From Woeseia sp. (GTDB lineage Bacteria > Pseudomonadota > Gammaproteobacteria > Steroidobacterales > Woeseiaceae): a stretch of DNA of 64,000 nt. Location: positions 2,959,305-3,023,304 of the forward strand of contig JAJFKW010000001.1 of assembly GCA_021773015.1 (NCBI GenBank). The letters run 5' to 3'. Within the stretch, counting starts at the first letter, position 1; the number at the start of each line of letters is the position of its first letter. This document shows, piece after piece, positions 1 to 64,000 of the stretch. Made by a program: the position numbers and the translations under genes. The notes under the pieces are model-generated. The model did no database searches. It was given only the letters and a program-made list of their open reading frames with translations, and was not told where the DNA came from.

Positions 1-102
1 GTGCGCGGCGCGAGCCTGTTGATTTTAGCTGCTGCTATTCGATTCTTTTGGCGGGGCAATCGTCGACAAAACACTTTGCGGTCGCGATTGGCTCCGGGCT
101 AA
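1..102 (+). CDS. C-terminal end of an unknown (membrane?) protein, cut by the window edge
   Basis: Frame 1 is open from the first base to a TAA at 100-102, giving 33 codons with a hydrophobic stretch (LLILAAAIRFF) followed by an Arg/Gln-rich tail. This looks like the last membrane helix and cytoplasmic tail of a longer protein whose start lies left of the window. It ends immediately before the stop codon of the convergent DUF924 gene, as expected for two real convergent genes. No family can be assigned from so little sequence, and a chance open frame is possible. Confidence 0.4.
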   Translation: MRGASLLILAAAIRFFWRGNRRQNTLRSRLAPG

Positions 103-789
103 CTACAGGTTGTCAGTCGCGAGAAATTCGTCTTCTTCGGGCGTGTTTTTGCGATTCAATAGTTTGTTGCGGTGTGGAAATCGCCCGTACTGTTCGACAA
201 TGTCAGCATGAAGTTCGGCAAATTGCGCAACGGTTTCAAAAGTTTCCCGGTACGTCGGCGAAACAGCTGCCGCCAATCGCTTATAAAGTTCAACAGATTT
301 TCGTTGTACCTTGCGGGACTCTGCGTGCTGCAGAGGCATATAAAAAAAGACTCTATGAATGGGTTCTAGCCCCCTATCCTTTTTTTCCATGGCGCCTTCT
401 ACACAAAGCTTGAGCGCAGCTTTGTCCAGTGCAAATGCCTCTGTGGTGCCACGGTAAATATTTCGGCGAAATTGATCGAGAAGCAGAATAAGTGCAAGTC
501 GTCCGGCTGGCTTATGTGCCCAATGATTTAGATCGCCGTTGCTTGCCTCTTCAACGTCGTCAGCAAACTCCCCGAGCACCTCCTGATCGAAGAGCGCATT
601 TTCACCAAACCAAACGTCCATCCGACCATCTATTTGCGGCGCGGAAAGACCTTTATCTTTAAACCAAAACCCCAGAACTCGGTCGATTCGAATTTGATCA
701 TCGTCAGTGATCGTCGCGTCGACACTGTCGCTCAATAATTTTACTGCCATATCATTATTCACCGTCGCAAGAATTGAGAACTGGTTCAC
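103..789 (-). CDS. DUF924 family protein
   Basis: A 228-residue protein that matches the DUF924 family along its length. It has an N-terminal VLGFWF motif, the block LLLDQFRRNIYRGT followed by AFALDKAAL, then FFYMPLQHAE, and a C-terminal H-x2-IV-x3-GRFPHRN followed by a TPEEDEFL-type end. DUF924 proteins are all-helical, soluble and of unknown function. The longest frame begins with GTG at 789; an in-frame ATG at 750 is an equally good start, because family similarity begins only after it. It is a single gene, convergent with the partial gene to its left and divergent from the lipoprotein gene at 845. Confidence 0.85.
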   Translation of the reverse strand: MNQFSILATVNNDMAVKLLSDSVDATITDDDQIRIDRVLGFWFKDKGLSAPQIDGRMDVWFGENALFDQEVLGEFADDVEEASNGDLNHWAHKPAGRLALILLLDQFRRNIYRGTTEAFALDKAALKLCVEGAMEKKDRGLEPIHRVFFYMPLQHAESRKVQRKSVELYKRLAAAVSPTYRETFETVAQFAELHADIVEQYGRFPHRNKLLNRKNTPEEDEFLATDNL

Positions 790-844
790 AGTTCATTTGC
801 GATGTATCTGCCCATAGTCGGTTTCTATCAGCAAACTTTAACAA

Positions 845-1357
845 ATGATGCCGATTGTGGCCCAGATTCCAGCAACCTCCAACGCTCGTACTGCACCGGG
901 GCGCTATTGTCGAGCTTTGCGTGGTCTGTGTATTGTCAGTGCTTGCGCGATGTTGACCGCTTGCGGAGCAGCCACATCACCAGAGGAATCCGTGCGCGCA
1001 TGGCTGGCAGAAATAGAACTCGCGGTAGAGGAAGAAGATCGGGGGGAGGTGCTCGATCTCATATCGGACAAATATAAGGACGCGCGCGGCAACAGCCGCA
1101 AGGAAATTGGCGATCGCCTGCTGGTTTATTTTCTTCGCCAGAACAACATTACTTTGGTTTCCAAGATAGATGAAATCGTCATCAACGATGAAACCGCTGC
1201 GCTAGTTGCAATGACTGTGGGTATGGCTGGCGCGAACGGCAGAGCACTGGGCTTTAGCGCAGACGCTTATAGATTTCAGCTTGAGCTTGAACAGACCGCT
1301 GGCGAATGGCGGTTAATTGGCGCAAAGTGGGCAGAGTTAGGCGCTACCTTGAAATGA
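845..1357 (+). CDS. Putative lipoprotein of unknown function (NTF2-like size)
   Basis: A 170-residue protein with a lipobox LTAC and acceptor Cys40, preceded by a long basic and hydrophobic leader; the true start may therefore lie downstream of the ATG pair at 845. The mature part starts SPEESVRAWLAEIELAVEEED and runs to WRLIGAKW. This helix followed by strands resembles the NTF2/SnoaL-like lipoproteins (VRxWL ... WRLxxxxW), but I do not see enough to name a family. It is followed 36 bp later by a second lipoprotein gene on the same strand, so the pair is probably co-transcribed. Confidence 0.7.
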   Translation: MMPIVAQIPATSNARTAPGRYCRALRGLCIVSACAMLTACGAATSPEESVRAWLAEIELAVEEEDRGEVLDLISDKYKDARGNSRKEIGDRLLVYFLRQNNITLVSKIDEIVINDETAALVAMTVGMAGANGRALGFSADAYRFQLELEQTAGEWRLIGAKWAELGATLK

Positions 1358-1392
1358 CATTACTGTTGGCGTCATAACGGCGGGGTGAAAAT

Positions 1393-1863
1393 ATGATTCA
1401 GAGAAGTTATAGGCAATTTGGCATACCGATGTTGCTTTGTTTGACGGCTGGCTGTGCGAGCATTGCGACAATCGATAAACCTGCCGTGCAGCTTAGCGGT
1501 ATAAAGGCGACAGAGCTTAGTTTCACGGGGCAAACATTTTTGTTGAGTTTCGATGTGAGCAATCCCAATCCGTTTCCTTTGCCCATTCAATCCGTTCGCT
1601 ATCACGTACAGCTGGAAGATCAGAGTTTCGCGAGTGGTGAGACGGCGAGTAGTTTTTCCGTGCCGGCAAACGGTAGCGGTGATTTTGATATTAGCGTGGA
1701 GTTAGATGTGCTTAAGTCGGCGTCAAGTCTGTCGGCACTCATTCGCTCCGGAATGCGCGAACCCGTCGACTATGAATTGCGAGGAAGTCTTGCTGTTGGG
1801 ATTCCACTCATTCAGCCACTACCATTTTCGACCAGCGGTACAATCAATATTGGCGCACGCTGA
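1393..1863 (+). CDS. LEA14-like (LEA type 2 / WHy domain) lipoprotein
   Basis: A 156-residue protein with a signal sequence ending in LTAGC (Cys21), so probably a lipoprotein. The mature region shows the WHy/LEA type 2 pattern: an early TELSFTGQTFLLSFDVSNPN segment with the characteristic N-P-N-x-F-P-L-P turn, then alternating strands (VRYHVQLEDQSFASGE) and a closing VDYELRGSL. Bacterial members are periplasmic or outer-membrane-anchored and are linked by annotation to desiccation or stress tolerance; their biochemical role is unclear. It sits directly after another lipoprotein gene. Confidence 0.75.
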   Translation: MIQRSYRQFGIPMLLCLTAGCASIATIDKPAVQLSGIKATELSFTGQTFLLSFDVSNPNPFPLPIQSVRYHVQLEDQSFASGETASSFSVPANGSGDFDISVELDVLKSASSLSALIRSGMREPVDYELRGSLAVGIPLIQPLPFSTSGTINIGAR

Positions 1864-1976
1864 ACCGTTGGCGCGAGCCTGCCAATTGTTGCCAAGCTTC
1901 TGCGTAGCAATGTCGCGGATTCTGCAGGTCATTAATGTAGAATCACTTGCTGAGATTTTCTGCAAGGTGAAATACG

Positions 1977-2528
1977 ATGGCCCATATGGTTGGAATTGCC
2001 GGCAGTCTGCGAAAGGCTTCCTACAATCGCGCATTGCTGAATGCGGCGGCATCCGTGGTACCGGAAAACTCTAGTTTTGAGGTTTTATCAATCGATGATG
2101 TACCGCTGTTCAATCAGGATGTAGAGGCCGAGTTCGGCTTGCCCGATTCTATCGTTCGACTTCGCAAGCAAATCGCCGCCGCTGACGGAATTGTTATGTC
2201 TACGCCTGAATACAATGCGGGCGTCCCGGGAGTGCTCAAAAATGCGATCGACTGGCTGTCGCGTTGGGTCGAAGGCGAAAATAGTATTTTGAGTGGTAAA
2301 CCCATCGCACTCATGGGTGCGACGCCTGGTGGACTCGGCACTGCGCTTGCGCAATCGGCTTGGCTACCCACGTTGAGAAGTCTGCGTATGTCTCTTTGGA
2401 CCGGCGGTGGGATGTACAACCTGTCGCGAGCTGGAGACGAGTTTTCCGATGGCAAAATCTCGGATAAAAAGTTGCAGCAGTTGCGCGAATTCATAGCGAG
2501 CTTTGCAGAGCATAACGACGCGGCTTAG
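1977..2528 (+). CDS. NADPH-dependent FMN reductase family protein
   Basis: A 183-residue flavodoxin-fold protein. Visible are the FMN phosphate loop GSLRKASYNRALL near residue 10, the acidic patch SIDDVPLFNQD, and the family block STPEYNAGVPGVLKNAIDW. This is the YieF/ChrR type of NAD(P)H:quinone or FMN reductase (two-electron reduction of quinones and, in some members, chromate). The ATG at 1977 follows an AAGGTG ribosome site. The gene stands alone; its stop codon overlaps the end of the small convergent frame at 2525-2776. Confidence 0.9.
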   Translation: MAHMVGIAGSLRKASYNRALLNAAASVVPENSSFEVLSIDDVPLFNQDVEAEFGLPDSIVRLRKQIAAADGIVMSTPEYNAGVPGVLKNAIDWLSRWVEGENSILSGKPIALMGATPGGLGTALAQSAWLPTLRSLRMSLWTGGGMYNLSRAGDEFSDGKISDKKLQQLREFIASFAEHNDAA

Positions 2529-2776
2529 TTATCGGCGCACCATTTAGGTGCATGGTTTCGCGGGTAACAAATCGTGTACGTTTTGCCTTGCGCAATGTTA
2601 TCGCTAGCCCAATGCGTGCTACTCGGTAAATCGCAGCAATTTGGTGCATTAAGATCTATGCCTCGCCGGCCGCCTATGGCTCCAGCATCAATGGTTGTCA
2701 TATACTCGGGGGTTCGGATCGCTTCGCCGATTTTGGTGGTGCTGTAACGTAACAACGTGCGGGCCAATAGTGACAT
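2525..2776 (-). CDS. Small hypothetical protein divergent from gltB
   Basis: An 83-residue frame starting at ATG 2776, preceded by AGGA about 8 bases upstream. Longer versions need a TTG at 2821. The protein has four Cys, including a Cys-Cys pair near the middle, no signal peptide and no membrane segment, and a composition that is not obviously a shadow. It fills nearly the whole gap between the FMN reductase and gltB, its last codons overlap the reductase stop, and it is transcribed away from gltB. I do not recognise a family. It may be noncoding DNA that happens to be open. Confidence 0.35.
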   Translation of the reverse strand: MSLLARTLLRYSTTKIGEAIRTPEYMTTIDAGAIGGRRGIDLNAPNCCDLPSSTHWASDNIAQGKTYTICYPRNHAPKWCADN

Positions 2777-2873
2777 CTGCGATTCCTGTTCGTTGACGAC
2801 CTGACATCCGTAATACGTCAATTCAGAGTGTTTTAATTATCGAAGGCTGCGCGCTGCGCACCTTAAGGCGGTC

Positions 2874-8743
<5,870 letters not shown>

Positions 8744-9022
8744 CGCGTTGTCGCTTGCTGCTGCTAGAACCAGGTTCCTCTAGCGAATTGAATGTTTGCT
8801 TAGAAAGCCAATCAGTCTCTGGTTGAACCCATTCGCTAAATCCATGAGCGTAAGGTGGTCATCTGGCAATTGACACAAAGAGAGTGGTTGGATTTTCAAA
8901 GACACCGCGGGTCTCAAGCCAAATACGCATCCTCATACTAGCCCAAATTCCGCACAAATCTGCAGTACGCTTTGCATAATTCGTTATGATGCGCGCTGAT
9001 TGTAAAGTGGAAAGTAATTTAG

Positions 9023-10018
9023 GTGTTGGGAAAAAACGTAATCGGCGCAACCTATATCGGAATTGTGGCAGCGGCATTCGCCTTGGGTGCGCCCGCTGCG
9101 GCGGACGTACTAGCAGACCACGACAATGGTCCATTCACTGGAATATTCGGTCTCCCAAATAGTACTGAAGGCAGTAACCTGCTTACGGTCGGACAATACG
9201 AATTTTCAGTGTCGAGCGTGGTTGCCAGTCACAATATTGACGAAATGGTGGGGATTGAAGGGCTTGCACTCGATGGTGAAACCAGCCGGCTGGGTGTGAC
9301 TTACCGTTACGGCGTCAACGAAAAACTAGAGATAGCAGTTGAGGTGCCATACGTTTGGCATCAATCTGGCGGTTTGGACTCAATCATCGATAGCTGGCAC
9401 AGCTTTTTCGGATTACCCGATGGTCCTCGAGCTGTGCGCGCGCGCGACCAGCTACAGTTTCTATACGTCAACGATGGCAACGCGATAGTTAACCTTACAG
9501 AAAACTCGGCCGGTGTAGGCGACGTCAGCATTCTCGCGGGCTGGAGTTTGTCAGCAAATTCTGCGCTGAGGTTCCGAGTAAAGCTACCGACCGGAAATGG
9601 CGATAGATTGCTTGGCAGTGGTGGCACCGACATTAGCGTCGGTCTTGCTGGTGACAAAGACAGCCTGTGGGGTAATTCTCGAGTCAATGGATTTTACCGC
9701 GCTAGCGTCGTCTTCGTTGGCGAACCAGATTTGTTGCGCGATCGATATAAGGATTTTGTGGGTCAATTATCCGCCGGGGTCGGATTTTCAATAACACCAA
9801 GCATTGAACTGCGGGCTCAGGCGAAAATTCGTAGTGCGCTTTACGATTCAAGGATAGAGAACTTGGGCGACGTCGCTGCATCTCTGACATTCGGTGGCGA
9901 CTTCAAACTGTCCGATAGGATTAGCCTCTCGCTTGCTGTTGGGGAAGATATCAAGCCAGACTCGGCACCCGACGTATCCTTTCTATTAGGCTTTCGTTAT
10001 CAAAACACTACGCGTTAG
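9023..10018 (+). CDS. DUF3187-like outer-membrane protein
   Basis: A 331-residue protein starting at GTG 9023. A signal peptide ends at APAAA near residue 27, and the mature protein begins with an NGPFTGIFGLP motif followed by repeated amphipathic strands (YEFSVSSVV, LGVTYRYGVNEKLEIAVEVPYVW), ending on an aromatic-terminated strand (SFLLGFRYQNTTR). This is the pattern of the DUF3187 outer-membrane beta-barrel family of unknown substrate. It stands alone after gltBD behind a 279-bp gap in which I see no feature beyond a short GAACC/GGTTC inverted repeat. Function not known. Confidence 0.75.
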   Translation: MLGKNVIGATYIGIVAAAFALGAPAAADVLADHDNGPFTGIFGLPNSTEGSNLLTVGQYEFSVSSVVASHNIDEMVGIEGLALDGETSRLGVTYRYGVNEKLEIAVEVPYVWHQSGGLDSIIDSWHSFFGLPDGPRAVRARDQLQFLYVNDGNAIVNLTENSAGVGDVSILAGWSLSANSALRFRVKLPTGNGDRLLGSGGTDISVGLAGDKDSLWGNSRVNGFYRASVVFVGEPDLLRDRYKDFVGQLSAGVGFSITPSIELRAQAKIRSALYDSRIENLGDVAASLTFGGDFKLSDRISLSLAVGEDIKPDSAPDVSFLLGFRYQNTTR

Positions 10019-10180
10019 GTACAGGCTGGAAATTCCCTTGCCAATGGAGAGGGCATCCATGCACAGCAACGCCTGGGAGCCATCAGTCGAGACGGTTTCC
10101 GGCCACATTTGACCACAATCAAGGCACGCGAAAGGCACAATTGATTGCTGTTATCTCTCTCGCCTTGAGGGAGAAAAATC

Positions 10181-11539
10181 ATGCACCCGATCGTTTCTGG
10201 TATCCGCCGCTCAGTTTCATTGAAAGTAGCAACCGTAGGTTTTCTTATTTTGCTGATGCTAATTCCGGTCAGCATGATCAAGGGTGTTATTTCCGAGCGC
10301 AGAGCAATAGGCGAGCAAGCCAAAAATGACATTATGCGTTCGTGGGGCGGCATGCAGAATATTGCAGGTCCGATTTTGGTTCTTCCGTACGACGATGTTC
10401 GCGTTTCCCAATACGGGGAAAAAGTTGTCACCAAACGCAACGCTTATCTGTTGCCAAAAGAATTGGACTTTAGCGTCGACCTCAAACCAGAAATGCGTTA
10501 TCGAGGTCTGCATCGGGTGCCCATCTATAGCGCGATAGTTCGCGCTACGGGAACGATAGATCTCGCATCGGTCAATGATCTAGATATCGACACCAACACG
10601 ATCAACTGGCGTGGCGCCTACATCTCGCTGGCGGTCAGTGACGCGCGTGCGATCACTGAGACGCCGGAGATAGTCATCGGGTCGTTCAACAGCGCATTTG
10701 CCGCAAATGGGCAGCAGATAGTCGGCATGCCGCCACAAATTGTCGCACCAATTGGAGAACTGTTTGAACAGACAAACTTGGGGCTAGAAAGCGAATTGGA
10801 GTTTTCAACGAATCTTGCCATCAACGGTACGGATTCCCTGCGGTTTCTCCCGTTAGGAGATACGACAACCGTGTCGATGAAGTCGGCGTGGCCTGCGCCG
10901 AGTTTTGTCGGCAACTATCTGCCAAGGGAGCGTCAAGTGAGCGACGCGGGATTCGAGGCAGATTGGCGCATATCCAGTCTTGGAAGAGCGCTTCCGTCGC
11001 GCTGGATTAGCGGCTCGATCGATGGATCAGCTGCAATGCGCTCCGCGTTCGGTGTAGATCTATACATTCCAATTGGCTTGTATCAACTAACAGTACGGGC
11101 AACCAAGTACGCAATTCTGTTCATTGCGCTAACTTTTGCCGCCTACTTTCTATTTGAAATCGTTGGCGGATTGCGACTGCATCCATTGCAGTATCTGTTG
11201 ATCGGCTTCGCGAACTCGTTGTTCTATTTGTTGCTGCTCTCGCTTGCGGAGCACGTTGGCTTTGGTTGGGCGTACCTTGTGAGCGCTTTAGCATCAAGCG
11301 CACTGATCGTCGGCTATAGCTTTGTCGTATTGGTTCGTCGAAGCAGGGCGATTTCGATGAGCATCATACTTTTTTGCCTATACAGCTTTCTCTACATGAC
11401 TTTGCAGGCCGAATCATATGCCATGTTGGCCGGTTCACTTGGCCTCTGGGTCAGCCTCGCCGCTATTATGTATTTGACCCGGCGCGTCGATTGGTATGGA
11501 AAATCCGAGCAAACAGAAAATAGTGCCGCAAGTATCTAA
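10181..11539 (+). CDS. creD: CreD-family inner-membrane protein
   Basis: A 452-residue protein of the CreD family. It has an N-terminal membrane helix (near residues 15-33), a long periplasmic domain containing the family pattern GGMQNIAGPILVLPY and a later GNYLPRERQVSDAGFEADWR block, then about five C-terminal membrane helices, including the segment YAILFIALTFAAYFLFE and the conserved LHPLQYLLIGFANSLFYLLL. In Enterobacteria creD belongs to the CreBC regulon and affects envelope integrity and beta-lactam tolerance; no creBC lies beside it here. The start ATG is preceded by GGGAG. The stop overlaps the end of the convergent App1-type gene by 4 bp. Confidence 0.93.
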   Translation: MHPIVSGIRRSVSLKVATVGFLILLMLIPVSMIKGVISERRAIGEQAKNDIMRSWGGMQNIAGPILVLPYDDVRVSQYGEKVVTKRNAYLLPKELDFSVDLKPEMRYRGLHRVPIYSAIVRATGTIDLASVNDLDIDTNTINWRGAYISLAVSDARAITETPEIVIGSFNSAFAANGQQIVGMPPQIVAPIGELFEQTNLGLESELEFSTNLAINGTDSLRFLPLGDTTTVSMKSAWPAPSFVGNYLPRERQVSDAGFEADWRISSLGRALPSRWISGSIDGSAAMRSAFGVDLYIPIGLYQLTVRATKYAILFIALTFAAYFLFEIVGGLRLHPLQYLLIGFANSLFYLLLLSLAEHVGFGWAYLVSALASSALIVGYSFVVLVRRSRAISMSIILFCLYSFLYMTLQAESYAMLAGSLGLWVSLAAIMYLTRRVDWYGKSEQTENSAASI

Positions 11540-12663
11540 CTAGTCGCACACTCCGTCGGCGTGGTTTTCAATATTGTCGCGCCAGCGAGTCGTTGCGGGT
11601 TGTTCGCAGCATCGTTTCGGACGTCTCGAATTCGAATTTCTTGAACGCGATGCTCAAACTCATCTTTGATCGCGCTAAATACTTCTGGGTCGCGTTCTCC
11701 CGAGTCGCCAATTAAGATAAAGCGGCGCTCGGGAAAGCGGTTCATCAATTCGCGGATCTGTTTTACCTTCTGTTGAAATGTGACATTCTGCGAGCCGCCG
11801 CGGACAAGACGCCATATATCGTCGTAGGATTCGGACTCAAACGGATTGGTTCGAACATCTTTCATATGAAAGCTGCCGGCAGGATATTCTGCGGGCTTGG
11901 AAAACATGAAGTCCGCGAGTGGCCGAAACAATTGCCATGGCCCGCCTGAGACATAGTGAAACGCAACATGTGTATCGAATTCACGATATGCGTCTGACAT
12001 GCATGGCGCCGCCTCGAAGTCGCGAAAAAAAGTATTTCGGAGAATGTCGACTTCACCCGCCGGGATATTGGTGACCTTAATTGTGTCATCTATATCGGAA
12101 ATAACTGACAGGCCTATCGGGTCAATCAAGCGAAGTTGCCCGGAACCAAAGTGATTGTCGGATACGGCGTTAAACTTCAACCAGCCATCGCTCGAACCTT
12201 GAGCCTCCAGTAAATCGTCTGCGGCTGCGTCGGACAGCGCTAGCGATCCGATGATGAGTCCATTTCGGTCAGTTTTTTGTTCGCCGTCTTTGCCAACTAA
12301 CCGGTAGCTTTTACCATTACCTGTAAAACGGAATGCGACAGTTTCTCTGGATTCACTATCGGCGATAAAGTCCTCGATGCGCGTGTCATACAGTTCAATC
12401 TGCTCATCATCCAATTCGTCAAGCTTTGCTCTATCCGCAAGCGGACCGCGCGCTGCGCGCCCGGCGATCTTAAGGATTGCCCCAGGCTCCTCCCGAACCC
12501 AGATTCGCATCGGAATGACCCAATTGCCATCCTGGCGATATCCATAGGCGGGATAAAACACAACACGCTTTTCTGCATCGACGACTTCGTCCGCTACGAG
12601 CCGCGGTGAGCCACAGGCCAGCAACGTCAATCCAAAACATACGAAAATTGGAACTTTTAGCAT
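11536..12663 (-). CDS. App1-type (DUF2183) phosphatase-domain lipoprotein
   Basis: A 375-residue protein with a leader ending in LLAC (Cys17), so probably a periplasmic or outer-membrane lipoprotein. After an N-terminal beta-rich region comes the DUF2183/App1 catalytic core: SDIDDTIKVTNI near residues 189-200 (HAD-like DxDxT), HYVSGGPWQLF, PAGSFHMKD, and RRFILIGDSGERDPE. The yeast member App1 is a Mg2+-dependent phosphatidate phosphatase; activity of bacterial members is inferred. Its substrate here could be phospholipid phosphate groups. It is the first gene of a minus-strand run; the 3' end abuts creD. Confidence 0.85.
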   Translation of the reverse strand: MLKVPIFVCFGLTLLACGSPRLVADEVVDAEKRVVFYPAYGYRQDGNWVIPMRIWVREEPGAILKIAGRAARGPLADRAKLDELDDEQIELYDTRIEDFIADSESRETVAFRFTGNGKSYRLVGKDGEQKTDRNGLIIGSLALSDAAADDLLEAQGSSDGWLKFNAVSDNHFGSGQLRLIDPIGLSVISDIDDTIKVTNIPAGEVDILRNTFFRDFEAAPCMSDAYREFDTHVAFHYVSGGPWQLFRPLADFMFSKPAEYPAGSFHMKDVRTNPFESESYDDIWRLVRGGSQNVTFQQKVKQIRELMNRFPERRFILIGDSGERDPEVFSAIKDEFEHRVQEIRIRDVRNDAANNPQRLAGATILKTTPTECATS

Positions 12664-12775
12664 TGTCGACTTCGCTCTTTCTCAGTGATTCGGTAAGCGG
12701 CGTTCGAATTGAGTCAGTCAGACCCGCTCGCATCGATACAGTATGTGCGTAGCTATGAACCTCTGCCGTGATCTG

Positions 12776-13186
12776 TTAACCGCTTTGAACAACACGCTTC
12801 TTTTTGATCAAAAAATAGCTGGCGGACAAAGCGATAACCAAGAAGCCAAGTGCAAAAATCAATAGTGGCTCGATCTTGGATGAATCCAGTATTACGACCT
12901 TACGTGTAACCGCCGTGAGTGCAACGAGGATCATCATCTCGGCATGAATCGTGTGTTCTTCGAGATACATATGAATGCTCGACATGAGTTCCAAGCCGAT
13001 CAAAACCATCAAAAATAGGCCAAATACATCGAATAGTTCCGAAACCCCAAGGAAAAACCCAGGCGGATCAATGAGACTCGTAACAATCTCATATGCGACT
13101 TCAATAACGGCCGAAATGACGACGATCGTCATGAGGCACAACAACGCAATCGCGATTATGCGTTCTGCTTGTTCTAGAAGCTTCAA
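12776..13186 (-). CDS. PsiE-family membrane protein (phosphate-starvation-inducible E type)
   Basis: A 136-residue protein with four predicted membrane helices: IIAIALLCLMTIVVIS, an LFDVFGLFLMVLIGLEL segment, VALTAVTRKVVILD, and LLIFALGFLVIALSASYFLI. A charged loop IHMYLEEHTIHAEMM lies between helices 2 and 3. The pattern LIGLELMxSIxxYLxxxxIHxExxxxVALxAVxRKVIxLD is that of the PsiE family, known in E. coli as a phosphate-starvation gene; the molecular role is unknown. No Pho box was identified. It lies 36 bp from the cupin gene upstream and may be co-transcribed with it. Confidence 0.85.
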   Translation of the reverse strand: MKLLEQAERIIAIALLCLMTIVVISAVIEVAYEIVTSLIDPPGFFLGVSELFDVFGLFLMVLIGLELMSSIHMYLEEHTIHAEMMILVALTAVTRKVVILDSSKIEPLLIFALGFLVIALSASYFLIKKKRVVQSG

Positions 13187-13222
13187 TTTATCTCCAGGTC
13201 CTTGCGCTCATTCCCGCCAAAT

Positions 13223-13783
13223 CTATTTAGCGTGCCACATTGCGTTTGCATCTTCGAATATCCGAAGGTTTGCTTCAACATCATACGGATGTTCCTCAAG
13301 GTGCTCTGGATCCCATTGGCTACGTTCCATTTCGAAGAAATTTCCACCGTAAATATGGATCGCGGCTGTGTACTGCATCGTCGGGTTGGTTACTGAATGA
13401 ATGATACTCTCACCGAGCGGCCGAACGTCTCTCGGCCCAAGTGATTTTGCACCCGCTGCTTCCACGCGACCATTTGGGTCGTCCTTACAGCGCCGCCAGA
13501 AAATGTTGTCTTCGCGTCCGCCATAAACGCCAATCACAGCCCACATATTATGGTTGTGTGGCATCAACGTCATTTTGGGCGCCCAAACGACATTAAGCAC
13601 AGTCAATGTGTCGGACACATACAGACGTTCAATTTGTCCGTGATTGGGTGCACCCAATCTCTCGACAATAGCTCTCGGATCAGCAACCGCTCGCCGTGTT
13701 ATTTCCGCGACAGCTTGACTGGGCGTTGACTCCTGCAACGCACCGCTACAATCAGCGACTATCCGTTCTACATCAAAAGTCAT
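13223..13783 (-). CDS. Cupin-fold metal enzyme related to cysteine dioxygenase
   Basis: A 186-residue protein from ATG 13783, chosen because AGGAGA stands at the right distance upstream; the longer frame to 13813 has no such site. The double-stranded beta-helix core carries the metal motif MPHNHNMWAVIGVYGGRED (two His plus a Glu-containing G-x-E strand) and a later histidine (SIIHSVTNP), as in cysteine/3-mercaptopropionate dioxygenase-like proteins (COG5553 type). This suggests Fe(II)-dependent thiol oxidation or a related function; the substrate is unknown. It heads the short PsiE transcription unit. Confidence 0.75.
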   Translation of the reverse strand: MTFDVERIVADCSGALQESTPSQAVAEITRRAVADPRAIVERLGAPNHGQIERLYVSDTLTVLNVVWAPKMTLMPHNHNMWAVIGVYGGREDNIFWRRCKDDPNGRVEAAGAKSLGPRDVRPLGESIIHSVTNPTMQYTAAIHIYGGNFFEMERSQWDPEHLEEHPYDVEANLRIFEDANAMWHAK

Positions 13784-13834
13784 TCTTAGATCTCCTACAC
13801 AGGATATGAGCATAATGTCTGGGCGGACACGAGG

Positions 13835-14173
13835 CTACCCTTTGTACGACGGATCGCCAAGCCGCACTATCTTGCGTCTCAATATAAAGTTGCTGAGCAG
13901 GCCGCCGACCACTGCGCCTAGTACGGCCGCGACAAACACAATGATATAGATTTCGAATACATCGACACCCTGTCGTTTTAGATCTTTCTGCATGAGATGA
14001 ACCAGCCACGGCGAACCGAGCGTAAATACGAGTGATAGGAAGTAGCGAAGTGGGCCAGTCGCATTGTCTGCATCATTGACAACGCGCCGGATCTCCACTC
14101 TGCCGCGTATTGCGAGCGATGGTACATTTTCCATCGCCCAGTCCACATGACTTTTAAGTAATTTCTCTCTCAC
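13835..14173 (-). CDS. Small two-helix membrane protein, unknown function
   Basis: A protein of about 112 residues when started at GTG 14173, one base after the stop of the upstream gene. The longer frame uses a TTG at 14218 and would overlap that gene. It begins with a soluble amphipathic segment (LLKSHVDWAMENVP), followed by a hydrophobic segment LRYFLSLVFTLGSPWLV and a second, IYIIVFVAAVLGAVVGGLLS, with a basic C-terminus (ILRRKIVRLG). I do not recognise a family. The tight coupling to the preceding membrane-protein gene suggests the two work together. Confidence 0.55.
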   Translation of the reverse strand: MREKLLKSHVDWAMENVPSLAIRGRVEIRRVVNDADNATGPLRYFLSLVFTLGSPWLVHLMQKDLKRQGVDVFEIYIIVFVAAVLGAVVGGLLSNFILRRKIVRLGDPSYKG

Positions 14174-14174
14174 G

Positions 14175-14525
14175 TCAGCTTGGAGGTGACACTTTCCGTC
14201 GATTCCTTCTGACGACAAGCGCGCCCCAAACTAGCACCGCTAAAAGCAACCAGAAGGGGAAAAAATAGATAGTAAAAGGAAAAATCAATAGACCGACGGG
14301 ATACACTCCGGCGGGCGGGCCCAACGAGAGTAAGATAATCAGTGCGGTCGTATGCATTAACGCCGTGGCGATGAGGAATGCCCTGTGAAGTAGCCCGCCC
14401 TTTCTATATTTGAGTGATACGAAAGTGATTATTAACGGTATCGTCGTGACGGCGATAAAGGCAATTGCCAGCGCGGGCGAAAGTCCCAATATTCGCCAAA
14501 GGTCCGCGAGCGGAGAGTATTTCAT
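14175..14525 (-). CDS. Small multi-helix membrane protein, unknown function
   Basis: A 116-residue very hydrophobic protein with three to four predicted membrane helices: ALAIAFIAVTTIPLIITFVS, FLIATALMHTTALIILLSLG, and a C-terminal pair from YPVGLLIFPF to LLLAVLVWGALVV. The tail is basic (RRNRRKV), suggesting a cytoplasmic C-terminus. The ATG at 14525 is used. No family was recognised. Its stop lies one base before the GTG start of the next small membrane protein gene, so the two are probably translationally coupled. Confidence 0.6.
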   Translation of the reverse strand: MKYSPLADLWRILGLSPALAIAFIAVTTIPLIITFVSLKYRKGGLLHRAFLIATALMHTTALIILLSLGPPAGVYPVGLLIFPFTIYFFPFWLLLAVLVWGALVVRRNRRKVSPPS

Positions 14526-14640
14526 GTCATTTCCGAGATTCCGATTTGCTGGTCAGTAGCTGTGTGCTGAAATTGAGCGGAGAATAGTGGCCTAGATTAT
14601 TGCTTGTTTCGTTTTCCAGCTAAGTTGAGCGCAGATAGTA

Positions 14641-15030
14641 CTACGGCAATCGTGTCGTATTCCTGTCAATGAGTCGACCGGCAAGAACAAACGATAAAGC
14701 AATGGAACCAGCAATATCTACTAATACTACTTTGCGAATTTCATCGCCAAAGTCTCCCGACGAATAGGCAAGGAACACGAATGAAAGCATGCTGGTTATG
14801 CCAGCAATGCACGCCACTGTACGAACTGACGAGTTGAACGCCGAATACACAAGGAATGCGCCAAGCAATCCGAGCATAATTGCGCGGTGCCTCATCAGGA
14901 TGAGCAGGTTCGGATCGCCAACGGCAGTTCCATAAAGGCCAAAAATCTGTTCAGCGGAAATAGATCCAACGATGGGAAATAGATTGAGCGCGCCTACGGC
15001 CAGCAAGATTGCGAATACAAGTCTTTTCAT
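14641..15030 (-). CDS. Small four-helix membrane protein, unknown function
   Basis: A 129-residue protein from ATG 15030, four bases after the stop of the HXXEE gene; the open frame extends upstream to 15189 but that part overlaps the neighbour and looks spurious. It starts MKRLVFAILLAVGALNLFPIV and has four hydrophobic segments, with a conserved-looking DPNLLILMRHRAIMLGLLG motif between the first and second. I recognise the general look of a widespread small proteobacterial membrane protein but cannot give a function. It probably forms an operon with the HXXEE protein. Confidence 0.6.
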   Translation of the reverse strand: MKRLVFAILLAVGALNLFPIVGSISAEQIFGLYGTAVGDPNLLILMRHRAIMLGLLGAFLVYSAFNSSVRTVACIAGITSMLSFVFLAYSSGDFGDEIRKVVLVDIAGSIALSFVLAGRLIDRNTTRLP

Positions 15031-15034
15031 AAAA

Positions 15035-15445
15035 TCAGGCGGATAGTCCTTCGCGCCGTGAGTTACGGATGACGTCGTAGCCCAGCGCGATCGAAAACAA
15101 CAGCAGAAATGGTGCGGTATAGACGCCTGGGAAGTAACCTCGAGATGCCCACGCAAGCCAAATGTGTCCTGCGCCGTTACCGAACTCAAGCAGTACCCAA
15201 AACCACACTAATCCACGCCAATTTGAAGCGCTTCGGCGAATTGGGAATAGATAGGCCCAGATGCCAAACATGACAAGTGTCAAATTAATTGCGATGAAAC
15301 CAATTTCGACGTCGTCGCTGAGGAACTCGCTCGCAATACGCGCCGGCGCAAACACTTCCCACAACGAAAAAAAATACTCTTCAAGCGAGTGAATCATTTG
15401 CGTGATAATTAGAAACAGGAATAGTTTTTTTGCAGTTGTGTTCAT
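15035..15445 (-). CDS. HXXEE-domain membrane protein
   Basis: A 136-residue protein from ATG 15445 (an upstream ATG at 15499 adds 18 unlikely residues). The first helix ends in MIHSLEEYFFSLWEVF, which carries the H-x2-E-E motif that names the family. Further helices follow, with a LLEFGNGAGHIWLAW segment containing the second conserved His, then GVYTAPFLLLFSIALGYD. The conserved polar residues inside membrane segments suggest a membrane-embedded enzyme, but the family is uncharacterised. The next gene starts four bases after its stop. Confidence 0.75.
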   Translation of the reverse strand: MNTTAKKLFLFLIITQMIHSLEEYFFSLWEVFAPARIASEFLSDDVEIGFIAINLTLVMFGIWAYLFPIRRSASNWRGLVWFWVLLEFGNGAGHIWLAWASRGYFPGVYTAPFLLLFSIALGYDVIRNSRREGLSA

Positions 15446-15506
15446 AGATAAAGATAGCGAATTGGTATTACTCGTTCTACCTGGATAGTATCGTTGCACG
15501 TATTAA

Positions 15507-16226
15507 CTAGCGCATCGTCGTATAACTGTCGCTTGGTCTCATGCGTATTTCAATCCAGTCGATTGCGTTATCCTCAGTGTCGTACCAACCTTCGAATGTG
15601 ACTTCCGGCCAGTTATCCGGCGTAATGCGACAGGCCAAGGTGAATGAAATTCGATTTGCCACTTCGGGTACAAATCGGTTGGTATCGGTGAAATCACGAA
15701 GTACGCCTTCTTCAATCGGAACACACAATGACGATTTTGACGCTCCTGTACGAGGGTGGATAGAAGTAATAAAAGGATCTTGCATCACTAGCTCGCGGAA
15801 AAAGCCGTGAACGTCGATTTCGCCGTTGGGCAAGCCATGCTCAATTTGTTGATCTTCAAACGTAATTCTCGTGATGTAGTGGCTAAAGTCAGCAATAAGG
15901 CCATTCACAGGTCCTGCCTCGACAATGATTTCGGGACCACCTTCACATGTCGCGCGCACGACCAATTTGTTGACGTGGTAATAGTCGGACGACTCGTCGC
16001 CAACTTCTGCGGCCTCCGCGTCCAACGATTCGATCGAGAGCGCCGTTGCGCCCTCTCCTGGCGCGTAGTTCGTGCAGTCGTAGCGTTCACGCAGGCCACG
16101 GGCGATTGCCAGGTAGCCCGACTCTCGTTGCACGGACGACAAGAATTGCTCGGTGTCAATGTCCTCGGCGCCAGATGCATTCGTCAGCAGCGCGGAAGTG
16201 ATCACTAAATGAAGCGGCTTGAGCAT
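15507..16226 (-). CDS. Secreted hypothetical protein
   Basis: A 239-residue protein with an N-terminal signal peptide (LHLVITSALLTNASGA) and a mature domain with four Cys (in CTNYAPG, ATCEGG, SLCVPIEE and LACRITPD) that could make two disulfides in the periplasm. A strand-rich C-terminal half ends VTFEGWYDTEDNAIDWIEIRMR. I do not recognise a family. It is separated by about 60 bp from the HXXEE gene and about 80 bp from the VOC gene, so its transcription unit is uncertain. Confidence 0.55.
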   Translation of the reverse strand: MLKPLHLVITSALLTNASGAEDIDTEQFLSSVQRESGYLAIARGLRERYDCTNYAPGEGATALSIESLDAEAAEVGDESSDYYHVNKLVVRATCEGGPEIIVEAGPVNGLIADFSHYITRITFEDQQIEHGLPNGEIDVHGFFRELVMQDPFITSIHPRTGASKSSLCVPIEEGVLRDFTDTNRFVPEVANRISFTLACRITPDNWPEVTFEGWYDTEDNAIDWIEIRMRPSDSYTTMR

Positions 16227-16304
16227 TTCAGACCGAACTGTCCAGCGGATGAGATGTTTAGTATCTGGTCACTACGTCGTTAAAGCAAGAGCGCCACTCA
16301 TGCT

Positions 16305-16697
16305 TTAGCTGCATTCAACGAGGTCCCACAAGTTTCCGTAAAGGTCTCGAAACACGGCAACTGTGCCATATTCTTCATCGCTCGGATCACGTGCAAACTC
16401 TACGCCGTTTTTCAGATACTTCTTGTAGTCACGCCAGAAGTCGTCGGTGTAGAGAAACATGAAGACGCGGCCGCCAGTTTGATTACCGATACGCGATTGC
16501 TGCTGCTCGCCAACTGCTTTGGCGAGCAGTATTCGCGACTCCGTCGATCCAGGTGGGGCAACTACTACCCAGCGTTTGTCTTGTTCGGGCATGAACGTAT
16601 CGTCTATCAAATCAAAGCCCAGGCGTTGTGTATAGAACTGAATAGCTTCGTCGTAATCGCTAACCAACAAGGCTGTCAATCCGAGCGACTGGCTCAC
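16305..16697 (-). CDS. VOC (glyoxalase/bleomycin resistance) family protein
   Basis: A 130-residue protein with the two beta-alpha-beta-beta-beta halves of the VOC fold: first half LTALLVSDYDEAIQFYTQRLGFDL, second half FMFLYTDDFWRDYKKYLKNGVEF, closing with VAVFRDLYGNLWDLVE. The terminal DLYGNLWDLVE block carries the usual metal-ligand Glu. The family covers glyoxalases, dioxygenases and antibiotic-binding proteins; the substrate cannot be inferred. Its ATG overlaps the stop of the GFA-family gene by four bases (ATGA), so the two are translationally coupled. Confidence 0.88.
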   Translation of the reverse strand: MSQSLGLTALLVSDYDEAIQFYTQRLGFDLIDDTFMPEQDKRWVVVAPPGSTESRILLAKAVGEQQQSRIGNQTGGRVFMFLYTDDFWRDYKKYLKNGVEFARDPSDEEYGTVAVFRDLYGNLWDLVECS

Positions 16698-17134
16698 GAC
16701 TTTGTGCCCGACAAAAAATCTCTGATCGGCCGGCCGGGATAACTTGATATTTCATCGCTGATGCGACACCACGACAGAGCACGGTCGGTCCACCCCTCAA
16801 GCACAGGCCGGTATTTTTCTGGATTATCAAGGCTACTCAAGGATAAAAGTACGGTTTCTGGAAACCCTTCGCCGGACCATGCCAGTGGCGTACCGCATTT
16901 GCCGCAAAATTTTCGCTCGATTGTTCTGCCGCTGTCTGCTGCTTTAGAGTAGCAAGACAGCTCGCCAGCAATTACGCGGAAGTCCTGCTCGGGTGAAAAA
17001 ATAGCGACAGTAAACGCGCTCGCACTGCCTATTTGGCAGTCTCGGCAGTGACAGTAGTAGGCGCTGTCGACTTGAGGGCGTGCTTCATAGCGTACGGCAC
17101 CGCACAAGCAGCCGCCTGTTTCTGGATCTTCCAT
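16694..17134 (-). CDS. GFA family (glutathione-dependent formaldehyde-activating type) protein
   Basis: A 146-residue zinc protein. Cysteine motifs of the Mss4-like/GFA fold are present: GGCLCGAVRYEA, YYCHCRDCQ, and FCGKCGTPL, the last two binding the structural zinc. The C-terminal EGWTDRALSWCRI is also typical. Family members include proposed S-hydroxymethylglutathione synthases and centromere-protein-V relatives; the true reaction is unsettled. It is translationally coupled to the following VOC gene, which suggests a shared detoxification role, but that is inference. Confidence 0.88.
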   Translation of the reverse strand: MEDPETGGCLCGAVRYEARPQVDSAYYCHCRDCQIGSASAFTVAIFSPEQDFRVIAGELSCYSKAADSGRTIERKFCGKCGTPLAWSGEGFPETVLLSLSSLDNPEKYRPVLEGWTDRALSWCRISDEISSYPGRPIRDFLSGTKS

Positions 17135-17229
17135 GGTGAATTAGACCTTAACCTGTGCCTTGATCAGTACGTACGCAGTATCTTGCGGACTAAATTTAAA
17201 CGCAAATGTGATTCCGATATTCTGAATTT

Positions 17230-17700
17230 TCAGGAAGCATCTTGCGGATGCACATTGACCAGTAGTAGCTGCCATCGGTTGCCGCTGCGAATCCATACTT
17301 CAGCAAGCGCCGCAGAAGAGTTCGACTTTTCTTTATCAGGACCAATGTATGCCTCACTCATCGTGCGGCGTGTGAATGCGTAGTCACCCCGAATAACGAT
17401 TTCAATAACAACCGCATCGCGATCCCCAACTCGCCAGCCGTCTTCGAACCAACCTCTTACACCATCGACCCAGGATGTTTTGTCGTTAACCAAATTGCTG
17501 CCGACTGTCCACCTGCCAAAATCATCCGCCAACAGTGCGCCATAAGCGTCGGCCCCAGCCCCACCAATCGCAGTTGTATCGGAAAGCTGCTCCATCGCTT
17601 CAAGTACCTGCTGCTGATCTTGATTCCATACCTGTAGATCAGACGCCTGTGCCAGAGTGTATGCTCCGAGAAGGGCGACGGTTAAAAGTGTTTTTTTCAT
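17230..17700 (-). CDS. Exported SnoaL/DUF4440-like protein
   Basis: A 156-residue protein from ATG 17700, with a clear signal peptide (MKKTLLTVALLGAYTLAQA). The longer frame to 17817 overlaps the sulfotransferase gene and adds non-signal-like sequence. The mature part has the NTF2-like cone pattern: helix QVLEAMEQLS, ADAYGALLADDFGRWTVGSN, AVVIEIVIRGDYAFTRRTMSEAYIG, and the closing VWIRSGNRWQLLLVNVHP strand pair. Such proteins bind or convert small hydrophobic molecules, but many are uncharacterised. It lies 46 bp downstream of the sulfotransferase gene. Confidence 0.75.
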   Translation of the reverse strand: MKKTLLTVALLGAYTLAQASDLQVWNQDQQQVLEAMEQLSDTTAIGGAGADAYGALLADDFGRWTVGSNLVNDKTSWVDGVRGWFEDGWRVGDRDAVVIEIVIRGDYAFTRRTMSEAYIGPDKEKSNSSAALAEVWIRSGNRWQLLLVNVHPQDAS

Positions 17701-17746
17701 GCTATCCCCATAATTGCGACAAATCTTTACAATTGTCATTCGTGGT

Positions 17747-18655
17747 TTATACGTTTTCCCCCGTCGCCAGCCAATGGGCGCACTGTCCCCCCAGTTCATG
17801 AATGGCCCGCTGTTCATATGCTTTGCTGTCAGTATCGCTCAGCTGATCCCGCCAACGACCATTTATGCCTTTATTGATAAATGTCTTAGCGCCACCTTCC
17901 CAGAAAGCGCCGCCTAACGGGACCGTTTTTGCACCGTGCTCTTTCATATGGTCAAAACTGCAGTGCAGTAGAATATCGGCCCAGCGTTCTTCGGATATCG
18001 GAATATCGAGAAACGCCGCGAGTCGACGAATCTCCCCAGGCATGTCTTCCTTTAAATTTGCGAAATGCAGAAGGTGAACGTTTGGAAGATCTTTTACATC
18101 CCACCAAGTGCGAACGTTCTCCCAGAATGGCCACCACGGGTAACCGTCTCTCTCGATCCAAGTGCTCCAGTATTGCACTATTGAATCACAGGGTTTGCCG
18201 ATAGAAGGACCGACTCTACCTGGCGTGTCATTCAATGCGGCATACCAATTTTCATTGGCGTTGACGTGATGGTTGTACTGGCTCCACAAAACGTCGCGAG
18301 CGTCTCTTCCTATGTAGACATACTTTGCCTGCGGGGAAAATACAAGCGCGTCGACGGGTAGATGAGTCTTGAGAAATCGGCGGTGTGTTTGCGCTGCAAC
18401 AGCCGATAATTTTACTTCCTTGGGTGGAATACGAAGATCCATCCAAGGGGACATTTCCGCAGTTTCGAGATCTTCCGCACCATCGAAAAGTAGCTGCGCA
18501 ATGATTTGTTGGACCCAAGTAGTTCCTGCCTTGCCCCAAGTGGCGACCACTATGTCGTCATCTCTGAAGTCGAAATCATTCCAGATCGTGGAGTCAAAAT
18601 GATGATTATGAAATTCACGCGTTTTTTGCGGCCAATCATGTTCGCTATTTGTCAT
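17747..18655 (-). CDS. Sulfotransferase domain protein
   Basis: A 302-residue cytosolic-type sulfotransferase. The 5'-phosphosulfate loop is ATWGKAGTTWVQQIIAQL (near residue 40), a catalytic-region histidine lies in FLKTHLPVDAL, and the 3'-phosphate site is YIGRDARDVLWSQYNHH. The C-terminal INKGINGRWRDQLS matches the RKGxxGDWxxxF motif that contacts PAPS. It should transfer sulfate from PAPS to a hydroxyl of an unknown small molecule. No PAPS-synthesis gene is nearby. It may be co-transcribed with the SnoaL-like gene. Confidence 0.9.
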   Translation of the reverse strand: MTNSEHDWPQKTREFHNHHFDSTIWNDFDFRDDDIVVATWGKAGTTWVQQIIAQLLFDGAEDLETAEMSPWMDLRIPPKEVKLSAVAAQTHRRFLKTHLPVDALVFSPQAKYVYIGRDARDVLWSQYNHHVNANENWYAALNDTPGRVGPSIGKPCDSIVQYWSTWIERDGYPWWPFWENVRTWWDVKDLPNVHLLHFANLKEDMPGEIRRLAAFLDIPISEERWADILLHCSFDHMKEHGAKTVPLGGAFWEGGAKTFINKGINGRWRDQLSDTDSKAYEQRAIHELGGQCAHWLATGENV

Positions 18656-18860
18656 TACAATTCTCTGTTTGTGTAGACGTGGCTCAACTCGGTTACGTCA
18701 TTGCTAACGCATGGTTCATGAATTTTGTATATCCATGTCGAAACATTGGTTAGACCAGTATCGATATCGAAGCAAAACGCATGGCTAATCGTGCTTGGCG
18801 AACGATTGCTCGTAAAAATATATAACCTGCATCTTATTCGTGGGTCGTTCCAATAATTTT

Positions 18861-19328
18861 TTATTCTAATTGTTTAGCGGCGCCATTGCGGGTCAGAATC
18901 ATCACGACCCAATCCATCGCCACTAGCGGCGCGCCATCAACATTGCCGCGAAGCTGAAAGCTCAAGTAACCGCGGTCGTTGCGTTTCGATGACAGGCGTC
19001 TGCTAATCAATGTCACGTTGCCGTCCAGCGGTTCGCCTGGGTACCAGGGCCGCAACCATTTGAGGCTGTCAATCCCTGGCGCGCCGATTGCCCATGAATC
19101 TAATAACACTTCTCGACAAAACGCGCCAAAGCACAGTAGCTGCGTCTGAAAACCCGATGCGACCAGCCCGCCAAAATGTGTCTCGCTCGCTTCGTTTTCG
19201 TCCAGATGAAAGCGCTGCGGATCGTAGCTTGCGGCAAATTCCATTATTTCATTGGCAGTAAGACCGGCAATACGAAAGTCGAATTCGAACCCGGCGTGGA
19301 AATCTTCGTAGCATTTTCTCGATATCAC
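18861..19328 (-). CDS. MaoC-family hydratase/dehydratase
   Basis: A 155-residue single hot-dog-domain protein. Motifs: the N-terminal YEDFHAGFEFDF, the hydratase-2 active-site segment ASYDPQRFHLDE (Asp and His spaced D-x4-H), followed by GGLVASGFQTQLLCF, and the second-half WLRPWYPGEPLDGNVTLISRR. MaoC-like enzymes hydrate enoyl-CoA or enoyl-ACP intermediates; the substrate is not predictable. It is flanked by AT-rich gaps of about 200 bp on both sides in which I see no gene. Confidence 0.88.
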   Translation of the reverse strand: MISRKCYEDFHAGFEFDFRIAGLTANEIMEFAASYDPQRFHLDENEASETHFGGLVASGFQTQLLCFGAFCREVLLDSWAIGAPGIDSLKWLRPWYPGEPLDGNVTLISRRLSSKRNDRGYLSFQLRGNVDGAPLVAMDWVVMILTRNGAAKQLE

Positions 19329-19558
19329 TGAATGGACTGCCGCAGGGTTTCTGTGATTTTAGGGAGCACGAAAATCTAATGTTTGCGTTGAGTGACTGTA
19401 ATTAGAGCAGAGTTTCATAGGGCAGCAGGTTACCTTCTTTCGGCGGGGTGCTGATTCCCAAAACAAAATCTATTGATCTCTATGGCAACAAATACACACA
19501 CCGTTTCGTCAGTGACATTAAAGGTCAGCGCTGCAATAAGATTTTCCCTGCCAGTATT

Positions 19559-19957
19559 CTACCAAAATGTAAAGGCCCACCAAGCTACAACAAATGCGCC
19601 AACCAAGAAATCAAAAATTGCGCACATCGGTGGGAACCAACGAAGCATCGGTGTTTTAACTTTGCCAAAATGATGCAGCAAATCCCATGTTCCGTGAATG
19701 AAGTAGCCTACTGCGATCCATAAGATCGAATATACCAACCCTAGAATGGATGCAGTAAAGACAATGAGAACGAAGGGAAGTTCGACATTGCCAAATTTCG
19801 CGCCAGCAGGTGTTAGCGCTGCACCGCCGTACACACAGGCCGTTAGCGCCAAAAAAAGCGCAAATACTTCTGGCAGATATTTGCCCGAAAGAACGTGTGT
19901 AACAACAATGAACGATGCTGCGAGCGCGACGGAAATCATGACTATTTTCGGTTTCAC
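19559..19957 (-). CDS. Four-helix membrane protein, DUF6010-like
   Basis: A 132-residue membrane protein with about four helices. The distinctive third-fourth helix region reads LWIAVGYFIHGTWDLLHHFGK, then RWFPPMCAIFDFLVGAFV, where the His-rich WDLLHH and the P-P-x-C-x-x-F-D motif resemble the DUF6010 family as I recall it. Function is unknown. The ATG at 19957 is preceded by an ordinary spacer. It stands alone on the minus strand between the MaoC and the secreted hypothetical gene. Confidence 0.55.
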   Translation of the reverse strand: MKPKIVMISVALAASFIVVTHVLSGKYLPEVFALFLALTACVYGGAALTPAGAKFGNVELPFVLIVFTASILGLVYSILWIAVGYFIHGTWDLLHHFGKVKTPMLRWFPPMCAIFDFLVGAFVVAWWAFTFW

Positions 19958-20230
19958 ATATGTTTACCGAGCATCACAGAAAGGAAAAGTAACGGCCAAT
20001 ATGGCGCAGAATTGGCGTTCAGTATCTAGCTGGCAACACGCGATTGCAATAGTGACGTCGAACCAAGCCAATGAGTAATCTATGCAGATTCGCCGAATCT
20101 TGATAACGACAGACTGGCCACCTCGGATGCCGTTCCAATAGTATTTTGTGAGGCTCTCGTGCATTCGGTAAGTTCGCGTACCGTCGTAGTAGCACCTTGA
20201 TAGCTTTCTGCCATCTCAGGGTTACGTCAG

Positions 20231-20797
20231 TCAATCTGGCTGAGCATCACCAGAAAAATACTTGGACGGATCGAAACCAACAACCGCAATCCGATCTTCG
20301 GGTAGCACATTAGAATTGCGCGCAACTATTTTCCCGTCAACCAGATCGTAGCCATACTTTTCGTCTTCCGCACCGTATGCCCTTAAGTAATAATTGTAAG
20401 TCCAGACCAGAAAGTGGGCGCCACGGGCATGGCCAAGTTGGTGGGCGCGATGGGCTAAATGAAAGGCAACTATGTGGTTTTCTGTCCCGAGGCTTCGATA
20501 CTTGCCGTCTTTGGTTTGCCATTTCGTCGTGTGATGAAGAATCACCGCGGCATTCATATAGTCATTCGCAGTTTTGATCTCGCCATCGACAAGGAGACGC
20601 ATCACCGCAAATCGCCGCGCACGTTCCTCCTGTAGCGTAGGAACGATTTCTCTTTTCATGTTTTCTGCAGACCTTGCTGCTTGATCTTGCAAGATGAGTT
20701 CGCTGAGCTCCATAGAATCAGTAGCGTCCGCAGAACCGAGAGTCAAGATCGACAGCAAGACGGAAACCACAAAAAAGTGCATGGTGTTGCGTGTCAT
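20231..20797 (-). CDS. Exported hypothetical protein
   Basis: A 188-residue protein with a signal peptide (MHFFVVSVLLSILTLGSADA) and an all-helical mature domain. It contains a QDQAARSAENM start, a run of His and Tyr in YMNAAVILHHTTKW and AFHLAHRAHQLGHARGAHFL, and a W-T-Y-N-Y-Y-L-R segment. The ILQDQAAR opening resembles DUF6624-type proteins, but I cannot confirm that. Possibly periplasmic. It is not obviously linked to the sortase two-component genes 190 bp away. Confidence 0.5.
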   Translation of the reverse strand: MTRNTMHFFVVSVLLSILTLGSADATDSMELSELILQDQAARSAENMKREIVPTLQEERARRFAVMRLLVDGEIKTANDYMNAAVILHHTTKWQTKDGKYRSLGTENHIVAFHLAHRAHQLGHARGAHFLVWTYNYYLRAYGAEDEKYGYDLVDGKIVARNSNVLPEDRIAVVGFDPSKYFSGDAQPD

Positions 20798-20986
20798 AGT
20801 GAATCTCCATTACGTGCTTGCACTCTGTGTCACGCGCGATATTTTGAATCGGCAATAGAGGATGTTTTTGAGCGTGCCCTACACTCTCAATCTAACTATC
20901 CTCGCGACAAAGCAATAATACGCTGAACTTCCTGACTCAAAGACGATTTTCCAGCGACCCAAGGCGGGTCGGGAATAATACTACTG

Positions 20987-23011
20987 CTAATTTTGCGGGT
21001 TGGAAATGGGTATTCGAATCTCGAATTTTACGCCGTCATTCGTGTTGTCGGCGGTGATTGAACCGCCATGCCCTTCCGCAATAAGTTTCGAGATATTTAA
21101 TCCCAGTCCCAAATTATCCTGATCATCTTTGTCGCGCACCGATACCATAGATTCAAACAATCGGTGGCGCATCTTGTCGGGTAGCGGCGGCCCCGGGTTT
21201 GAGACGCAAACGACGGCATCTTTTTCGTCGGTCGTCAACGTAATTGATATTTCATCACCCTCTGCGCTGAAATCAATTGCATTGTCAATTAGCTTGTCAA
21301 GCATCTGTACAACTAATTCAGGTGAACCAAGGATGTGTATTCCTGCATTTACTCCAGCGAATGAAAATGCTCTTTCAGTCCATGTCGCCTGATAGGCATC
21401 CGTCGCAGATGAGAGTACGCGGTTTATGTCAAAGCGCTCTGCCTCGACGTGCTCCATCAGTTGTTCGACGCGATTTGCCTCACTCATTGCACTGAGTATT
21501 TTCTGAAGTCGTTTTGCGCCGGAACGCGCTCGTTCTGTATATTCTCGGGACTGATCTGACAGCGGCTCGTGATCAAGATTTTCCAATGATGATGTGACGA
21601 TCGTTAATGGCGTGCGCATTTCATGCGAGAGTTTCGAGGCTAGTGAGCGTAGGTACTCGTTGTAGCTGGCAAGTTGCTGTAGAACACTCGAGAAAGTCCG
21701 TGATAGGTCGCCGATTTCATCAGCGGCACCGGAGCTTGGAAGCTCCATTGGCGATGCAACATCGTCCAGAGCATGATCAGCGGCATGACTCAATTTTCGA
21801 ATTCGCAGTGACAGCCAACTAGCGTAACCAAGCAACGCGGCCGCAGCCCCAACGGTGGCCAGCATTGTCAGTGCAATGAGTCGCATTAGTGATTCATTCG
21901 TCAGGCTCAGTATCGCGTCGGTATCTTGTTGCAGTATGAGCGCTCCAGTCTGCACGCTGCCAGACCAAATAGGCTGCGCAACGGCAACAACCGCTCTTCC
22001 TGTGTCTTCATTGCGAAACCATTTCGTCGACGATTCTCCGTTGAGTGCTCGCGCAACATAATCTTGATTTTCCCTGCCGCTAGCGCTTGGTTCAGCTAGT
22101 AGGGGCGAATCACCGCGTTCCAAGAGTAGTCGGTACGCAAGCAATTGCCAGCCGCGGGGCACCAATGAATACTCATTGTCGCGGATTGCCGGATTCAAAT
22201 CGCCCGCCAGGGCGACACGCCAACCAGAGATATTCGTCACCATCAACCTCAATCCATCATTTGCATATCCGTCGGCTACAGACGTCAGCAGAGAGGATGA
22301 CGTAATCAGAAAACCTGGCAGGTTACGTTGGTAGGACCGGCTAGTAATCGCTTTTCCTGCGGATACATTGTTTACCTCTATTCCGATCCGTGAAGAAATG
22401 AAACTTCGTGGAATTCGTGCCTCCAGTTGATAGCCTGTCGGCGTGTCCTGCCAGCGTGCTGCGATTCTATTTTCGACAATCGACTGTGTACCGATGGTTC
22501 TCGTCGCCGTGACGGCGCCAGGCGCTTCTGTCGAAAAAACGATACGGACGGATTGCGAGGAATCGCCGGTGGTCACGAGGGAGATATGGTCGACCTGACT
22601 GGCTGGTGCGTTGGCGTTGGCGTACACGATCGCGTTGTCACGAACTTCGACGTATAAAAACACATGCTGCCGGTTGACGCTGACGATGTAGTCAATGTCA
22701 CCGTCCGCGCCTCGCATGCTGCGCATCGACCGTCGATCGAGCGGCCAATCGTCGAAGTATCCATCAATACTCGGTGCTTGCGAAAGCGGGTGTCCGTAGA
22801 TCTGGTCGCCATTGACAGTTGCGGCACCCTCGGCGAGCAATTCGTCCGGAAATTGAGCAAATGAATCTGCGATCGCTTGCGCCGTGCCGTTGAGCAGTTG
22901 CCGCTGCCCATTCCGCAGAGCTGTTTCTGTTTCTTTAACGAACTGACAGCCGGCCCATGGTAAAACCAACGTCAGGAGACTGACCAGTAACAGTTGACGT
23001 CGTAGATTCAT
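20987..23011 (-). CDS. pdsS: Proteobacterial dedicated sortase system histidine kinase
   Basis: A 674-residue membrane sensor kinase. Layout: first membrane helix (about 6-21); a large periplasmic sensor whose residues 63-215 look like a CBM9/DOMON-type carbohydrate-binding fold (SIDGYFDDWPLD ... YQLEARIPRSFI); second helix (about 378-400); HAMP-like linker; dimerisation domain with phosphoacceptor His463 (LSHEMRTPLT); N box DNAIDFS; G boxes VSNPGPPLP and LGLGLNISK. This is the architecture of the TIGR03785 kinase that accompanies class GN sortases. It follows the response-regulator gene after 24 bp. Confidence 0.9.
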   Translation of the reverse strand: MNLRRQLLLVSLLTLVLPWAGCQFVKETETALRNGQRQLLNGTAQAIADSFAQFPDELLAEGAATVNGDQIYGHPLSQAPSIDGYFDDWPLDRRSMRSMRGADGDIDYIVSVNRQHVFLYVEVRDNAIVYANANAPASQVDHISLVTTGDSSQSVRIVFSTEAPGAVTATRTIGTQSIVENRIAARWQDTPTGYQLEARIPRSFISSRIGIEVNNVSAGKAITSRSYQRNLPGFLITSSSLLTSVADGYANDGLRLMVTNISGWRVALAGDLNPAIRDNEYSLVPRGWQLLAYRLLLERGDSPLLAEPSASGRENQDYVARALNGESSTKWFRNEDTGRAVVAVAQPIWSGSVQTGALILQQDTDAILSLTNESLMRLIALTMLATVGAAAALLGYASWLSLRIRKLSHAADHALDDVASPMELPSSGAADEIGDLSRTFSSVLQQLASYNEYLRSLASKLSHEMRTPLTIVTSSLENLDHEPLSDQSREYTERARSGAKRLQKILSAMSEANRVEQLMEHVEAERFDINRVLSSATDAYQATWTERAFSFAGVNAGIHILGSPELVVQMLDKLIDNAIDFSAEGDEISITLTTDEKDAVVCVSNPGPPLPDKMRHRLFESMVSVRDKDDQDNLGLGLNISKLIAEGHGGSITADNTNDGVKFEIRIPISNPQN

Positions 23012-23035
23012 ATTGTTCGGTTGGCGCTCCCCGCG

Positions 23036-23728
23036 CTAGGCCTCCAGCCATCGATATCCCATTCCGTAAACGGTTTCTACGGCATCGAATGATTCGTCAA
23101 TTGCCACAAACTTTCTGCGAATACGTTTGACGTGAGAGGTAATTGTGTTGTCATCGAGAACGGCCTGAGCAGCGTCCATTAGTTGCTGACGGTTTTTGAC
23201 GTGACCGGGATATCGTGCCAATGCATGCACCATCCAAAACTCAGTCAGCGTTAAACCGACCGGCGTATCTTTCCAGCGAACCGTCATACGATCGATATCG
23301 AGCTCAAGGTGGCCGCGCTGTACTCGATTGTCGGCGTTATTCGGTGCCTGAATCGCGTCCATACGTCGAAATAGCGCGGCGACTCGTGCCATGAGATGCG
23401 GCAAACTAATGTCTTTGGTGAGGTAGTCGTCCGCGCCCAGACGCAGACCGGATACCGCATCGAATTCACTGTCGCGAGCGGTCAGAAAGATGATCGGCAA
23501 ATCAGCAGACCGACTCCGGAGTTCGCGGCACAGTTCGAAACCACCCTCAATTTCATCCTTCAGATTAATATCGATTAGCACCAAATTCGGCAGCCGTGCG
23601 GCAAATGCGTCAATTGCAGGCTGCCGGGCTTCGTACATATCAACGCTGTAGCCTTCGCGGCGAAAGGCAGCGGCGTAGTTTTCGCGGATGGCCGCTTCGT
23701 CTTCAACAATGGCAATTCGTTTGGACAT
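23036..23728 (-). CDS. pdsR: Proteobacterial dedicated sortase system response regulator
   Basis: An OmpR-type response regulator of 230 residues from ATG 23728 (MSKRIAIVEDEA); an in-frame ATG 39 bases upstream is possible. The receiver domain has the acidic pair ED, phospho-acceptor Asp53 (LVLIDINLKD), the LTARD switch and the K of YLTKD. The winged-helix DNA-binding domain ends DNTITSHVKRIRRKF ... VYGMGYRW. It is the TIGR03787-type partner of the adjacent kinase. It is divergent from the sorted-protein gene across about 126 bp, so it may control that promoter directly. Confidence 0.92.
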   Translation of the reverse strand: MSKRIAIVEDEAAIRENYAAAFRREGYSVDMYEARQPAIDAFAARLPNLVLIDINLKDEIEGGFELCRELRSRSADLPIIFLTARDSEFDAVSGLRLGADDYLTKDISLPHLMARVAALFRRMDAIQAPNNADNRVQRGHLELDIDRMTVRWKDTPVGLTLTEFWMVHALARYPGHVKNRQQLMDAAQAVLDDNTITSHVKRIRRKFVAIDESFDAVETVYGMGYRWLEA

Positions 23729-23853
23729 GGAGGTGCTTTTGATTGGCAAAGACACAATTTGCCACATTCCGCCCGTGTAATGCCATGACCCAGCCCCAGC
23801 ATTGGCGCATCAAGGTGCTGCAATGACGATTCGAATAGATCGGGAGAGGGCCG

Positions 23854-26028
23854 GTGGCAGTGTCAGCGCAGCAGCAACGTATCAAAAAAGGGCGACAATC
23901 AGCCAGCAATCGGCAGACCTGGCATCCATACAGCGTCACTCCGTCGGCAAAAATAGTCTGTACGCGTCTTCGGCGGCAATCATCCTGGCGTTGGCTGTCG
24001 GCTTGTTGTCTATTCTTGGCAAATCTTCATGTGGGCGACCTGCGCGCAGATGATGACTTCATTACATCGCCTGATCAACTACAAAGCGGCGCGTTACTTT
24101 TTGCGGTGCAAGGCGGTTACCGCCTGGGGACCAGGCTCAATACGGAAGTGGACATTGCCGCAAACGGTCTGGTCGCGCGCGTTTCGCTGAAGCAAACTTT
24201 TCGAAATGATGGTCAGCAGTGGGTCGAAGGCGTGTACGTATTTCCTCTTCCCGATAACTCGGCCGTCGATCATATGCGATTACACATCGGCGATCGCTTT
24301 ATTGAAGGCGAGATTCGAGAAAAAGAACAGGCGCGTGAGGAATATGCACGTGCGAAGAAGGCAGGAAGAAAGGCAAGCCTCGTCAATCAACAACGTGTAA
24401 ATCTGTTTACGACCACGGTTGCGAATATTGGACCCGGTGAGACCATTGTCGTAGAGATCGAATATCAACAAACATTGACGATAGAAGAGGGCGTGTTTGG
24501 TCTTAGATTTCCGTTAACATTAACGCCGCGTTACATCCCAGGTTTGCCCAATGGCGAACGCAAAGGGTCCGGATGGGCGGCTGACACTAACCAAGTACGC
24601 GATGCCTCATTGATTACGCCGCCAACCGTTGGCGATTCTCCTGATCATAATTTCACTCTAAATGCGACGATTGACGCCGGCATGGATCTGTCGTTCGTTG
24701 CCAGTCGTTACCATCCCGTCGTCGTAAACAACATTGCCACGGCCTATTCGGTTGCATTGGCCGGCAACGATGTACCGATGGACCACGACTTTGAATTGAT
24801 TTGGCGGCCAAAGCCGGATGCGGCGCCGCGGGCGATAATGTTCTCTGAAACGCTGGATGGTCAGACGCACCTGCTGGTGATGCTGGTACCTCCGACCGAT
24901 CCAGACGTTACATCGGTGGTGCTCCCTCGAGAGTTGATCTTTGTCATTGATACGTCGGGCTCGATGCACGGAACCTCTATCGCGCAAGCGAGGCAGGCTC
25001 TACTGTTGGCATTGGATGGTCTTCGTCCATCGGACATGTTCAATGTGATCGAATTTAATTCGATCACCAATTCATTGTTCGCCAAACCTGTCAGCGCATC
25101 TGTTCACCGCCTGCGCGAGGCGCGACAGTTTGTACAAAGCCTGAAGGCTAACGGTGGCACTGAGATGCACCCCGCAATTGACAAAGCTCTCGGAACACCG
25201 GCCAACGATCAATATGTACGCCAAGTAATCTTTTTGACGGATGGCAGTGTCGGCAACGAGGAGGCGCTATTCAGCCTCATTGAGAGAAAACTTGGCACCG
25301 CGCGACTGTTTACTATCGGCATTGGATCTGCACCGAACGGCTGGTTTATGCGGCGCGCGGCACAAGCGGGTAGAGGCAGCTTCACGTACATCAGCGCACT
25401 GCATGAAGTAACGGAGAAGATGACCCGATTGTTTCGCAAGTTGGAGCAACCTCAGGTCACGAATATCGAAGTTGAATGGCCGCAGAATGCGACCGTCGAA
25501 ACCTACCCTAGCGCAGTACCCGATCTTTACGCTGGCGAGGTCGTCCTGCTAAGAGCTCGTCTCGATAATCCAGCCCGCCGCTTGGATGAAGTTGTCATCA
25601 GTGGAGATGGTGCTCTGGAAAATTGGCGCGCCGAATTGAGCATAGCGACGCAGAAAAGTGACATCGGCATAGCGACATTATGGGCGCGTGCGCGAATTGC
25701 AGATCTCGCTGATCGTGAGCGGCGAGGAGAGGATTCAATGACAATGCGCTCACAGATTGTTGATACCGCACTGCAACACCATCTGGTAAGCAAATACACG
25801 AGCTTAGTCGCCGTAGACAAAACCCCGGTTCGTCCAATTGAAGAATTGTTAGAAACAGAGCGAATCCCGAACTTACTGCCGCACGGACAAGTTGTGCACA
25901 GGATGTTAGGGGTTGTTGCAACTGCAACATCTGCGCCGTTGCATCGCGCGATAGGTGTATTTTTTCTGATTCTCGCATCGTTGTTGTGGTTGATAGGACG
26001 CCGCCATGGCAATCATGTTTCGGCCTAG
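23854..26028 (+). CDS. Sortase target protein with VIT and VWA domains
   Basis: A 724-residue frame from GTG 23854, matching the marine proteobacterial sortase target protein (TIGR03788). After an export region come a VIT domain (QTFRNDGQQWVEGVYVFPLP ... EKEQAREEYARAKKAGRKA), a VWA domain with metal site DTSGS at 366-370 and LTDG, and a C-terminal sorting signal: ATATS at 689-693, a hydrophobic helix (IGVFFLILASLLWLIG) and RRHG. The Cys-mechanism sortase would cleave near ATATS and attach the protein to an envelope partner. The N-terminus is odd: residues 1-60 look like shadow sequence, and a better signal peptide lies in another frame (see findings). It overlaps the sortase gene by 23 bp. 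Confidence 0.9.
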   Translation: MAVSAQQQRIKKGRQSASNRQTWHPYSVTPSAKIVCTRLRRQSSWRWLSACCLFLANLHVGDLRADDDFITSPDQLQSGALLFAVQGGYRLGTRLNTEVDIAANGLVARVSLKQTFRNDGQQWVEGVYVFPLPDNSAVDHMRLHIGDRFIEGEIREKEQAREEYARAKKAGRKASLVNQQRVNLFTTTVANIGPGETIVVEIEYQQTLTIEEGVFGLRFPLTLTPRYIPGLPNGERKGSGWAADTNQVRDASLITPPTVGDSPDHNFTLNATIDAGMDLSFVASRYHPVVVNNIATAYSVALAGNDVPMDHDFELIWRPKPDAAPRAIMFSETLDGQTHLLVMLVPPTDPDVTSVVLPRELIFVIDTSGSMHGTSIAQARQALLLALDGLRPSDMFNVIEFNSITNSLFAKPVSASVHRLREARQFVQSLKANGGTEMHPAIDKALGTPANDQYVRQVIFLTDGSVGNEEALFSLIERKLGTARLFTIGIGSAPNGWFMRRAAQAGRGSFTYISALHEVTEKMTRLFRKLEQPQVTNIEVEWPQNATVETYPSAVPDLYAGEVVLLRARLDNPARRLDEVVISGDGALENWRAELSIATQKSDIGIATLWARARIADLADRERRGEDSMTMRSQIVDTALQHHLVSKYTSLVAVDKTPVRPIEELLETERIPNLLPHGQVVHRMLGVVATATSAPLHRAIGVFFLILASLLWLIGRRHGNHVSA

Positions 26029-26596
26029 TCGCACCACTCGGGCCTTAATAATGAGTTGCGTATTGTGTTTGGGTTTCTGGCAGTTCGGCAAAGGAGCGTA
26101 CATTCCTGCCAAAGCTTGGGCCGCACAAGAATTAATGCAAAAGGCTTGGCGGCGCGCAGAAGTAGGACACGTGCGACCGGCGCCATGGCCATGGGCAGAT
26201 ACCTGGCCAGTCGCAAAATTATCGGCGATGCGTGGTGACATAGAATTGATCGTCTTAGCGGGTGGGTCGGGCCGCACCTTGGCATTCGGGCCTGGACATT
26301 TGTCGGCAAGCGCAATGCCGGGGGCTGGCGGAAATGTGGTGATTGCTGGCCACCGAGATACGCACTTTCAATTTCTACAAAACATTGAGTTGGGCGAAAC
26401 GATCCTTTTCGAAATGGCGGATGGAAAAAACCACTTGTATCGTGTGAGCAATTTGGACGTTGTCGATTCGCGACGAGCAAGTATCGTGCTGGATACGGAT
26501 GAGTCTATGTTGAGCCTGGTAACCTGCTATCCATTTAATGCCCGTGGTGCAGGTGGGCCAATGCGCTATGTTGTGAGTGCCGAAATGGTCTTTTGA
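26006..26596 (+). CDS. Class GN sortase (dedicated to the adjacent substrate)
   Basis: A 196-residue membrane-anchored cysteine transpeptidase. It has an N-terminal helix (ALIMSCVLCLGFWQF) with the catalytic domain outside. The hallmark TLAFGPGHL and VVIAGHRDTHFQFL place catalytic His116, LVTCYPF gives nucleophile Cys174, and Arg187 (GPMRYVV) fits the third residue. The class GN sortase (TIGR03784) processes a single neighbouring substrate in Gram-negatives. Its start lies inside the substrate gene, so the two are translationally coupled. Confidence 0.93.
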   Translation: MAIMFRPSRTTRALIMSCVLCLGFWQFGKGAYIPAKAWAAQELMQKAWRRAEVGHVRPAPWPWADTWPVAKLSAMRGDIELIVLAGGSGRTLAFGPGHLSASAMPGAGGNVVIAGHRDTHFQFLQNIELGETILFEMADGKNHLYRVSNLDVVDSRRASIVLDTDESMLSLVTCYPFNARGAGGPMRYVVSAEMVF

Positions 26597-26609
26597 TGTT
26601 CGTCGGTAG

Positions 26610-28154
26610 CTACTCAACTGGCGAAGTTTCTGACTGATCGTTATCGGCGGTGGCTCTTTCCAGAATTCGATTGGCGCGCTTACTGTACGGGCTGTCGCCG
26701 TGACTCCAGGCCAGTACAGATCTCACCGCATTAATAGCTGCCGTGTTGTTGTTGGTTCGAAGATAGGCTTGCGCAAGGTCCAGTCTGATCGCAACGTTCG
26801 ATGGCAATAAATAGTGCGCTTCTTCAAGTAGCTCAACGGCTTTTTCGAAATTCTTTCCCTCCATAAGATGTGTACGACCGAACTGTGCATAATTCTCTGG
26901 CAGCGAGTCGTCCAATTTCCAGGCTTTCACGTAAGAGCGGCGCGCTTTATTCAAGTAGTCTATGCGATCCTCCTGGAAGTCCGATGTTCTTGCGCGTGAC
27001 TGCCAAAACTTGCCCAAATCTATGTGAACGTCAGGGTCATCCGGCGCGCTTTCAGTAGCTGTTTTGTAGTGTTTCAGCGCGCTCTCGTAGTCCTGTCGAC
27101 TGCTCATTACGTCACCAAGACCCGCCTCAGCTCTAGCGCTGGTTGTAGTTCCGTTCAGCGCCATCCGCAACCATTTCTCGGCAAGATCGTATTTTCGCCG
27201 GCTTAATGCTAATTGCCCAAGGCCCAAAGTAACATCCGCGCTGGATAACTTAATAACTTCTGGCTCGAACACCGGAAGTAGTTTCTTGGCATCCAGTCGG
27301 GTATAGCTAAACCGGCCTTTCTCCAAGTAACGCTTTAAACGTCGATTCGCATTACCGGCGGTCATCCCAAATCCGCCTTCAAAAGCCTCGACGGGATCTT
27401 CACCAGATTCAACGAGCGAAAGGTACTTAGCCATACGAATGTTGAAAGGGTCGGGTGCCTTGGGATCGGTTTGTAAGAAATGCATCAGCGCCCAAGATTC
27501 TGCATAGAACATTGCTTGCGTTTCGGACCGGGACGTGTCGTACGCTTCGCCGGTTAGGAGTTTTCGAATTGGAATCCAGGTTGAATGACGAAGACTCGAG
27601 AATCGATGTTCCGCTGGCAATCCGATCTCAAAATACTTTTTGGATACGCGCGTAGAGCTCAAGAATTCTGCAATCCCTTCGTCGAACCATCTTGGGTAAA
27701 TCTGTGATCCATGACTGCGAATTAGGAAGTGAACATATTCGTGCAATATAATTGATGCCTCGGAAATACCAGCTGAGTCGCGGATGAGGATTCGATTGGC
27801 GCGCAAGCCTGGCATCAAAACGCCTGCCGCATTACTCCCGATGCCAAACAGTTCAAAGTCGCGTCGACCGCCAAATGCATAAATGTGGGTCGGGATGCTG
27901 GCTTCAGGGTTCTCGATACTGGTGACCACTTTCACCATGGCGCGGAATAGCTCAAGGTGTTGTACAAGTCTGATGGTCTCTTTTTCCTTCAAAACGCCGC
28001 GCACGCTAAAGTTTGGCGTTCGTACTTCTATCCAATTCCGCTCTTCAAGTTCCTTGGTGAAGGCCTTATCGGAGCACGATAACGCCAGCAATATGGATAT
28101 TAATGCCGCGCTAATTTTCGGCATGTTGTATCGATGTCGTCTAGTCCTTCGCAT
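26610..28154 (-). CDS. DUF1570 gluzincin-like peptidase with TPR repeats
   Basis: A 514-residue exported protein (signal region MPKISAALISILLALSC; an internal ATG at 28124 may be the real start). After a strand-rich front (WIEVRTPNFSV) comes a zinc-peptidase motif HEYVH at 138-142 with the downstream glutamate in PRWFDEGIAEFL, the DUF1570 pattern. The C-terminal half (about 270-500) is a series of TPR helices (AEKWLRMALNG, ALKHYKTATESAPDDPDVHIDLGK). It probably acts in the periplasm; the substrate is unknown. It is convergent with the sortase gene, 13 bp apart. Confidence 0.82.
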   Translation of the reverse strand: MRRTRRHRYNMPKISAALISILLALSCSDKAFTKELEERNWIEVRTPNFSVRGVLKEKETIRLVQHLELFRAMVKVVTSIENPEASIPTHIYAFGGRRDFELFGIGSNAAGVLMPGLRANRILIRDSAGISEASIILHEYVHFLIRSHGSQIYPRWFDEGIAEFLSSTRVSKKYFEIGLPAEHRFSSLRHSTWIPIRKLLTGEAYDTSRSETQAMFYAESWALMHFLQTDPKAPDPFNIRMAKYLSLVESGEDPVEAFEGGFGMTAGNANRRLKRYLEKGRFSYTRLDAKKLLPVFEPEVIKLSSADVTLGLGQLALSRRKYDLAEKWLRMALNGTTTSARAEAGLGDVMSSRQDYESALKHYKTATESAPDDPDVHIDLGKFWQSRARTSDFQEDRIDYLNKARRSYVKAWKLDDSLPENYAQFGRTHLMEGKNFEKAVELLEEAHYLLPSNVAIRLDLAQAYLRTNNNTAAINAVRSVLAWSHGDSPYSKRANRILERATADNDQSETSPVE

Positions 28155-28199
28155 GAATTTTAAGATAACAACAATAGGCGCGACGTACCATTGCGTGCA

Positions 28200-28658
28200 C
28201 TATTTATCACCTCGTGATGCGGCGGCATCCGTTTCGACTAGTAACTTGAATCGCTTCATGTCACTGTCTGTGCGGTCGCGAATCGAGCGACCGGAAAAGA
28301 TACTCGTCACCTTCATATACCCTTTGAATGTAAAGTTGCAATGGCTGATCCAACGCGTCTTGCCTTCGTCCACGATCTCAAATTGATTGACAATAATTGC
28401 CGACGCCCGCGGCATTTCGTAGCGACCGGCGAAGAACTCCTCCTCGCGTCGCTCTAGAACATACTCTGTTGCAATGTATCGTCGGCCGTTTTCTTCGTAG
28501 GTGTGTTCCGAAATTCCTCCAGGATCGCCGGTCACGCCTTCTTTTCGAACGATAGACTTCAGTGAAGGTTGCCAGCGGCGTTTGTTTGCGAGGCTGTCGA
28601 ACGCAGCCCAAACCTTTTCTCGGCTTTCGTTGATGATCACTTTAGTACGATATTTCAT
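28200..28658 (-). CDS. SRPBCC (START/Bet v1-like) family protein
   Basis: A 152-residue protein starting MKYRTKVIINESREKVWAAFDS, the characteristic SRPBCC first strand and helix, followed by RRWQPSLKSIVRKEG, beta strands (TEYVLERREEEFFAGRYEMP) and a long C-terminal helix ending in DMKRFKLLVE. The fold binds hydrophobic ligands in a cavity; the ligand is unknown. It precedes the DUF1570 gene on the same strand by 45 bp and may be co-transcribed with it. It is divergent from the MATE gene across 263 bp in which I see no gene. Confidence 0.82.
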   Translation of the reverse strand: MKYRTKVIINESREKVWAAFDSLANKRRWQPSLKSIVRKEGVTGDPGGISEHTYEENGRRYIATEYVLERREEEFFAGRYEMPRASAIIVNQFEIVDEGKTRWISHCNFTFKGYMKVTSIFSGRSIRDRTDSDMKRFKLLVETDAAASRGDK

Positions 28659-28921
28659 CGGCTCTGTGTGGTTTGCTGAAATTCGATGAACATTGAAGCA
28701 TATCGTTCCGACTTTTTTTAGTCGCGACGGTTTGTCATGAGCATTGCGATAATTGACTGGCTGAGCGATAGTGGATCAGAGTTAAATATTTCGCATGCTG
28801 CAGCAGCAGACGCTTCGGTAGATTATGCTGGCGCAACCGCCACAAAGCTTCCGGCAGCTCGCGGAATACCTCGTTTTGGTCAACACGGTCTGCCTTCAGA
28901 CCACAATCGCTGGACAAATTA

Positions 28922-30301
28922 ATGAATACTGCTGAAGCCAGGCTCGCTCACGGGCCTGTGGGACGACATTTGGTCAATATGACCGCGCCCGTACTGCTCG
29001 GCATATTCATGATGATGCTTCAGGGATTCATAGACGCGTGGTTTATTGGTCGTGTTGGGGTGAGCGAACTTGCGGCGTTAAGTTTCGCATTTCCAGTTCT
29101 GATGGTGGTTTCCAGTGTCGCAATTGGGCTCGGTGCGGGTACTTCTTCGGTTGTCGCGCGGGCGCTAGGTGCGAACAATCATCGCAGAGCGCGGCGTCTG
29201 GCTACCGATAGCTTGCTACTAACGTTTGGAATTACCGCCGTTATCTGTGCTGTTGGTGTATTCACAATCGAGCCTCTGTTTCGATTGCTTGGTGCCACCG
29301 ATGAGATCATTGCGCTTCTAATCAGCTACATGACGATCTTGTACATTGGTGTGCCTTTTGTCGTCGTCGGAATGGTCGGCATGGCGAGCATGCGGGCAAC
29401 CGGCGATACACGGCTACCGAGCGCATTGATGATGCTTGCATCGATAATCAATATTGTCTGCGATCCGATACTCATATTCGGCTTTGGACCCGTGCCCGCG
29501 CTAGGGCTCGACGGTGCTGCAATAGCGGCGCTGATTGCTCGCGGTAGTATTTTTCTCGGCATGCTCTATTTGATGCGTACGCGCTTGAGGATGTTGACAT
29601 TCAACAAGCCGAAAATTACCGAGTTGAAAAAGTCTTGGTCGGATATTCTGCACGTCGGGATGCCGGCTGCCGCCACCAATGCGATCATTCCGATAGCGCT
29701 TGGTGTGATTACTGCGATGCTGGCCCAATATGGTCCCGAAGCAGTTGCAGGATTTGGCGTCGCAACCAGAATTGAATCTCTGATGCTTGTTCTGTTTTAT
29801 GCGGTATCTGCAATCATTGGGCCTTTTGTTGGCCAGAATATTTCTGCTGGAAAGTCAGACAGAATTTTTACGGCGCTCAGGCTGTGTAGAACATTTTGCT
29901 TGACCGCTGGGCTGGCGATGGCCGTCTTATTGGCTGCATTTAGCACGGCACTACCGGCGCTATTTAGTGATAGTCCAACGGTGAATGAAGTCGCAACGCT
30001 TTTCCTCTGGATTGCGCCCATTAGTTATGGTGCGTACGGCATAGTGATGGTCATGAATGCGTCGTTTAATGGTATGGGCAAGCCTATGCCGGCGGTCGTG
30101 ATTAGCATGCTGCGAATGGTGGCGATCTATCTGCCCATTGCATTGATCGCGCGTGAATTTTTTGAAGTCGCTGGAATATTCGCCGCCTATGCGATTGCAA
30201 ACATAATTTCAGCGGTGATCGCCTACGCTTGGGCTAAACAATCTGTGCAAGCGCAGTGCGATAAGCATGCACCGCCTGTCTTGGTCACAGAAACGGTGTA
30301 G
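28922..30301 (+). CDS. MATE family efflux transporter (NorM-like branch)
   Basis: A 459-residue inner-membrane antiporter with twelve predicted helices in two MATE repeats. The start MTAPVLLGIFMMMLQGFIDAWFIGRVG carries the MATE entry motif, the repeat linker is KPKITELKKSWSDILHVGMPAAATNAI, and the second half has AVAGFGVATRIESLMLVLFYAVS. MATE pumps exchange cationic drugs or metabolites for Na+ or H+. The gene is on its own on the plus strand and convergent with a second, different MATE gene 25 bp downstream. Confidence 0.93.
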   Translation: MNTAEARLAHGPVGRHLVNMTAPVLLGIFMMMLQGFIDAWFIGRVGVSELAALSFAFPVLMVVSSVAIGLGAGTSSVVARALGANNHRRARRLATDSLLLTFGITAVICAVGVFTIEPLFRLLGATDEIIALLISYMTILYIGVPFVVVGMVGMASMRATGDTRLPSALMMLASIINIVCDPILIFGFGPVPALGLDGAAIAALIARGSIFLGMLYLMRTRLRMLTFNKPKITELKKSWSDILHVGMPAAATNAIIPIALGVITAMLAQYGPEAVAGFGVATRIESLMLVLFYAVSAIIGPFVGQNISAGKSDRIFTALRLCRTFCLTAGLAMAVLLAAFSTALPALFSDSPTVNEVATLFLWIAPISYGAYGIVMVMNASFNGMGKPMPAVVISMLRMVAIYLPIALIAREFFEVAGIFAAYAIANIISAVIAYAWAKQSVQAQCDKHAPPVLVTETV

Positions 30302-30326
30302 AAGATGAATCGCCGGCGGCTTTCAC

Positions 30327-31595
30327 CTAGATGGTCGGTAGCACGCGTGCTCGATAGTAGTAATGCATGCCGATTCCACGGCTTGCCATGAAAATTGTAA
30401 ATGCGAGCCACAAGCCGTGATTTCCCAGAAACTGCAGGCCATACCACGCCGGCAGAAATACAACGATGGTCGAGAAGATCATTACATTCCGCATGTCTTG
30501 AGCGCGCGTCGCGCCAACAAAGACCCCATCATAAAGATACGACCAAAACGAGACGACCGGTGAAAGAGCGAGCCAGGGCAAATATGTGAGCGTGGTGTTC
30601 CTTACTGCCTCGATATCTGTAAGCAGATAAATTAGCCATCGCCCTCCAAAGTAAAATGCGATTGAGAAACCAACGGCGACCAACAATGACCATCTCAGCG
30701 TGATTTTGACAGACTTGATCAGGGCGTCACGATTTCTCTCCCCGATCGACTTCCCTACTAGTGCCTCTGCGGCATGCGCTAGGCCATCGAGCGCAAACGC
30801 CAGTAGCGTTTGCAAATTCATCAGAATCGCATTCGCGGCGAGTATTAGCCCGCCCTGTCTCGCGCCTTGCGCTGTAATAAACGCGAACGTGAACGTCAAC
30901 GCGATGGTTCGCAATAGCAGGTGACCGTTGACCGCAACAAATGCTCGATACTCATTTATCTGCGTCAGTTTAGATAGAAGCCAACGGCCGTGGAACTTTC
31001 TCAGCTCTCGCGATACGAAATAGAATCCAACAAAGAGACCACAGTACTCGGCGATTACGGATGCGGCTGCAATTCCCTCCACCTTTAATCCCAAACCAAA
31101 CACAAACCAAAAATCGAGGGCGATGTTTATCGCGTTGGTAACGACCACGATTATGAGTGGCACGCGAGCATTTTGCATACCAATAAACCAACCGATCAAC
31201 GCATAGCCACCGAGCGTTGCGGGTGCGCTCCAAATTCTGATACTGAAATACTGTTGCGCGAATTCCTTAATCTCGGCTTCTGGTCCGAGAAGCGCCAAGG
31301 CGGCTCGCCCTATCGGAGCTTGGGCGAGCAGCAAAAGGAGAGAAATTGCCAGAGCGACAATCAACGCTTGGCCAAGCGATTCGCGAATTCCGTCGTAGTC
31401 GCGCGCGCCAAATCGTTGCGCCGCGATTCCGGTCGTGCCCATACGCAAAAAGTTCACGCTGACGTAAATAAAGCCAAATATTGCGGAACCAGTAGCAACC
31501 GCACCGAGATACGCAGCGCTTTCGAGGTGGCCGGTAACACCCGTATCGACCATGCCGAGCAACGGCACCGACACGTTCGAGATGATCATTGGCAA
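30327..31595 (-). CDS. dinF: MATE family efflux transporter (DinF-like branch)
   Basis: An inner-membrane MATE exporter of the DinF type (NVSVPLLGMVDTGVTGHLE, FLRMGTTGIAAQRFGARD, GLAHAAEALVGKSIG). The canonical frame starts at TTG 31595 and gives 422 residues, but codons upstream (RDVWNIAL) clearly continue the similarity to DinF proteins, whose first helix begins there. The open frame reaches back across the end of the preceding dehydrogenase gene, with an ATT at 31649-31647 but no ATG, GTG or TTG. The real start is therefore probably non-canonical or the sequence has an error. It may be co-transcribed with the dehydrogenase gene. Confidence 0.9.
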   Translation of the reverse strand: MPMIISNVSVPLLGMVDTGVTGHLESAAYLGAVATGSAIFGFIYVSVNFLRMGTTGIAAQRFGARDYDGIRESLGQALIVALAISLLLLLAQAPIGRAALALLGPEAEIKEFAQQYFSIRIWSAPATLGGYALIGWFIGMQNARVPLIIVVVTNAINIALDFWFVFGLGLKVEGIAAASVIAEYCGLFVGFYFVSRELRKFHGRWLLSKLTQINEYRAFVAVNGHLLLRTIALTFTFAFITAQGARQGGLILAANAILMNLQTLLAFALDGLAHAAEALVGKSIGERNRDALIKSVKITLRWSLLVAVGFSIAFYFGGRWLIYLLTDIEAVRNTTLTYLPWLALSPVVSFWSYLYDGVFVGATRAQDMRNVMIFSTIVVFLPAWYGLQFLGNHGLWLAFTIFMASRGIGMHYYYRARVLPTI

Positions 31596-31642
31596 CGCGA
31601 TGTTCCATACGTCGCGATTACCAACCTCTTTTGTTGGTTGGC

Positions 31643-32788
31643 TTAGAATGCGTTCTTGCCGGTCAGCTCTTTACCTACAACCAGTTGATGGACAGTTTCT
31701 GTGCCTTCGTATGTGATTACGCTTTCCAGATTGAGCATATGACGGATTGGCACGTATTCGGCGCTGATCCCAGCGCCGCCTAGTAAGTCTCGCGCTTCGC
31801 GTGCTATATCGATCGCGGTCCGGCAATTATTCCACTTTGCGACCGATACTTGAGTCGGTGTCATTTCACCAGCATCTTTGAGCTGCCCCAAGCGGAACGA
31901 AAGTAGTTGTGCGCTGGTTATTCGCCTTGCCATGTCTGCCATTTTTAGCTGTGTGGCCTGGTTGTGAGACAGTGGACGGCCAAATAAAATACGGTCTTCG
32001 CTGTAGCGCAGAACTTCAGCGAGACAAGCTTGGGCAGCACCAATTACGCCCCAAGTTATGCCGTAACGTGCTTGTGTCAGACAACTCAAAGGGCCTTTCA
32101 ACCCGACCACGCCCGGTAGAATATTGGCGTCTGGAATCCGCACATTGTCGAAGAACAAGGCACCGGTAACTGATGCGCGGAGGGAAAACTTGTTCTCGAT
32201 TTCTTGCGTCGCGAAACCGGGCATGTCTTTTTCGACGATAAAACCACGTACACCTTCATCCGTCATCGCCCATACCACGGCAGCATCCGCGACGCTCGCA
32301 TTCGTGATCCACATTTTGGATCCATTCAGTATCCAGTCGTCGCCATCGCGCTTGGCGTGGGTTTTCATATTGCTTGGATCGGAACCGCCATGCGGTTCGG
32401 TCAAACCAAAACAACCAATAGCTTCACCGCGAGCCATCGCTGGCAGCCAACGCTGTTTCTGATCCTCAGACCCGTAAGCATGAATCGGAAACATGACAAG
32501 ACTGCTTTGCACAGACACGAAACTTCGCAGGCCGCTGTCGCCGCGTTCCAGTTCCTGGCAGATCAAGCCGTAGCAGATGCTATTTAGTCCGGCGCACTCG
32601 TAGCCTTCCAACGAGCTTCCGAGCAGACCAAGTTCCGCTACCTGAGCAATTAGGTCCTGCGGAAAATAATGCTGCTCGAAGGCGTCACGAATGATCGGTA
32701 GTACCTGTTCGTCGACCATGCGACCAACAGATTCTTGCACCATTTGTTCTTCCTCGGTCAGCATGCCGCGGACGTCGTATAGATCCAT
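31643..32788 (-). CDS. gcdH: Acyl-CoA dehydrogenase, glutaryl-CoA dehydrogenase type
   Basis: A 381-residue FAD enzyme from ATG 32788 (MDLYDVRGMLTEEEQMVQ); the open frame extends 46 codons further but without family similarity. Motifs: IGCFGLTEPHGGSDPSNM, WITNASVAD, the substrate-side QARYGITWGVIGAA, and the C-terminal YEGTETVHQLVVGKELTG, whose Glu is the catalytic base. These last two are those of glutaryl-CoA dehydrogenase, which oxidises and decarboxylates glutaryl-CoA to crotonyl-CoA in lysine and tryptophan breakdown. No other pathway gene is adjacent, so the substrate is a family-based inference. Confidence 0.88.
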   Translation of the reverse strand: MDLYDVRGMLTEEEQMVQESVGRMVDEQVLPIIRDAFEQHYFPQDLIAQVAELGLLGSSLEGYECAGLNSICYGLICQELERGDSGLRSFVSVQSSLVMFPIHAYGSEDQKQRWLPAMARGEAIGCFGLTEPHGGSDPSNMKTHAKRDGDDWILNGSKMWITNASVADAAVVWAMTDEGVRGFIVEKDMPGFATQEIENKFSLRASVTGALFFDNVRIPDANILPGVVGLKGPLSCLTQARYGITWGVIGAAQACLAEVLRYSEDRILFGRPLSHNQATQLKMADMARRITSAQLLSFRLGQLKDAGEMTPTQVSVAKWNNCRTAIDIAREARDLLGGAGISAEYVPIRHMLNLESVITYEGTETVHQLVVGKELTGKNAF

Positions 32789-32938
32789 TGGATCTAGTTT
32801 TCTATTGCTTATGGATGCCACAACAGCTCCAGATTGGTTGGTATTGCAGATTGGGCAGCCAATTCTACCGAATAATTGCAGGCAATAAACCCGCAACTGT
32901 GTGTATCTCAGGGACACTTCACGCATGCTGCGTGCAGC

Positions 32939-33406
32939 TCAGAACGGGATGCCGAGCTTCTTGTATAAATTTGAAAGGAGCCAGATCGGCGCGATCATCA
33001 GCAGTTGTACGTCACGCAAGACGGCGCGCACGCCCTTGTTCATGTAGTGACCGAAACACAGTCCACTGATCGAAATACCGACCAGAATGCTTGCAACATA
33101 GCCGACGGGGGTGGGTAATGTCACCAGCCAGGTTTCGATTGCGGCAATGCCGAGAATGAATGGCACCATTCCAAGCGCTAATGAGACGGAGATGATGAAG
33201 TAGTAGACCAAAGTTGCGATTAGAAACGCTGTTCCCCAATTCAAGAACGGCGATATTTCGTCAAACGCGCGCGGTACCGGGATTGACCAAAGCAAACCGA
33301 CGAATCCTAACAGCAGCGCGATCATTGAAACCCAATACAGTGCGGGGGAGGTGACATCTTGTCGATGGGCGCCAAAATTTGTTAACCAGCTGATGTCGTT
33401 TGTCAT
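32939..33406 (-). CDS. Four-helix inner-membrane protein, unknown function
   Basis: A 155-residue protein with four hydrophobic segments (YWVSMIALLLGFVGLLWSIP; GTAFLIATLVYYFIISVSLALG; VPFILGIAAIETWLV; VGYVASILVGISISGLCFGHY) and a C-terminal amphipathic end containing LLRDVQLLMIAPIWLLSNLYKK-like sequence. An N-terminal His-Arg (AHRQD) precedes the first helix. The end pattern resembles small YGL010w/Mpo1-like or related membrane proteins, but I cannot assign it safely. It lies 150 bp upstream of gcdH on the same strand. Confidence 0.6.
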   Translation of the reverse strand: MTNDISWLTNFGAHRQDVTSPALYWVSMIALLLGFVGLLWSIPVPRAFDEISPFLNWGTAFLIATLVYYFIISVSLALGMVPFILGIAAIETWLVTLPTPVGYVASILVGISISGLCFGHYMNKGVRAVLRDVQLLMIAPIWLLSNLYKKLGIPF

Positions 33407-33665
33407 GGGTATACCTGAGCGCGTATTTGGCCATAATACACACTACATCGTGAAATATGTCGCATGGGAATTGGCATATATATTGGGATGGCTGCGGTTT
33501 TTTGACAGATCATTAAGATTCCGTTCAGGTATCAATGTTATAAAGCGCGGGTGCTGTGGCTAGCGCCGCAGTCTTGGGCTCAATATTCTAGAATTTGATA
33601 TCAAAAACAGTGTTCATTCGCTAGTCATAATTATCGATGCCACTGTTCTTATATAGGAAAGAGTT

Positions 33666-34346
33666 ATGAAAATAGTTAATCGCAAGATCTGCGTGCTCTT
33701 CGCCAGCGCTACCATGGCATTGCTCGTGGGAGGCTGTCAGACACTGGACCCTTATACGCAAGAGTCGAAGACTAGTAACGCGACAAAGGGTGCAATTATC
33801 GGGGCAATATCGGGTGCCGTGGTCGGCCTAATATCTGGTGACGATGCCGTCGAAAGGCGCCAGCACGCCCTAATTGGTGCAGGTGTTGGAGCGCTAGCCG
33901 GTGGCGCAGTCGGTTATTACATGGATCGACAAGAAGCCAAGTTGCGTGCTGAGTTGGAAGGTACTGGCGTCAGTGTGCATCGTGATGGTGACTACATAAC
34001 ATTGAATATGCCGGGCAACGTAACTTTTGCAAGCGACAGCTCAGATTTGAGCCCAGCATTTTTCGATGTGCTTGGGTCAGTGTCAAAGGTGCTGGATGAA
34101 TTCGACAAGACAGTTGTCGAAGTAGCGGGGCACACCGATAGCACCGGAAGTGGTACGTATAACCAGTCGCTATCCGAACGTCGCGCATCATCCGTTGCGA
34201 AATATATGGAGTCGCGCGGAATTAACGGCCAACGATTGATCACCTTGGGAATGGGTGAAGATCGACCCGTTGACGACAATTCGTCAGATCGCGGTAGGCG
34301 AGCGAATCGGCGTGTTGAAATTACTATGGTTCCGATTACTGCCTAG
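33666..34346 (+). CDS. OmpA-family lipoprotein with glycine-zipper domain (YiaD-like)
   Basis: A 226-residue lipoprotein: signal peptide with lipobox VGGC (Cys24), then a glycine-zipper segment (about 42-83; GAIIGAISGAVVGLISG and ALIGAGVGALAGGAVG), and a C-terminal OmpA domain from about 107. The OmpA peptidoglycan-binding core GHTDSTGSG (155-163) and NQSLSERRASSV (166-177) with NRRVEI near the end is complete. It anchors the outer membrane to peptidoglycan. RBS GGAAAGAG precedes the ATG. A strong terminator follows 28 bp after the stop. Whether it serves as the PdsO partner of the sortase system 7 kb away is undecided. Confidence 0.92.
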   Translation: MKIVNRKICVLFASATMALLVGGCQTLDPYTQESKTSNATKGAIIGAISGAVVGLISGDDAVERRQHALIGAGVGALAGGAVGYYMDRQEAKLRAELEGTGVSVHRDGDYITLNMPGNVTFASDSSDLSPAFFDVLGSVSKVLDEFDKTVVEVAGHTDSTGSGTYNQSLSERRASSVAKYMESRGINGQRLITLGMGEDRPVDDNSSDRGRRANRRVEITMVPITA

Positions 34347-34373
34347 TCTCGATCGAGAAGTATCCGAGCAAAT

Positions 34374-34410
34374 AAAAACCCCTCGGCCCTTTCGGGTCGA
34401 GGGGTTTTTT
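34374..34410. terminator. Bidirectional rho-independent terminator between the OmpA gene and rpoH
   Basis: A perfect GC-rich stem (ACCCCTCG plus GCCC paired with GGGT and CGAGGGGT) around a TTTC loop, flanked by an A-run on the left and a T-run on the right. It lies between two convergent genes and would end transcripts from both sides. Confidence 0.92.
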
Positions 34411-34426
34411 GTCAGCTAAGCGTTCT

Positions 34427-35293
34427 TTATGCGGCCATTTGCACGCGTAGTTTCTTAATCGCATTGGCTTCTATTTGCCGAATGCGTTCCGCGGAAACGC
34501 CGTATTCAGCTGCAAGTTCGTGCAGCGTCAGCTTGTCGTCTGTCAACCAACGAGTCTGTAAGATTCTACGACTGCGGTCATCCAGTGTTGTTAGCGCCTC
34601 GTGCATTCGACTGGTAGCGTCATCGTGCCATTCGGTTTTCTCAACCAACTGCGCGGGGTCCGCATCTTTGCCAGGCAAATATGCAGCAGGCGTAAATGCG
34701 CGCTCATCGTCAACCGAGCCGGGAGACGGGTCAAACATTGGATCGCGCGCGCTCAATCTGCGCTCCATCTCGTTCACTTCGGCAGGCGTAACGCCTAGGT
34801 CGGCGGCCACAGCTTTGGTCTCTTCATACGACAACCAGGCCAAACTTTTCTTCGCTCGCCTTAGGTTGAAAAACAGTTTTCGCTGCGCTTTGGTCGTCGC
34901 TACTTTCACGATGCGCCAATTGCGTAGAACGTATTCGTGAATTTCTGCGCGAATCCAGTGAACCGCGAACGAGACTAAGCGTACGCCAAACTCCGGGTCA
35001 AAACGTCTGACGGCCTTCATCAAGCCAACGTTGCCCTCTTGAATGAGATCATTAAGCGGCAAGCCGTAGCCGGTATACCCTTTAGCAATGTGTACGACAA
35101 ATCGAAGATGCGCCATGACCAAGTCGCGAGCAGCATCCAGATCTTCGTGATCTCGTAACTGGCGACCCAGGGCTTGCTCATCGTCCTTGCTGAGAACTGG
35201 AATAACACCGACGGCATGGATATAAGAGTCCAGGCTGCCGACCGGTCCGGCCAAAGCGATTTCATAGTTGGATTTAGCAACAGTCGTTGTCAT
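34427..35293 (-). CDS. rpoH: RNA polymerase heat-shock sigma factor RpoH (sigma-32)
   Basis: A 288-residue sigma-70 family protein. Region 2 is DLIQEGNVGLMKAVRRFDP and FAVHWIRAEIHEY. The RpoH box QRKLFFNLR at 137-145, which separates sigma-32 from RpoD and RpoS, is intact and lies in region 2-3. Region 4 helix-turn-helix is LHELAAEYGVSAERIRQIEANAIKKL. It directs RNA polymerase to chaperone and protease promoters. It follows ftsX in the usual ftsY-ftsE-ftsX-rpoH order, but after a 188-bp gap with its own promoter and a perfect CIRCE operator. Confidence 0.97.
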   Translation of the reverse strand: MTTTVAKSNYEIALAGPVGSLDSYIHAVGVIPVLSKDDEQALGRQLRDHEDLDAARDLVMAHLRFVVHIAKGYTGYGLPLNDLIQEGNVGLMKAVRRFDPEFGVRLVSFAVHWIRAEIHEYVLRNWRIVKVATTKAQRKLFFNLRRAKKSLAWLSYEETKAVAADLGVTPAEVNEMERRLSARDPMFDPSPGSVDDERAFTPAAYLPGKDADPAQLVEKTEWHDDATSRMHEALTTLDDRSRRILQTRWLTDDKLTLHELAAEYGVSAERIRQIEANAIKKLRVQMAA

Positions 35294-35325
35294 CGTTGAT
35301 ATCTACCTCCATTTGCTTGAGAGTA

Positions 35326-35355
35326 ATTTTAGCACTCTCCGCGTTAGAGTGCTAA
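35326..35355 (-). promoter_or_regulatory. Putative sigma-70 promoter of rpoH
   Basis: On the minus strand, a -35 box TTAGCA (35355-35350; four of six to TTGACA) and a -10 box TAAAAT (35331-35326; five of six to TATAAT) are 18 bp apart. Transcription would start near 35318, leaving a 5' leader of about 25 bases before the ATG. Both hexamers overlap the CIRCE arms, so repressor and polymerase would compete. Confidence 0.5.
35329..35355. promoter_or_regulatory. CIRCE operator (HrcA-binding inverted repeat) upstream of rpoH
   Basis: A perfect match to the CIRCE consensus: TTAGCACTC (35329-35337), nine-base spacer, GAGTGCTAA (35347-35355), centred about 49 bp upstream of the rpoH ATG. CIRCE is the site of HrcA, a repressor whose folding depends on GroEL, so heat relieves it. 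It normally sits before groESL or dnaK. Its presence here predicts transcriptional repression of rpoH by HrcA. No hrcA gene is in the window. Confidence 0.93.
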
Positions 35356-35481
35356 CAACTAACGATAGTTCCGTTGGGAATTGAGAATAAAGTCACAGAA
35401 AAACAGTAGCTTACCAAACTGGCTAGCGGTCGCATTATGTCTAATTATGGAAATTATCGGGTGCGCAGTGCTTCTGCAACG

Positions 35482-36447
35482 CTATTTCGGCTCGATTCTT
35501 CGCATATGTCGAGCTGCGGCTATCCATGACCCAACCAATCCAAGCAGTACGCCCACGCCAACAATCGTTGCGCTTTCGGAGATACTGAGTGATATGGCCT
35601 GAAACCCTGAATTGTAAAGCCCAGCTAGCCTGGCAATCGGTTCTTTTAGTGCGAACAATCCGTAGCCAACCAAGGCCAATGCGAGCAATCCACCACCCAA
35701 GCCGTACCAAAGACCGGAATATAGGAATGGACGACGGACGAACGCATTGCTGGCGCCAATTAATTTGGTGACCTCAATCTCCTCACGCCGATTCTGGATA
35801 TCAAGGCGAATGGTATTGCCGATGATAACGATTATGGCCGCACCCAAAAGTGCGGCCCCCATCGCAATCGCGCGTTGCAGCGTCTCAAGGATTGCGTGAA
35901 AACGCTGAACCCACTCGGTATCGATTTGCACCAAGTCGGTCTCTGGCAGATTCGCCAACTCTTCGTGCAGCAGCCGCATGGTCTCTTCAGTATTGCTGCC
36001 GCTCGGCCGGACCACCAACGTATGCGGTAACGGATTAGATTCAAGATGATCTAGAGCGCTGCCAAATCCAGACTGTGCTTTAAATTCCGCTAATCCCTGT
36101 TCGGCAGACACTAAGGTTACGCTTGCCACATCGGCGCGTTGTTCAATGATCGATGCCAAACTTCTTGCGTTATCCACTGTCACGTCATTGTTGAGATATG
36201 CCGAAAAATCTAAAGCAGATTCCCAGCTTCCGCTGATTGAATCCGCGTTCTTGATGAGGAGATGCATTGCCGCGGGTAACGCAAGTGTTATTGCGATCAC
36301 CAAAATTGTCATTAGACTGGCAAATGGTTGACGAGCAAGTCGCCCCAGCGCGGCAATGCAATTGCTTGCATGGCGCGTGGCCCAGGTTCGCAGCGGGCCG
36401 GATGGACGAATCTGCGTTAATGCAGCGGCCGACGGCTTATTTACCAC
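35482..36447 (-). CDS. ftsX: Cell division protein FtsX
   Basis: A 321-residue inner-membrane permease-like protein with a cytoplasmic N-terminus (about 45 residues), a first helix (SLMTILVIAITLALPAAMHLL), a periplasmic domain (about 75-195), and three C-terminal helices (AMGAALLGAAIIVIIGN; WYGLGGGLLALALVGYGLF; SATIVGVGVLLGLVGSWIA). The NRREEIEVTKLIGASNAFVRRPFLYSG block is the FtsX hallmark. With FtsE it controls amidase activation at the septum. It overlaps ftsE by 7 bp. Confidence 0.95.
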   Translation of the reverse strand: MVNKPSAAALTQIRPSGPLRTWATRHASNCIAALGRLARQPFASLMTILVIAITLALPAAMHLLIKNADSISGSWESALDFSAYLNNDVTVDNARSLASIIEQRADVASVTLVSAEQGLAEFKAQSGFGSALDHLESNPLPHTLVVRPSGSNTEETMRLLHEELANLPETDLVQIDTEWVQRFHAILETLQRAIAMGAALLGAAIIVIIGNTIRLDIQNRREEIEVTKLIGASNAFVRRPFLYSGLWYGLGGGLLALALVGYGLFALKEPIARLAGLYNSGFQAISLSISESATIVGVGVLLGLVGSWIAAARHMRRIEPK

Positions 36448-37181
36448 CGACTTTGCTCCTGATCGGTTTCGTAACGCTCGACATACTCGGCGACAGGATC
36501 CTCCTCTTCAAATTTTTGTAATGCGCCATCTTCAAGCGCTATCCGTCTGCAGCCCAGCTGATCTATGAGTGCAATATCGTGGCTCGCGATTAGCAGCGTA
36601 ACGCCTACTTCGTTGAAACGACGAAATATACGCATTACCTCCAGCGATAGATCAGGGTCCAAATTTCCGGTGGGTTCGTCCGCGATTAAGAGCTTTGGTC
36701 GAGTTACGATCGCGCGTGCGATGCCAACGCGTTGTTGCTCTCCAGAAGATAAGGTCTCGGGCGATTGACGTTCTTTGTCCAGCAATCCAACCTGATCGAG
36801 CGCGGCGCGAACCTTCCGAACTGCATCGCGATGTCCGGCACCCGCGATGATCAACGGCAGCGCCACGTTGTCAAAAACCGGTCGGTCGTAAAGTAGTTTG
36901 TGATCTTGAAATACCATCCCCAGCTGTCGCCGGTAAGCTGGTATTCGCCGTCTGGATACGCGACGGGTATTTTGCCCGTCGACAATTACCTGTCCGGACG
37001 TAGGTCGTTCGATCAGTGCGATCAAGCGAAGCAATGTGCTTTTGCCAGCTCCGGAGTGACCGGTAACGAACACCATTTCGCCTTTGTCGACAGAAAGTGT
37101 AAGACCTTTTAATGCTTCCTGCCCACCTGGAAAGCGCTTATACACGTCTTCAATCTGAATCAATTTTCCACTCTCACACAA
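36441..37181 (-). CDS. ftsE: Cell division ATP-binding protein FtsE
   Basis: A 246-residue ABC ATPase: Walker A GHSGAGKST at 41-49, Q loop MVFQDHKLLYDRPVFDNV, signature LSSGEQQRVGIARAI, Walker B LLIADEPTGNLD, and switch His in ASHD. The frame start is TTG 37181, one base after the ftsY stop; homology to FtsE begins at the sequence LIQIEDVYKRFPGG, so a TTG at 37163 with a GTGGA site upstream may be the real start. It powers FtsX at the divisome. Translationally coupled to ftsY and ftsX. Confidence 0.95.
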   Translation of the reverse strand: MCESGKLIQIEDVYKRFPGGQEALKGLTLSVDKGEMVFVTGHSGAGKSTLLRLIALIERPTSGQVIVDGQNTRRVSRRRIPAYRRQLGMVFQDHKLLYDRPVFDNVALPLIIAGAGHRDAVRKVRAALDQVGLLDKERQSPETLSSGEQQRVGIARAIVTRPKLLIADEPTGNLDPDLSLEVMRIFRRFNEVGVTLLIASHDIALIDQLGCRRIALEDGALQKFEEEDPVAEYVERYETDQEQSRW

Positions 37182-37182
37182 T

Positions 37183-38160
37183 TCATGGTGCGGTGTCCGA
37201 ATCCTGGCGTCCGGCCATTAGTGCGTCAACATACTCTTCTGCGTCAAAGGTTTGCATATCATCCGCGGTTTCACCAATGCCAATAAAGCGTACCGGGACT
37301 GAAATTTTCTTCGCCAGCGCCACTAAGATGCCACCCTTTGCACTGCCGTCGAGTTTTGTGACAATAATTCCATTCAGTCCGAGTGCATCATTGAATTTTT
37401 CTGCTTGCGATAGCGCGTTTTGACCAAGGCCTGCATCCAATACCAGCATAATTTCTTGCGGTGCGTTCTCATCCTGCCTAGCAAGAACTCGCTTTATTTT
37501 TGCGAGTTCATCCATTAACCCTTGTTGGTTTTGCAGGCGACCCGCTGTGTCGGCCAACAAAACATCGATATCGCGCGATTTTGCCGCTTCATATGCGTCA
37601 AATATTACGGCCGCTGGATCCGCACCGGCCTGCTGCGCGACGACTGGCACGTCATTTCGCTCTCCCCAAATTTGCAGCTGTTCTACGGCAGCAGCGCGAA
37701 ATGTGTCTCCGGCGGCCAGCATGACGGATAGGCCGCTCTTCTTAAATTGTTTTGCGAGTTTACCGATGGTCGTTGTTTTGCCAGCACCATTGACGCCGAC
37801 CATTAGAATCACGAAAGGCTTGTCGGAGGAGGGAATCGTGAGTGGCACCTCGACCGGAGTTAATATGTCCACCATGTGCTGACGTAGGCCCAAGCGCAAC
37901 GCGTCAATATCAGTAAGTTCTTTGCGTGCCAGGCTTTTTCTGAGATTGTCGATGATAGCCGTCGTTGCTTCGATGCCGACGTCTGCCATTACCAAATTCG
38001 ATTCCAGCTCGTCGAGAACTTCTTCGTCGATTTTGCCGGACGGCGCTAAGTTTGCCAGGTCATAAGTCAGCCAGCTGTCGCCACTATTGAGTCTGGCGCG
38101 TAGCCGCTTTATGAATCCGCCCTTTTTTATGGCGTCCCTATTTTTTGCTTTGCCAAACAA
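37183..38160 (-). CDS. ftsY: Signal recognition particle receptor FtsY
   Basis: A 325-residue SRP-type GTPase. The N-terminal part is short and basic (KKGGFIKRLRARL), without the long acidic A domain of E. coli FtsY. The N domain follows (LDELESNLVMADVG), then the G domain with GVNGAGKTTTIGKLAKQF, DTFRAAAVEQL, DTAGRLQNQ, and TKLDGSAKGG. It docks ribosome-SRP complexes at the membrane. First gene of ftsY-ftsE-ftsX; divergent from rsmD over 70 bp. Confidence 0.97.
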   Translation of the reverse strand: MFGKAKNRDAIKKGGFIKRLRARLNSGDSWLTYDLANLAPSGKIDEEVLDELESNLVMADVGIEATTAIIDNLRKSLARKELTDIDALRLGLRQHMVDILTPVEVPLTIPSSDKPFVILMVGVNGAGKTTTIGKLAKQFKKSGLSVMLAAGDTFRAAAVEQLQIWGERNDVPVVAQQAGADPAAVIFDAYEAAKSRDIDVLLADTAGRLQNQQGLMDELAKIKRVLARQDENAPQEIMLVLDAGLGQNALSQAEKFNDALGLNGIIVTKLDGSAKGGILVALAKKISVPVRFIGIGETADDMQTFDAEEYVDALMAGRQDSDTAP

Positions 38161-38230
38161 CGGTCACAAATTCCTGGTTAGGCGCCACAATGACATACAC
38201 TTTGATCTGGCGAACGGCGTCGATGGCATC

Positions 38231-39326
<1,096 letters not shown>

Positions 39327-39342
39327 TACGGCTTGTCTACGC

Positions 39343-40155
39343 CTATCGCTGGCAATGTTTGCAATAAAAAGTAGATCGTTGCCCGAGAACAACGACGCTG
39401 ATCGGGGTAGCGCAGCGAGTACATGGCTGGTCCGCGCGCCCATAGACTTCCAATTTTTGTTGAAAGTAACCGGGCTCTCCGTTGCTGCCATGAAAATCGC
39501 GAAGTGTCGTGCCTCCGGCCTTGATCGCTGCTGCGAGGACATCCTTGATCGCCGATGCCAGCAGAACCATTCGAGACTTCGCAATGCGGTCGGCACGCCT
39601 CTTCGGATGAATTCCAGCAACGTATAGCGATTCGCTTGCATAGATATTGCCTACGCCGACAACAATTGCGGCGTTCATAATGAATGGCTTGATTGCTAGG
39701 CGTCGTTTACGGGCGGATTGCCAAAGATAGTTGCCGTCGAAAGCAGCATCCAATGGCTCCGGGCCTAGGTTCTTAATCAGCGGATGTAGCTCCGCATCGC
39801 GCGCCCAAAGAAACGATCCAAAACGCCGCGGGTCCCTAAAGCGAAGCGCCTTGCCGTTGCTCAGACATACATCTACATGGTCGTGTTTGGCAGCCGGTTC
39901 ATCGCTATTGATAATCCGGACGCTTCCGGACATTCCAAGGTGCAAAATCGCCGTGCCATTTCCGGTGTCGATAAGCAGGTATTTGGCCCGGCGTCGAAGC
40001 TTTTGAATGACCTCGCCAGCCAGGCGGTCGTGCAAGTCATCTGGAACCGGCCAGCGTAGCCGCTTATCTCGGACGATAACGGATTGAATTTTCTCGCCAA
40101 CCAACCATGGTGCTATGCCACGACGACTTGTTTCAACTTCAGGTAATTCAGGCAT
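39343..40155 (-). CDS. mutM: Formamidopyrimidine-DNA glycosylase
   Basis: A 270-residue bifunctional glycosylase/AP lyase removing 8-oxoguanine and formamidopyrimidines. The N-terminal PELPEVETSRRG supplies catalytic Pro2 and Glu3. The beta-sandwich Lys is in the DKRLRWP segment, the H2TH region is GVGNIYASESLY, and the C-terminal zinc finger is C-x2-C-x16-C-x2-C (CTRC to YCKHCQR). It is convergent with coaD, 16 bp apart, the standard neighbourhood. Confidence 0.97.
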   Translation of the reverse strand: MPELPEVETSRRGIAPWLVGEKIQSVIVRDKRLRWPVPDDLHDRLAGEVIQKLRRRAKYLLIDTGNGTAILHLGMSGSVRIINSDEPAAKHDHVDVCLSNGKALRFRDPRRFGSFLWARDAELHPLIKNLGPEPLDAAFDGNYLWQSARKRRLAIKPFIMNAAIVVGVGNIYASESLYVAGIHPKRRADRIAKSRMVLLASAIKDVLAAAIKAGGTTLRDFHGSNGEPGYFQQKLEVYGRADQPCTRCATPISVVVLGQRSTFYCKHCQR

Positions 40156-40284
40156 CTCGGGAACTAGTCAAGCTGGCGTTACACTATACACGTAGACGGA
40201 TTGAACAAATAAGCTGCGGAATGTGAATAGCGTCCGGAATTTGTATATCGATCAAACTAAAGTTACCGTAGTGTCCGACTCAAT

Positions 40285-41478
40285 ATGGAATCTCCTATGG
40301 AATATATGTACGGACTTTTGAACCTGAATTTCGCTGGCTATGCGCTGGTAACGCTCGTCCTTGTACAAATCTCGATGATGGGAGTAACGCTTTACTTGCA
40401 CCGGGACCAGGCGCATCGAGCAATTGATTTACATCCGGTTTTACGCCACTTTTTTCGATTTTGGATTTGGTGTACGTCGGGCCAGGCCACCAGAGAATGG
40501 GTGTCCGTGCATCGTAAACACCACGCCTACTGTGAGACAAAGGATGACCCACATAGTCCGCAGATTTATGGCCTAAAGAAGGTATTGTTTGAAGGAGCCG
40601 AGCTTTATCGCGCTGAAAAGGCTGTCCCTGAAACGTTGGAGAAATTTGGTCGTGGAACGCCCGACGACTGGTTGGAAAAAAACGTTTATAGGCGTTTTCC
40701 TAACGCCGGCATCTGGGTATTGGTATTAAGTAATCTGCTGCTTTTCGGCGTGCCGGGTATCACCATGATTGCAATTCAGCTTGCGACGATGCCTGTCTTC
40801 GCCGCGGGGGTCATTAACGGTGTCGGCCATCATAGCGGCTATCGAAATTTCGAATGTGAGGATGCTGCGACCAACATCGTTCCATGGGGCGTGTTGATCG
40901 GCGGCGAGGAGTTGCACAATAATCACCATGCGTTTCCGACATCCGCAAAATTCTCAGTACGGCCATGGGAGTTTGATATTGGCTGGTTTTATATCTGCCT
41001 TTTGCGTCCGCTGCGCCTCGTCAAAGTTAACCGCATAGCGCCGTCGCCGATTATGCAGGCGCCGACGGAAAACGTTGTGGATCTCGACAATCTGCGAGCT
41101 GTCATAGTCAATCGAATGCACGTTCTGCGAGATTACACGCGACAAGTTACATTGCCTGTCTTGCGTACAGAAAAGGCGGTCGCAGCAGGAAGTTCAGCGC
41201 TTAAGCGCGCAAAGAAGTTGCTGGTAAGGCAGCCTAAGCTTTTAGACGATAAAGCGATCGTTCGGCTAAAGGAATTATTGGCTGGGCATGCATCATTGCA
41301 AATCGTGCATCAATTCCGCGAGCGGCTGGCTGAGCTATGGAGCAGTTCGAACGTAAGCAATGAGTACCTGCTTGAACAAATGCGACAGTGGTGTGCAGAA
41401 GCCGAGGCAAGTGGTATTAAGGTACTGGAGGATTTTGCTGAACGGCTCAGGTCCTATCGGCTGGAAGTCGCCGCCTAG
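40285..41478 (+). CDS. desA: Acyl-lipid fatty acid desaturase (DesA-like)
   Basis: A 397-residue membrane di-iron desaturase. Histidine boxes are at H39-H44 (HRDQAH), H76-H80 (HRKHH) and H211-H215 (HNNHH), with membrane helices around 17-37, 52-65 and 141-175. After the desaturase core (to about 250) it carries a helical, basic C-terminal extension (RMHVLRDYTRQVTLPVL onwards) typical of the Pseudomonas DesA group, which introduces delta-9 double bonds into phospholipid acyl chains. It likely adjusts membrane fluidity. A terminator follows. Confidence 0.9.
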   Translation: MESPMEYMYGLLNLNFAGYALVTLVLVQISMMGVTLYLHRDQAHRAIDLHPVLRHFFRFWIWCTSGQATREWVSVHRKHHAYCETKDDPHSPQIYGLKKVLFEGAELYRAEKAVPETLEKFGRGTPDDWLEKNVYRRFPNAGIWVLVLSNLLLFGVPGITMIAIQLATMPVFAAGVINGVGHHSGYRNFECEDAATNIVPWGVLIGGEELHNNHHAFPTSAKFSVRPWEFDIGWFYICLLRPLRLVKVNRIAPSPIMQAPTENVVDLDNLRAVIVNRMHVLRDYTRQVTLPVLRTEKAVAAGSSALKRAKKLLVRQPKLLDDKAIVRLKELLAGHASLQIVHQFRERLAELWSSSNVSNEYLLEQMRQWCAEAEASGIKVLEDFAERLRSYRLEVAA

Positions 41479-41516
41479 GTTAGTGTATGGAGTCGCTTTG
41501 GTGGCTATTGGGCGCC

Positions 41517-41548
41517 AAAAAAAACCCCGAGAAAGCGGGGTTTTTTTA
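41517..41548. terminator. Rho-independent terminator between desA and rpmG
   Basis: An A-run, CCCCG, a six-base loop AGAAAG, CGGGG and a run of seven T. It lies between convergent desA and rpmG and can act in both directions. Confidence 0.9.
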
Positions 41549-41573
41549 TAAGCGATCGATAAAGCGACAAGAA

Positions 41574-41729
41574 TTATTTGATCTTGGCTTCTTTGTAGAG
41601 CACATGTTTACGTGCTTTCGGGTCGTACTTTTTCGTCTCCATCTTTTCTGGATGAAGTCGCTTGTTCTTGGTTGTCGTGTAAAAGTGACCGGTTCCGGCA
41701 CTTGACACTAGTCTGATTTTTTCACGCAT
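41574..41729 (-). CDS. rpmG: 50S ribosomal protein L33
   Basis: A 51-residue protein read directly from the minus strand: it begins [20 protein letters not shown] and ends [10 protein letters not shown] before TAA at 41574. It matches L33 across its length. No cysteines are present, so it is the zinc-free form. It follows rpmB by 20 bp, as in the conserved rpmB-rpmG operon. Confidence 0.96.
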
Positions 41730-41749
41730 TTCGAATACCTCAATTACGC

Positions 41750-41986
41750 TTAAACGCGTTTACCGTCGGCGTGCAGATCGGCCAGCACTTTTTCAATGCC
41801 GAGCTTATCGATGATCCGCATACCCTTGTGCGAAACACGTAGGCGAACATAGCGTTTTTCTGATTCAAGCCAGAAACGCTTGTTTTGCAAGTTCGGCAAA
41901 AAGCGGCGTCGCGTCTTGTTATTGGCGTGAGAAACGTTGTTGCCGCTTTGCGGCCGCTTCCCAGTCACCTGGCAAACCTTGGACAT
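41750..41986 (-). CDS. rpmB: 50S ribosomal protein L28
   Basis: A 78-residue protein from ATG 41986 ([20 protein letters not shown], then [12 protein letters not shown] and [18 protein letters not shown]). The longer open frame to 42160 is upstream noise. L28 is a 50S protein; this is the non-zinc form with a single Cys. Paired with rpmG downstream. The 174-bp gap to radC probably holds the rpmBG promoter. Confidence 0.97.
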
Positions 41987-42160
41987 GATATGTAAGTCTC
42001 TGATTTTGTTTATACTTGCCCACCAGGTAGGGGGCAGAGAGCGGGACTTTATACCAGTACGACTGAAGCAATTCAAGTGCAAATACCGAGCTTCTCTAAA
42101 CTGCGGCCGATCTGTTGGGCGAGGAAACATGAAAATGCTCGCGAAGAGCCAGTTTTCCAT

Positions 42161-42838
42161 TCAAAGCAGCCCTCTCTCGGCCAGCGAACGGCAGCGATTG
42201 CCGCCGACGATAAGATGGTCCAAGAGTCTTATGTCGACCAATTCGAGCGCGGATTTCAGGCGCCGCGTGATGCTCTCGTCCGCCTTGCTTGGCTCCGTGA
42301 CACCTGATGGGTGATTATGCGCTGCAATGACAGCCGCTGCATTCAGTGACAACGCCTGCTTCACGACCTCTCTTGGGTACACGCTGGTGCCATCGATGGT
42401 GCCGCGGAAGAGCTCGACAAACTGAATAATTCTGTGTCGGTTATCAAGATACAGGCAGCAGAACATCTCATGCGGTAGATCGCGAAGTTTTGCGGTCAAA
42501 AACTCTGCGGTATCTTGCGGATTGGATATCGTCTTACCAACAGGTAGCGTACCCTCGAAATAGCGTTTCGCAAGTTCTGGCAGCGCCCTTAGGCTGGCGA
42601 CATATGCATCGCCGATGCCGTCGGCCGTGTGGAATTCGTGTGATTTAGCAAGCAGCAATGGTGTTAGGCCGCCAAACTTATTGAGTAGGTGTTGGCAGCG
42701 ATCGGTCGCTGCTTTGTGACAACTTTCATGCGAAATTACGATCGCCAGAAGCTCCGCTTCCGACAGCGATTCGGCGCCGTCGCGCGCAAGACGACAGCGC
42801 AAACTAGGTGCGGATTCGAGCTGTTCCAACTCGGACAC
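42161..42838 (-). CDS. radC: RadC family JAB-domain protein
   Basis: A 225-residue protein: a helix-hairpin-helix-like N-terminal half (SEAELLAIVIS, TADGIGDAYVASLRALPELAKRYF) and a C-terminal JAB metalloprotease-fold domain with the JAMM motif at His174, His176 and Asp187 (AAHNHPSGVTEPSKAD). It was once linked to DNA repair, but the function remains unclear. Location between rpmB and coaBC is conserved in gammaproteobacteria. The N-terminal LPREKL motif common in RadC is degenerate here (CRLARDGAESL). Confidence 0.95.
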   Translation of the reverse strand: MSELEQLESAPSLRCRLARDGAESLSEAELLAIVISHESCHKAATDRCQHLLNKFGGLTPLLLAKSHEFHTADGIGDAYVASLRALPELAKRYFEGTLPVGKTISNPQDTAEFLTAKLRDLPHEMFCCLYLDNRHRIIQFVELFRGTIDGTSVYPREVVKQALSLNAAAVIAAHNHPSGVTEPSKADESITRRLKSALELVDIRLLDHLIVGGNRCRSLAERGLL

Positions 42839-42983
42839 TCCTTGTCCATGGGCTTGGCCCTACAGTGACGCAACCGACGTAAATCAACAATCAGCAAATT
42901 GTCCAAAGATGGCCGTATTCTCATGGCGCTGGATCCTGCTCGACGACTGGCTTTTGCACCGAACATCGAGCTAAGCTCGTTCT

Positions 42984-44231
42984 GTGAGCCTTGAGACGAA
43001 AAAAATCCTGCTTGGAATTAGTGGTGGCATCGCCGCTTACAAGACGCCCGAACTGGTTCGGCGCCTGCGTGAACGAGGCGCCGATGTACAGATCATATTG
43101 ACGCATTCCGCCAATGAGTTCGTGACTGAGACGAGCTTACAAGCCGTATCCGGGAAACCGATTCGCAGCAATATCTGGGACAAAGAAGCGGAGGCTGCGA
43201 TGGGGCATATCGAGTTGGCGCGCTGGGCAGATGTAATCTTAATCGCCCCGGCAACCGCAGAAATGCTGTCGCGATTGGCATCGGGGTCGGCCGGAGATCT
43301 ACTAACAACCGTCTGTCTAGCCTCGGAGGCGGAAGTTGTGGTGGCACCGGCGATGAATCGGGTCATGTGGTCAAACCCGGCGGTGCAGGCCAATAGAAAG
43401 CTGCTCGAAGATCGCGGCGTACAAATTCTTGGTCCCGACAGTGGTTCGCAAGCTTGCGGTGAAGAGGGGGCAGGTCGAATGCTGGACCCTCAACAAATTG
43501 CCGAGAAAGTGATGGCACCGAAATTGACGTCGGTTTCTTCGTTGGTCTTGCGCGGCAAGACGGTCATGATAACCGCGGGACCGACCCGCGAGCCACTTGA
43601 CCCAGTACGTTACATCACCAATCGGAGTTCCGGGAAAATGGGTTATGCGATGGCTGTCGCTGCTCGCGATGCTGGTGCGAACGTAATACTTGTTTCCGGC
43701 CCCGTTAGCCTGGTTCCACCGACCGGCGTGAAGGTTGTCAACATAGAGTCCGCAGATGACCTGCTTGCAGCGGCGCATGCAGAGGTTGCCGAAACGGATA
43801 TTTTCATTGCGGCGGCAGCTGTGGCGGACTATCGACCATCGGTTAGAGAAAACACCAAGATCAAGAAATCGGCTGACGAAATAACGTTGTCAATGGTCAA
43901 GACGCCCGACGTCCTGGCGACAATTTCCAGACTAGCGGAGCGGCCATTTTGTGTCGGTTTTGCTGCAGAAACAGACAACGTCAAGGATTACGCGTTGGGC
44001 AAATTGACGAAGAAACGTCTGGACATGATTGTCGCAAACAGAGTTGGAGAAAATCTCGGTTTCGATTGCGACGATAACGCTGCTGTCGTTTATTGGCGGG
44101 GCGGCGAACAAGCGTTTCCAATGGCTTCGAAAGCGCAGCTCGCCGACGACTTGATGCAGCTGGTTACTGAACGCTATAAGCTGCGTAACTCTGAAGAAGT
44201 GATTGCTGCGAACAGCGTGGCACGCGATTAG
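42984..44231 (+). CDS. coaBC: Bifunctional phosphopantothenoylcysteine decarboxylase / phosphopantothenate-cysteine ligase
   Basis: A 415-residue fusion making 4'-phosphopantetheine from phosphopantothenate and cysteine. The start is GTG 42984. The N-terminal FMN decarboxylase (CoaC) has ISGGIAAYKTPELVRRL, the active-site His in MGHIELARWAD, and the PAMNRVMW and GxxxCGEEGAGRM substrate lid. The C-terminal ligase (CoaB, from about 190) has ITAGPTREPLDPVRYITNRS and AAAVADYRP with a KIKK segment. dut follows without a gap. Confidence 0.97.
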   Translation: MSLETKKILLGISGGIAAYKTPELVRRLRERGADVQIILTHSANEFVTETSLQAVSGKPIRSNIWDKEAEAAMGHIELARWADVILIAPATAEMLSRLASGSAGDLLTTVCLASEAEVVVAPAMNRVMWSNPAVQANRKLLEDRGVQILGPDSGSQACGEEGAGRMLDPQQIAEKVMAPKLTSVSSLVLRGKTVMITAGPTREPLDPVRYITNRSSGKMGYAMAVAARDAGANVILVSGPVSLVPPTGVKVVNIESADDLLAAAHAEVAETDIFIAAAAVADYRPSVRENTKIKKSADEITLSMVKTPDVLATISRLAERPFCVGFAAETDNVKDYALGKLTKKRLDMIVANRVGENLGFDCDDNAAVVYWRGGEQAFPMASKAQLADDLMQLVTERYKLRNSEEVIAANSVARD

Positions 44232-44702
44232 ATGACAAGGCAAACTGTGCAGGCAATAGAGCTGAAGATTCTCGATTCACGAATCGGTGATTCGATTCCA
44301 CTTCCTCACTATGCAACCGAAGGATCTGCTGGTTTGGATATGCGGGCATGTATCGATGACGCAATTGTTGTGGAACCTGGTGAAACCGTTTTGGTACCCA
44401 CTGGGTTGGCTATTCATATCGCTGACCGAACTTTGGCGGCCGTGTTGCTGCCTCGGTCTGGGCTAGGGCACAAGCATGGCCTCGTACTTGGCAATCTTAC
44501 CGGACTTATTGACTCAGATTATCAAGGCCAGATTTTTATTTCGTGTTGGAATCGGAGCGCGCAGGCGTACCGGATGGAACCCGCTGAACGAATTGCACAG
44601 ATGGTTTTCGTGCCGATAAGACAAGTCAAGTTTCAAATTGTCAGCGAGTTCGGCGACAGTGACCGGGGAGATGGCGGCTTCGGCCATACAGGAACTGACT
44701 AG
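44232..44702 (+). CDS. dut: Deoxyuridine 5'-triphosphate nucleotidohydrolase
   Basis: A 156-residue trimeric dUTPase producing dUMP from dUTP. All five motifs are present: [39 protein letters not shown]; and the C-terminal [10 protein letters not shown] that closes over the substrate. The ATG directly abuts the coaBC stop, so coaBC-dut is an operon, as in most gammaproteobacteria. Confidence 0.97.
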
Positions 44703-44767
44703 CCTGCTAGCCAACTAGTGCTTCGGCATAATCTCCGAATGCACATTCGATTTTCTTGCCGATGATA

Positions 44768-45421
44768 CTAAGGCGTGGGCGGCGTGTTAGAAGCCTGCTG
44801 ATCCAATCCCTTCAATTCCTTGAAGCGCGTTACATCGTGTTCAAACCGTTGGATCACTTCTGTTTCGTTGTGCTTGAAGCGCTCAAGGTTGCCTTCGTGA
44901 CGGGTAATGGTTTCTTTGGTCGTGGATATATCCGCGGACAGGCTCGGATCAATCATTTCGGCTTCGGGGTCTTCGCTGTACGGGCGGAAGTTCGCCGCTT
45001 CACCGTGTAGATTTTCAAGCCGGCGCTGCAAATTTCGTAAGTACAACTCGGTGACTCTCGATTGGGCTTGAAAGAGCTCAACCCGTCGGTCACGGTGCAT
45101 CAGTATTTCTTCGATGGACATGTAGGTTGCAAGCAATGCCATGTCGGCGCGGCGCTTAAGTTCGGTCTCCATTGCCAGCTGCTTCTGCCGCTCTTCCTCG
45201 GCAATTTCTTCTTCAGTCTTCTTGCCGCGCAATTTGCCGACGGTGACGCCGTGCGAGTTGAGCACTTGCTTCTCCATCTCGGCGTACTTCGCGGGAATCT
45301 TATCGCCATAGTGGACGATGCCGTCTTCGTCCACCCAGCGGTACAACTTCTGGGTCTCCGCTGCCTGTGCCGCTACCGGCAGCAAAAGGATTGCTAATAA
45401 GATGATGGGAAGTTTTCGCAT
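44768..45421 (-). CDS. DUF4124 domain exported protein with coiled coil
   Basis: About 217 residues from ATG 45421. Signal peptide LPIILLAILLLPVAAQA is followed directly by the DUF4124 motif KLYRWVDEDGIVHYGDKIP. The rest is a long charged helical region (TEEEIAEEERQKQLAMETELKR and later RRLENLHGEAANF, SADISTTKETITRHEGNLERFK) likely to form coiled coil in the periplasm. Function unknown. It is convergent with dut and shares its strand with pyrE upstream. Confidence 0.82.
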   Translation of the reverse strand: MRKLPIILLAILLLPVAAQAAETQKLYRWVDEDGIVHYGDKIPAKYAEMEKQVLNSHGVTVGKLRGKKTEEEIAEEERQKQLAMETELKRRADMALLATYMSIEEILMHRDRRVELFQAQSRVTELYLRNLQRRLENLHGEAANFRPYSEDPEAEMIDPSLSADISTTKETITRHEGNLERFKHNETEVIQRFEHDVTRFKELKGLDQQASNTPPTP

Positions 45422-45538
45422 AAGACGAATAATCACATAGATTGCAAGTTGCAAAGAGGGACCCAGTTCGCGAAATTACAGCTTAGTGGTCCGTAACGTG
45501 CCTGTAAAGAATTAGTTTGAAGCTTGCAAAACAATAAC

Positions 45539-46186
45539 TTACAGGTCAATGCCGTACTTATTTCGGTAGTCCAGAATTGGCTTCAAATACTCCGCGTATT
45601 CCTTTGATTCTTCCAGCAGATCGATCAGATCTTCGAGCTTGAGAATACTTATGACAGGAATTTTCAGCGTTTGCTCCAATTCCTGCACCGCAGATCTGGA
45701 GTCGCGACCGACTTCCTGCCGGTCCAGCGATATCACTAGGCCGGCTGTAGTGGCACCGCAGGCAGATACGATCTGGCTGGCGTCGCGAACGGCAGTTCCT
45801 GCCGTGACGACGTCATCAACTATGAGAACTTTGCCTTCAATTGGCGCACCGACGACGCTACCGCCTTCACCGTGACTTTTCGCCTCTTTTCGATTAAAAG
45901 CGTAAGGAACATCAATGTCTCTATGCTCCGCGAGCGATGATGCCGTAAGTGCGACCAGCGGGATGCCTTTGTAAGCCGGTCCGAAAATCATGTCGAATTC
46001 GATATTCGATTCCGCGATAGCCGAAGAATAGTAGCGGCCTAACTTGGCAGCCGCGTAACCCGTGTTGAATAGCCCCGCATTGAAAAAATACGGACTGGTT
46101 CGCCCAGATTTCAAAGTGAATTCGCCAAAACGCAACACTTCGAGTTCAAGGGCTAGCTCAAGAAATTCTCTTTTGTACGCTTGCAT
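45539..46186 (-). CDS. pyrE: Orotate phosphoribosyltransferase
   Basis: A 215-residue type I phosphoribosyltransferase of pyrimidine synthesis (orotate + PRPP to OMP). It has the N-terminal FGEFTLKSGRTSPYFFNAGLF motif, PAYKGIPLVALTA, FNRKEAKSHGEGGSVVG (flexible catalytic loop) and the PRPP loop VLIVDDVVTAGTAVRDA. It is divergent from the exonuclease gene across about 150 bp, the same head-to-head pairing seen for pyrE and crc in Pseudomonas. Confidence 0.97.
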   Translation of the reverse strand: MQAYKREFLELALELEVLRFGEFTLKSGRTSPYFFNAGLFNTGYAAAKLGRYYSSAIAESNIEFDMIFGPAYKGIPLVALTASSLAEHRDIDVPYAFNRKEAKSHGEGGSVVGAPIEGKVLIVDDVVTAGTAVRDASQIVSACGATTAGLVISLDRQEVGRDSRSAVQELEQTLKIPVISILKLEDLIDLLEESKEYAEYLKPILDYRNKYGIDL

Positions 46187-46333
46187 TTTATTCGGACTAT
46201 GACTCAGCTTCTGTATGATGGCCGGCGTTGGTCCATCGTTTAGGCGTACAGCGCGGCTTACGTCGATTATGACATACGAAAACCGGCATTTCCGCAGCCC
46301 GTATGCGGCGGCCGCATTTAATGAGAGGAAGAT

Positions 46334-47107
46334 GTGTTTCGAGTAATTACGTTAAACGCAAACGGTATTCGGGCGGCAGCACGGAAGGGTTTTTTTGACT
46401 GGCTCAAGAAGCAGGATCCCGATGTCGTCTGCATTCAGGAGACTAAGGCACAGGAACACCAGCTGGAGGACGAGTGTTTCCGTCCCGCTGGCTATCATTG
46501 CTACTACGAGGACGCCGAAAAGAAGGGGTACAGCGGGGTTGCGGTGTATTCCAAGCAAAAGCCCAACAAGGTGATTCGTAGTTTCGGCCAAAAGGAATTC
46601 GATGACGAAGGCCGTTACCTCGAGCTACGCTTTAGCGATATCAATGTCGTATCTGTCTATTTACCATCAGGTTCGTCAGGCGACATTCGGCAGGATGCGA
46701 AATATCGTTTTCTTGACACATTTATGCCTCATCTGCAGAAGTTGATGCGGCGACGTACTGACTACGTCCTTTGTGGCGACTGGAATATTGCGCACAAAGA
46801 GATTGATCTAAAAAACTGGCGAGGGAATCGAAAAAACTCTGGGTTTCTGCCTGAAGAACGCGCTTGGTTGGACGATTTGTTCGGAGCGAAACGCTACGTT
46901 GATGCGTTTCGGGTTATTAATCCTGATGCCGACCAATATACTTGGTGGTCAAATCGAGGCAGGGCGTGGGACAACAATGTCGGTTGGCGGCTTGACTACC
47001 ACATCGTAACGCCCGGATTGAAAGACAAAGTTATCGCCGCAGATATATACAAAACACAGCGATTTTCAGATCATGCGCCGTTAATAATGGATTATGACCT
47101 GGGATGA
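46334..47107 (+). CDS. xthA: Exodeoxyribonuclease III family AP endonuclease
   Basis: A 257-residue enzyme of the exonuclease III/APE family starting at GTG 46334 after AGAGGAAG. Catalytic residues are intact: Asn8 or Asn10 region (TLNANG), Glu36 (CIQETKAQ), Asp149 and Asn151 (CGDWNIAH), and Asp246-His247 (SDHAP). It should cut DNA at abasic sites. Position next to pyrE is that of Pseudomonas crc, a non-catalytic RNA-control relative, but here the active site is complete, so a nuclease is the better call. The stop overlaps the next start (ATGA). Confidence 0.93.
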   Translation: MFRVITLNANGIRAAARKGFFDWLKKQDPDVVCIQETKAQEHQLEDECFRPAGYHCYYEDAEKKGYSGVAVYSKQKPNKVIRSFGQKEFDDEGRYLELRFSDINVVSVYLPSGSSGDIRQDAKYRFLDTFMPHLQKLMRRRTDYVLCGDWNIAHKEIDLKNWRGNRKNSGFLPEERAWLDDLFGAKRYVDAFRVINPDADQYTWWSNRGRAWDNNVGWRLDYHIVTPGLKDKVIAADIYKTQRFSDHAPLIMDYDLG

Positions 47108-48411
47108 CGTCCCAGAGCGACTCTAAAAAACTTGGTTGGCGGGACTTTTTGCAGGAAAGAGTTCTGGTCATATTTTTTTTGGGGTTCTCGAGCGGGCTGC
47201 CACTGTGGCTCGTATTTTTTACGCTTACCGCGTGGCTTTACGAAGCTGAACTGCCGACGAGCACGATCAGCAAGTTCGCATTCATTATGTTCGCCTATAG
47301 TTTCAAGTTTGTCTGGTCACCACTGGTCGATTCCGTACGCATACCCATATTGACGAAGAATCTAGGGCGCCGCCGCAGTTGGATGTTGGTAGCACAACTT
47401 GGCCTGGCGGCCTCGCTCGCTGCGCTTTCACAAATTGATCCCGCTGAAGCGACCGTTTTATTCTTCGTGGTTGGTGCTATCGCCGCATGGTTTTCCGCAA
47501 CACAGGATATCGCTGTAGACGCATATAGAGTGGAGGTTGCGGAAGTCGATTTGCAGGGAATAATGGCTGCGTCGTACCAGTATGGATATCGTGTTGCTGG
47601 GATAGTGAGTGGCGCTGGGGCGCTGTATTTAGCGCAATTCTACTCCTGGAAAATCAGTTACATGGTGATGGCGCTCTGCATGAGTGTTGGCATTTTGGCG
47701 ACGCTCTACTGCAAGGAACCGACGACCGTTTCGCCAGTGAGTTTTCATTTTGCAGGCAGCGTCGGTGAGAAAATTACCAATTGGTTCATTGCAGCGGTTG
47801 TAGGGCCCGTCAAGGATTTTTTCAGGCGCTACGGGAAATTCGCGGCAATGCTACTGGCGTTCATGGCGGTCTTTCGTATTAGCGACTACGTACTTGGCGT
47901 ATTGGCGAATCCATTTTATTTGGATGTGGGATTCACAAAAGCTGAAGTTGCGAGCGTTGCGAAACTGTACGGTTTGTGGGTAGCGCTGGCTGGTATTGGA
48001 GTTGGCGGCTGGGCAGTACTCCAGTACGGCTTAGCCCGTTGTCTGATATCGGCCACAATTCTAATCGCGGCTACAAATCTTTTTTTCGCGCTGCTGGTAT
48101 TGACTGGGCCCGATATCTGGGTGCTTGGTATCACCATTAGTTTCGATAACTTCGCGCAAGGGTTCGCTGGGACGGTATTCATCGCGTACCTATCCAGCCT
48201 TACAAACATTTCCTTCACCGCGACCCAGTATGCGTTGTTCAGTTCTCTATCTACATTCGTTGGTAAGTTGTGCGCAGGATTTTCCGGCGATGTTCAAGAA
48301 GTTGTTGGATGGTTCTGGTTTTTCATCTACGCCGCAGCGCTTGGAATTCCATCTATCATTCTGTCGTTTATTGTCGTTCGCCACCTGCAGTCTACGGAGA
48401 GCACTCAGTGA
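47104..48411 (+). CDS. ampG: AmpG-family MFS permease (muropeptide transporter type)
   Basis: A 435-residue transporter with about twelve helices. The opening VLVIFFLGFSSGLPLWLVFFTLTAWL, then FAYSFKFVWSPLVDSVRIP and LGRRRSWMLVAQLGLA, and AWFSATQDIAVDAYRVEV, is the AmpG/PAT pattern. AmpG proteins import anhydro-muropeptides for cell-wall recycling and so influence AmpC induction. It is translationally coupled to the exonuclease gene before it and the Rieske gene after it (GTGA overlap). Confidence 0.88.
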   Translation: MTSQSDSKKLGWRDFLQERVLVIFFLGFSSGLPLWLVFFTLTAWLYEAELPTSTISKFAFIMFAYSFKFVWSPLVDSVRIPILTKNLGRRRSWMLVAQLGLAASLAALSQIDPAEATVLFFVVGAIAAWFSATQDIAVDAYRVEVAEVDLQGIMAASYQYGYRVAGIVSGAGALYLAQFYSWKISYMVMALCMSVGILATLYCKEPTTVSPVSFHFAGSVGEKITNWFIAAVVGPVKDFFRRYGKFAAMLLAFMAVFRISDYVLGVLANPFYLDVGFTKAEVASVAKLYGLWVALAGIGVGGWAVLQYGLARCLISATILIAATNLFFALLVLTGPDIWVLGITISFDNFAQGFAGTVFIAYLSSLTNISFTATQYALFSSLSTFVGKLCAGFSGDVQEVVGWFWFFIYAAALGIPSIILSFIVVRHLQSTESTQ

Positions 48412-48767
48412 TCGTTGTAGAAGAAATCGTTATTGGCCGCGTCGACGAGCTTGACGATCCTGGTTGTCGCGAGTTCAAGATCGGTGACGGTGATTGGCCT
48501 TTCAGGGGATTTGTAGTGCGCCAAGGCGAACATATTTTTGCCTATCAAAATTACTGTCAGCATGTTGGCCATCCGCTGAATTGGCAGCCACACCGTTTCC
48601 TCACCAAAGACAACGGACATATTATCTGCGCTTCACACGGTGCGTTGTATGACATCCCGACGGGTGAGTGCGTTGCCGGTCCATGTACAGGAAAGTTTCT
48701 CACCGAAGTTGAAGTCTGGATCAACGACGGTAAAATCGTCGTAAAGGGCCCGACAAGTCTGCGTTAG
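48408..48767 (+). CDS. Rieske [2Fe-2S] ferredoxin-like protein
   Basis: A 119-residue protein from GTG 48408, which overlaps the permease stop (GTGA); the longer frame inside the permease gene is not convincing. Rieske cluster ligands: first pair Cys-x-His in YCQHVGHPL, second pair Cys-x2-His in IICASHGALYD, with the following PTGECVAGPC. It is a single-domain electron carrier or small oxygenase ferredoxin; the partner is unknown. Coupled translation with a permease is unusual and suggests a shared substrate pathway, which is inference. Confidence 0.88.
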   Translation: MIVVEEIVIGRVDELDDPGCREFKIGDGDWPFRGFVVRQGEHIFAYQNYCQHVGHPLNWQPHRFLTKDNGHIICASHGALYDIPTGECVAGPCTGKFLTEVEVWINDGKIVVKGPTSLR

Positions 48768-48794
48768 ACTTGAATTAAGTAGATATCGTACGAA

Positions 48795-49085
48795 CTAGGA
48801 CTTGTCGATAAATATCAGCGGATCGTGAAAACCCAAAGGCATTTCGCCAGAATCCCGGCCTAAGAAATCTTCAGGATCCATATCGACCGAACCCGACCAG
48901 TCTTCTGGTGCGCTAGCTTGTTGGACCAGCATCGTGCGCCAATTTTCGAGCTCGAGTTCGTCAATCGTGCCGTCAAAGAATTGAATCTCGACCGTTCCAT
49001 CATCCGTATCGATAGCGACAACTTCAAAAAAGTTGCCGTTACTGCGGCGGTACCAATGTCCGATCGTCGGAAATACAACTGCCAT
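48795..49085 (-). CDS. DUF6763 family small protein
   Basis: A 96-residue acidic protein. It opens with FPTIGHWYRRSNGNFFEVVAIDTDDGTVEIQFFDG, a small SH3-like beta barrel pattern, continues DELELENWRTM, and ends with EDWSGSVDMDPEDFLG. This matches the DUF6763 family of gammaproteobacteria as I recall it; function unknown. No Cys and no signal peptide. Convergent with the Rieske gene, 27 bp apart. Confidence 0.75.
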   Translation of the reverse strand: MAVVFPTIGHWYRRSNGNFFEVVAIDTDDGTVEIQFFDGTIDELELENWRTMLVQQASAPEDWSGSVDMDPEDFLGRDSGEMPLGFHDPLIFIDKS

Positions 49086-49387
49086 GATGATGCCTCTATT
49101 TAGGTGAAAGTAGTGTCCTCATAAATTTTCCTGCAAGTATTACCTGTTATAGACCTATTGGCGCTTTGTGCAAGGGCACTTGCATGCGAGATTTGATGTC
49201 TCGCGTGAGCCGCGAGTGGCAATCGATTGATCCTGAACCAGTATTTCGATAGCAGCAATTTTTTAGGGGAAACACATCGAGCACGATCCTGCTCGAAACG
49301 TATTCCCTGCTACGTTATCTCGCACGAACAAACACGCGGCAGTCGCCACAAACAGCGACGATGCCGTCTTTTCACGCAATTTCCGGG
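49086..49387. other. 302-bp gap with two perfect inverted repeats, no gene seen
   Basis: No convincing frame. Two hairpin-forming repeats are present: CTCGCG-TGAGC-CGCGAG (49200-49216) and TCGAGCA-CGATCC-TGCTCGA (49277-49296), with a T-run (about 49260-49264) between them. The gap lies downstream of trmB and upstream of the DUF6763 gene, both on minus. It may hold a promoter for the DUF6763 gene, a transcript end, or a small RNA. Confidence 0.4.
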
Positions 49388-50095
49388 CTAGCGTCGAACG
49401 AGTCGCCAATCAACGATTTGATGACCCTGTTGAAGGCCACGGGATTCGAATCGGGTGGCGCTCCGATCCAGTGGCTGGTCGCCGCGATGTGCGCGCCGAA
49501 CATCAACTTCAAAATTTTCGGAATCTGCAACCGTCGCGTCAATGTATTCTGCATAGTTGTTCCAGTCGGTCGCAATATGCAGTGTGCCGCCTTGCTGTAG
49601 TTTTCTGCTGACGAGATCAAGAAATGATGGCTGTACGATGCGGCGTTTGTGGTGGCGCTTTTTTGGCCACGGATCGGGAAAGTACAAATTAACGCGCGTT
49701 AGACTTTCGTCCAGCATTTGATCTTCCAACACTTCTATAGCGTCGTGACACAATATTCGAAGATTCTGCAGCTTCGCCGCGCTTGCGCCGATCATGCAGT
49801 GGCCAATTCCGGGTTCATGCACTTCAACGCCAAGAAAGTTGCGATTGGGATAGTGCGATGCAAGTTGCAGCAACGACTCTCCATTGCCGAAGCCGATTTC
49901 GAAAATTGTTTTCGCGTCGCGACCAAAGAGCTTGGCCAGGTCTAGTGGTTGCATAGAGAATGTGGTGCCATAGTTCGGCCACAATTCATCAAGCGCGCGT
50001 TGCTGCCCGGCGGTCATGCGACCGCTGCGACGTACAAAGCTTCTGATTGATCTGGCTTTGCCGTCCGCCTGCAGGTCATCTTCGCTTTTGGACAC
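49388..50095 (-). CDS. trmB: tRNA (guanine(46)-N(7))-methyltransferase
   Basis: A 235-residue SAM enzyme making m7G46 in tRNA. It has an N-terminal basic segment (SIRSFVRRSGRMTAGQQRAL), the SAM loop FEIGFGNGESL, EVHEPGIGHCM, the catalytic YFPDPWPKKRHHKRRI, and C-terminal HIATDWNNYAEYI and ATRFESRGLQQGH. All family motifs are present. It lies 41 bp downstream of ubiB on the same strand. Confidence 0.97.
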   Translation of the reverse strand: MSKSEDDLQADGKARSIRSFVRRSGRMTAGQQRALDELWPNYGTTFSMQPLDLAKLFGRDAKTIFEIGFGNGESLLQLASHYPNRNFLGVEVHEPGIGHCMIGASAAKLQNLRILCHDAIEVLEDQMLDESLTRVNLYFPDPWPKKRHHKRRIVQPSFLDLVSRKLQQGGTLHIATDWNNYAEYIDATVADSENFEVDVRRAHRGDQPLDRSATRFESRGLQQGHQIVDWRLVRR

Positions 50096-50136
50096 TCAAC
50101 GCCCCGTCATCAGTTTCGATTTGTATTATTGGCGCG

Positions 50137-51777
50137 CTACGTACGCGGTCTAGCGGTAAAAAATGCAATTGCACCAACACCGACGAATGACCAACCGAGC
50201 CATTCCATCGGACCGAATGCTAGTAAAAGTGTTCCGCAAATCGTCGCGGTAGCAGCTACCCCAAGCTTGAATCGCTGTGCCTGCTGTTGGCGCATCTGTA
50301 ACTGAAGGTCTTGTAGCTCAGGAGCGTCCAGCGTTACGCGGAATTCACCCTTTTGCGCTTGCTCGGCAAGGTTATGAATTGCGCTCGGCAGTTGCCGCAT
50401 GGCGTCACGCATTTGCGGTAGATTTTCGCGCAGGCTCTCCATCATGGCTTGCGGTCCCATTTGCTCGTTCATCCATTCTCGCAACACGGGATGCGCTGTC
50501 TTCCAAAGATCCAGTTGCGGATAAAGCTGACGCCCGAGTCCTTCAATGTTGAAAAGCGTCTTTTGCAACAGGATAAGTTGCGGTTGTATGGGCATGTTGA
50601 AACGTCGGGCTGTTTCAAACAGCCTAACTAGGACTTGCGCAAACGAAATCTCGTCCAACGGTTTATTGAAAATCGGCTCGCATACTGAGCGTATTGCTGA
50701 CTCGAGTTCATCGATACGCGTATCGGGAGGAACCCAGCCGGAATCCAAATGCAACTTGGCGATCTTGTGATAGTCGCGATCGAAAAACGCCAAGAAATTA
50801 CCTGCGAGATACTGTTGATCGGATGGCGTTAACGTGCCGATGATACCGAAGTCCACGGCCGCGTATTTCGGATGCTCCGGGTCTTCAATCTGCACAAAGA
50901 TGTTTCCCGGATGCATATCGGCGTGAAAAAAGTTATGTCGAAAGACCTGGGTGAAAAAAATCTCTACGCCATTTTCTGCCAGCATCTGAATGTTCGTATT
51001 TGCTGCGCGCAGGGTAGCCATATCGCTGATCGGCACGCCGTAGATTCTCTCTTGCACCAATACTTCAGGTCGGCAGTAGTCCCAATACACATCCGGCACG
51101 TAAAGCAAATCAGAGCCTTCGAAATTACGCTTGAGCTGTGCGCTATTCGCGCCTTCACGCATTAGGTCCAGCTCGTCGAGAATCGTCTTCTCGTATTCAG
51201 CGACAATCTCCAGTGGCCGGAGCCGTTTCCCCTGTGACCAGTATCGGTCCGCCAGATCGGCTATTACGTAAAGGACGTCGAGATCGCGTTCAATTAACCC
51301 GCGAACGCCAGGCCGCAGTACTTTGACGATGACCTCAGTTCCGTCCTGCAGTGCCGCGGCGTGAACCTGGGCGATTGACGCTGCGGCAAGTGGCTCGCCG
51401 TCTAGGCGCGAAAATACTTCGCTAGCGGGTGTGCCATAGGCGCTGTCGAGAATGGCCAGTGCTTGTTCCGAGGGGAAGGCTGGCACCTGATCTTGCAGCT
51501 GCGCTAGCTCGTCCGCGATATCTTCCGGCAGCAGATCGCGGCGTGTAGATATGGCCTGTCCAAATTTCACGAAAATCGGGCCCAATTCTATCAGCGCCAA
51601 ACGTAGCCGCTCGCCAAGTGGTGCGGATCGATCTACGCGACGCGGAAACAGGTAGAACAGATATTTAAGCGGCCGCAGGAAATGCGTAGCCTTGATGATA
51701 TCGTCGAGGCCATATCGCACCAACACGCGTTGAATACCGAGCATGCGAAAAAATGTCTTGCGTCGTGATTTACTCAA
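50137..51777 (-). CDS. ubiB: Ubiquinone biosynthesis atypical kinase/ATPase UbiB
   Basis: A 546-residue ABC1/ADCK-family protein. It has an [20 protein letters not shown] KxGQ-type motif, [11 protein letters not shown] with the Ala-rich loop, the lysine in [32 protein letters not shown] (catalytic loop) and AVDFGIIG (metal Asp). Two hydrophobic helices close the C-terminus ([28 protein letters not shown]). It assists membrane extraction of coenzyme Q intermediates. The start overlaps the ubiJ stop by 4 bp. Confidence 0.96.
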
Positions 51778-52397
51778 TTCTCGCCGTTCCCGGAATTCTC
51801 GGATTCCAGTCGGCCGATTCGTGCCTCCAATCTTGCCGTATCGTCACGTACGGAGTTGACGTCTGCACGAAATTGCTCAGCCTCATCGCGGCTCGGTACC
51901 GCCTGACTTTCTTCCTGAAGATATTCGCTGATGTTGGCGCGCATGGTTTTGGAGGCATCCTCTCCCCAGTCACGTACGCGGCGCACAAATTGGCCAACTT
52001 CATGTGCTGCGGAGTCGCCTATTACCGACGACAACTCCTCTTCAAGGTCTGGTTTAGCGTACTTGAGTAATCGCTGAAACGACTGCGCGATTCTGGCATC
52101 TCCATGAATTTCAATCGATCCATCGCGAATCGCATCCGTTCCCCCGGGGGTCGCCAATTTCGCCATTTGCAATAGATTGCCGCTGACAATGACATCGGCA
52201 TCGTCGCTGTAGCTGCCACTCAACGAAATGCGATCTTCGAATACGTGTACATACGCGGCAAGCGCAGTGTTGCTTACTTGGAACGCAACGACGCTGCCTT
52301 GAATATCAGCGCAAATTTCGCGTGCTGGCGTCGTCGCCGCGATTTGTTTGTTGACGAGTCCGATCACGGGGCGCAGTAGCGATTCTAATGGATCCAT
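51774..52397 (-). CDS. ubiJ: Ubiquinone biosynthesis accessory protein UbiJ (SCP2 domain)
   Basis: A 207-residue protein with an SCP2 lipid-binding domain ([54 protein letters not shown]) and a C-terminal coiled coil ([18 protein letters not shown] region). UbiJ binds polyprenylated quinone precursors in the cytosolic Ubi complex. It lies 12 bp after ubiE and overlaps ubiB; the ubiE-ubiJ-ubiB operon is standard for aerobic gammaproteobacteria. Confidence 0.95.
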
Positions 52398-52409
52398 GAG
52401 CGACGCCAG

Positions 52410-53153
52410 CTAGATTCGGTAGCCGACATGTAACGCGACTACGCCACCGGTTAGGTTATGGTAGCGGCAACGCTCTAATCCAGCGTCTTTCATCATCGCG
52501 AGTAACGTATCCTGATCAGGATGCACGCGTATCGATTCTGCCAAATATCGATAGCTGTCTTCGTCGTTCGCGACAACTTTGCCTACATAGGGCAGCACGT
52601 TAAAAGAATAGAAGTCGTATGCCGGCTTGAGAATTTCTGCGGGCTTGGAGAACTCGAGGATCATCACCTTGCCGCCCGGCTTCAGTACCCTGAACATTGA
52701 GCGTAGCGCTGCATCTTTGTCTGTGACATTACGCAATCCGAAAGCGATGGTTACGCAATCGTAACTCGACTTCGCGAACGGCAGGTTTTCCGCGTCGACC
52801 TGAGTAATCGACAAATTCCCGGCTACGCCTCCGTCGACCAGACGTTTGCGGCCCTCACACAGCATCGCGTGGTTGATATCTGCAAGCGTTACGTGACCGC
52901 TTGGACCGACGATTTTCGCGAACTGCAATGCGAGATCTCCCGTTCCACCGGCCAGGTCCAGAATAAACTGGCCGGGCTTTGCCGCCGCCTGGTCAATCGT
53001 GTAGCGCTTCCATAGACGATGTAGACCACCCGACATCAGGTCATTCATGATGTCGTACTTGCTGGCTACTGAGTCAAAGACCCCTCTTACCCGATTCGCT
53101 TTCTCGGCTACAGGAATCGATTCGTAGCCAAAATGTGTGGTTTGCTTGCTCAT
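52410..53153 (-). CDS. ubiE: Ubiquinone/menaquinone C-methyltransferase UbiE
   Basis: A 247-residue SAM methyltransferase from ATG 53153 ([20 protein letters not shown]), four bases after the DUF971 stop; the frame extends further but overlaps that gene. Motifs: [28 protein letters not shown] loop [32 protein letters not shown], and EFSKP. It C-methylates the benzoquinol ring of ubiquinone precursors. First gene of the ubiE-ubiJ-ubiB set, probably co-transcribed with hslVU-DUF971 upstream. Confidence 0.97.
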
Positions 53154-53157
53154 CAAC

Positions 53158-53544
53158 TTAACAATTAGCGGGCGGTATTCGAGCATACCCTGCGGACTTA
53201 AGCCGGTCGAGGTACCGCTGCCAGTTCTGCTTGTGATCGCGACCCAGCTCATGGAGGTATTGCCACGTGTACAACCCGCTATCATGACCATCGTCGAAGA
53301 TCAGGCGGATCGCGTAGTGTCCAACGGGCTCAATTTGAGTGATCTGCACGTTCTCTTTGCCGGTCTGCAGGACTTCTTGACCGACACCGTGCCCTTTGAC
53401 TTCGGCGGATGGCGAGCTGACACGCAAATATTCAAACGGCAAATCGTATTCAACTTCGTCAAAGCGCACGGTCAATAGGCGCGATTGCTTGCGCAATCGA
53501 ATGTCCGTCGGTACCTCATCCATGTGCCACAGCTCCGTTCCCAA
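53158..53544 (-). CDS. DUF971 family protein
   Basis: Up to 128 residues (an ATG at 53523 gives 121 and fits the family better). It starts [18 protein letters not shown], continues [17 protein letters not shown] and [36 protein letters not shown]. This is the DUF971 domain, also found at the N-terminus of gamma-butyrobetaine hydroxylases and related to Fe-S assembly factors. The stand-alone form between hslU and ubiE is conserved in gammaproteobacteria; function unknown. Confidence 0.92.
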
Positions 53545-53550
53545 GTCGTC

Positions 53551-54891
53551 CTAGAGTATATAGCGGCTGAGATCTTCGTCCTGTGACAATTCGGCCAAGT
53601 GCTGGTCCACGTATCCGGCGTTGATTTGTAGGTGTGTCCCGCCTTTATCCGAAGCCTCGAAGGATACTGTTTCTAGGAGTCTTTCCATGACGGTATGCAA
53701 TCTGCGCGCCCCAATATTTTCAGTCGATTCGTTGACGTGAAATGCAACCTCGGCAAGGCGCTTAACACCACTGTCAGTAAACTCTATATCCACATCTTCA
53801 GTAGACAATAGCGCTTGATATTGAGCCGTTAACGACGCGTCAGGTTCGGTCAATATTCGTACAAAGTCATCGGTGGTAAGTGACTTCAGTTCAACCCTGA
53901 TGGGGAACCGACCCTGTAATTCGGGGATCAAGTCTGACGGTTTGGATACGTGGAAGGCGCCCGATGCGATAAACAGGATGTGGTCTGTCTTAACCATGCC
54001 GTACTTGGTCGTGATCGTAGAGCCCTCAACAAGTGGTAACAGGTCGCGTTGGACGCCCTCACGCGACACGTCGGCGCCAACCGACTCCGAACCTCTTGTG
54101 ACTTTGTCGAGCTCGTCGAGAAAAACGATGCCGTGTTGTTCAACCGCTTCAAGTGCCCGTGATTTCAGATCCTCTTCGTCCAGCATCTTTGCGGCTTCTT
54201 CATCCGTGAGCAGGCGCATACCCTCTTTGACTCGAAGTTTACGGGTCTTTTGCCGATTGCCGGAAAGGTTCTGAAACATACCTTGCAGCTGGCTTGTCAT
54301 TTCCTCCATGCCAGGCGGGGCCATAATCTCGACGCCTACCGGCATTGCTTGAATTTCGATCTCAATTTCTTTGTCGTCTAGCTTGCCTTCGCGCAACATT
54401 TTTCGGAATTTTTGACGCGTATCATTCTGTCCTGAGTCTGCTTCGTCTTCCTGAGTGAAGCCGACTGAACGCGGTGAGCGCGGCAATAGGGCATCCAATA
54501 TGCGTTCTTCGGCAGCGTCTTCCGCTCGGTGTCTGACTTTGGACATCGCCTCTTCGCGAGTCATCTTTACAGAGATGTCCATGAGATCACGAATTATGCT
54601 GTCGACCTCGCGTCCAACATAGCCAACCTCGGTAAATTTTGTTGCTTCGATCTTGATGAACGGTGCCTTCGCGAGCTTTGCCAAGCGCCGCGAGATTTCG
54701 GTTTTGCCAACGCCAGTTGGGCCGATCATCAGTATGTTTTTGGGCGTAATTTCACTGCGCAAGGGTTCGTCGACTTGCACGCGACGCCAGCGATTCCGCA
54801 ATGCGATGGCGACCGCACGCTTTGCTTCGTCCTGACCCACTATGTGGTTGTCAAGTTCTTGGACTATTTCTCTCGGTGTCATTTGGGACAT
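53551..54891 (-). CDS. hslU: ATP-dependent protease ATPase subunit HslU
   Basis: A 446-residue AAA+ unfoldase that feeds HslV. Motifs: [20 protein letters not shown]; Walker A GPTGVGKT at 57-64; the pore loop GYVGREV; an insertion (I) domain (about 110-240) with [12 protein letters not shown]; Walker [12 protein letters not shown]; arginine finger region [12 protein letters not shown]; and a C-terminal SRYIL that docks in HslV. It follows hslV after one base. A heat-shock gene in most Proteobacteria. Confidence 0.98.
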
Positions 54892-54892
54892 G

Positions 54893-55450
54893 CTATTTAT
54901 CCGCTACTTTATCTTTCGCCGAAAGCTCTTCGACGACAATGTTTTGATTGGTGAATACACATATATCGGCGGCAATGCCTAAGGCTCTTTCGACAATATC
55001 CAGTGCCTCCAGGTCCGTGTTTTGCAGCAATGCCAGTGCAGCGGCCTGCGCAAAGGGACCGCCGGAGCCGATGGCCATCAGATCGTGCTCAGGTTCGATG
55101 ACATCGCCATTACCGGAGATGATGAATGAAGTTTCTTGGTCAGCAACGCATAGAAGCGCTTCAAGACGGCGCAAACGCCGGTCGGTCCGCCAGTCCTTGG
55201 CCAGCTCGATGGCTGCCCGAGTCAGCTTGCCATATTGCTCCAATTTGCTCTCGAACAGTTCGAACAGTGTAAACGCGTCGGCCGTGCCACCGGCAAAGCC
55301 AGCAATCACGCGTCCGCCTGCCAGTGGACGCACTTTCCTGGCATTGCCCTTCATGATGGTATTGCCCATGCTGACTTGGCCGTCACCGGCGATGGCGACC
55401 TTGCCGTTGCGTCGCACTGAAACAATGGTGGTGCCACGATATTGTTCCAT
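54893..55450 (-). CDS. hslV: ATP-dependent protease peptidase subunit HslV
   Basis: A 185-residue threonine peptidase of the proteasome-beta family. After a short propeptide MEQYRG, the mature protein starts with catalytic Thr ([10 protein letters not shown]); [31 protein letters not shown] and [14 protein letters not shown] complete the fold. It forms the HslUV protease with HslU, which follows directly. A candidate sigma-32 promoter lies about 75 bp upstream, at the end of xerC. Confidence 0.98.
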
Positions 55451-55520
55451 CTATTGGATCCTTGATTGAAAGTTTTGGCCCCGGATGTCCGTAGCTCCGC
55501 GAAATCGATCGCCTGCGAGC

Positions 55521-55545
55521 AATGGGCTAGTCCTTATTTTTCGAG
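55521..55545 (-). promoter_or_regulatory. Candidate sigma-32 (heat-shock) promoter for hslVU
   Basis: On the minus strand, CTCGAAA (55545-55539) and GCCCATT (55527-55521) are separated by 11 bp. This resembles the sigma-32 consensus CTTGAAA, spacer, CCCCATnT with one mismatch in each box. It overlaps the xerC stop and lies upstream of hslV, a classical sigma-32 target. Assigned by eye only. Confidence 0.4.
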
Positions 55546-56441
55546 CGGGCTCTGGGATGAGTTTGGTCGTATATCTGGGCCAGGTGCTGAAAGTCAAGGT
55601 GGGTGTAAATTTGAGTTGTACTAATATTGGTGTGGCCCAGCAATTCCTGGACGCCGCGCAGGTCATGGCTGGATTCCAACAAATGTGACGCGAACGAATG
55701 TCGAAACAAATGCGGGTACACGCGGACGTCGAGCCCCTGTTTTTTTGCCCAGTACTCAACCCGGGCCTGTACGGAGCGCTTGCTCAGTCGACTGCCACGA
55801 TTGGAAACGAAAAGGGCGGCTTCGCCGTCTGCCGCCATTTCAGGACGCATGGTGAGCCAGAGGCCTAAGGATTGCCGTGCAATACGGCCTACCGGCACGA
55901 TACGGTCCTTGTTGCCTTTGCCGGTCACACGGACGGTGGCGTCAGCAATATCGACATCGCCCATATTGAGGTCCGTTAGTTCTGCCAGGCGTAGTCCTGA
56001 CGAGTAAAATAGCTCAAGGATGGCGCGATCTCGCTGGATGATTATCCCGTCACCTTTGATATTCAACAAATGCGCCATGCGATCCGCGTCAATGTTGGCG
56101 GGCAATCGTTTCCCGGATTTCGGCGCCTTTACATCCGCTGCTGGATTGACGCGTACATGCTTCTCACGCAGTAGGTAGCGGTAGAATGTTCGCGCCGCAG
56201 ATAACCGTCGCTGCAAGCTGCGCGCTGACAGTCCGTTACGAAACCCGTGGGACGTAAATGATCTCAGGTGTTGATGATCTAGGTCACGCCAGTGTGACAG
56301 ACCTTGCTGTGTCGCGTAGCCGCTCAGCGCAGCTAGATCTCGTCCGTAGTGTTTACATGTTTGGGCGGAGAGTCTTCTTTCGAACTGCAGGTGCCGAATA
56401 AATTGGTCGATCCATTCCTTTTCGGCTGTGTCCATCTGCAA
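55527..56441 (-). CDS. xerC: Tyrosine recombinase XerC
   Basis: A 304-residue site-specific recombinase resolving chromosome dimers at dif with XerD. The N-terminal SAM-like core-binding domain (about 10-100) is followed by the catalytic domain with Arg151, Lys175, His244, Arg247, His270 and nucleophile Tyr279, all present (SGLRLAEL, HLFRHSFASHLL, LLGHTNISTTQIYTH). The genomic setting DUF484-xerC-hslV identifies it as the chromosomal XerC rather than a phage integrase. Confidence 0.96.
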   Translation of the reverse strand: MQMDTAEKEWIDQFIRHLQFERRLSAQTCKHYGRDLAALSGYATQQGLSHWRDLDHQHLRSFTSHGFRNGLSARSLQRRLSAARTFYRYLLREKHVRVNPAADVKAPKSGKRLPANIDADRMAHLLNIKGDGIIIQRDRAILELFYSSGLRLAELTDLNMGDVDIADATVRVTGKGNKDRIVPVGRIARQSLGLWLTMRPEMAADGEAALFVSNRGSRLSKRSVQARVEYWAKKQGLDVRVYPHLFRHSFASHLLESSHDLRGVQELLGHTNISTTQIYTHLDFQHLAQIYDQTHPRARSKNKD

Positions 56442-56460
56442 ATTTCGTTAGTAACGCCCC

Positions 56461-57165
56461 CTAAAATCGCTTCAGGGAGCCCGCAACCAGGTCGCCCAGA
56501 CGTGTCAAGAAGTCGATGCTCATGCCCGGGTGAAATCGATCAGCGTCGGCGCTGCCAATCGCCAAAAAACCAATTTCTGCGCCCTTGCCCAATGGCACTA
56601 GCGCCGCAGAGCCAATTTCGTTGGTGTCCTCGCCAAATAGAAAATCGCGTTGCGCGTCTCTCACTTGCCCGCAGCGCGACGTTTTGCCATCGAGAAAGGT
56701 ATCAAATGCTTTCAGTACGGGGTTAGATCTCTCGGTCGGCCGGAAAAACCGGCCGACGCGGATATCGGCAAAGGCTTCCGGGTCGGCAAAAAGCACCAAA
56801 ATTGATTGGTCAGCGCCGAAACCGGTTCGCAACGCCTTCTCGACGCACGCAAGTGACCCCTGAATGTCTTTTGCAGCCAGGAGCGCAAGTGTGAGCTGGT
56901 GAATTTTCGCGGCCAACACGTCATTGTCGCGAGCGACCTGCAGTAGCTCTTTCAGTTGGCGTTCGAGTTTCATGTCTTTTTGTCGCAGGACGGAGACCTG
57001 GCGTTCGACCAATGACACAGTGCCGCCAGAAACATGCGGTAAGCGAACGGAACTCAAAATATCAGCATTACGCTCAAAAAAATCCGTGTGTTGCTGCAAG
57101 AAATCGACGACTGCGGACTCCGCTAGCGGTGACTCGGCGAATTCGGCTTTGCGTTGCGTGCTCAT
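56461..57165 (-). CDS. DUF484 (GAF-like) family protein
   Basis: A 234-residue cytosolic protein. It begins VVDFLQQHTDFFERNADILSSVRLPH, the DUF484 opening, followed by GTVSLVERQVSVLRQKDMKLERQL (coiled coil about 50-85) and a GAF-like domain (FADPEAFADIRVGRFF, SAALVPLGKGAEIGFLAIGS, FHPGMSIDFLTRLGDLV). Function unknown; it is almost always encoded just upstream of xerC, as here (19 bp). Confidence 0.93.
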   Translation of the reverse strand: MSTQRKAEFAESPLAESAVVDFLQQHTDFFERNADILSSVRLPHVSGGTVSLVERQVSVLRQKDMKLERQLKELLQVARDNDVLAAKIHQLTLALLAAKDIQGSLACVEKALRTGFGADQSILVLFADPEAFADIRVGRFFRPTERSNPVLKAFDTFLDGKTSRCGQVRDAQRDFLFGEDTNEIGSAALVPLGKGAEIGFLAIGSADADRFHPGMSIDFLTRLGDLVAGSLKRF

Positions 57166-57424
57166 AGTTGGCAGTTCCTTCCGTTTTGCCGCATTAGCGC
57201 TTCTGTGTGGTGACTGGCGCGAGCTGAGCTTACCACGAGAAGTGTTGACTCAAGCGCGATGTGTGCCTATCAATGCGTTTCCCTGCAAGTCGTAAAGTAC
57301 GCCGGACTCTCTTGTTCGATTGGCAGATTCGACGACAGGTCGACACGTGAATGGACTTTTGTATCACGCAACGGTAGTTTACATAAACTGATAATCACAC
57401 TAATAAAATCAGCGAGAATCCACA

Positions 57425-58063
57425 ATGCGACACATAATGGTGATGAACGCCAAGGGCGGCTGTGGCAAGAGCACGCTTGCAACAAATATTGCTTCTTATT
57501 TTGCGACAGAAGGCGCCGCGGTGGCGTTGGCCGACTATGATCCACAAAGATCTGGTCTCGATTGGATCGAGCGTCGACCTGACAATCGCGCAAAAATTGT
57601 TGGCGTGTCTGGCTTCGACGACGGACTGCGACGGGTGCCGCGCAGCGCGGATATCCTTGTTATTGATGCGCCAGCGCGGACGCATAACAAAGAGCTTGCG
57701 GATCTCGTGAAGCACGCTGAAACGATAATCGTACCGGTTCTGCCGTCGACGATCGACATGCAGGCGTCAGACCGCTTTATCAAAGAATTGAAAAGCGTCG
57801 GCAAGGTGGAGAAAAAAGGCGTGAAAATCGGCGTAGTGGCTAATCGCGTACGCGAGTACACGCTGATTTTCGAGGAACTTGACGAGTATTTAACCGCCGC
57901 CCGCGTGCCCTATCTGGCTGCCCTGCGGGAGGCCCAAAATTATGTGCGTGCTTACACTCGCGGGCTCGGCATTTTTGAATTGCCGGAATACTTGGCTTGG
58001 CCTGACTGGGAGCAGTGGGATCCGTTGGTCAAGTGGTTGCGAAGCAAGCGCTCGCAACCCTAA
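57425..58063 (+). CDS. ParA/MinD-superfamily ATPase without a ParB partner
   Basis: A 212-residue deviant Walker A ATPase: KGGCGKST at 10-17, switch I DYDPQRSGLDWIERRP, and switch II VIDAPARTHNKELADL, then VVANRVREYTLIFEEL. This is a short ParA-like protein without a DNA-binding N-terminal extension. No parB or centromere-like repeat is visible, and the main chromosomal parAB is normally beside gidB. It may position a cellular cargo rather than DNA. Single gene, divergent from DUF484. Confidence 0.85.
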   Translation: MRHIMVMNAKGGCGKSTLATNIASYFATEGAAVALADYDPQRSGLDWIERRPDNRAKIVGVSGFDDGLRRVPRSADILVIDAPARTHNKELADLVKHAETIIVPVLPSTIDMQASDRFIKELKSVGKVEKKGVKIGVVANRVREYTLIFEELDEYLTAARVPYLAALREAQNYVRAYTRGLGIFELPEYLAWPDWEQWDPLVKWLRSKRSQP

Positions 58064-58099
58064 CCAAGGTTGCGAGTCGGCGCTGGCTCCCAACGCCGA

Positions 58100-58951
58100 C
58101 TACTTAGTGAAAACGAGGCTCGCTTGAATACCGTCTTCGGCGTCCACGTAATTTGGTGCGTAGCGCAAGACTTCACGCATCTTACGGATATCCAGTTTCC
58201 GAGACTCACGTAAAAATGACAGGCGCTTTTCGTTGAAGGTCCGCTCTGCGATGTCGCGTGAGACAGTTGGTGGCGCCGGTATTCCGGCGAGTTTAGCGAC
58301 CGTCTGCGCGAACCAGGTGCTGCTGCGATGATCACCATCGCCGACATTGTAAATGCCCGGCGGTGTCTCGGAAGCAAGTGCTGCAAGGCAACAGCCAACT
58401 AGGTCTTCAACGTGAATACGGTTACCCGGGCTTGTGTCTGCTTCGTCAATGACCGGAATTCTATTATTGATGCGCTCGATGCCAAGTCGACCCGGTCCGT
58501 ATATGCCTGGCACTCGCAATATGACCAAGGGCGCCGAATATTCCGATAGCTGCTGCTCGGCTGCCAGCCGTCGCTTGGCACGCTCATTCACTGGTGCTGG
58601 CGGTGTCGTTTCGCTGGTGATTTTTCTTTGCTGATCACCATAAACGCCGCTGGTGCTGAGGTAGACGATCCGTGATGGCTGGGGATTAAGCGCGTTGAGA
58701 AGCCGCTCCATTCGCTGATCCGGAGCGGCCGAAGGCGGGACCGTGTATAGCAACGAGTAAGGGCCACCAACATCGATGTCAGCGATCTTCGGCGAGTCGA
58801 GATCTCTTGCAAAGAATTCATGCGATGGGCTTTCGGGTCGCGAACGGCGACTGACAGCAATAGCGCCATCGATGTGGCAACTTACTCGTCGTCCGGTATA
58901 GCCGAGCCCCACGATTACCACTTGTTGCTGATTAGGACTCACTGACCGCAT
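58100..58951 (-). CDS. NAD(P)-binding Rossmann-fold epimerase/dehydratase-like protein
   Basis: A 283-residue extended short-chain dehydrogenase-like protein (YeeZ-type). The nucleotide loop is VVIVGLGYTGRRV; IVYLSTSGVYGD has the catalytic-region Ser and Tyr; VILRVPGIYGPGRLG and PGIYNVGDGDHRS are typical of the branch. Substrate unknown. The canonical Y-x3-K motif is not evident, so it may bind NAD(P) without SDR chemistry. Its start overlaps the hemY end by 20 bp, suggesting it belongs to the hem operon. Confidence 0.8.
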   Translation of the reverse strand: MRSVSPNQQQVVIVGLGYTGRRVSCHIDGAIAVSRRSRPESPSHEFFARDLDSPKIADIDVGGPYSLLYTVPPSAAPDQRMERLLNALNPQPSRIVYLSTSGVYGDQQRKITSETTPPAPVNERAKRRLAAEQQLSEYSAPLVILRVPGIYGPGRLGIERINNRIPVIDEADTSPGNRIHVEDLVGCCLAALASETPPGIYNVGDGDHRSSTWFAQTVAKLAGIPAPPTVSRDIAERTFNEKRLSFLRESRKLDIRKMREVLRYAPNYVDAEDGIQASLVFTK

Positions 58952-60170
58952 CGGTTTGCGCGACCGGTGGCTGCGCGTCTGACTCCAGTAAAAGTACCGA
59001 CGATACCGGTGCGTCGGATACCAGATTCAACCCGTCTCTGAATGCATCCGCGGACGCTTCGCTGTCGCCAAGGTGCTTCAACAGCTGACCATACTCATTG
59101 TAGGCTTCCGGGCTTGGACGAATCGACAGCACTGTTTCGAGATAGCTTCGAGCTTTGCCCCAGAGCTCGGTGCGTAAACAAAGTCGAGCGGCGGTCAATA
59201 GCAATTCCGGATCCTCGCCTCGCGTACGCAGCCAGGTCTCGGCACGCTTCAACTGTTTGCTCGCGTCAGGCGCTTCAACCAGGCCGTAAAGCCTGACCAA
59301 GGGTGCCCGCCAATCGCGTTTCAGCTCTTGGGCGATTTCCTTTTCGGCGGTTTCATGCAGACCAGTATCTATAAGGCGGGTGTAGTAGTGTTCTCGAATG
59401 GCCGCAAGCTTGCGTTCCGCTCGCGGAATCGATTGCCAAACTATATTGACGGTATTGCCATCTGCTGCTTGCTGCAATCTTTCGCAGTGCACTCGTTGGG
59501 TCCATAGCGAAATCCTTTCTGCATCGATGCTGCCGTGTTTTCTTAGCTTGGGTAACAGTTCCCCGAGCTGCTCCCAGTCCTGCAGCCGAAAATACAAACG
59601 ACCGAGCAGCGCAAGCGCATGTCGGTGACCCGGGGAGTTTTCTGCAAGCTTACGCAACGTTGCCAATGCCTGTTCGTACTGCTTCTGATCTAACTGCAAT
59701 TCGGCCTGTGTGAGCAGTACCGCGTTGGCAGCTTCGGGTGTTTGTTCGTACGCTTGACGTAACCATCCGTCTCTGCGCTTGTCGTCACCCAATAAATGCG
59801 CTGCTCGCGCCGCTTGAAGGTAATTTAGCAGTGGTGCGTCACTCTTGTGCGCAGTACGCGCCAACAATCTCTCGCCCTTGGCAAAATTACCTTCCGCAAT
59901 TTCAATCATGCCGCGCGTCAGGCGATTCCCGGCCCGCCCACTGCGAAACCTCGCCGCAGCCTGGCCCAATTTCCTCGGTGCCCTGATTAGTTTCAAAATC
60001 AGCCAGATCGTGATTAGCAATATAAAGATTAGAGCAATGAACACGGGAACCGACATCTCGATGAGGTAGCCGCGGAAATTGATGACGACGTAACCGGGGT
60101 CCTGCAACAAGAAATGTGCAGTGAAGGAGCTAATGATTAGCGCCAATATGACGATTAGGCCGAATTTCAT
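58932..60170 (-). CDS. hemY: HemY-like membrane TPR protein of the heme gene cluster
   Basis: A 412-residue inner-membrane protein with two N-terminal helices (LIVILALIISSFTAHFLL; FIALILILLITIWLILK region), the HemY_N pattern PGYVVINFRGYLIEMSVPVFI, and TPR repeats from about residue 95 (EIAEGNFAKGERLLARTA, YEQALATLRKLAENSPGHRHALALLGRLY). HemY is encoded with hemCDX in gammaproteobacteria but its biochemical role is unsettled. It overlaps hemX by 4 bp. Confidence 0.93.
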   Translation of the reverse strand: MKFGLIVILALIISSFTAHFLLQDPGYVVINFRGYLIEMSVPVFIALIFILLITIWLILKLIRAPRKLGQAAARFRSGRAGNRLTRGMIEIAEGNFAKGERLLARTAHKSDAPLLNYLQAARAAHLLGDDKRRDGWLRQAYEQTPEAANAVLLTQAELQLDQKQYEQALATLRKLAENSPGHRHALALLGRLYFRLQDWEQLGELLPKLRKHGSIDAERISLWTQRVHCERLQQAADGNTVNIVWQSIPRAERKLAAIREHYYTRLIDTGLHETAEKEIAQELKRDWRAPLVRLYGLVEAPDASKQLKRAETWLRTRGEDPELLLTAARLCLRTELWGKARSYLETVLSIRPSPEAYNEYGQLLKHLGDSEASADAFRDGLNLVSDAPVSSVLLLESDAQPPVAQTDAVSES

Positions 60171-61420
60171 TGTTCGGATGTTTCCTCGGTGCTGATTGGC
60201 TGCTGAGGTGGAGCGTTCGATACTGCATCGCTATTAACCGCTGGCGACGCTGACGTCGCCATCGTTTCATACTGTCGCAATAATCGTAGCGACTGCGAGA
60301 TATCCGGTACCGAGACATCTACCAGTCCCCCGCGAATCTCGGCGATTGTCTGTATTGCGCTCAACACCTGTGGTGCGTCCTGGTCGTAATACTCTTGCAG
60401 CCAGCCAGATGCGTCGTCTAGGCTCTGCTGGTAGGCTGCTTTTTCGCTGCGCAACAGCGCGAGTCTTGCCGCCTGCAATTGCAACGATAAATTTGCGCGT
60501 AAAAAATAGGCGGACTCGGGAGCGATCAATGGCCGAATATTTTCATCGGTTCGGCGAATTGAAACGACATTGCTTACGGTGCTCTTGAGCGATGCAACGG
60601 CCCGATCCACGCCGCTGATCTCATCGTCAGCACTAACGTTTTCTGCAACCTCGGCAACCTGAACGTCACGCCGCAACGGCAACGCTTCTATGCTCGATGC
60701 GAGGCTACCAAGTTGCAGCGATATGCCCTCAATGTCGGCGCGCTGCATCGATTTCAGTGCGCCCATTTCGCCGGCAATAGTACGACGTACATTCGTCAAG
60801 GCGGGATTCGCCAACTGTTGAACACGTTCGTCGGCTTGTAAGAGCGCAAGTCTGGCCAGTTCCGGGTTTCCCGCAAGTTGTAGCTGCGCGTTAGCGATCT
60901 GCATGTAATACTCGGCTTCCGCGATAAGCCAGTGGTCGCGCACGCCTGTCGATATTCCTTGAATAGACGACACTGTGTTCTCGATATTTTGCAAGCGGCC
61001 CGGCAACGACTCGTAATCTTCCAGTTGCCGTCGTGAAGAACGCGCCAATTCGTCGAGGTCATCGATGGTAACGTTATCGCGGCTTGCAAGGCTCGCGAGT
61101 CGTTGCTCAAGTTCTCTCAGCGACTCTCGTTGTGCCCCAATACTTGCATCCAACGCATCTACCGCAACACGCGCAGCTGAATCGTCGACTGCCGTCGAAG
61201 GGGTTTTGTCGTCAGCAAGAAATAGAGCTACGACGCCGAACAGGGCGACCGAAGCTATCAGCACCGCCAAAATGGCGACCAACAATGGCGCTCGGGATTG
61301 GCGCGGCGGGCTGCTGTCTGGCGCTACTGTGGCCGAGTCACCCAGATCCTCGAACATTGCATCCGCCGTGTCACTGCTGCTATTGGCCTCAACGCCCGCT
61401 TTGTCTGTATCGTTGCTCAT
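60167..61420 (-). CDS. hemX: HemX-like protein (uroporphyrinogen III synthase-associated, non-catalytic)
   Basis: A 417-residue protein with an acidic cytoplasmic N-terminus, one helix (APLLVAILAVLIASVALFGVVALFLA, about 45-70), a coiled coil (QRESLRELEQRLASLASRD), and the HemX domain marked by DHWLIAEAEYYMQIANAQLQLAGNPELARLALLQADERV. Called HemX in gammaproteobacteria and often mislabelled as a methyltransferase; it has no SAM motif. Followed by hemY with an ATGA overlap. Upstream, a 199-bp inverted-repeat element separates it from hemD. Confidence 0.93.
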   Translation of the reverse strand: MSNDTDKAGVEANSSSDTADAMFEDLGDSATVAPDSSPPRQSRAPLLVAILAVLIASVALFGVVALFLADDKTPSTAVDDSAARVAVDALDASIGAQRESLRELEQRLASLASRDNVTIDDLDELARSSRRQLEDYESLPGRLQNIENTVSSIQGISTGVRDHWLIAEAEYYMQIANAQLQLAGNPELARLALLQADERVQQLANPALTNVRRTIAGEMGALKSMQRADIEGISLQLGSLASSIEALPLRRDVQVAEVAENVSADDEISGVDRAVASLKSTVSNVVSIRRTDENIRPLIAPESAYFLRANLSLQLQAARLALLRSEKAAYQQSLDDASGWLQEYYDQDAPQVLSAIQTIAEIRGGLVDVSVPDISQSLRLLRQYETMATSASPAVNSDAVSNAPPQQPISTEETSEQ

Positions 61421-61453
61421 GCAAAATATCCGATGATGTCGCGAAATCTGACT

Positions 61454-61652
61454 CTAGCAGCCTGTTGAACAATGTTCAGGCGAGTGCAGAACAATGAAGA
61501 AACGGGTGAACGTCGCTCTCGCGCATCCCTGCGCTCCGCGGCATTCGGGCTTCCTGCCCAGCAAGCGCAGTGTACACGCAGTACATGAGCATTTTGAGGT
61601 CGTTTCTGACGCCGAAATGCGCCGCATGAATCTTTTTTCAACACGCTGCTAG
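61454..61652. mobile_element. Miniature inverted-repeat element (MITE-like) between hemD and hemX
   Basis: A 199-bp segment bounded by inverted repeats. The left end (61454-61472) reads CTAGCAGCCTGTTGAACAA; the right end read inward (61652-61634) reads CTAGCAGCGTGTTGAAAAA, 17 of 19 identical. The outer CTAG may be a target duplication, as with IS5-type YTAR targets. No transposase is encoded; the only open frame inside (75 codons, minus) has no family look. The hemD stop codon (61649-61651) lies within the right end. Copy number cannot be judged from one window. Confidence 0.7.
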
Positions 61653-62419
61653 GAGATCGTGGTGTGACGTACCATTATTTGGACCAAGTCCGTTGCTTGC
61701 GGTCCATCGGCCAATAGCGCACGCACGCCGGGAATCAAATCCTGGGCTGTTTGTATCACACGTTCACTGGGCGTCACCAGCCACGATTGCGCCAGTCGAG
61801 CCTTGCTCTCAGTGGGCAGCAGTTCCAACAAACTTCGTAGCGAATCGACGCTCATGACGATCACATACTTGATTTGCTCCAATTCTAGCTGTGATGCTAC
61901 GTCGCGCACGACCTTGGGGTCCGGATCAGCGGTAGAACGCTCGTAAACGGCTTGGTGCCTAACGATCGCGCCACGGCCCGATAACTCACTCGCAAGTAAC
62001 TCGCGACCGTGATCGCCGCGTAAGATCAGTATGCGCTTGTTCTTGACGTGCGACAGCGCTTTATGCGCAAGTAGATGTTCACTGTCGTATCCAGAATCTG
62101 AATAAATGTCCACTGTTCGACCACGATTCTGAATAGCTTGCATGGTGGACGGGCCGATGGCCGCAATGGCAACATCTTGGTCGCTAATTAAGTTTATGCC
62201 AAATTGTACTGCGTTTCGGCTGACAAATATGGCGATGTCAGGTCGTGGATAAGCGTTGACTTCCGCCGCGAGAACATCCGCTTCGCGGCCGGTTATCTTG
62301 ATGACTGGCAGGTGAATAGGCGTGCCACCCACATTTTCGATTTCCTGTGTAACTTCACCGCTTTGCGCTTGCGGACGTGTGACCAGTACGCGCGCGTGCG
62401 CGAGGGACTGACTCGTCAC
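61649..62419 (-). CDS. hemD: Uroporphyrinogen-III synthase
   Basis: A 256-residue enzyme that cyclises hydroxymethylbilane to uroporphyrinogen III. It opens ARVLVTRPQAQSGEVTQEIE, with domain-linker IAAIGPSTMQAIQNRGR (Thr and Ser contact substrate) and VIVMSVDSLRSLLELL in the second lobe, ending LVTPSERVIQTAQDLIPG. Two bilobal Rossmann-like domains. Start overlaps the hemC stop by 4 bp (ATGA). Its stop codon is contributed by the inverted-repeat element downstream, so the last residues (RHTTIS) may not be ancestral. Confidence 0.95.
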   Translation of the reverse strand: MTSQSLAHARVLVTRPQAQSGEVTQEIENVGGTPIHLPVIKITGREADVLAAEVNAYPRPDIAIFVSRNAVQFGINLISDQDVAIAAIGPSTMQAIQNRGRTVDIYSDSGYDSEHLLAHKALSHVKNKRILILRGDHGRELLASELSGRGAIVRHQAVYERSTADPDPKVVRDVASQLELEQIKYVIVMSVDSLRSLLELLPTESKARLAQSWLVTPSERVIQTAQDLIPGVRALLADGPQATDLVQIMVRHTTIS

Positions 62420-63324
62420 GGTTGCAGCAAAGAAGATGCGCCGCGCTTGAGCAATCGGTTAGCAACATCAGCACCTACCTCCGCAGCATCGGAAATATTG
62501 GTAGTCGCTTCTTCACGCAATATTTTGCTGCCGTCCACAGATGCCACCAAGGCCTGCAGATGCAGCGCATCGCCATCAATCGTTGCGTAGCTGGCAACTG
62601 GGGACTGGCAGGTAGCCTGTAGAGAAAATGCGACGGCGCGCTCGGCAGATGTCGTTACGGATGTTTCATAGTCTTCCAGCTTTTTCAGTAACGTACGTAG
62701 TTCACTTTGGTGTTCGAGGCATTCGATACCAATTACGCCCTGTGCCGCCGCCGGAAGCATTTGCTGCGGCAAAAACTCCTGCGCTATATGCCCACCTTTA
62801 CCAAGACGCTGCAGTCCCGCGCTAGCCAATATGATGCCGTCGTATTGGCCCAGTTCGAGCCGCCCAAGCCTGGTGTTCACGTTGCCGCGGAGTTCTCTGA
62901 TCTCGAGGTCGGGACGCATTGCGCGCAGTTGTGCTTGCCGGCGCAGACTGGAACTGCCAATACAACCGCCTTCGCGGATCGTGTCCAAGTCGCCGTTGTC
63001 GTTCGTAACCAAGGCATCTGTTGGATTGGCCCTTTCAAGGACTGCCGCAATGCAAAATCCGCTCGGCATGTCGGCTGGAACGTCCTTCATGGAATGGACA
63101 GCGATATCGGCCCGATTGGTCTGCATCGCCATCTCCAACTCCTTGATAAAGAGACCTTTGCCGCCAATCTTCTGCAGACTTCGGTCGAGGATCTGGTCAC
63201 CGCGCGTCGTTAATGGCACCAATTCGACACCGCTGACCTCGTCCAATTCGTTGAGCAAGCTAGCGACGTGATTCGCCTGCCACAACGCGAGCTCACTCTT
63301 TCGCGTCGCAATTCTCAATTGCAT
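62416..63324 (-). CDS. hemC: Hydroxymethylbilane synthase (porphobilinogen deaminase)
   Basis: A 302-residue enzyme joining four porphobilinogens. It has IATRKSELALWQANHV, TRGDQILDRSL, KGLFIKELE, the HSMKDVP loop at 77-83 with catalytic Asp, SSSLRRQAQL, LRGNVNTRLGRL, and Cys239 (ATCQSPVASYA) that binds the dipyrromethane cofactor. Start MQLRIATRKS is typical. It lies 6 bp downstream of the algR-like gene, forming the Pseudomonas-like algR-hemC-hemD order. Confidence 0.97.
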   Translation of the reverse strand: MQLRIATRKSELALWQANHVASLLNELDEVSGVELVPLTTRGDQILDRSLQKIGGKGLFIKELEMAMQTNRADIAVHSMKDVPADMPSGFCIAAVLERANPTDALVTNDNGDLDTIREGGCIGSSSLRRQAQLRAMRPDLEIRELRGNVNTRLGRLELGQYDGIILASAGLQRLGKGGHIAQEFLPQQMLPAAAQGVIGIECLEHQSELRTLLKKLEDYETSVTTSAERAVAFSLQATCQSPVASYATIDGDALHLQALVASVDGSKILREEATTNISDAAEVGADVANRLLKRGASSLLQP

Positions 63325-63330
63325 TCTGGG

Positions 63331-64000
63331 TCAGGCTCCTTTTAGGCGACGTTTCACATCGGCGAGATGCCGACGGCTGATTATAAGGCCATCGGCTTCG
63401 GATGTAGTACCGCGAAGCACAACGCAGGTTTGGCCGTCCGAAAGTTTGCGCAATGAGTCAATGTAGCCTATCGCAACGAGCGCACCGCGGTGTATTCGTA
63501 CAAACTTGTCGGCGAATTCTCGTTCCAGCATTTTTAGGGAATCGTCGATCAAATATTCGCCTTCGTCGTGAAATACGCGAACGTACTTTTGATCGGCCTG
63601 AAATCGGCAGACTTCGGCTACAGGAATGAGGTGCAGGCTGTCTTGTACGCGCGCACAAACATGACTTCGTTGCTCTTTTGACTGCGTATTGTCGTTGAAT
63701 TGCTCAATCGCCTGGGTGCTGACTCGAGCGGCTTGCAAAAGGGCTTTCGTGAGTCGCTCCTGGCGCACCGGTTTTAAGACGTAGCCTATCGCATTGGCAT
63801 CAAACGCCTCGATTGCGTACTCGTCGTATGCAGTTGTAAATACAACCGCCGGCGGCTGCGGTAGTTTGTTCATATGATGTGCGGCTTCAATCCCACCGAG
63901 ACCTGGCATACGAATATCGAGCAATACGACGTCGGGTTTTAGTTCGGCTGCCGCCTGGACGGCTTGTGTGCCGTCGCTGGCTTCACCGACTACAGTGTGC
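63331..64000 (-). CDS. algR: LytTR response regulator, AlgR-like (5' end beyond window)
   Basis: A partial gene entering from the right edge. The frame is open to base 64000, so the start is missing. A receiver domain with VVLLDIRMPGLGGIEA (phospho-Asp), TTAYDEYAIEAF and KPVRQERL is followed by a LytTR DNA-binding domain (EVCRFQADQKYVRVFHDEGEYLID, FVRIHRGALVAIGYI). AlgR regulates alginate and twitching motility genes in Pseudomonas, where it also precedes hemC. The partner kinase AlgZ is probably just outside the window. Confidence 0.9.
   Translation of the reverse strand, partial: HTVVGEASDGTQAVQAAAELKPDVVLLDIRMPGLGGIEAAHHMNKLPQPPAVVFTTAYDEYAIEAFDANAIGYVLKPVRQERLTKALLQAARVSTQAIEQFNDNTQSKEQRSHVCARVQDSLHLIPVAEVCRFQADQKYVRVFHDEGEYLIDDSLKMLEREFADKFVRIHRGALVAIGYIDSLRKLSDGQTCVVLRGTTSEADGLIISRRHLADVKRRLKGA

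Follow-up and report, generated by a model that had tools for sequence, protein, structure and literature searches.

The heat-shock response is generally taught from E. coli, an organism without HrcA in which rpoH is controlled largely after transcription, by a thermosensor in the mRNA and by chaperone/FtsH control of sigma-32. Titration of the repressor HrcA by GroEL is known in Bacillus subtilis and Helicobacter pylori (PMC6032397), and in Agrobacterium tumefaciens groE is under dual control by HrcA and RpoH (cited in PMC11764788). For Geobacter sulfurreducens a perfect CIRCE before rpoH itself, listed at -51, has been on record as a prediction since 2004 (Rodionov et al. 2004, PMC545781, Table 8). 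The rpoH gene of Salmonella is among those with known sigma-E promoters (PMC4577112), and the sigma-E promoter of E. coli has the form GGAACTT at -35 and TCAAA at -10 (PMC2893595). At the rpoH locus of Woeseia sp. described in the present study both kinds of element occur together and, judging from the sequence, we consider it likely that a single HrcA operator overlaps two promoters, one for sigma-E and one of the housekeeping type, with the availability of GroEL gating entry into the sigma-32 regulon.

The features of this locus are collected in Table 1. Within the window (the whole stretch of DNA analysed, 64000 nucleotides in length), the operator is the sole match to the CIRCE form TTAGCACTC-N9-GAGTGCTAA with up to three mismatches, where shuffles gave a mean of 0.02. 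A perfect CIRCE upstream of rpoH had been called by the initial annotation and is upheld in full, as the site has no mismatch and the minus-strand gene downstream is RpoH by TIGR02392. Its placing before the rpoH ATG was also right in location, but the gap is 35 bases and not 36 bp. A chance repeat as the origin of the CIRCE was ruled out by the window shuffles together with the shuffled class upstreams described below. The gene ftsX ends 188 bases before the rpoH ATG, and the ftsX-rpoH order is that of E. coli K-12. No terminator-like site was found on scanning the ftsX-rpoH interval, so that read-through from ftsX could bypass the HrcA gate and may provide an HrcA-independent floor of rpoH transcription. 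An Rfam search of the window returned nothing at gathering thresholds. We also considered that the CIRCE might serve ftsX or a gene in divergent orientation, a reading rejected on account of the site standing before rpoH in every named relative examined (the best 80 of at least 577), at short distances from the start. Elsewhere in the window, two convergent ORFs (28922-30301, plus strand, and 30327-31595, minus strand) have translations that resemble MATE-type transporters.

Table 1. Features in and around the rpoH upstream region, in window coordinates
Feature	Position	Strand	Remarks
rpoH, sigma-32, 288 aa	34427..35293	-	ORF; TIGR02392 394.2 bits (cut-off 323.1); NF005143 414.1 bits
GGAGG, likely ribosome-binding site of rpoH	35306..35310	-	
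Predicted extended sigma-70 -10, TGC-TAAAAT	35326..35334	-	CIRCE right arm and three bases beyond
CIRCE, predicted HrcA operator, TTAGCACTC-TAACGCGGA-GAGTGCTAA	35329..35355	-	0 mismatches; perfect 10-bp inverted arms
Sigma-E-type -10, TCTAA	35344..35348	-	Last two bases of CIRCE left arm and first three of CIRCE spacer
TTAGCA, possible weak sigma-70 -35	35350..35355	-	Inside CIRCE left arm; 18 bases before TAAAAT
Sigma-E-type -35 box, GGAACTA	35366..35372	-	GAAC 11 or 12 bases upstream of CIRCE in most relatives
ftsX	35482..36447	-	TIGR00439 344.8 bits; neighbour upstream of rpoH on the same strand

Of the two promoters predicted at the rpoH CIRCE, the sigma-E-type one is the more telling. On the gene strand it reads GGAACTA-N17-TCTAA and shares the left arm of the CIRCE. 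It is a near match to the sigma-E consensus, with six of the seven bases in a -35 box that ends in A and with a spacer one base longer, and the general pattern before rpoH, GGAAC(T/C)(T/A)-N16/17-TC(T)AA, is as read here the form of a sigma-E promoter. A search of the Woeseia genome for GGAACT-N16/18-TCTAA returned two matches, at rpoH and at one other place, against 1 and 2 for the backward control; as the motif is no commoner than the control, a match alone proves nothing and cannot define a regulon, and the case for the promoter is one of conservation. The initial annotation had placed a housekeeping promoter in the CIRCE arms, with TTAGCA and TAAAAT 18 bases apart. Both hexamers are present (TTAGCA-N18-TAAAAT, 35355 down to 35326), with nine of 12 consensus bases and a TG preceding the -10, but the single occurrence in the region compares with a shuffle mean of 0.4 and is therefore only weak evidence for a -35/-10 pair; the extended -10, TGC-TAAAAT, fits better than the -35 reading. 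The account in the initial annotation leaves out the second predicted promoter, of the sigma-E type (GGAACTA, TCTAA). From the usual distance of six to seven bases past the -10, transcription would be expected to start at about 35337 from the sigma-E and at about 35319 from the sigma-70 promoter, and transcripts from these predicted starts would be without the full CIRCE hairpin.

Conservation was analysed in 80 named-relative loci, which were fetched by RpoH similarity and not by CIRCE and are the best 80 of at least 577, as holds for all of the counts in this paragraph. The nearest named relatives among the matches listed were mostly Woeseiaceae MAGs. A CIRCE precedes rpoH in all 80, with no mismatch in 58, one in 18 and two in four; the left arm is TTAGCACTC in every case, and the right arm varies. 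In 75 of the 80 usable rows (81 rows with the window included, minus one with too little upstream sequence) GAAC lies just upstream of the CIRCE, separated from it by 11 bases in 47 rows and by 12 in 28, which gives a sigma-E spacer of 16 or 17; no offset between 0 and 149 other than these had it in more than three rows. Spacer positions 11-12 of the CIRCE are AA in 75 of the 80 relatives, and TANNNT is found at positions 25-30 in 79 of them, by virtue of a T at position 30. Outside the CIRCE, little is conserved save the GGAAC box and this T. The right arm recurrently reads GACTGCTAA, with C at position 21 in 14% of the 81 rows (L004-L083). Two public MAG records, one titled Klebsiella pneumoniae (L054) and the other Janthinobacterium lividum (L043), have an rpoH that is 67-71% identical with that of the window, with a CIRCE before it, and these titles look wrong.

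The genome (4.84 Mb) contains one hrcA, a full-length ORF of 352 aa (PF01628, HrcA, E 3.1e-61, 206.8 bits) followed by an ORF that is grpE-like as read from its translation; the repressor gene on which the initial annotation had relied is thus present. CIRCE sites with up to three mismatches number two in the genome, at rpoH and before groES. The expectation that the usual targets (groESL, dnaK and hrcA itself) would carry the operator was accordingly borne out for groES and failed for hrcA-grpE, upstream of which no CIRCE with up to three mismatches was found; groES and rpoH are the only carriers here. The sequence CTTGACC-N13-TTGCTA precedes hrcA and is only loosely sigma-32-like, and upstream of the groES CIRCE stands CTTGAAT-N13-CCCTAT, which resembles a sigma-32 promoter. 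One rpoE ortholog scored over the cut-off (TIGR02939, 295 bits), with an RseA_N anti-sigma match adjoining (PF03872, 35.8 bits), and its own upstream region contains GAACTT-N16-TCTAT, a predicted sigma-E promoter. Besides RpoE, 27 further, weaker ECF-type sigma matches were detected (E <= 0.001), which is many for a genome of 4.8 Mb.

A wider view was obtained from a class-wide draw of 114 genomes, one per family. Of these, 104 gave an RpoH match with E <= 1e-60, 103 of them scoring above the cut-off, one genome having two copies, which gave 105 upstream regions. A CIRCE with up to three mismatches was found in 74 of the 105 upstreams, and in 74 of the 104 genomes; the remainder had at least five mismatches. 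Among 2100 letter-shuffled rpoH upstreams none reached three or fewer mismatches and four had four. The rpoH CIRCE is no peculiarity of this genome, in view of the 74 genomes and of the older prediction in G. sulfurreducens (PMC545781). Conservation of the site in relatives, which the initial annotation had left to an alignment, is evident both in the named relatives (80 of the best 80 of at least 577) and in the class draw. The genome G030 has two rpoH copies (L136 and L141), one with a CIRCE (one mismatch) and one without (eight mismatches), which would split the control of the two sigma-32 copies. In G008 (L313/L154) an extra GAGTGCTAAAAT just upstream of the rpoH CIRCE resembles a second right arm with -10, a possible tandem operator.

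The class draw bears on the reading that HrcA is the only input, with the CIRCE over a housekeeping promoter and the GGAAC box being a sigma-70 upstream element or belonging to another regulator. GAAC stands 9-12 bases before the rpoH CIRCE in 51 of the 74 cases and at the mirrored downstream position in one of the 74. The box tracks rpoE, which is present in all 51 of its carriers compared with 14 of the 23 other genomes with a CIRCE before rpoH (Fisher 7.4e-6, genomes taken as independent), and likewise the A that stands at CIRCE position 12 and closes the sigma-E -10, found in 48 of the 51 with GAAC compared with nine of the 23 without (Fisher 7.7e-7, genomes again taken as independent). 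It has, moreover, the sigma-E sequence and the sigma-E spacing to TC(T)AA, the same motif stands before rpoE itself (spacer 16) and it matches the E. coli rpoH promoter. We therefore regard control by HrcA only as unlikely, although it would agree with the 23 of 74 CIRCE-bearing rpoH upstreams without the box at 9-12 bases (14 of these genomes having rpoE), with an extended -10 (TANNNT at CIRCE positions 25-30) in 66 of the 74 and with the exact GGAACT...TCTAA being no commoner in the genome than the control. AA at CIRCE positions 11-12 was seen in only 27 of the 74 in the class draw, many rows having TCTCA or TCTTA for TCTAA. In several genomes without GAAC at 9-12 bases (G001, G039, G041, G051 and others), a GAAC..TCNAA pair stands some 20 bases farther upstream, and in these a sigma-E promoter may lie beside the rpoH CIRCE without overlapping it.

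The GGAAC box is specific for rpoH. As controls we used 40 of about 45 non-rpoH CIRCEs among the matches listed, 28 of which precede groES. GAAC 9-12 bases upstream was found at one of these 28 groES CIRCEs, compared with the 51 of 74 at rpoH, and the box as a general part of CIRCEs was rejected on this count. The groES CIRCEs among the matches listed had TANNNT on the right in three of 28 and AA at positions 11-12 in none of 28, and TTGA within 40 bases upstream in all 28, compared with 16 of the 74 rpoH CIRCEs. The differences in GAAC, TANNNT and TTGA suggest that the groES CIRCEs are under a different promoter. Among the matches listed (L196-L235), the groES CIRCEs often have CTTGAC and then CTATTA right before the operator, a common form of groES promoter. 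Ten CIRCEs among the matches listed, for which a weak text pattern gave a loose assignment to hrcA, had GAAC in one and TANNNT in six cases. The last two of the 40 were assigned to no gene; one of them (L205), at a contig end in a genome without an RpoH match, may mark a broken rpoH locus.

As a positive control for the sigma-E form we took 20 rpoE upstreams from class members chosen for having the rpoH composite. GAAC(T/C)-N16-TC was present in 13 of the 20, all with a spacer of 16, compared with 3.9% of letter shuffles, and no such promoter was found in the other seven upstreams scanned. A draw of 150 genomes at phylum level was searched for the exact composite (GAAC, 9-12 bases, TTRGCACTC-N9-GAGTGCTAA, zero mismatches), which was found in three: three of 40 class members and none of 110 others. 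The matches precede rpoH in the Woeseia genome and in G252, and groES in G075; as the pattern was exact, with no mismatch allowed, and the phylum draw is unlike the class draw, these numbers say little about frequency.

The presence of hrcA is informative about a second reading, according to which sigma-E controls rpoH and the CIRCE has been retained mainly as promoter sequence, with little effect of HrcA. In the class draw hrcA was found in 83 of the 114 genomes, and rpoE likewise in 83 (E <= 1e-50; 77 over the cut-off). The rpoH CIRCE follows hrcA: the repressor gene is present in 70 of the 74 genomes with a CIRCE before rpoH, compared with six of the 30 without (Fisher 3.9e-14, genomes taken as independent). 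Four genomes thus have a CIRCE-like site before rpoH but no hrcA match, and in six the reverse holds. The four speak for this second reading, and so does the left arm, which is invariant in all of the 80 named relatives, the right arm being variable. Neither promoter, however, needs the full palindrome, since G19-A20-G21 of the right arm and TTAGCA of the left arm lie outside the sigma-E boxes, and the palindrome is nonetheless perfect in 58 of the 80 relatives (best 80 of at least 577). Retention mainly as promoter sequence is thus very unlikely. An RpoH tree was built from 91 of the 105 loci, with 14 loci that bear a CIRCE omitted; on it, independent pairs stood at 3.1 to 0.0 of five for CIRCE with hrcA and at 1.6 to 0.0 of three for GAAC with rpoE, so that neither direction was contradicted by pairs that are too few for significance. 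The tree is poorly resolved (only six of its 88 inner branches are starred, and a pair of long rows meet) and hence provides no dating of the gain or loss of the composite.

The sequence elements at rpoH are thus conserved and specific for this gene, and they co-occur with hrcA and rpoE. From them we infer that HrcA binds at rpoH, that either promoter is used, and that mutual exclusion and titration by GroEL operate there, and the composite operator would work as follows. Free GroEL would keep HrcA active, and HrcA on the CIRCE, covering both the sigma-E -10 and the extended sigma-70 -10, would shut both rpoH promoters, so that a single repressor would close the two. Once unfolded proteins occupy GroEL, HrcA would be released from the CIRCE, upon which sigma-70 polymerase would give basal and sigma-E envelope-stress-driven transcription of rpoH, and sigma-32 would then switch on its own regulon. 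With groESL having its own CIRCE and sigma-32-like promoter, HrcA, rpoH and groESL would make up a coherent feed-forward loop, which the feedback of GroEL on HrcA would close. The serial wiring from HrcA through rpoH to the sigma-32 regulon, as first proposed in the initial annotation, is well supported as a prediction by the presence of hrcA and the conservation of the CIRCE before rpoH. That rpoH is instead controlled mostly after transcription, by an mRNA thermosensor and chaperone/FtsH as in E. coli, with the site only fine-tuning, is highly improbable: read-through from ftsX would leave room for it, but the predicted rpoH 5' mRNA folds no better than shuffles and shows no E. coli-type thermosensor fold (z 0.47, 131 of 200 shuffles at least as good, for one sequence at 37 C), and control at the protein level may coexist with the composite operator.

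If the site works as read, many gammaproteobacteria would have a GroEL-sensing repressor in control of the sigma-32 regulon, and a stretch of 47 bases (35326-35372) would integrate cytoplasmic and envelope folding stress through a fused operator and promoter. We suggest only tentatively that this fusion might be a widespread, perhaps old, gammaproteobacterial AND gate, in which sigma-32 would be raised by envelope stress only under GroEL overload and of which E. coli would have kept the sigma-E half after loss of hrcA. Both the gating of the sigma-E input to rpoH by HrcA and the origin of E. coli-type control by operator loss become testable in this way.

In its parts the arrangement is familiar, as a CIRCE before rpoH is already known as a prediction and a sigma-E promoter before rpoH is known in enterics. 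The composite of the two at rpoH was not found in our searches of the open-access literature, which misses key older work, and a CIRCE before a gammaproteobacterial rpoH may well be in that older literature already. G. sulfurreducens likewise has a perfect CIRCE before rpoH, which is also a sequence prediction; it belongs, however, to another phylum-level group, its hrcA-grpE-dnaK-dnaJ has a CIRCE whereas hrcA-grpE here is without one, and the accessible part of the source mentions no sigma-E promoter at its rpoH, unlike the composite described here (PMC545781). The groESL operators of B. subtilis and H. pylori have the same consensus and overlap the core promoter, and HrcA and GroES are found here too; the target of HrcA in those systems is groESL, whereas here it would be a sigma factor, which would place the repressor above a whole regulon (PMC6032397). 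In A. tumefaciens both branches of the heat response are present in one cell and converge on groE, as here, but HrcA and RpoH both act on groE and, in the accessible text, rpoH is not placed under HrcA (PMC11764788).

A search of the E. coli control genome for hrcA found none. The rpoH upstream region of E. coli K-12, which we fetched and scanned, has GAACTT-N16-TCTGA at -120, the sigma-E promoter named P3, and no CIRCE (best match eight mismatches). The two loci are alike in the GAAC box, in TCTNA and in the ftsX-rpoH order; they differ in the spacer (16 in E. coli compared with 17 here), in the distance of the promoter from the rpoH ATG (120 compared with about 79 bases) and in the CIRCE, which is present here and absent from E. 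coli rpoH. On the tentative AND-gate reading, a loss of hrcA in E. coli, with only the sigma-E half kept, would help to explain the reliance of that organism on translation and protein stability.
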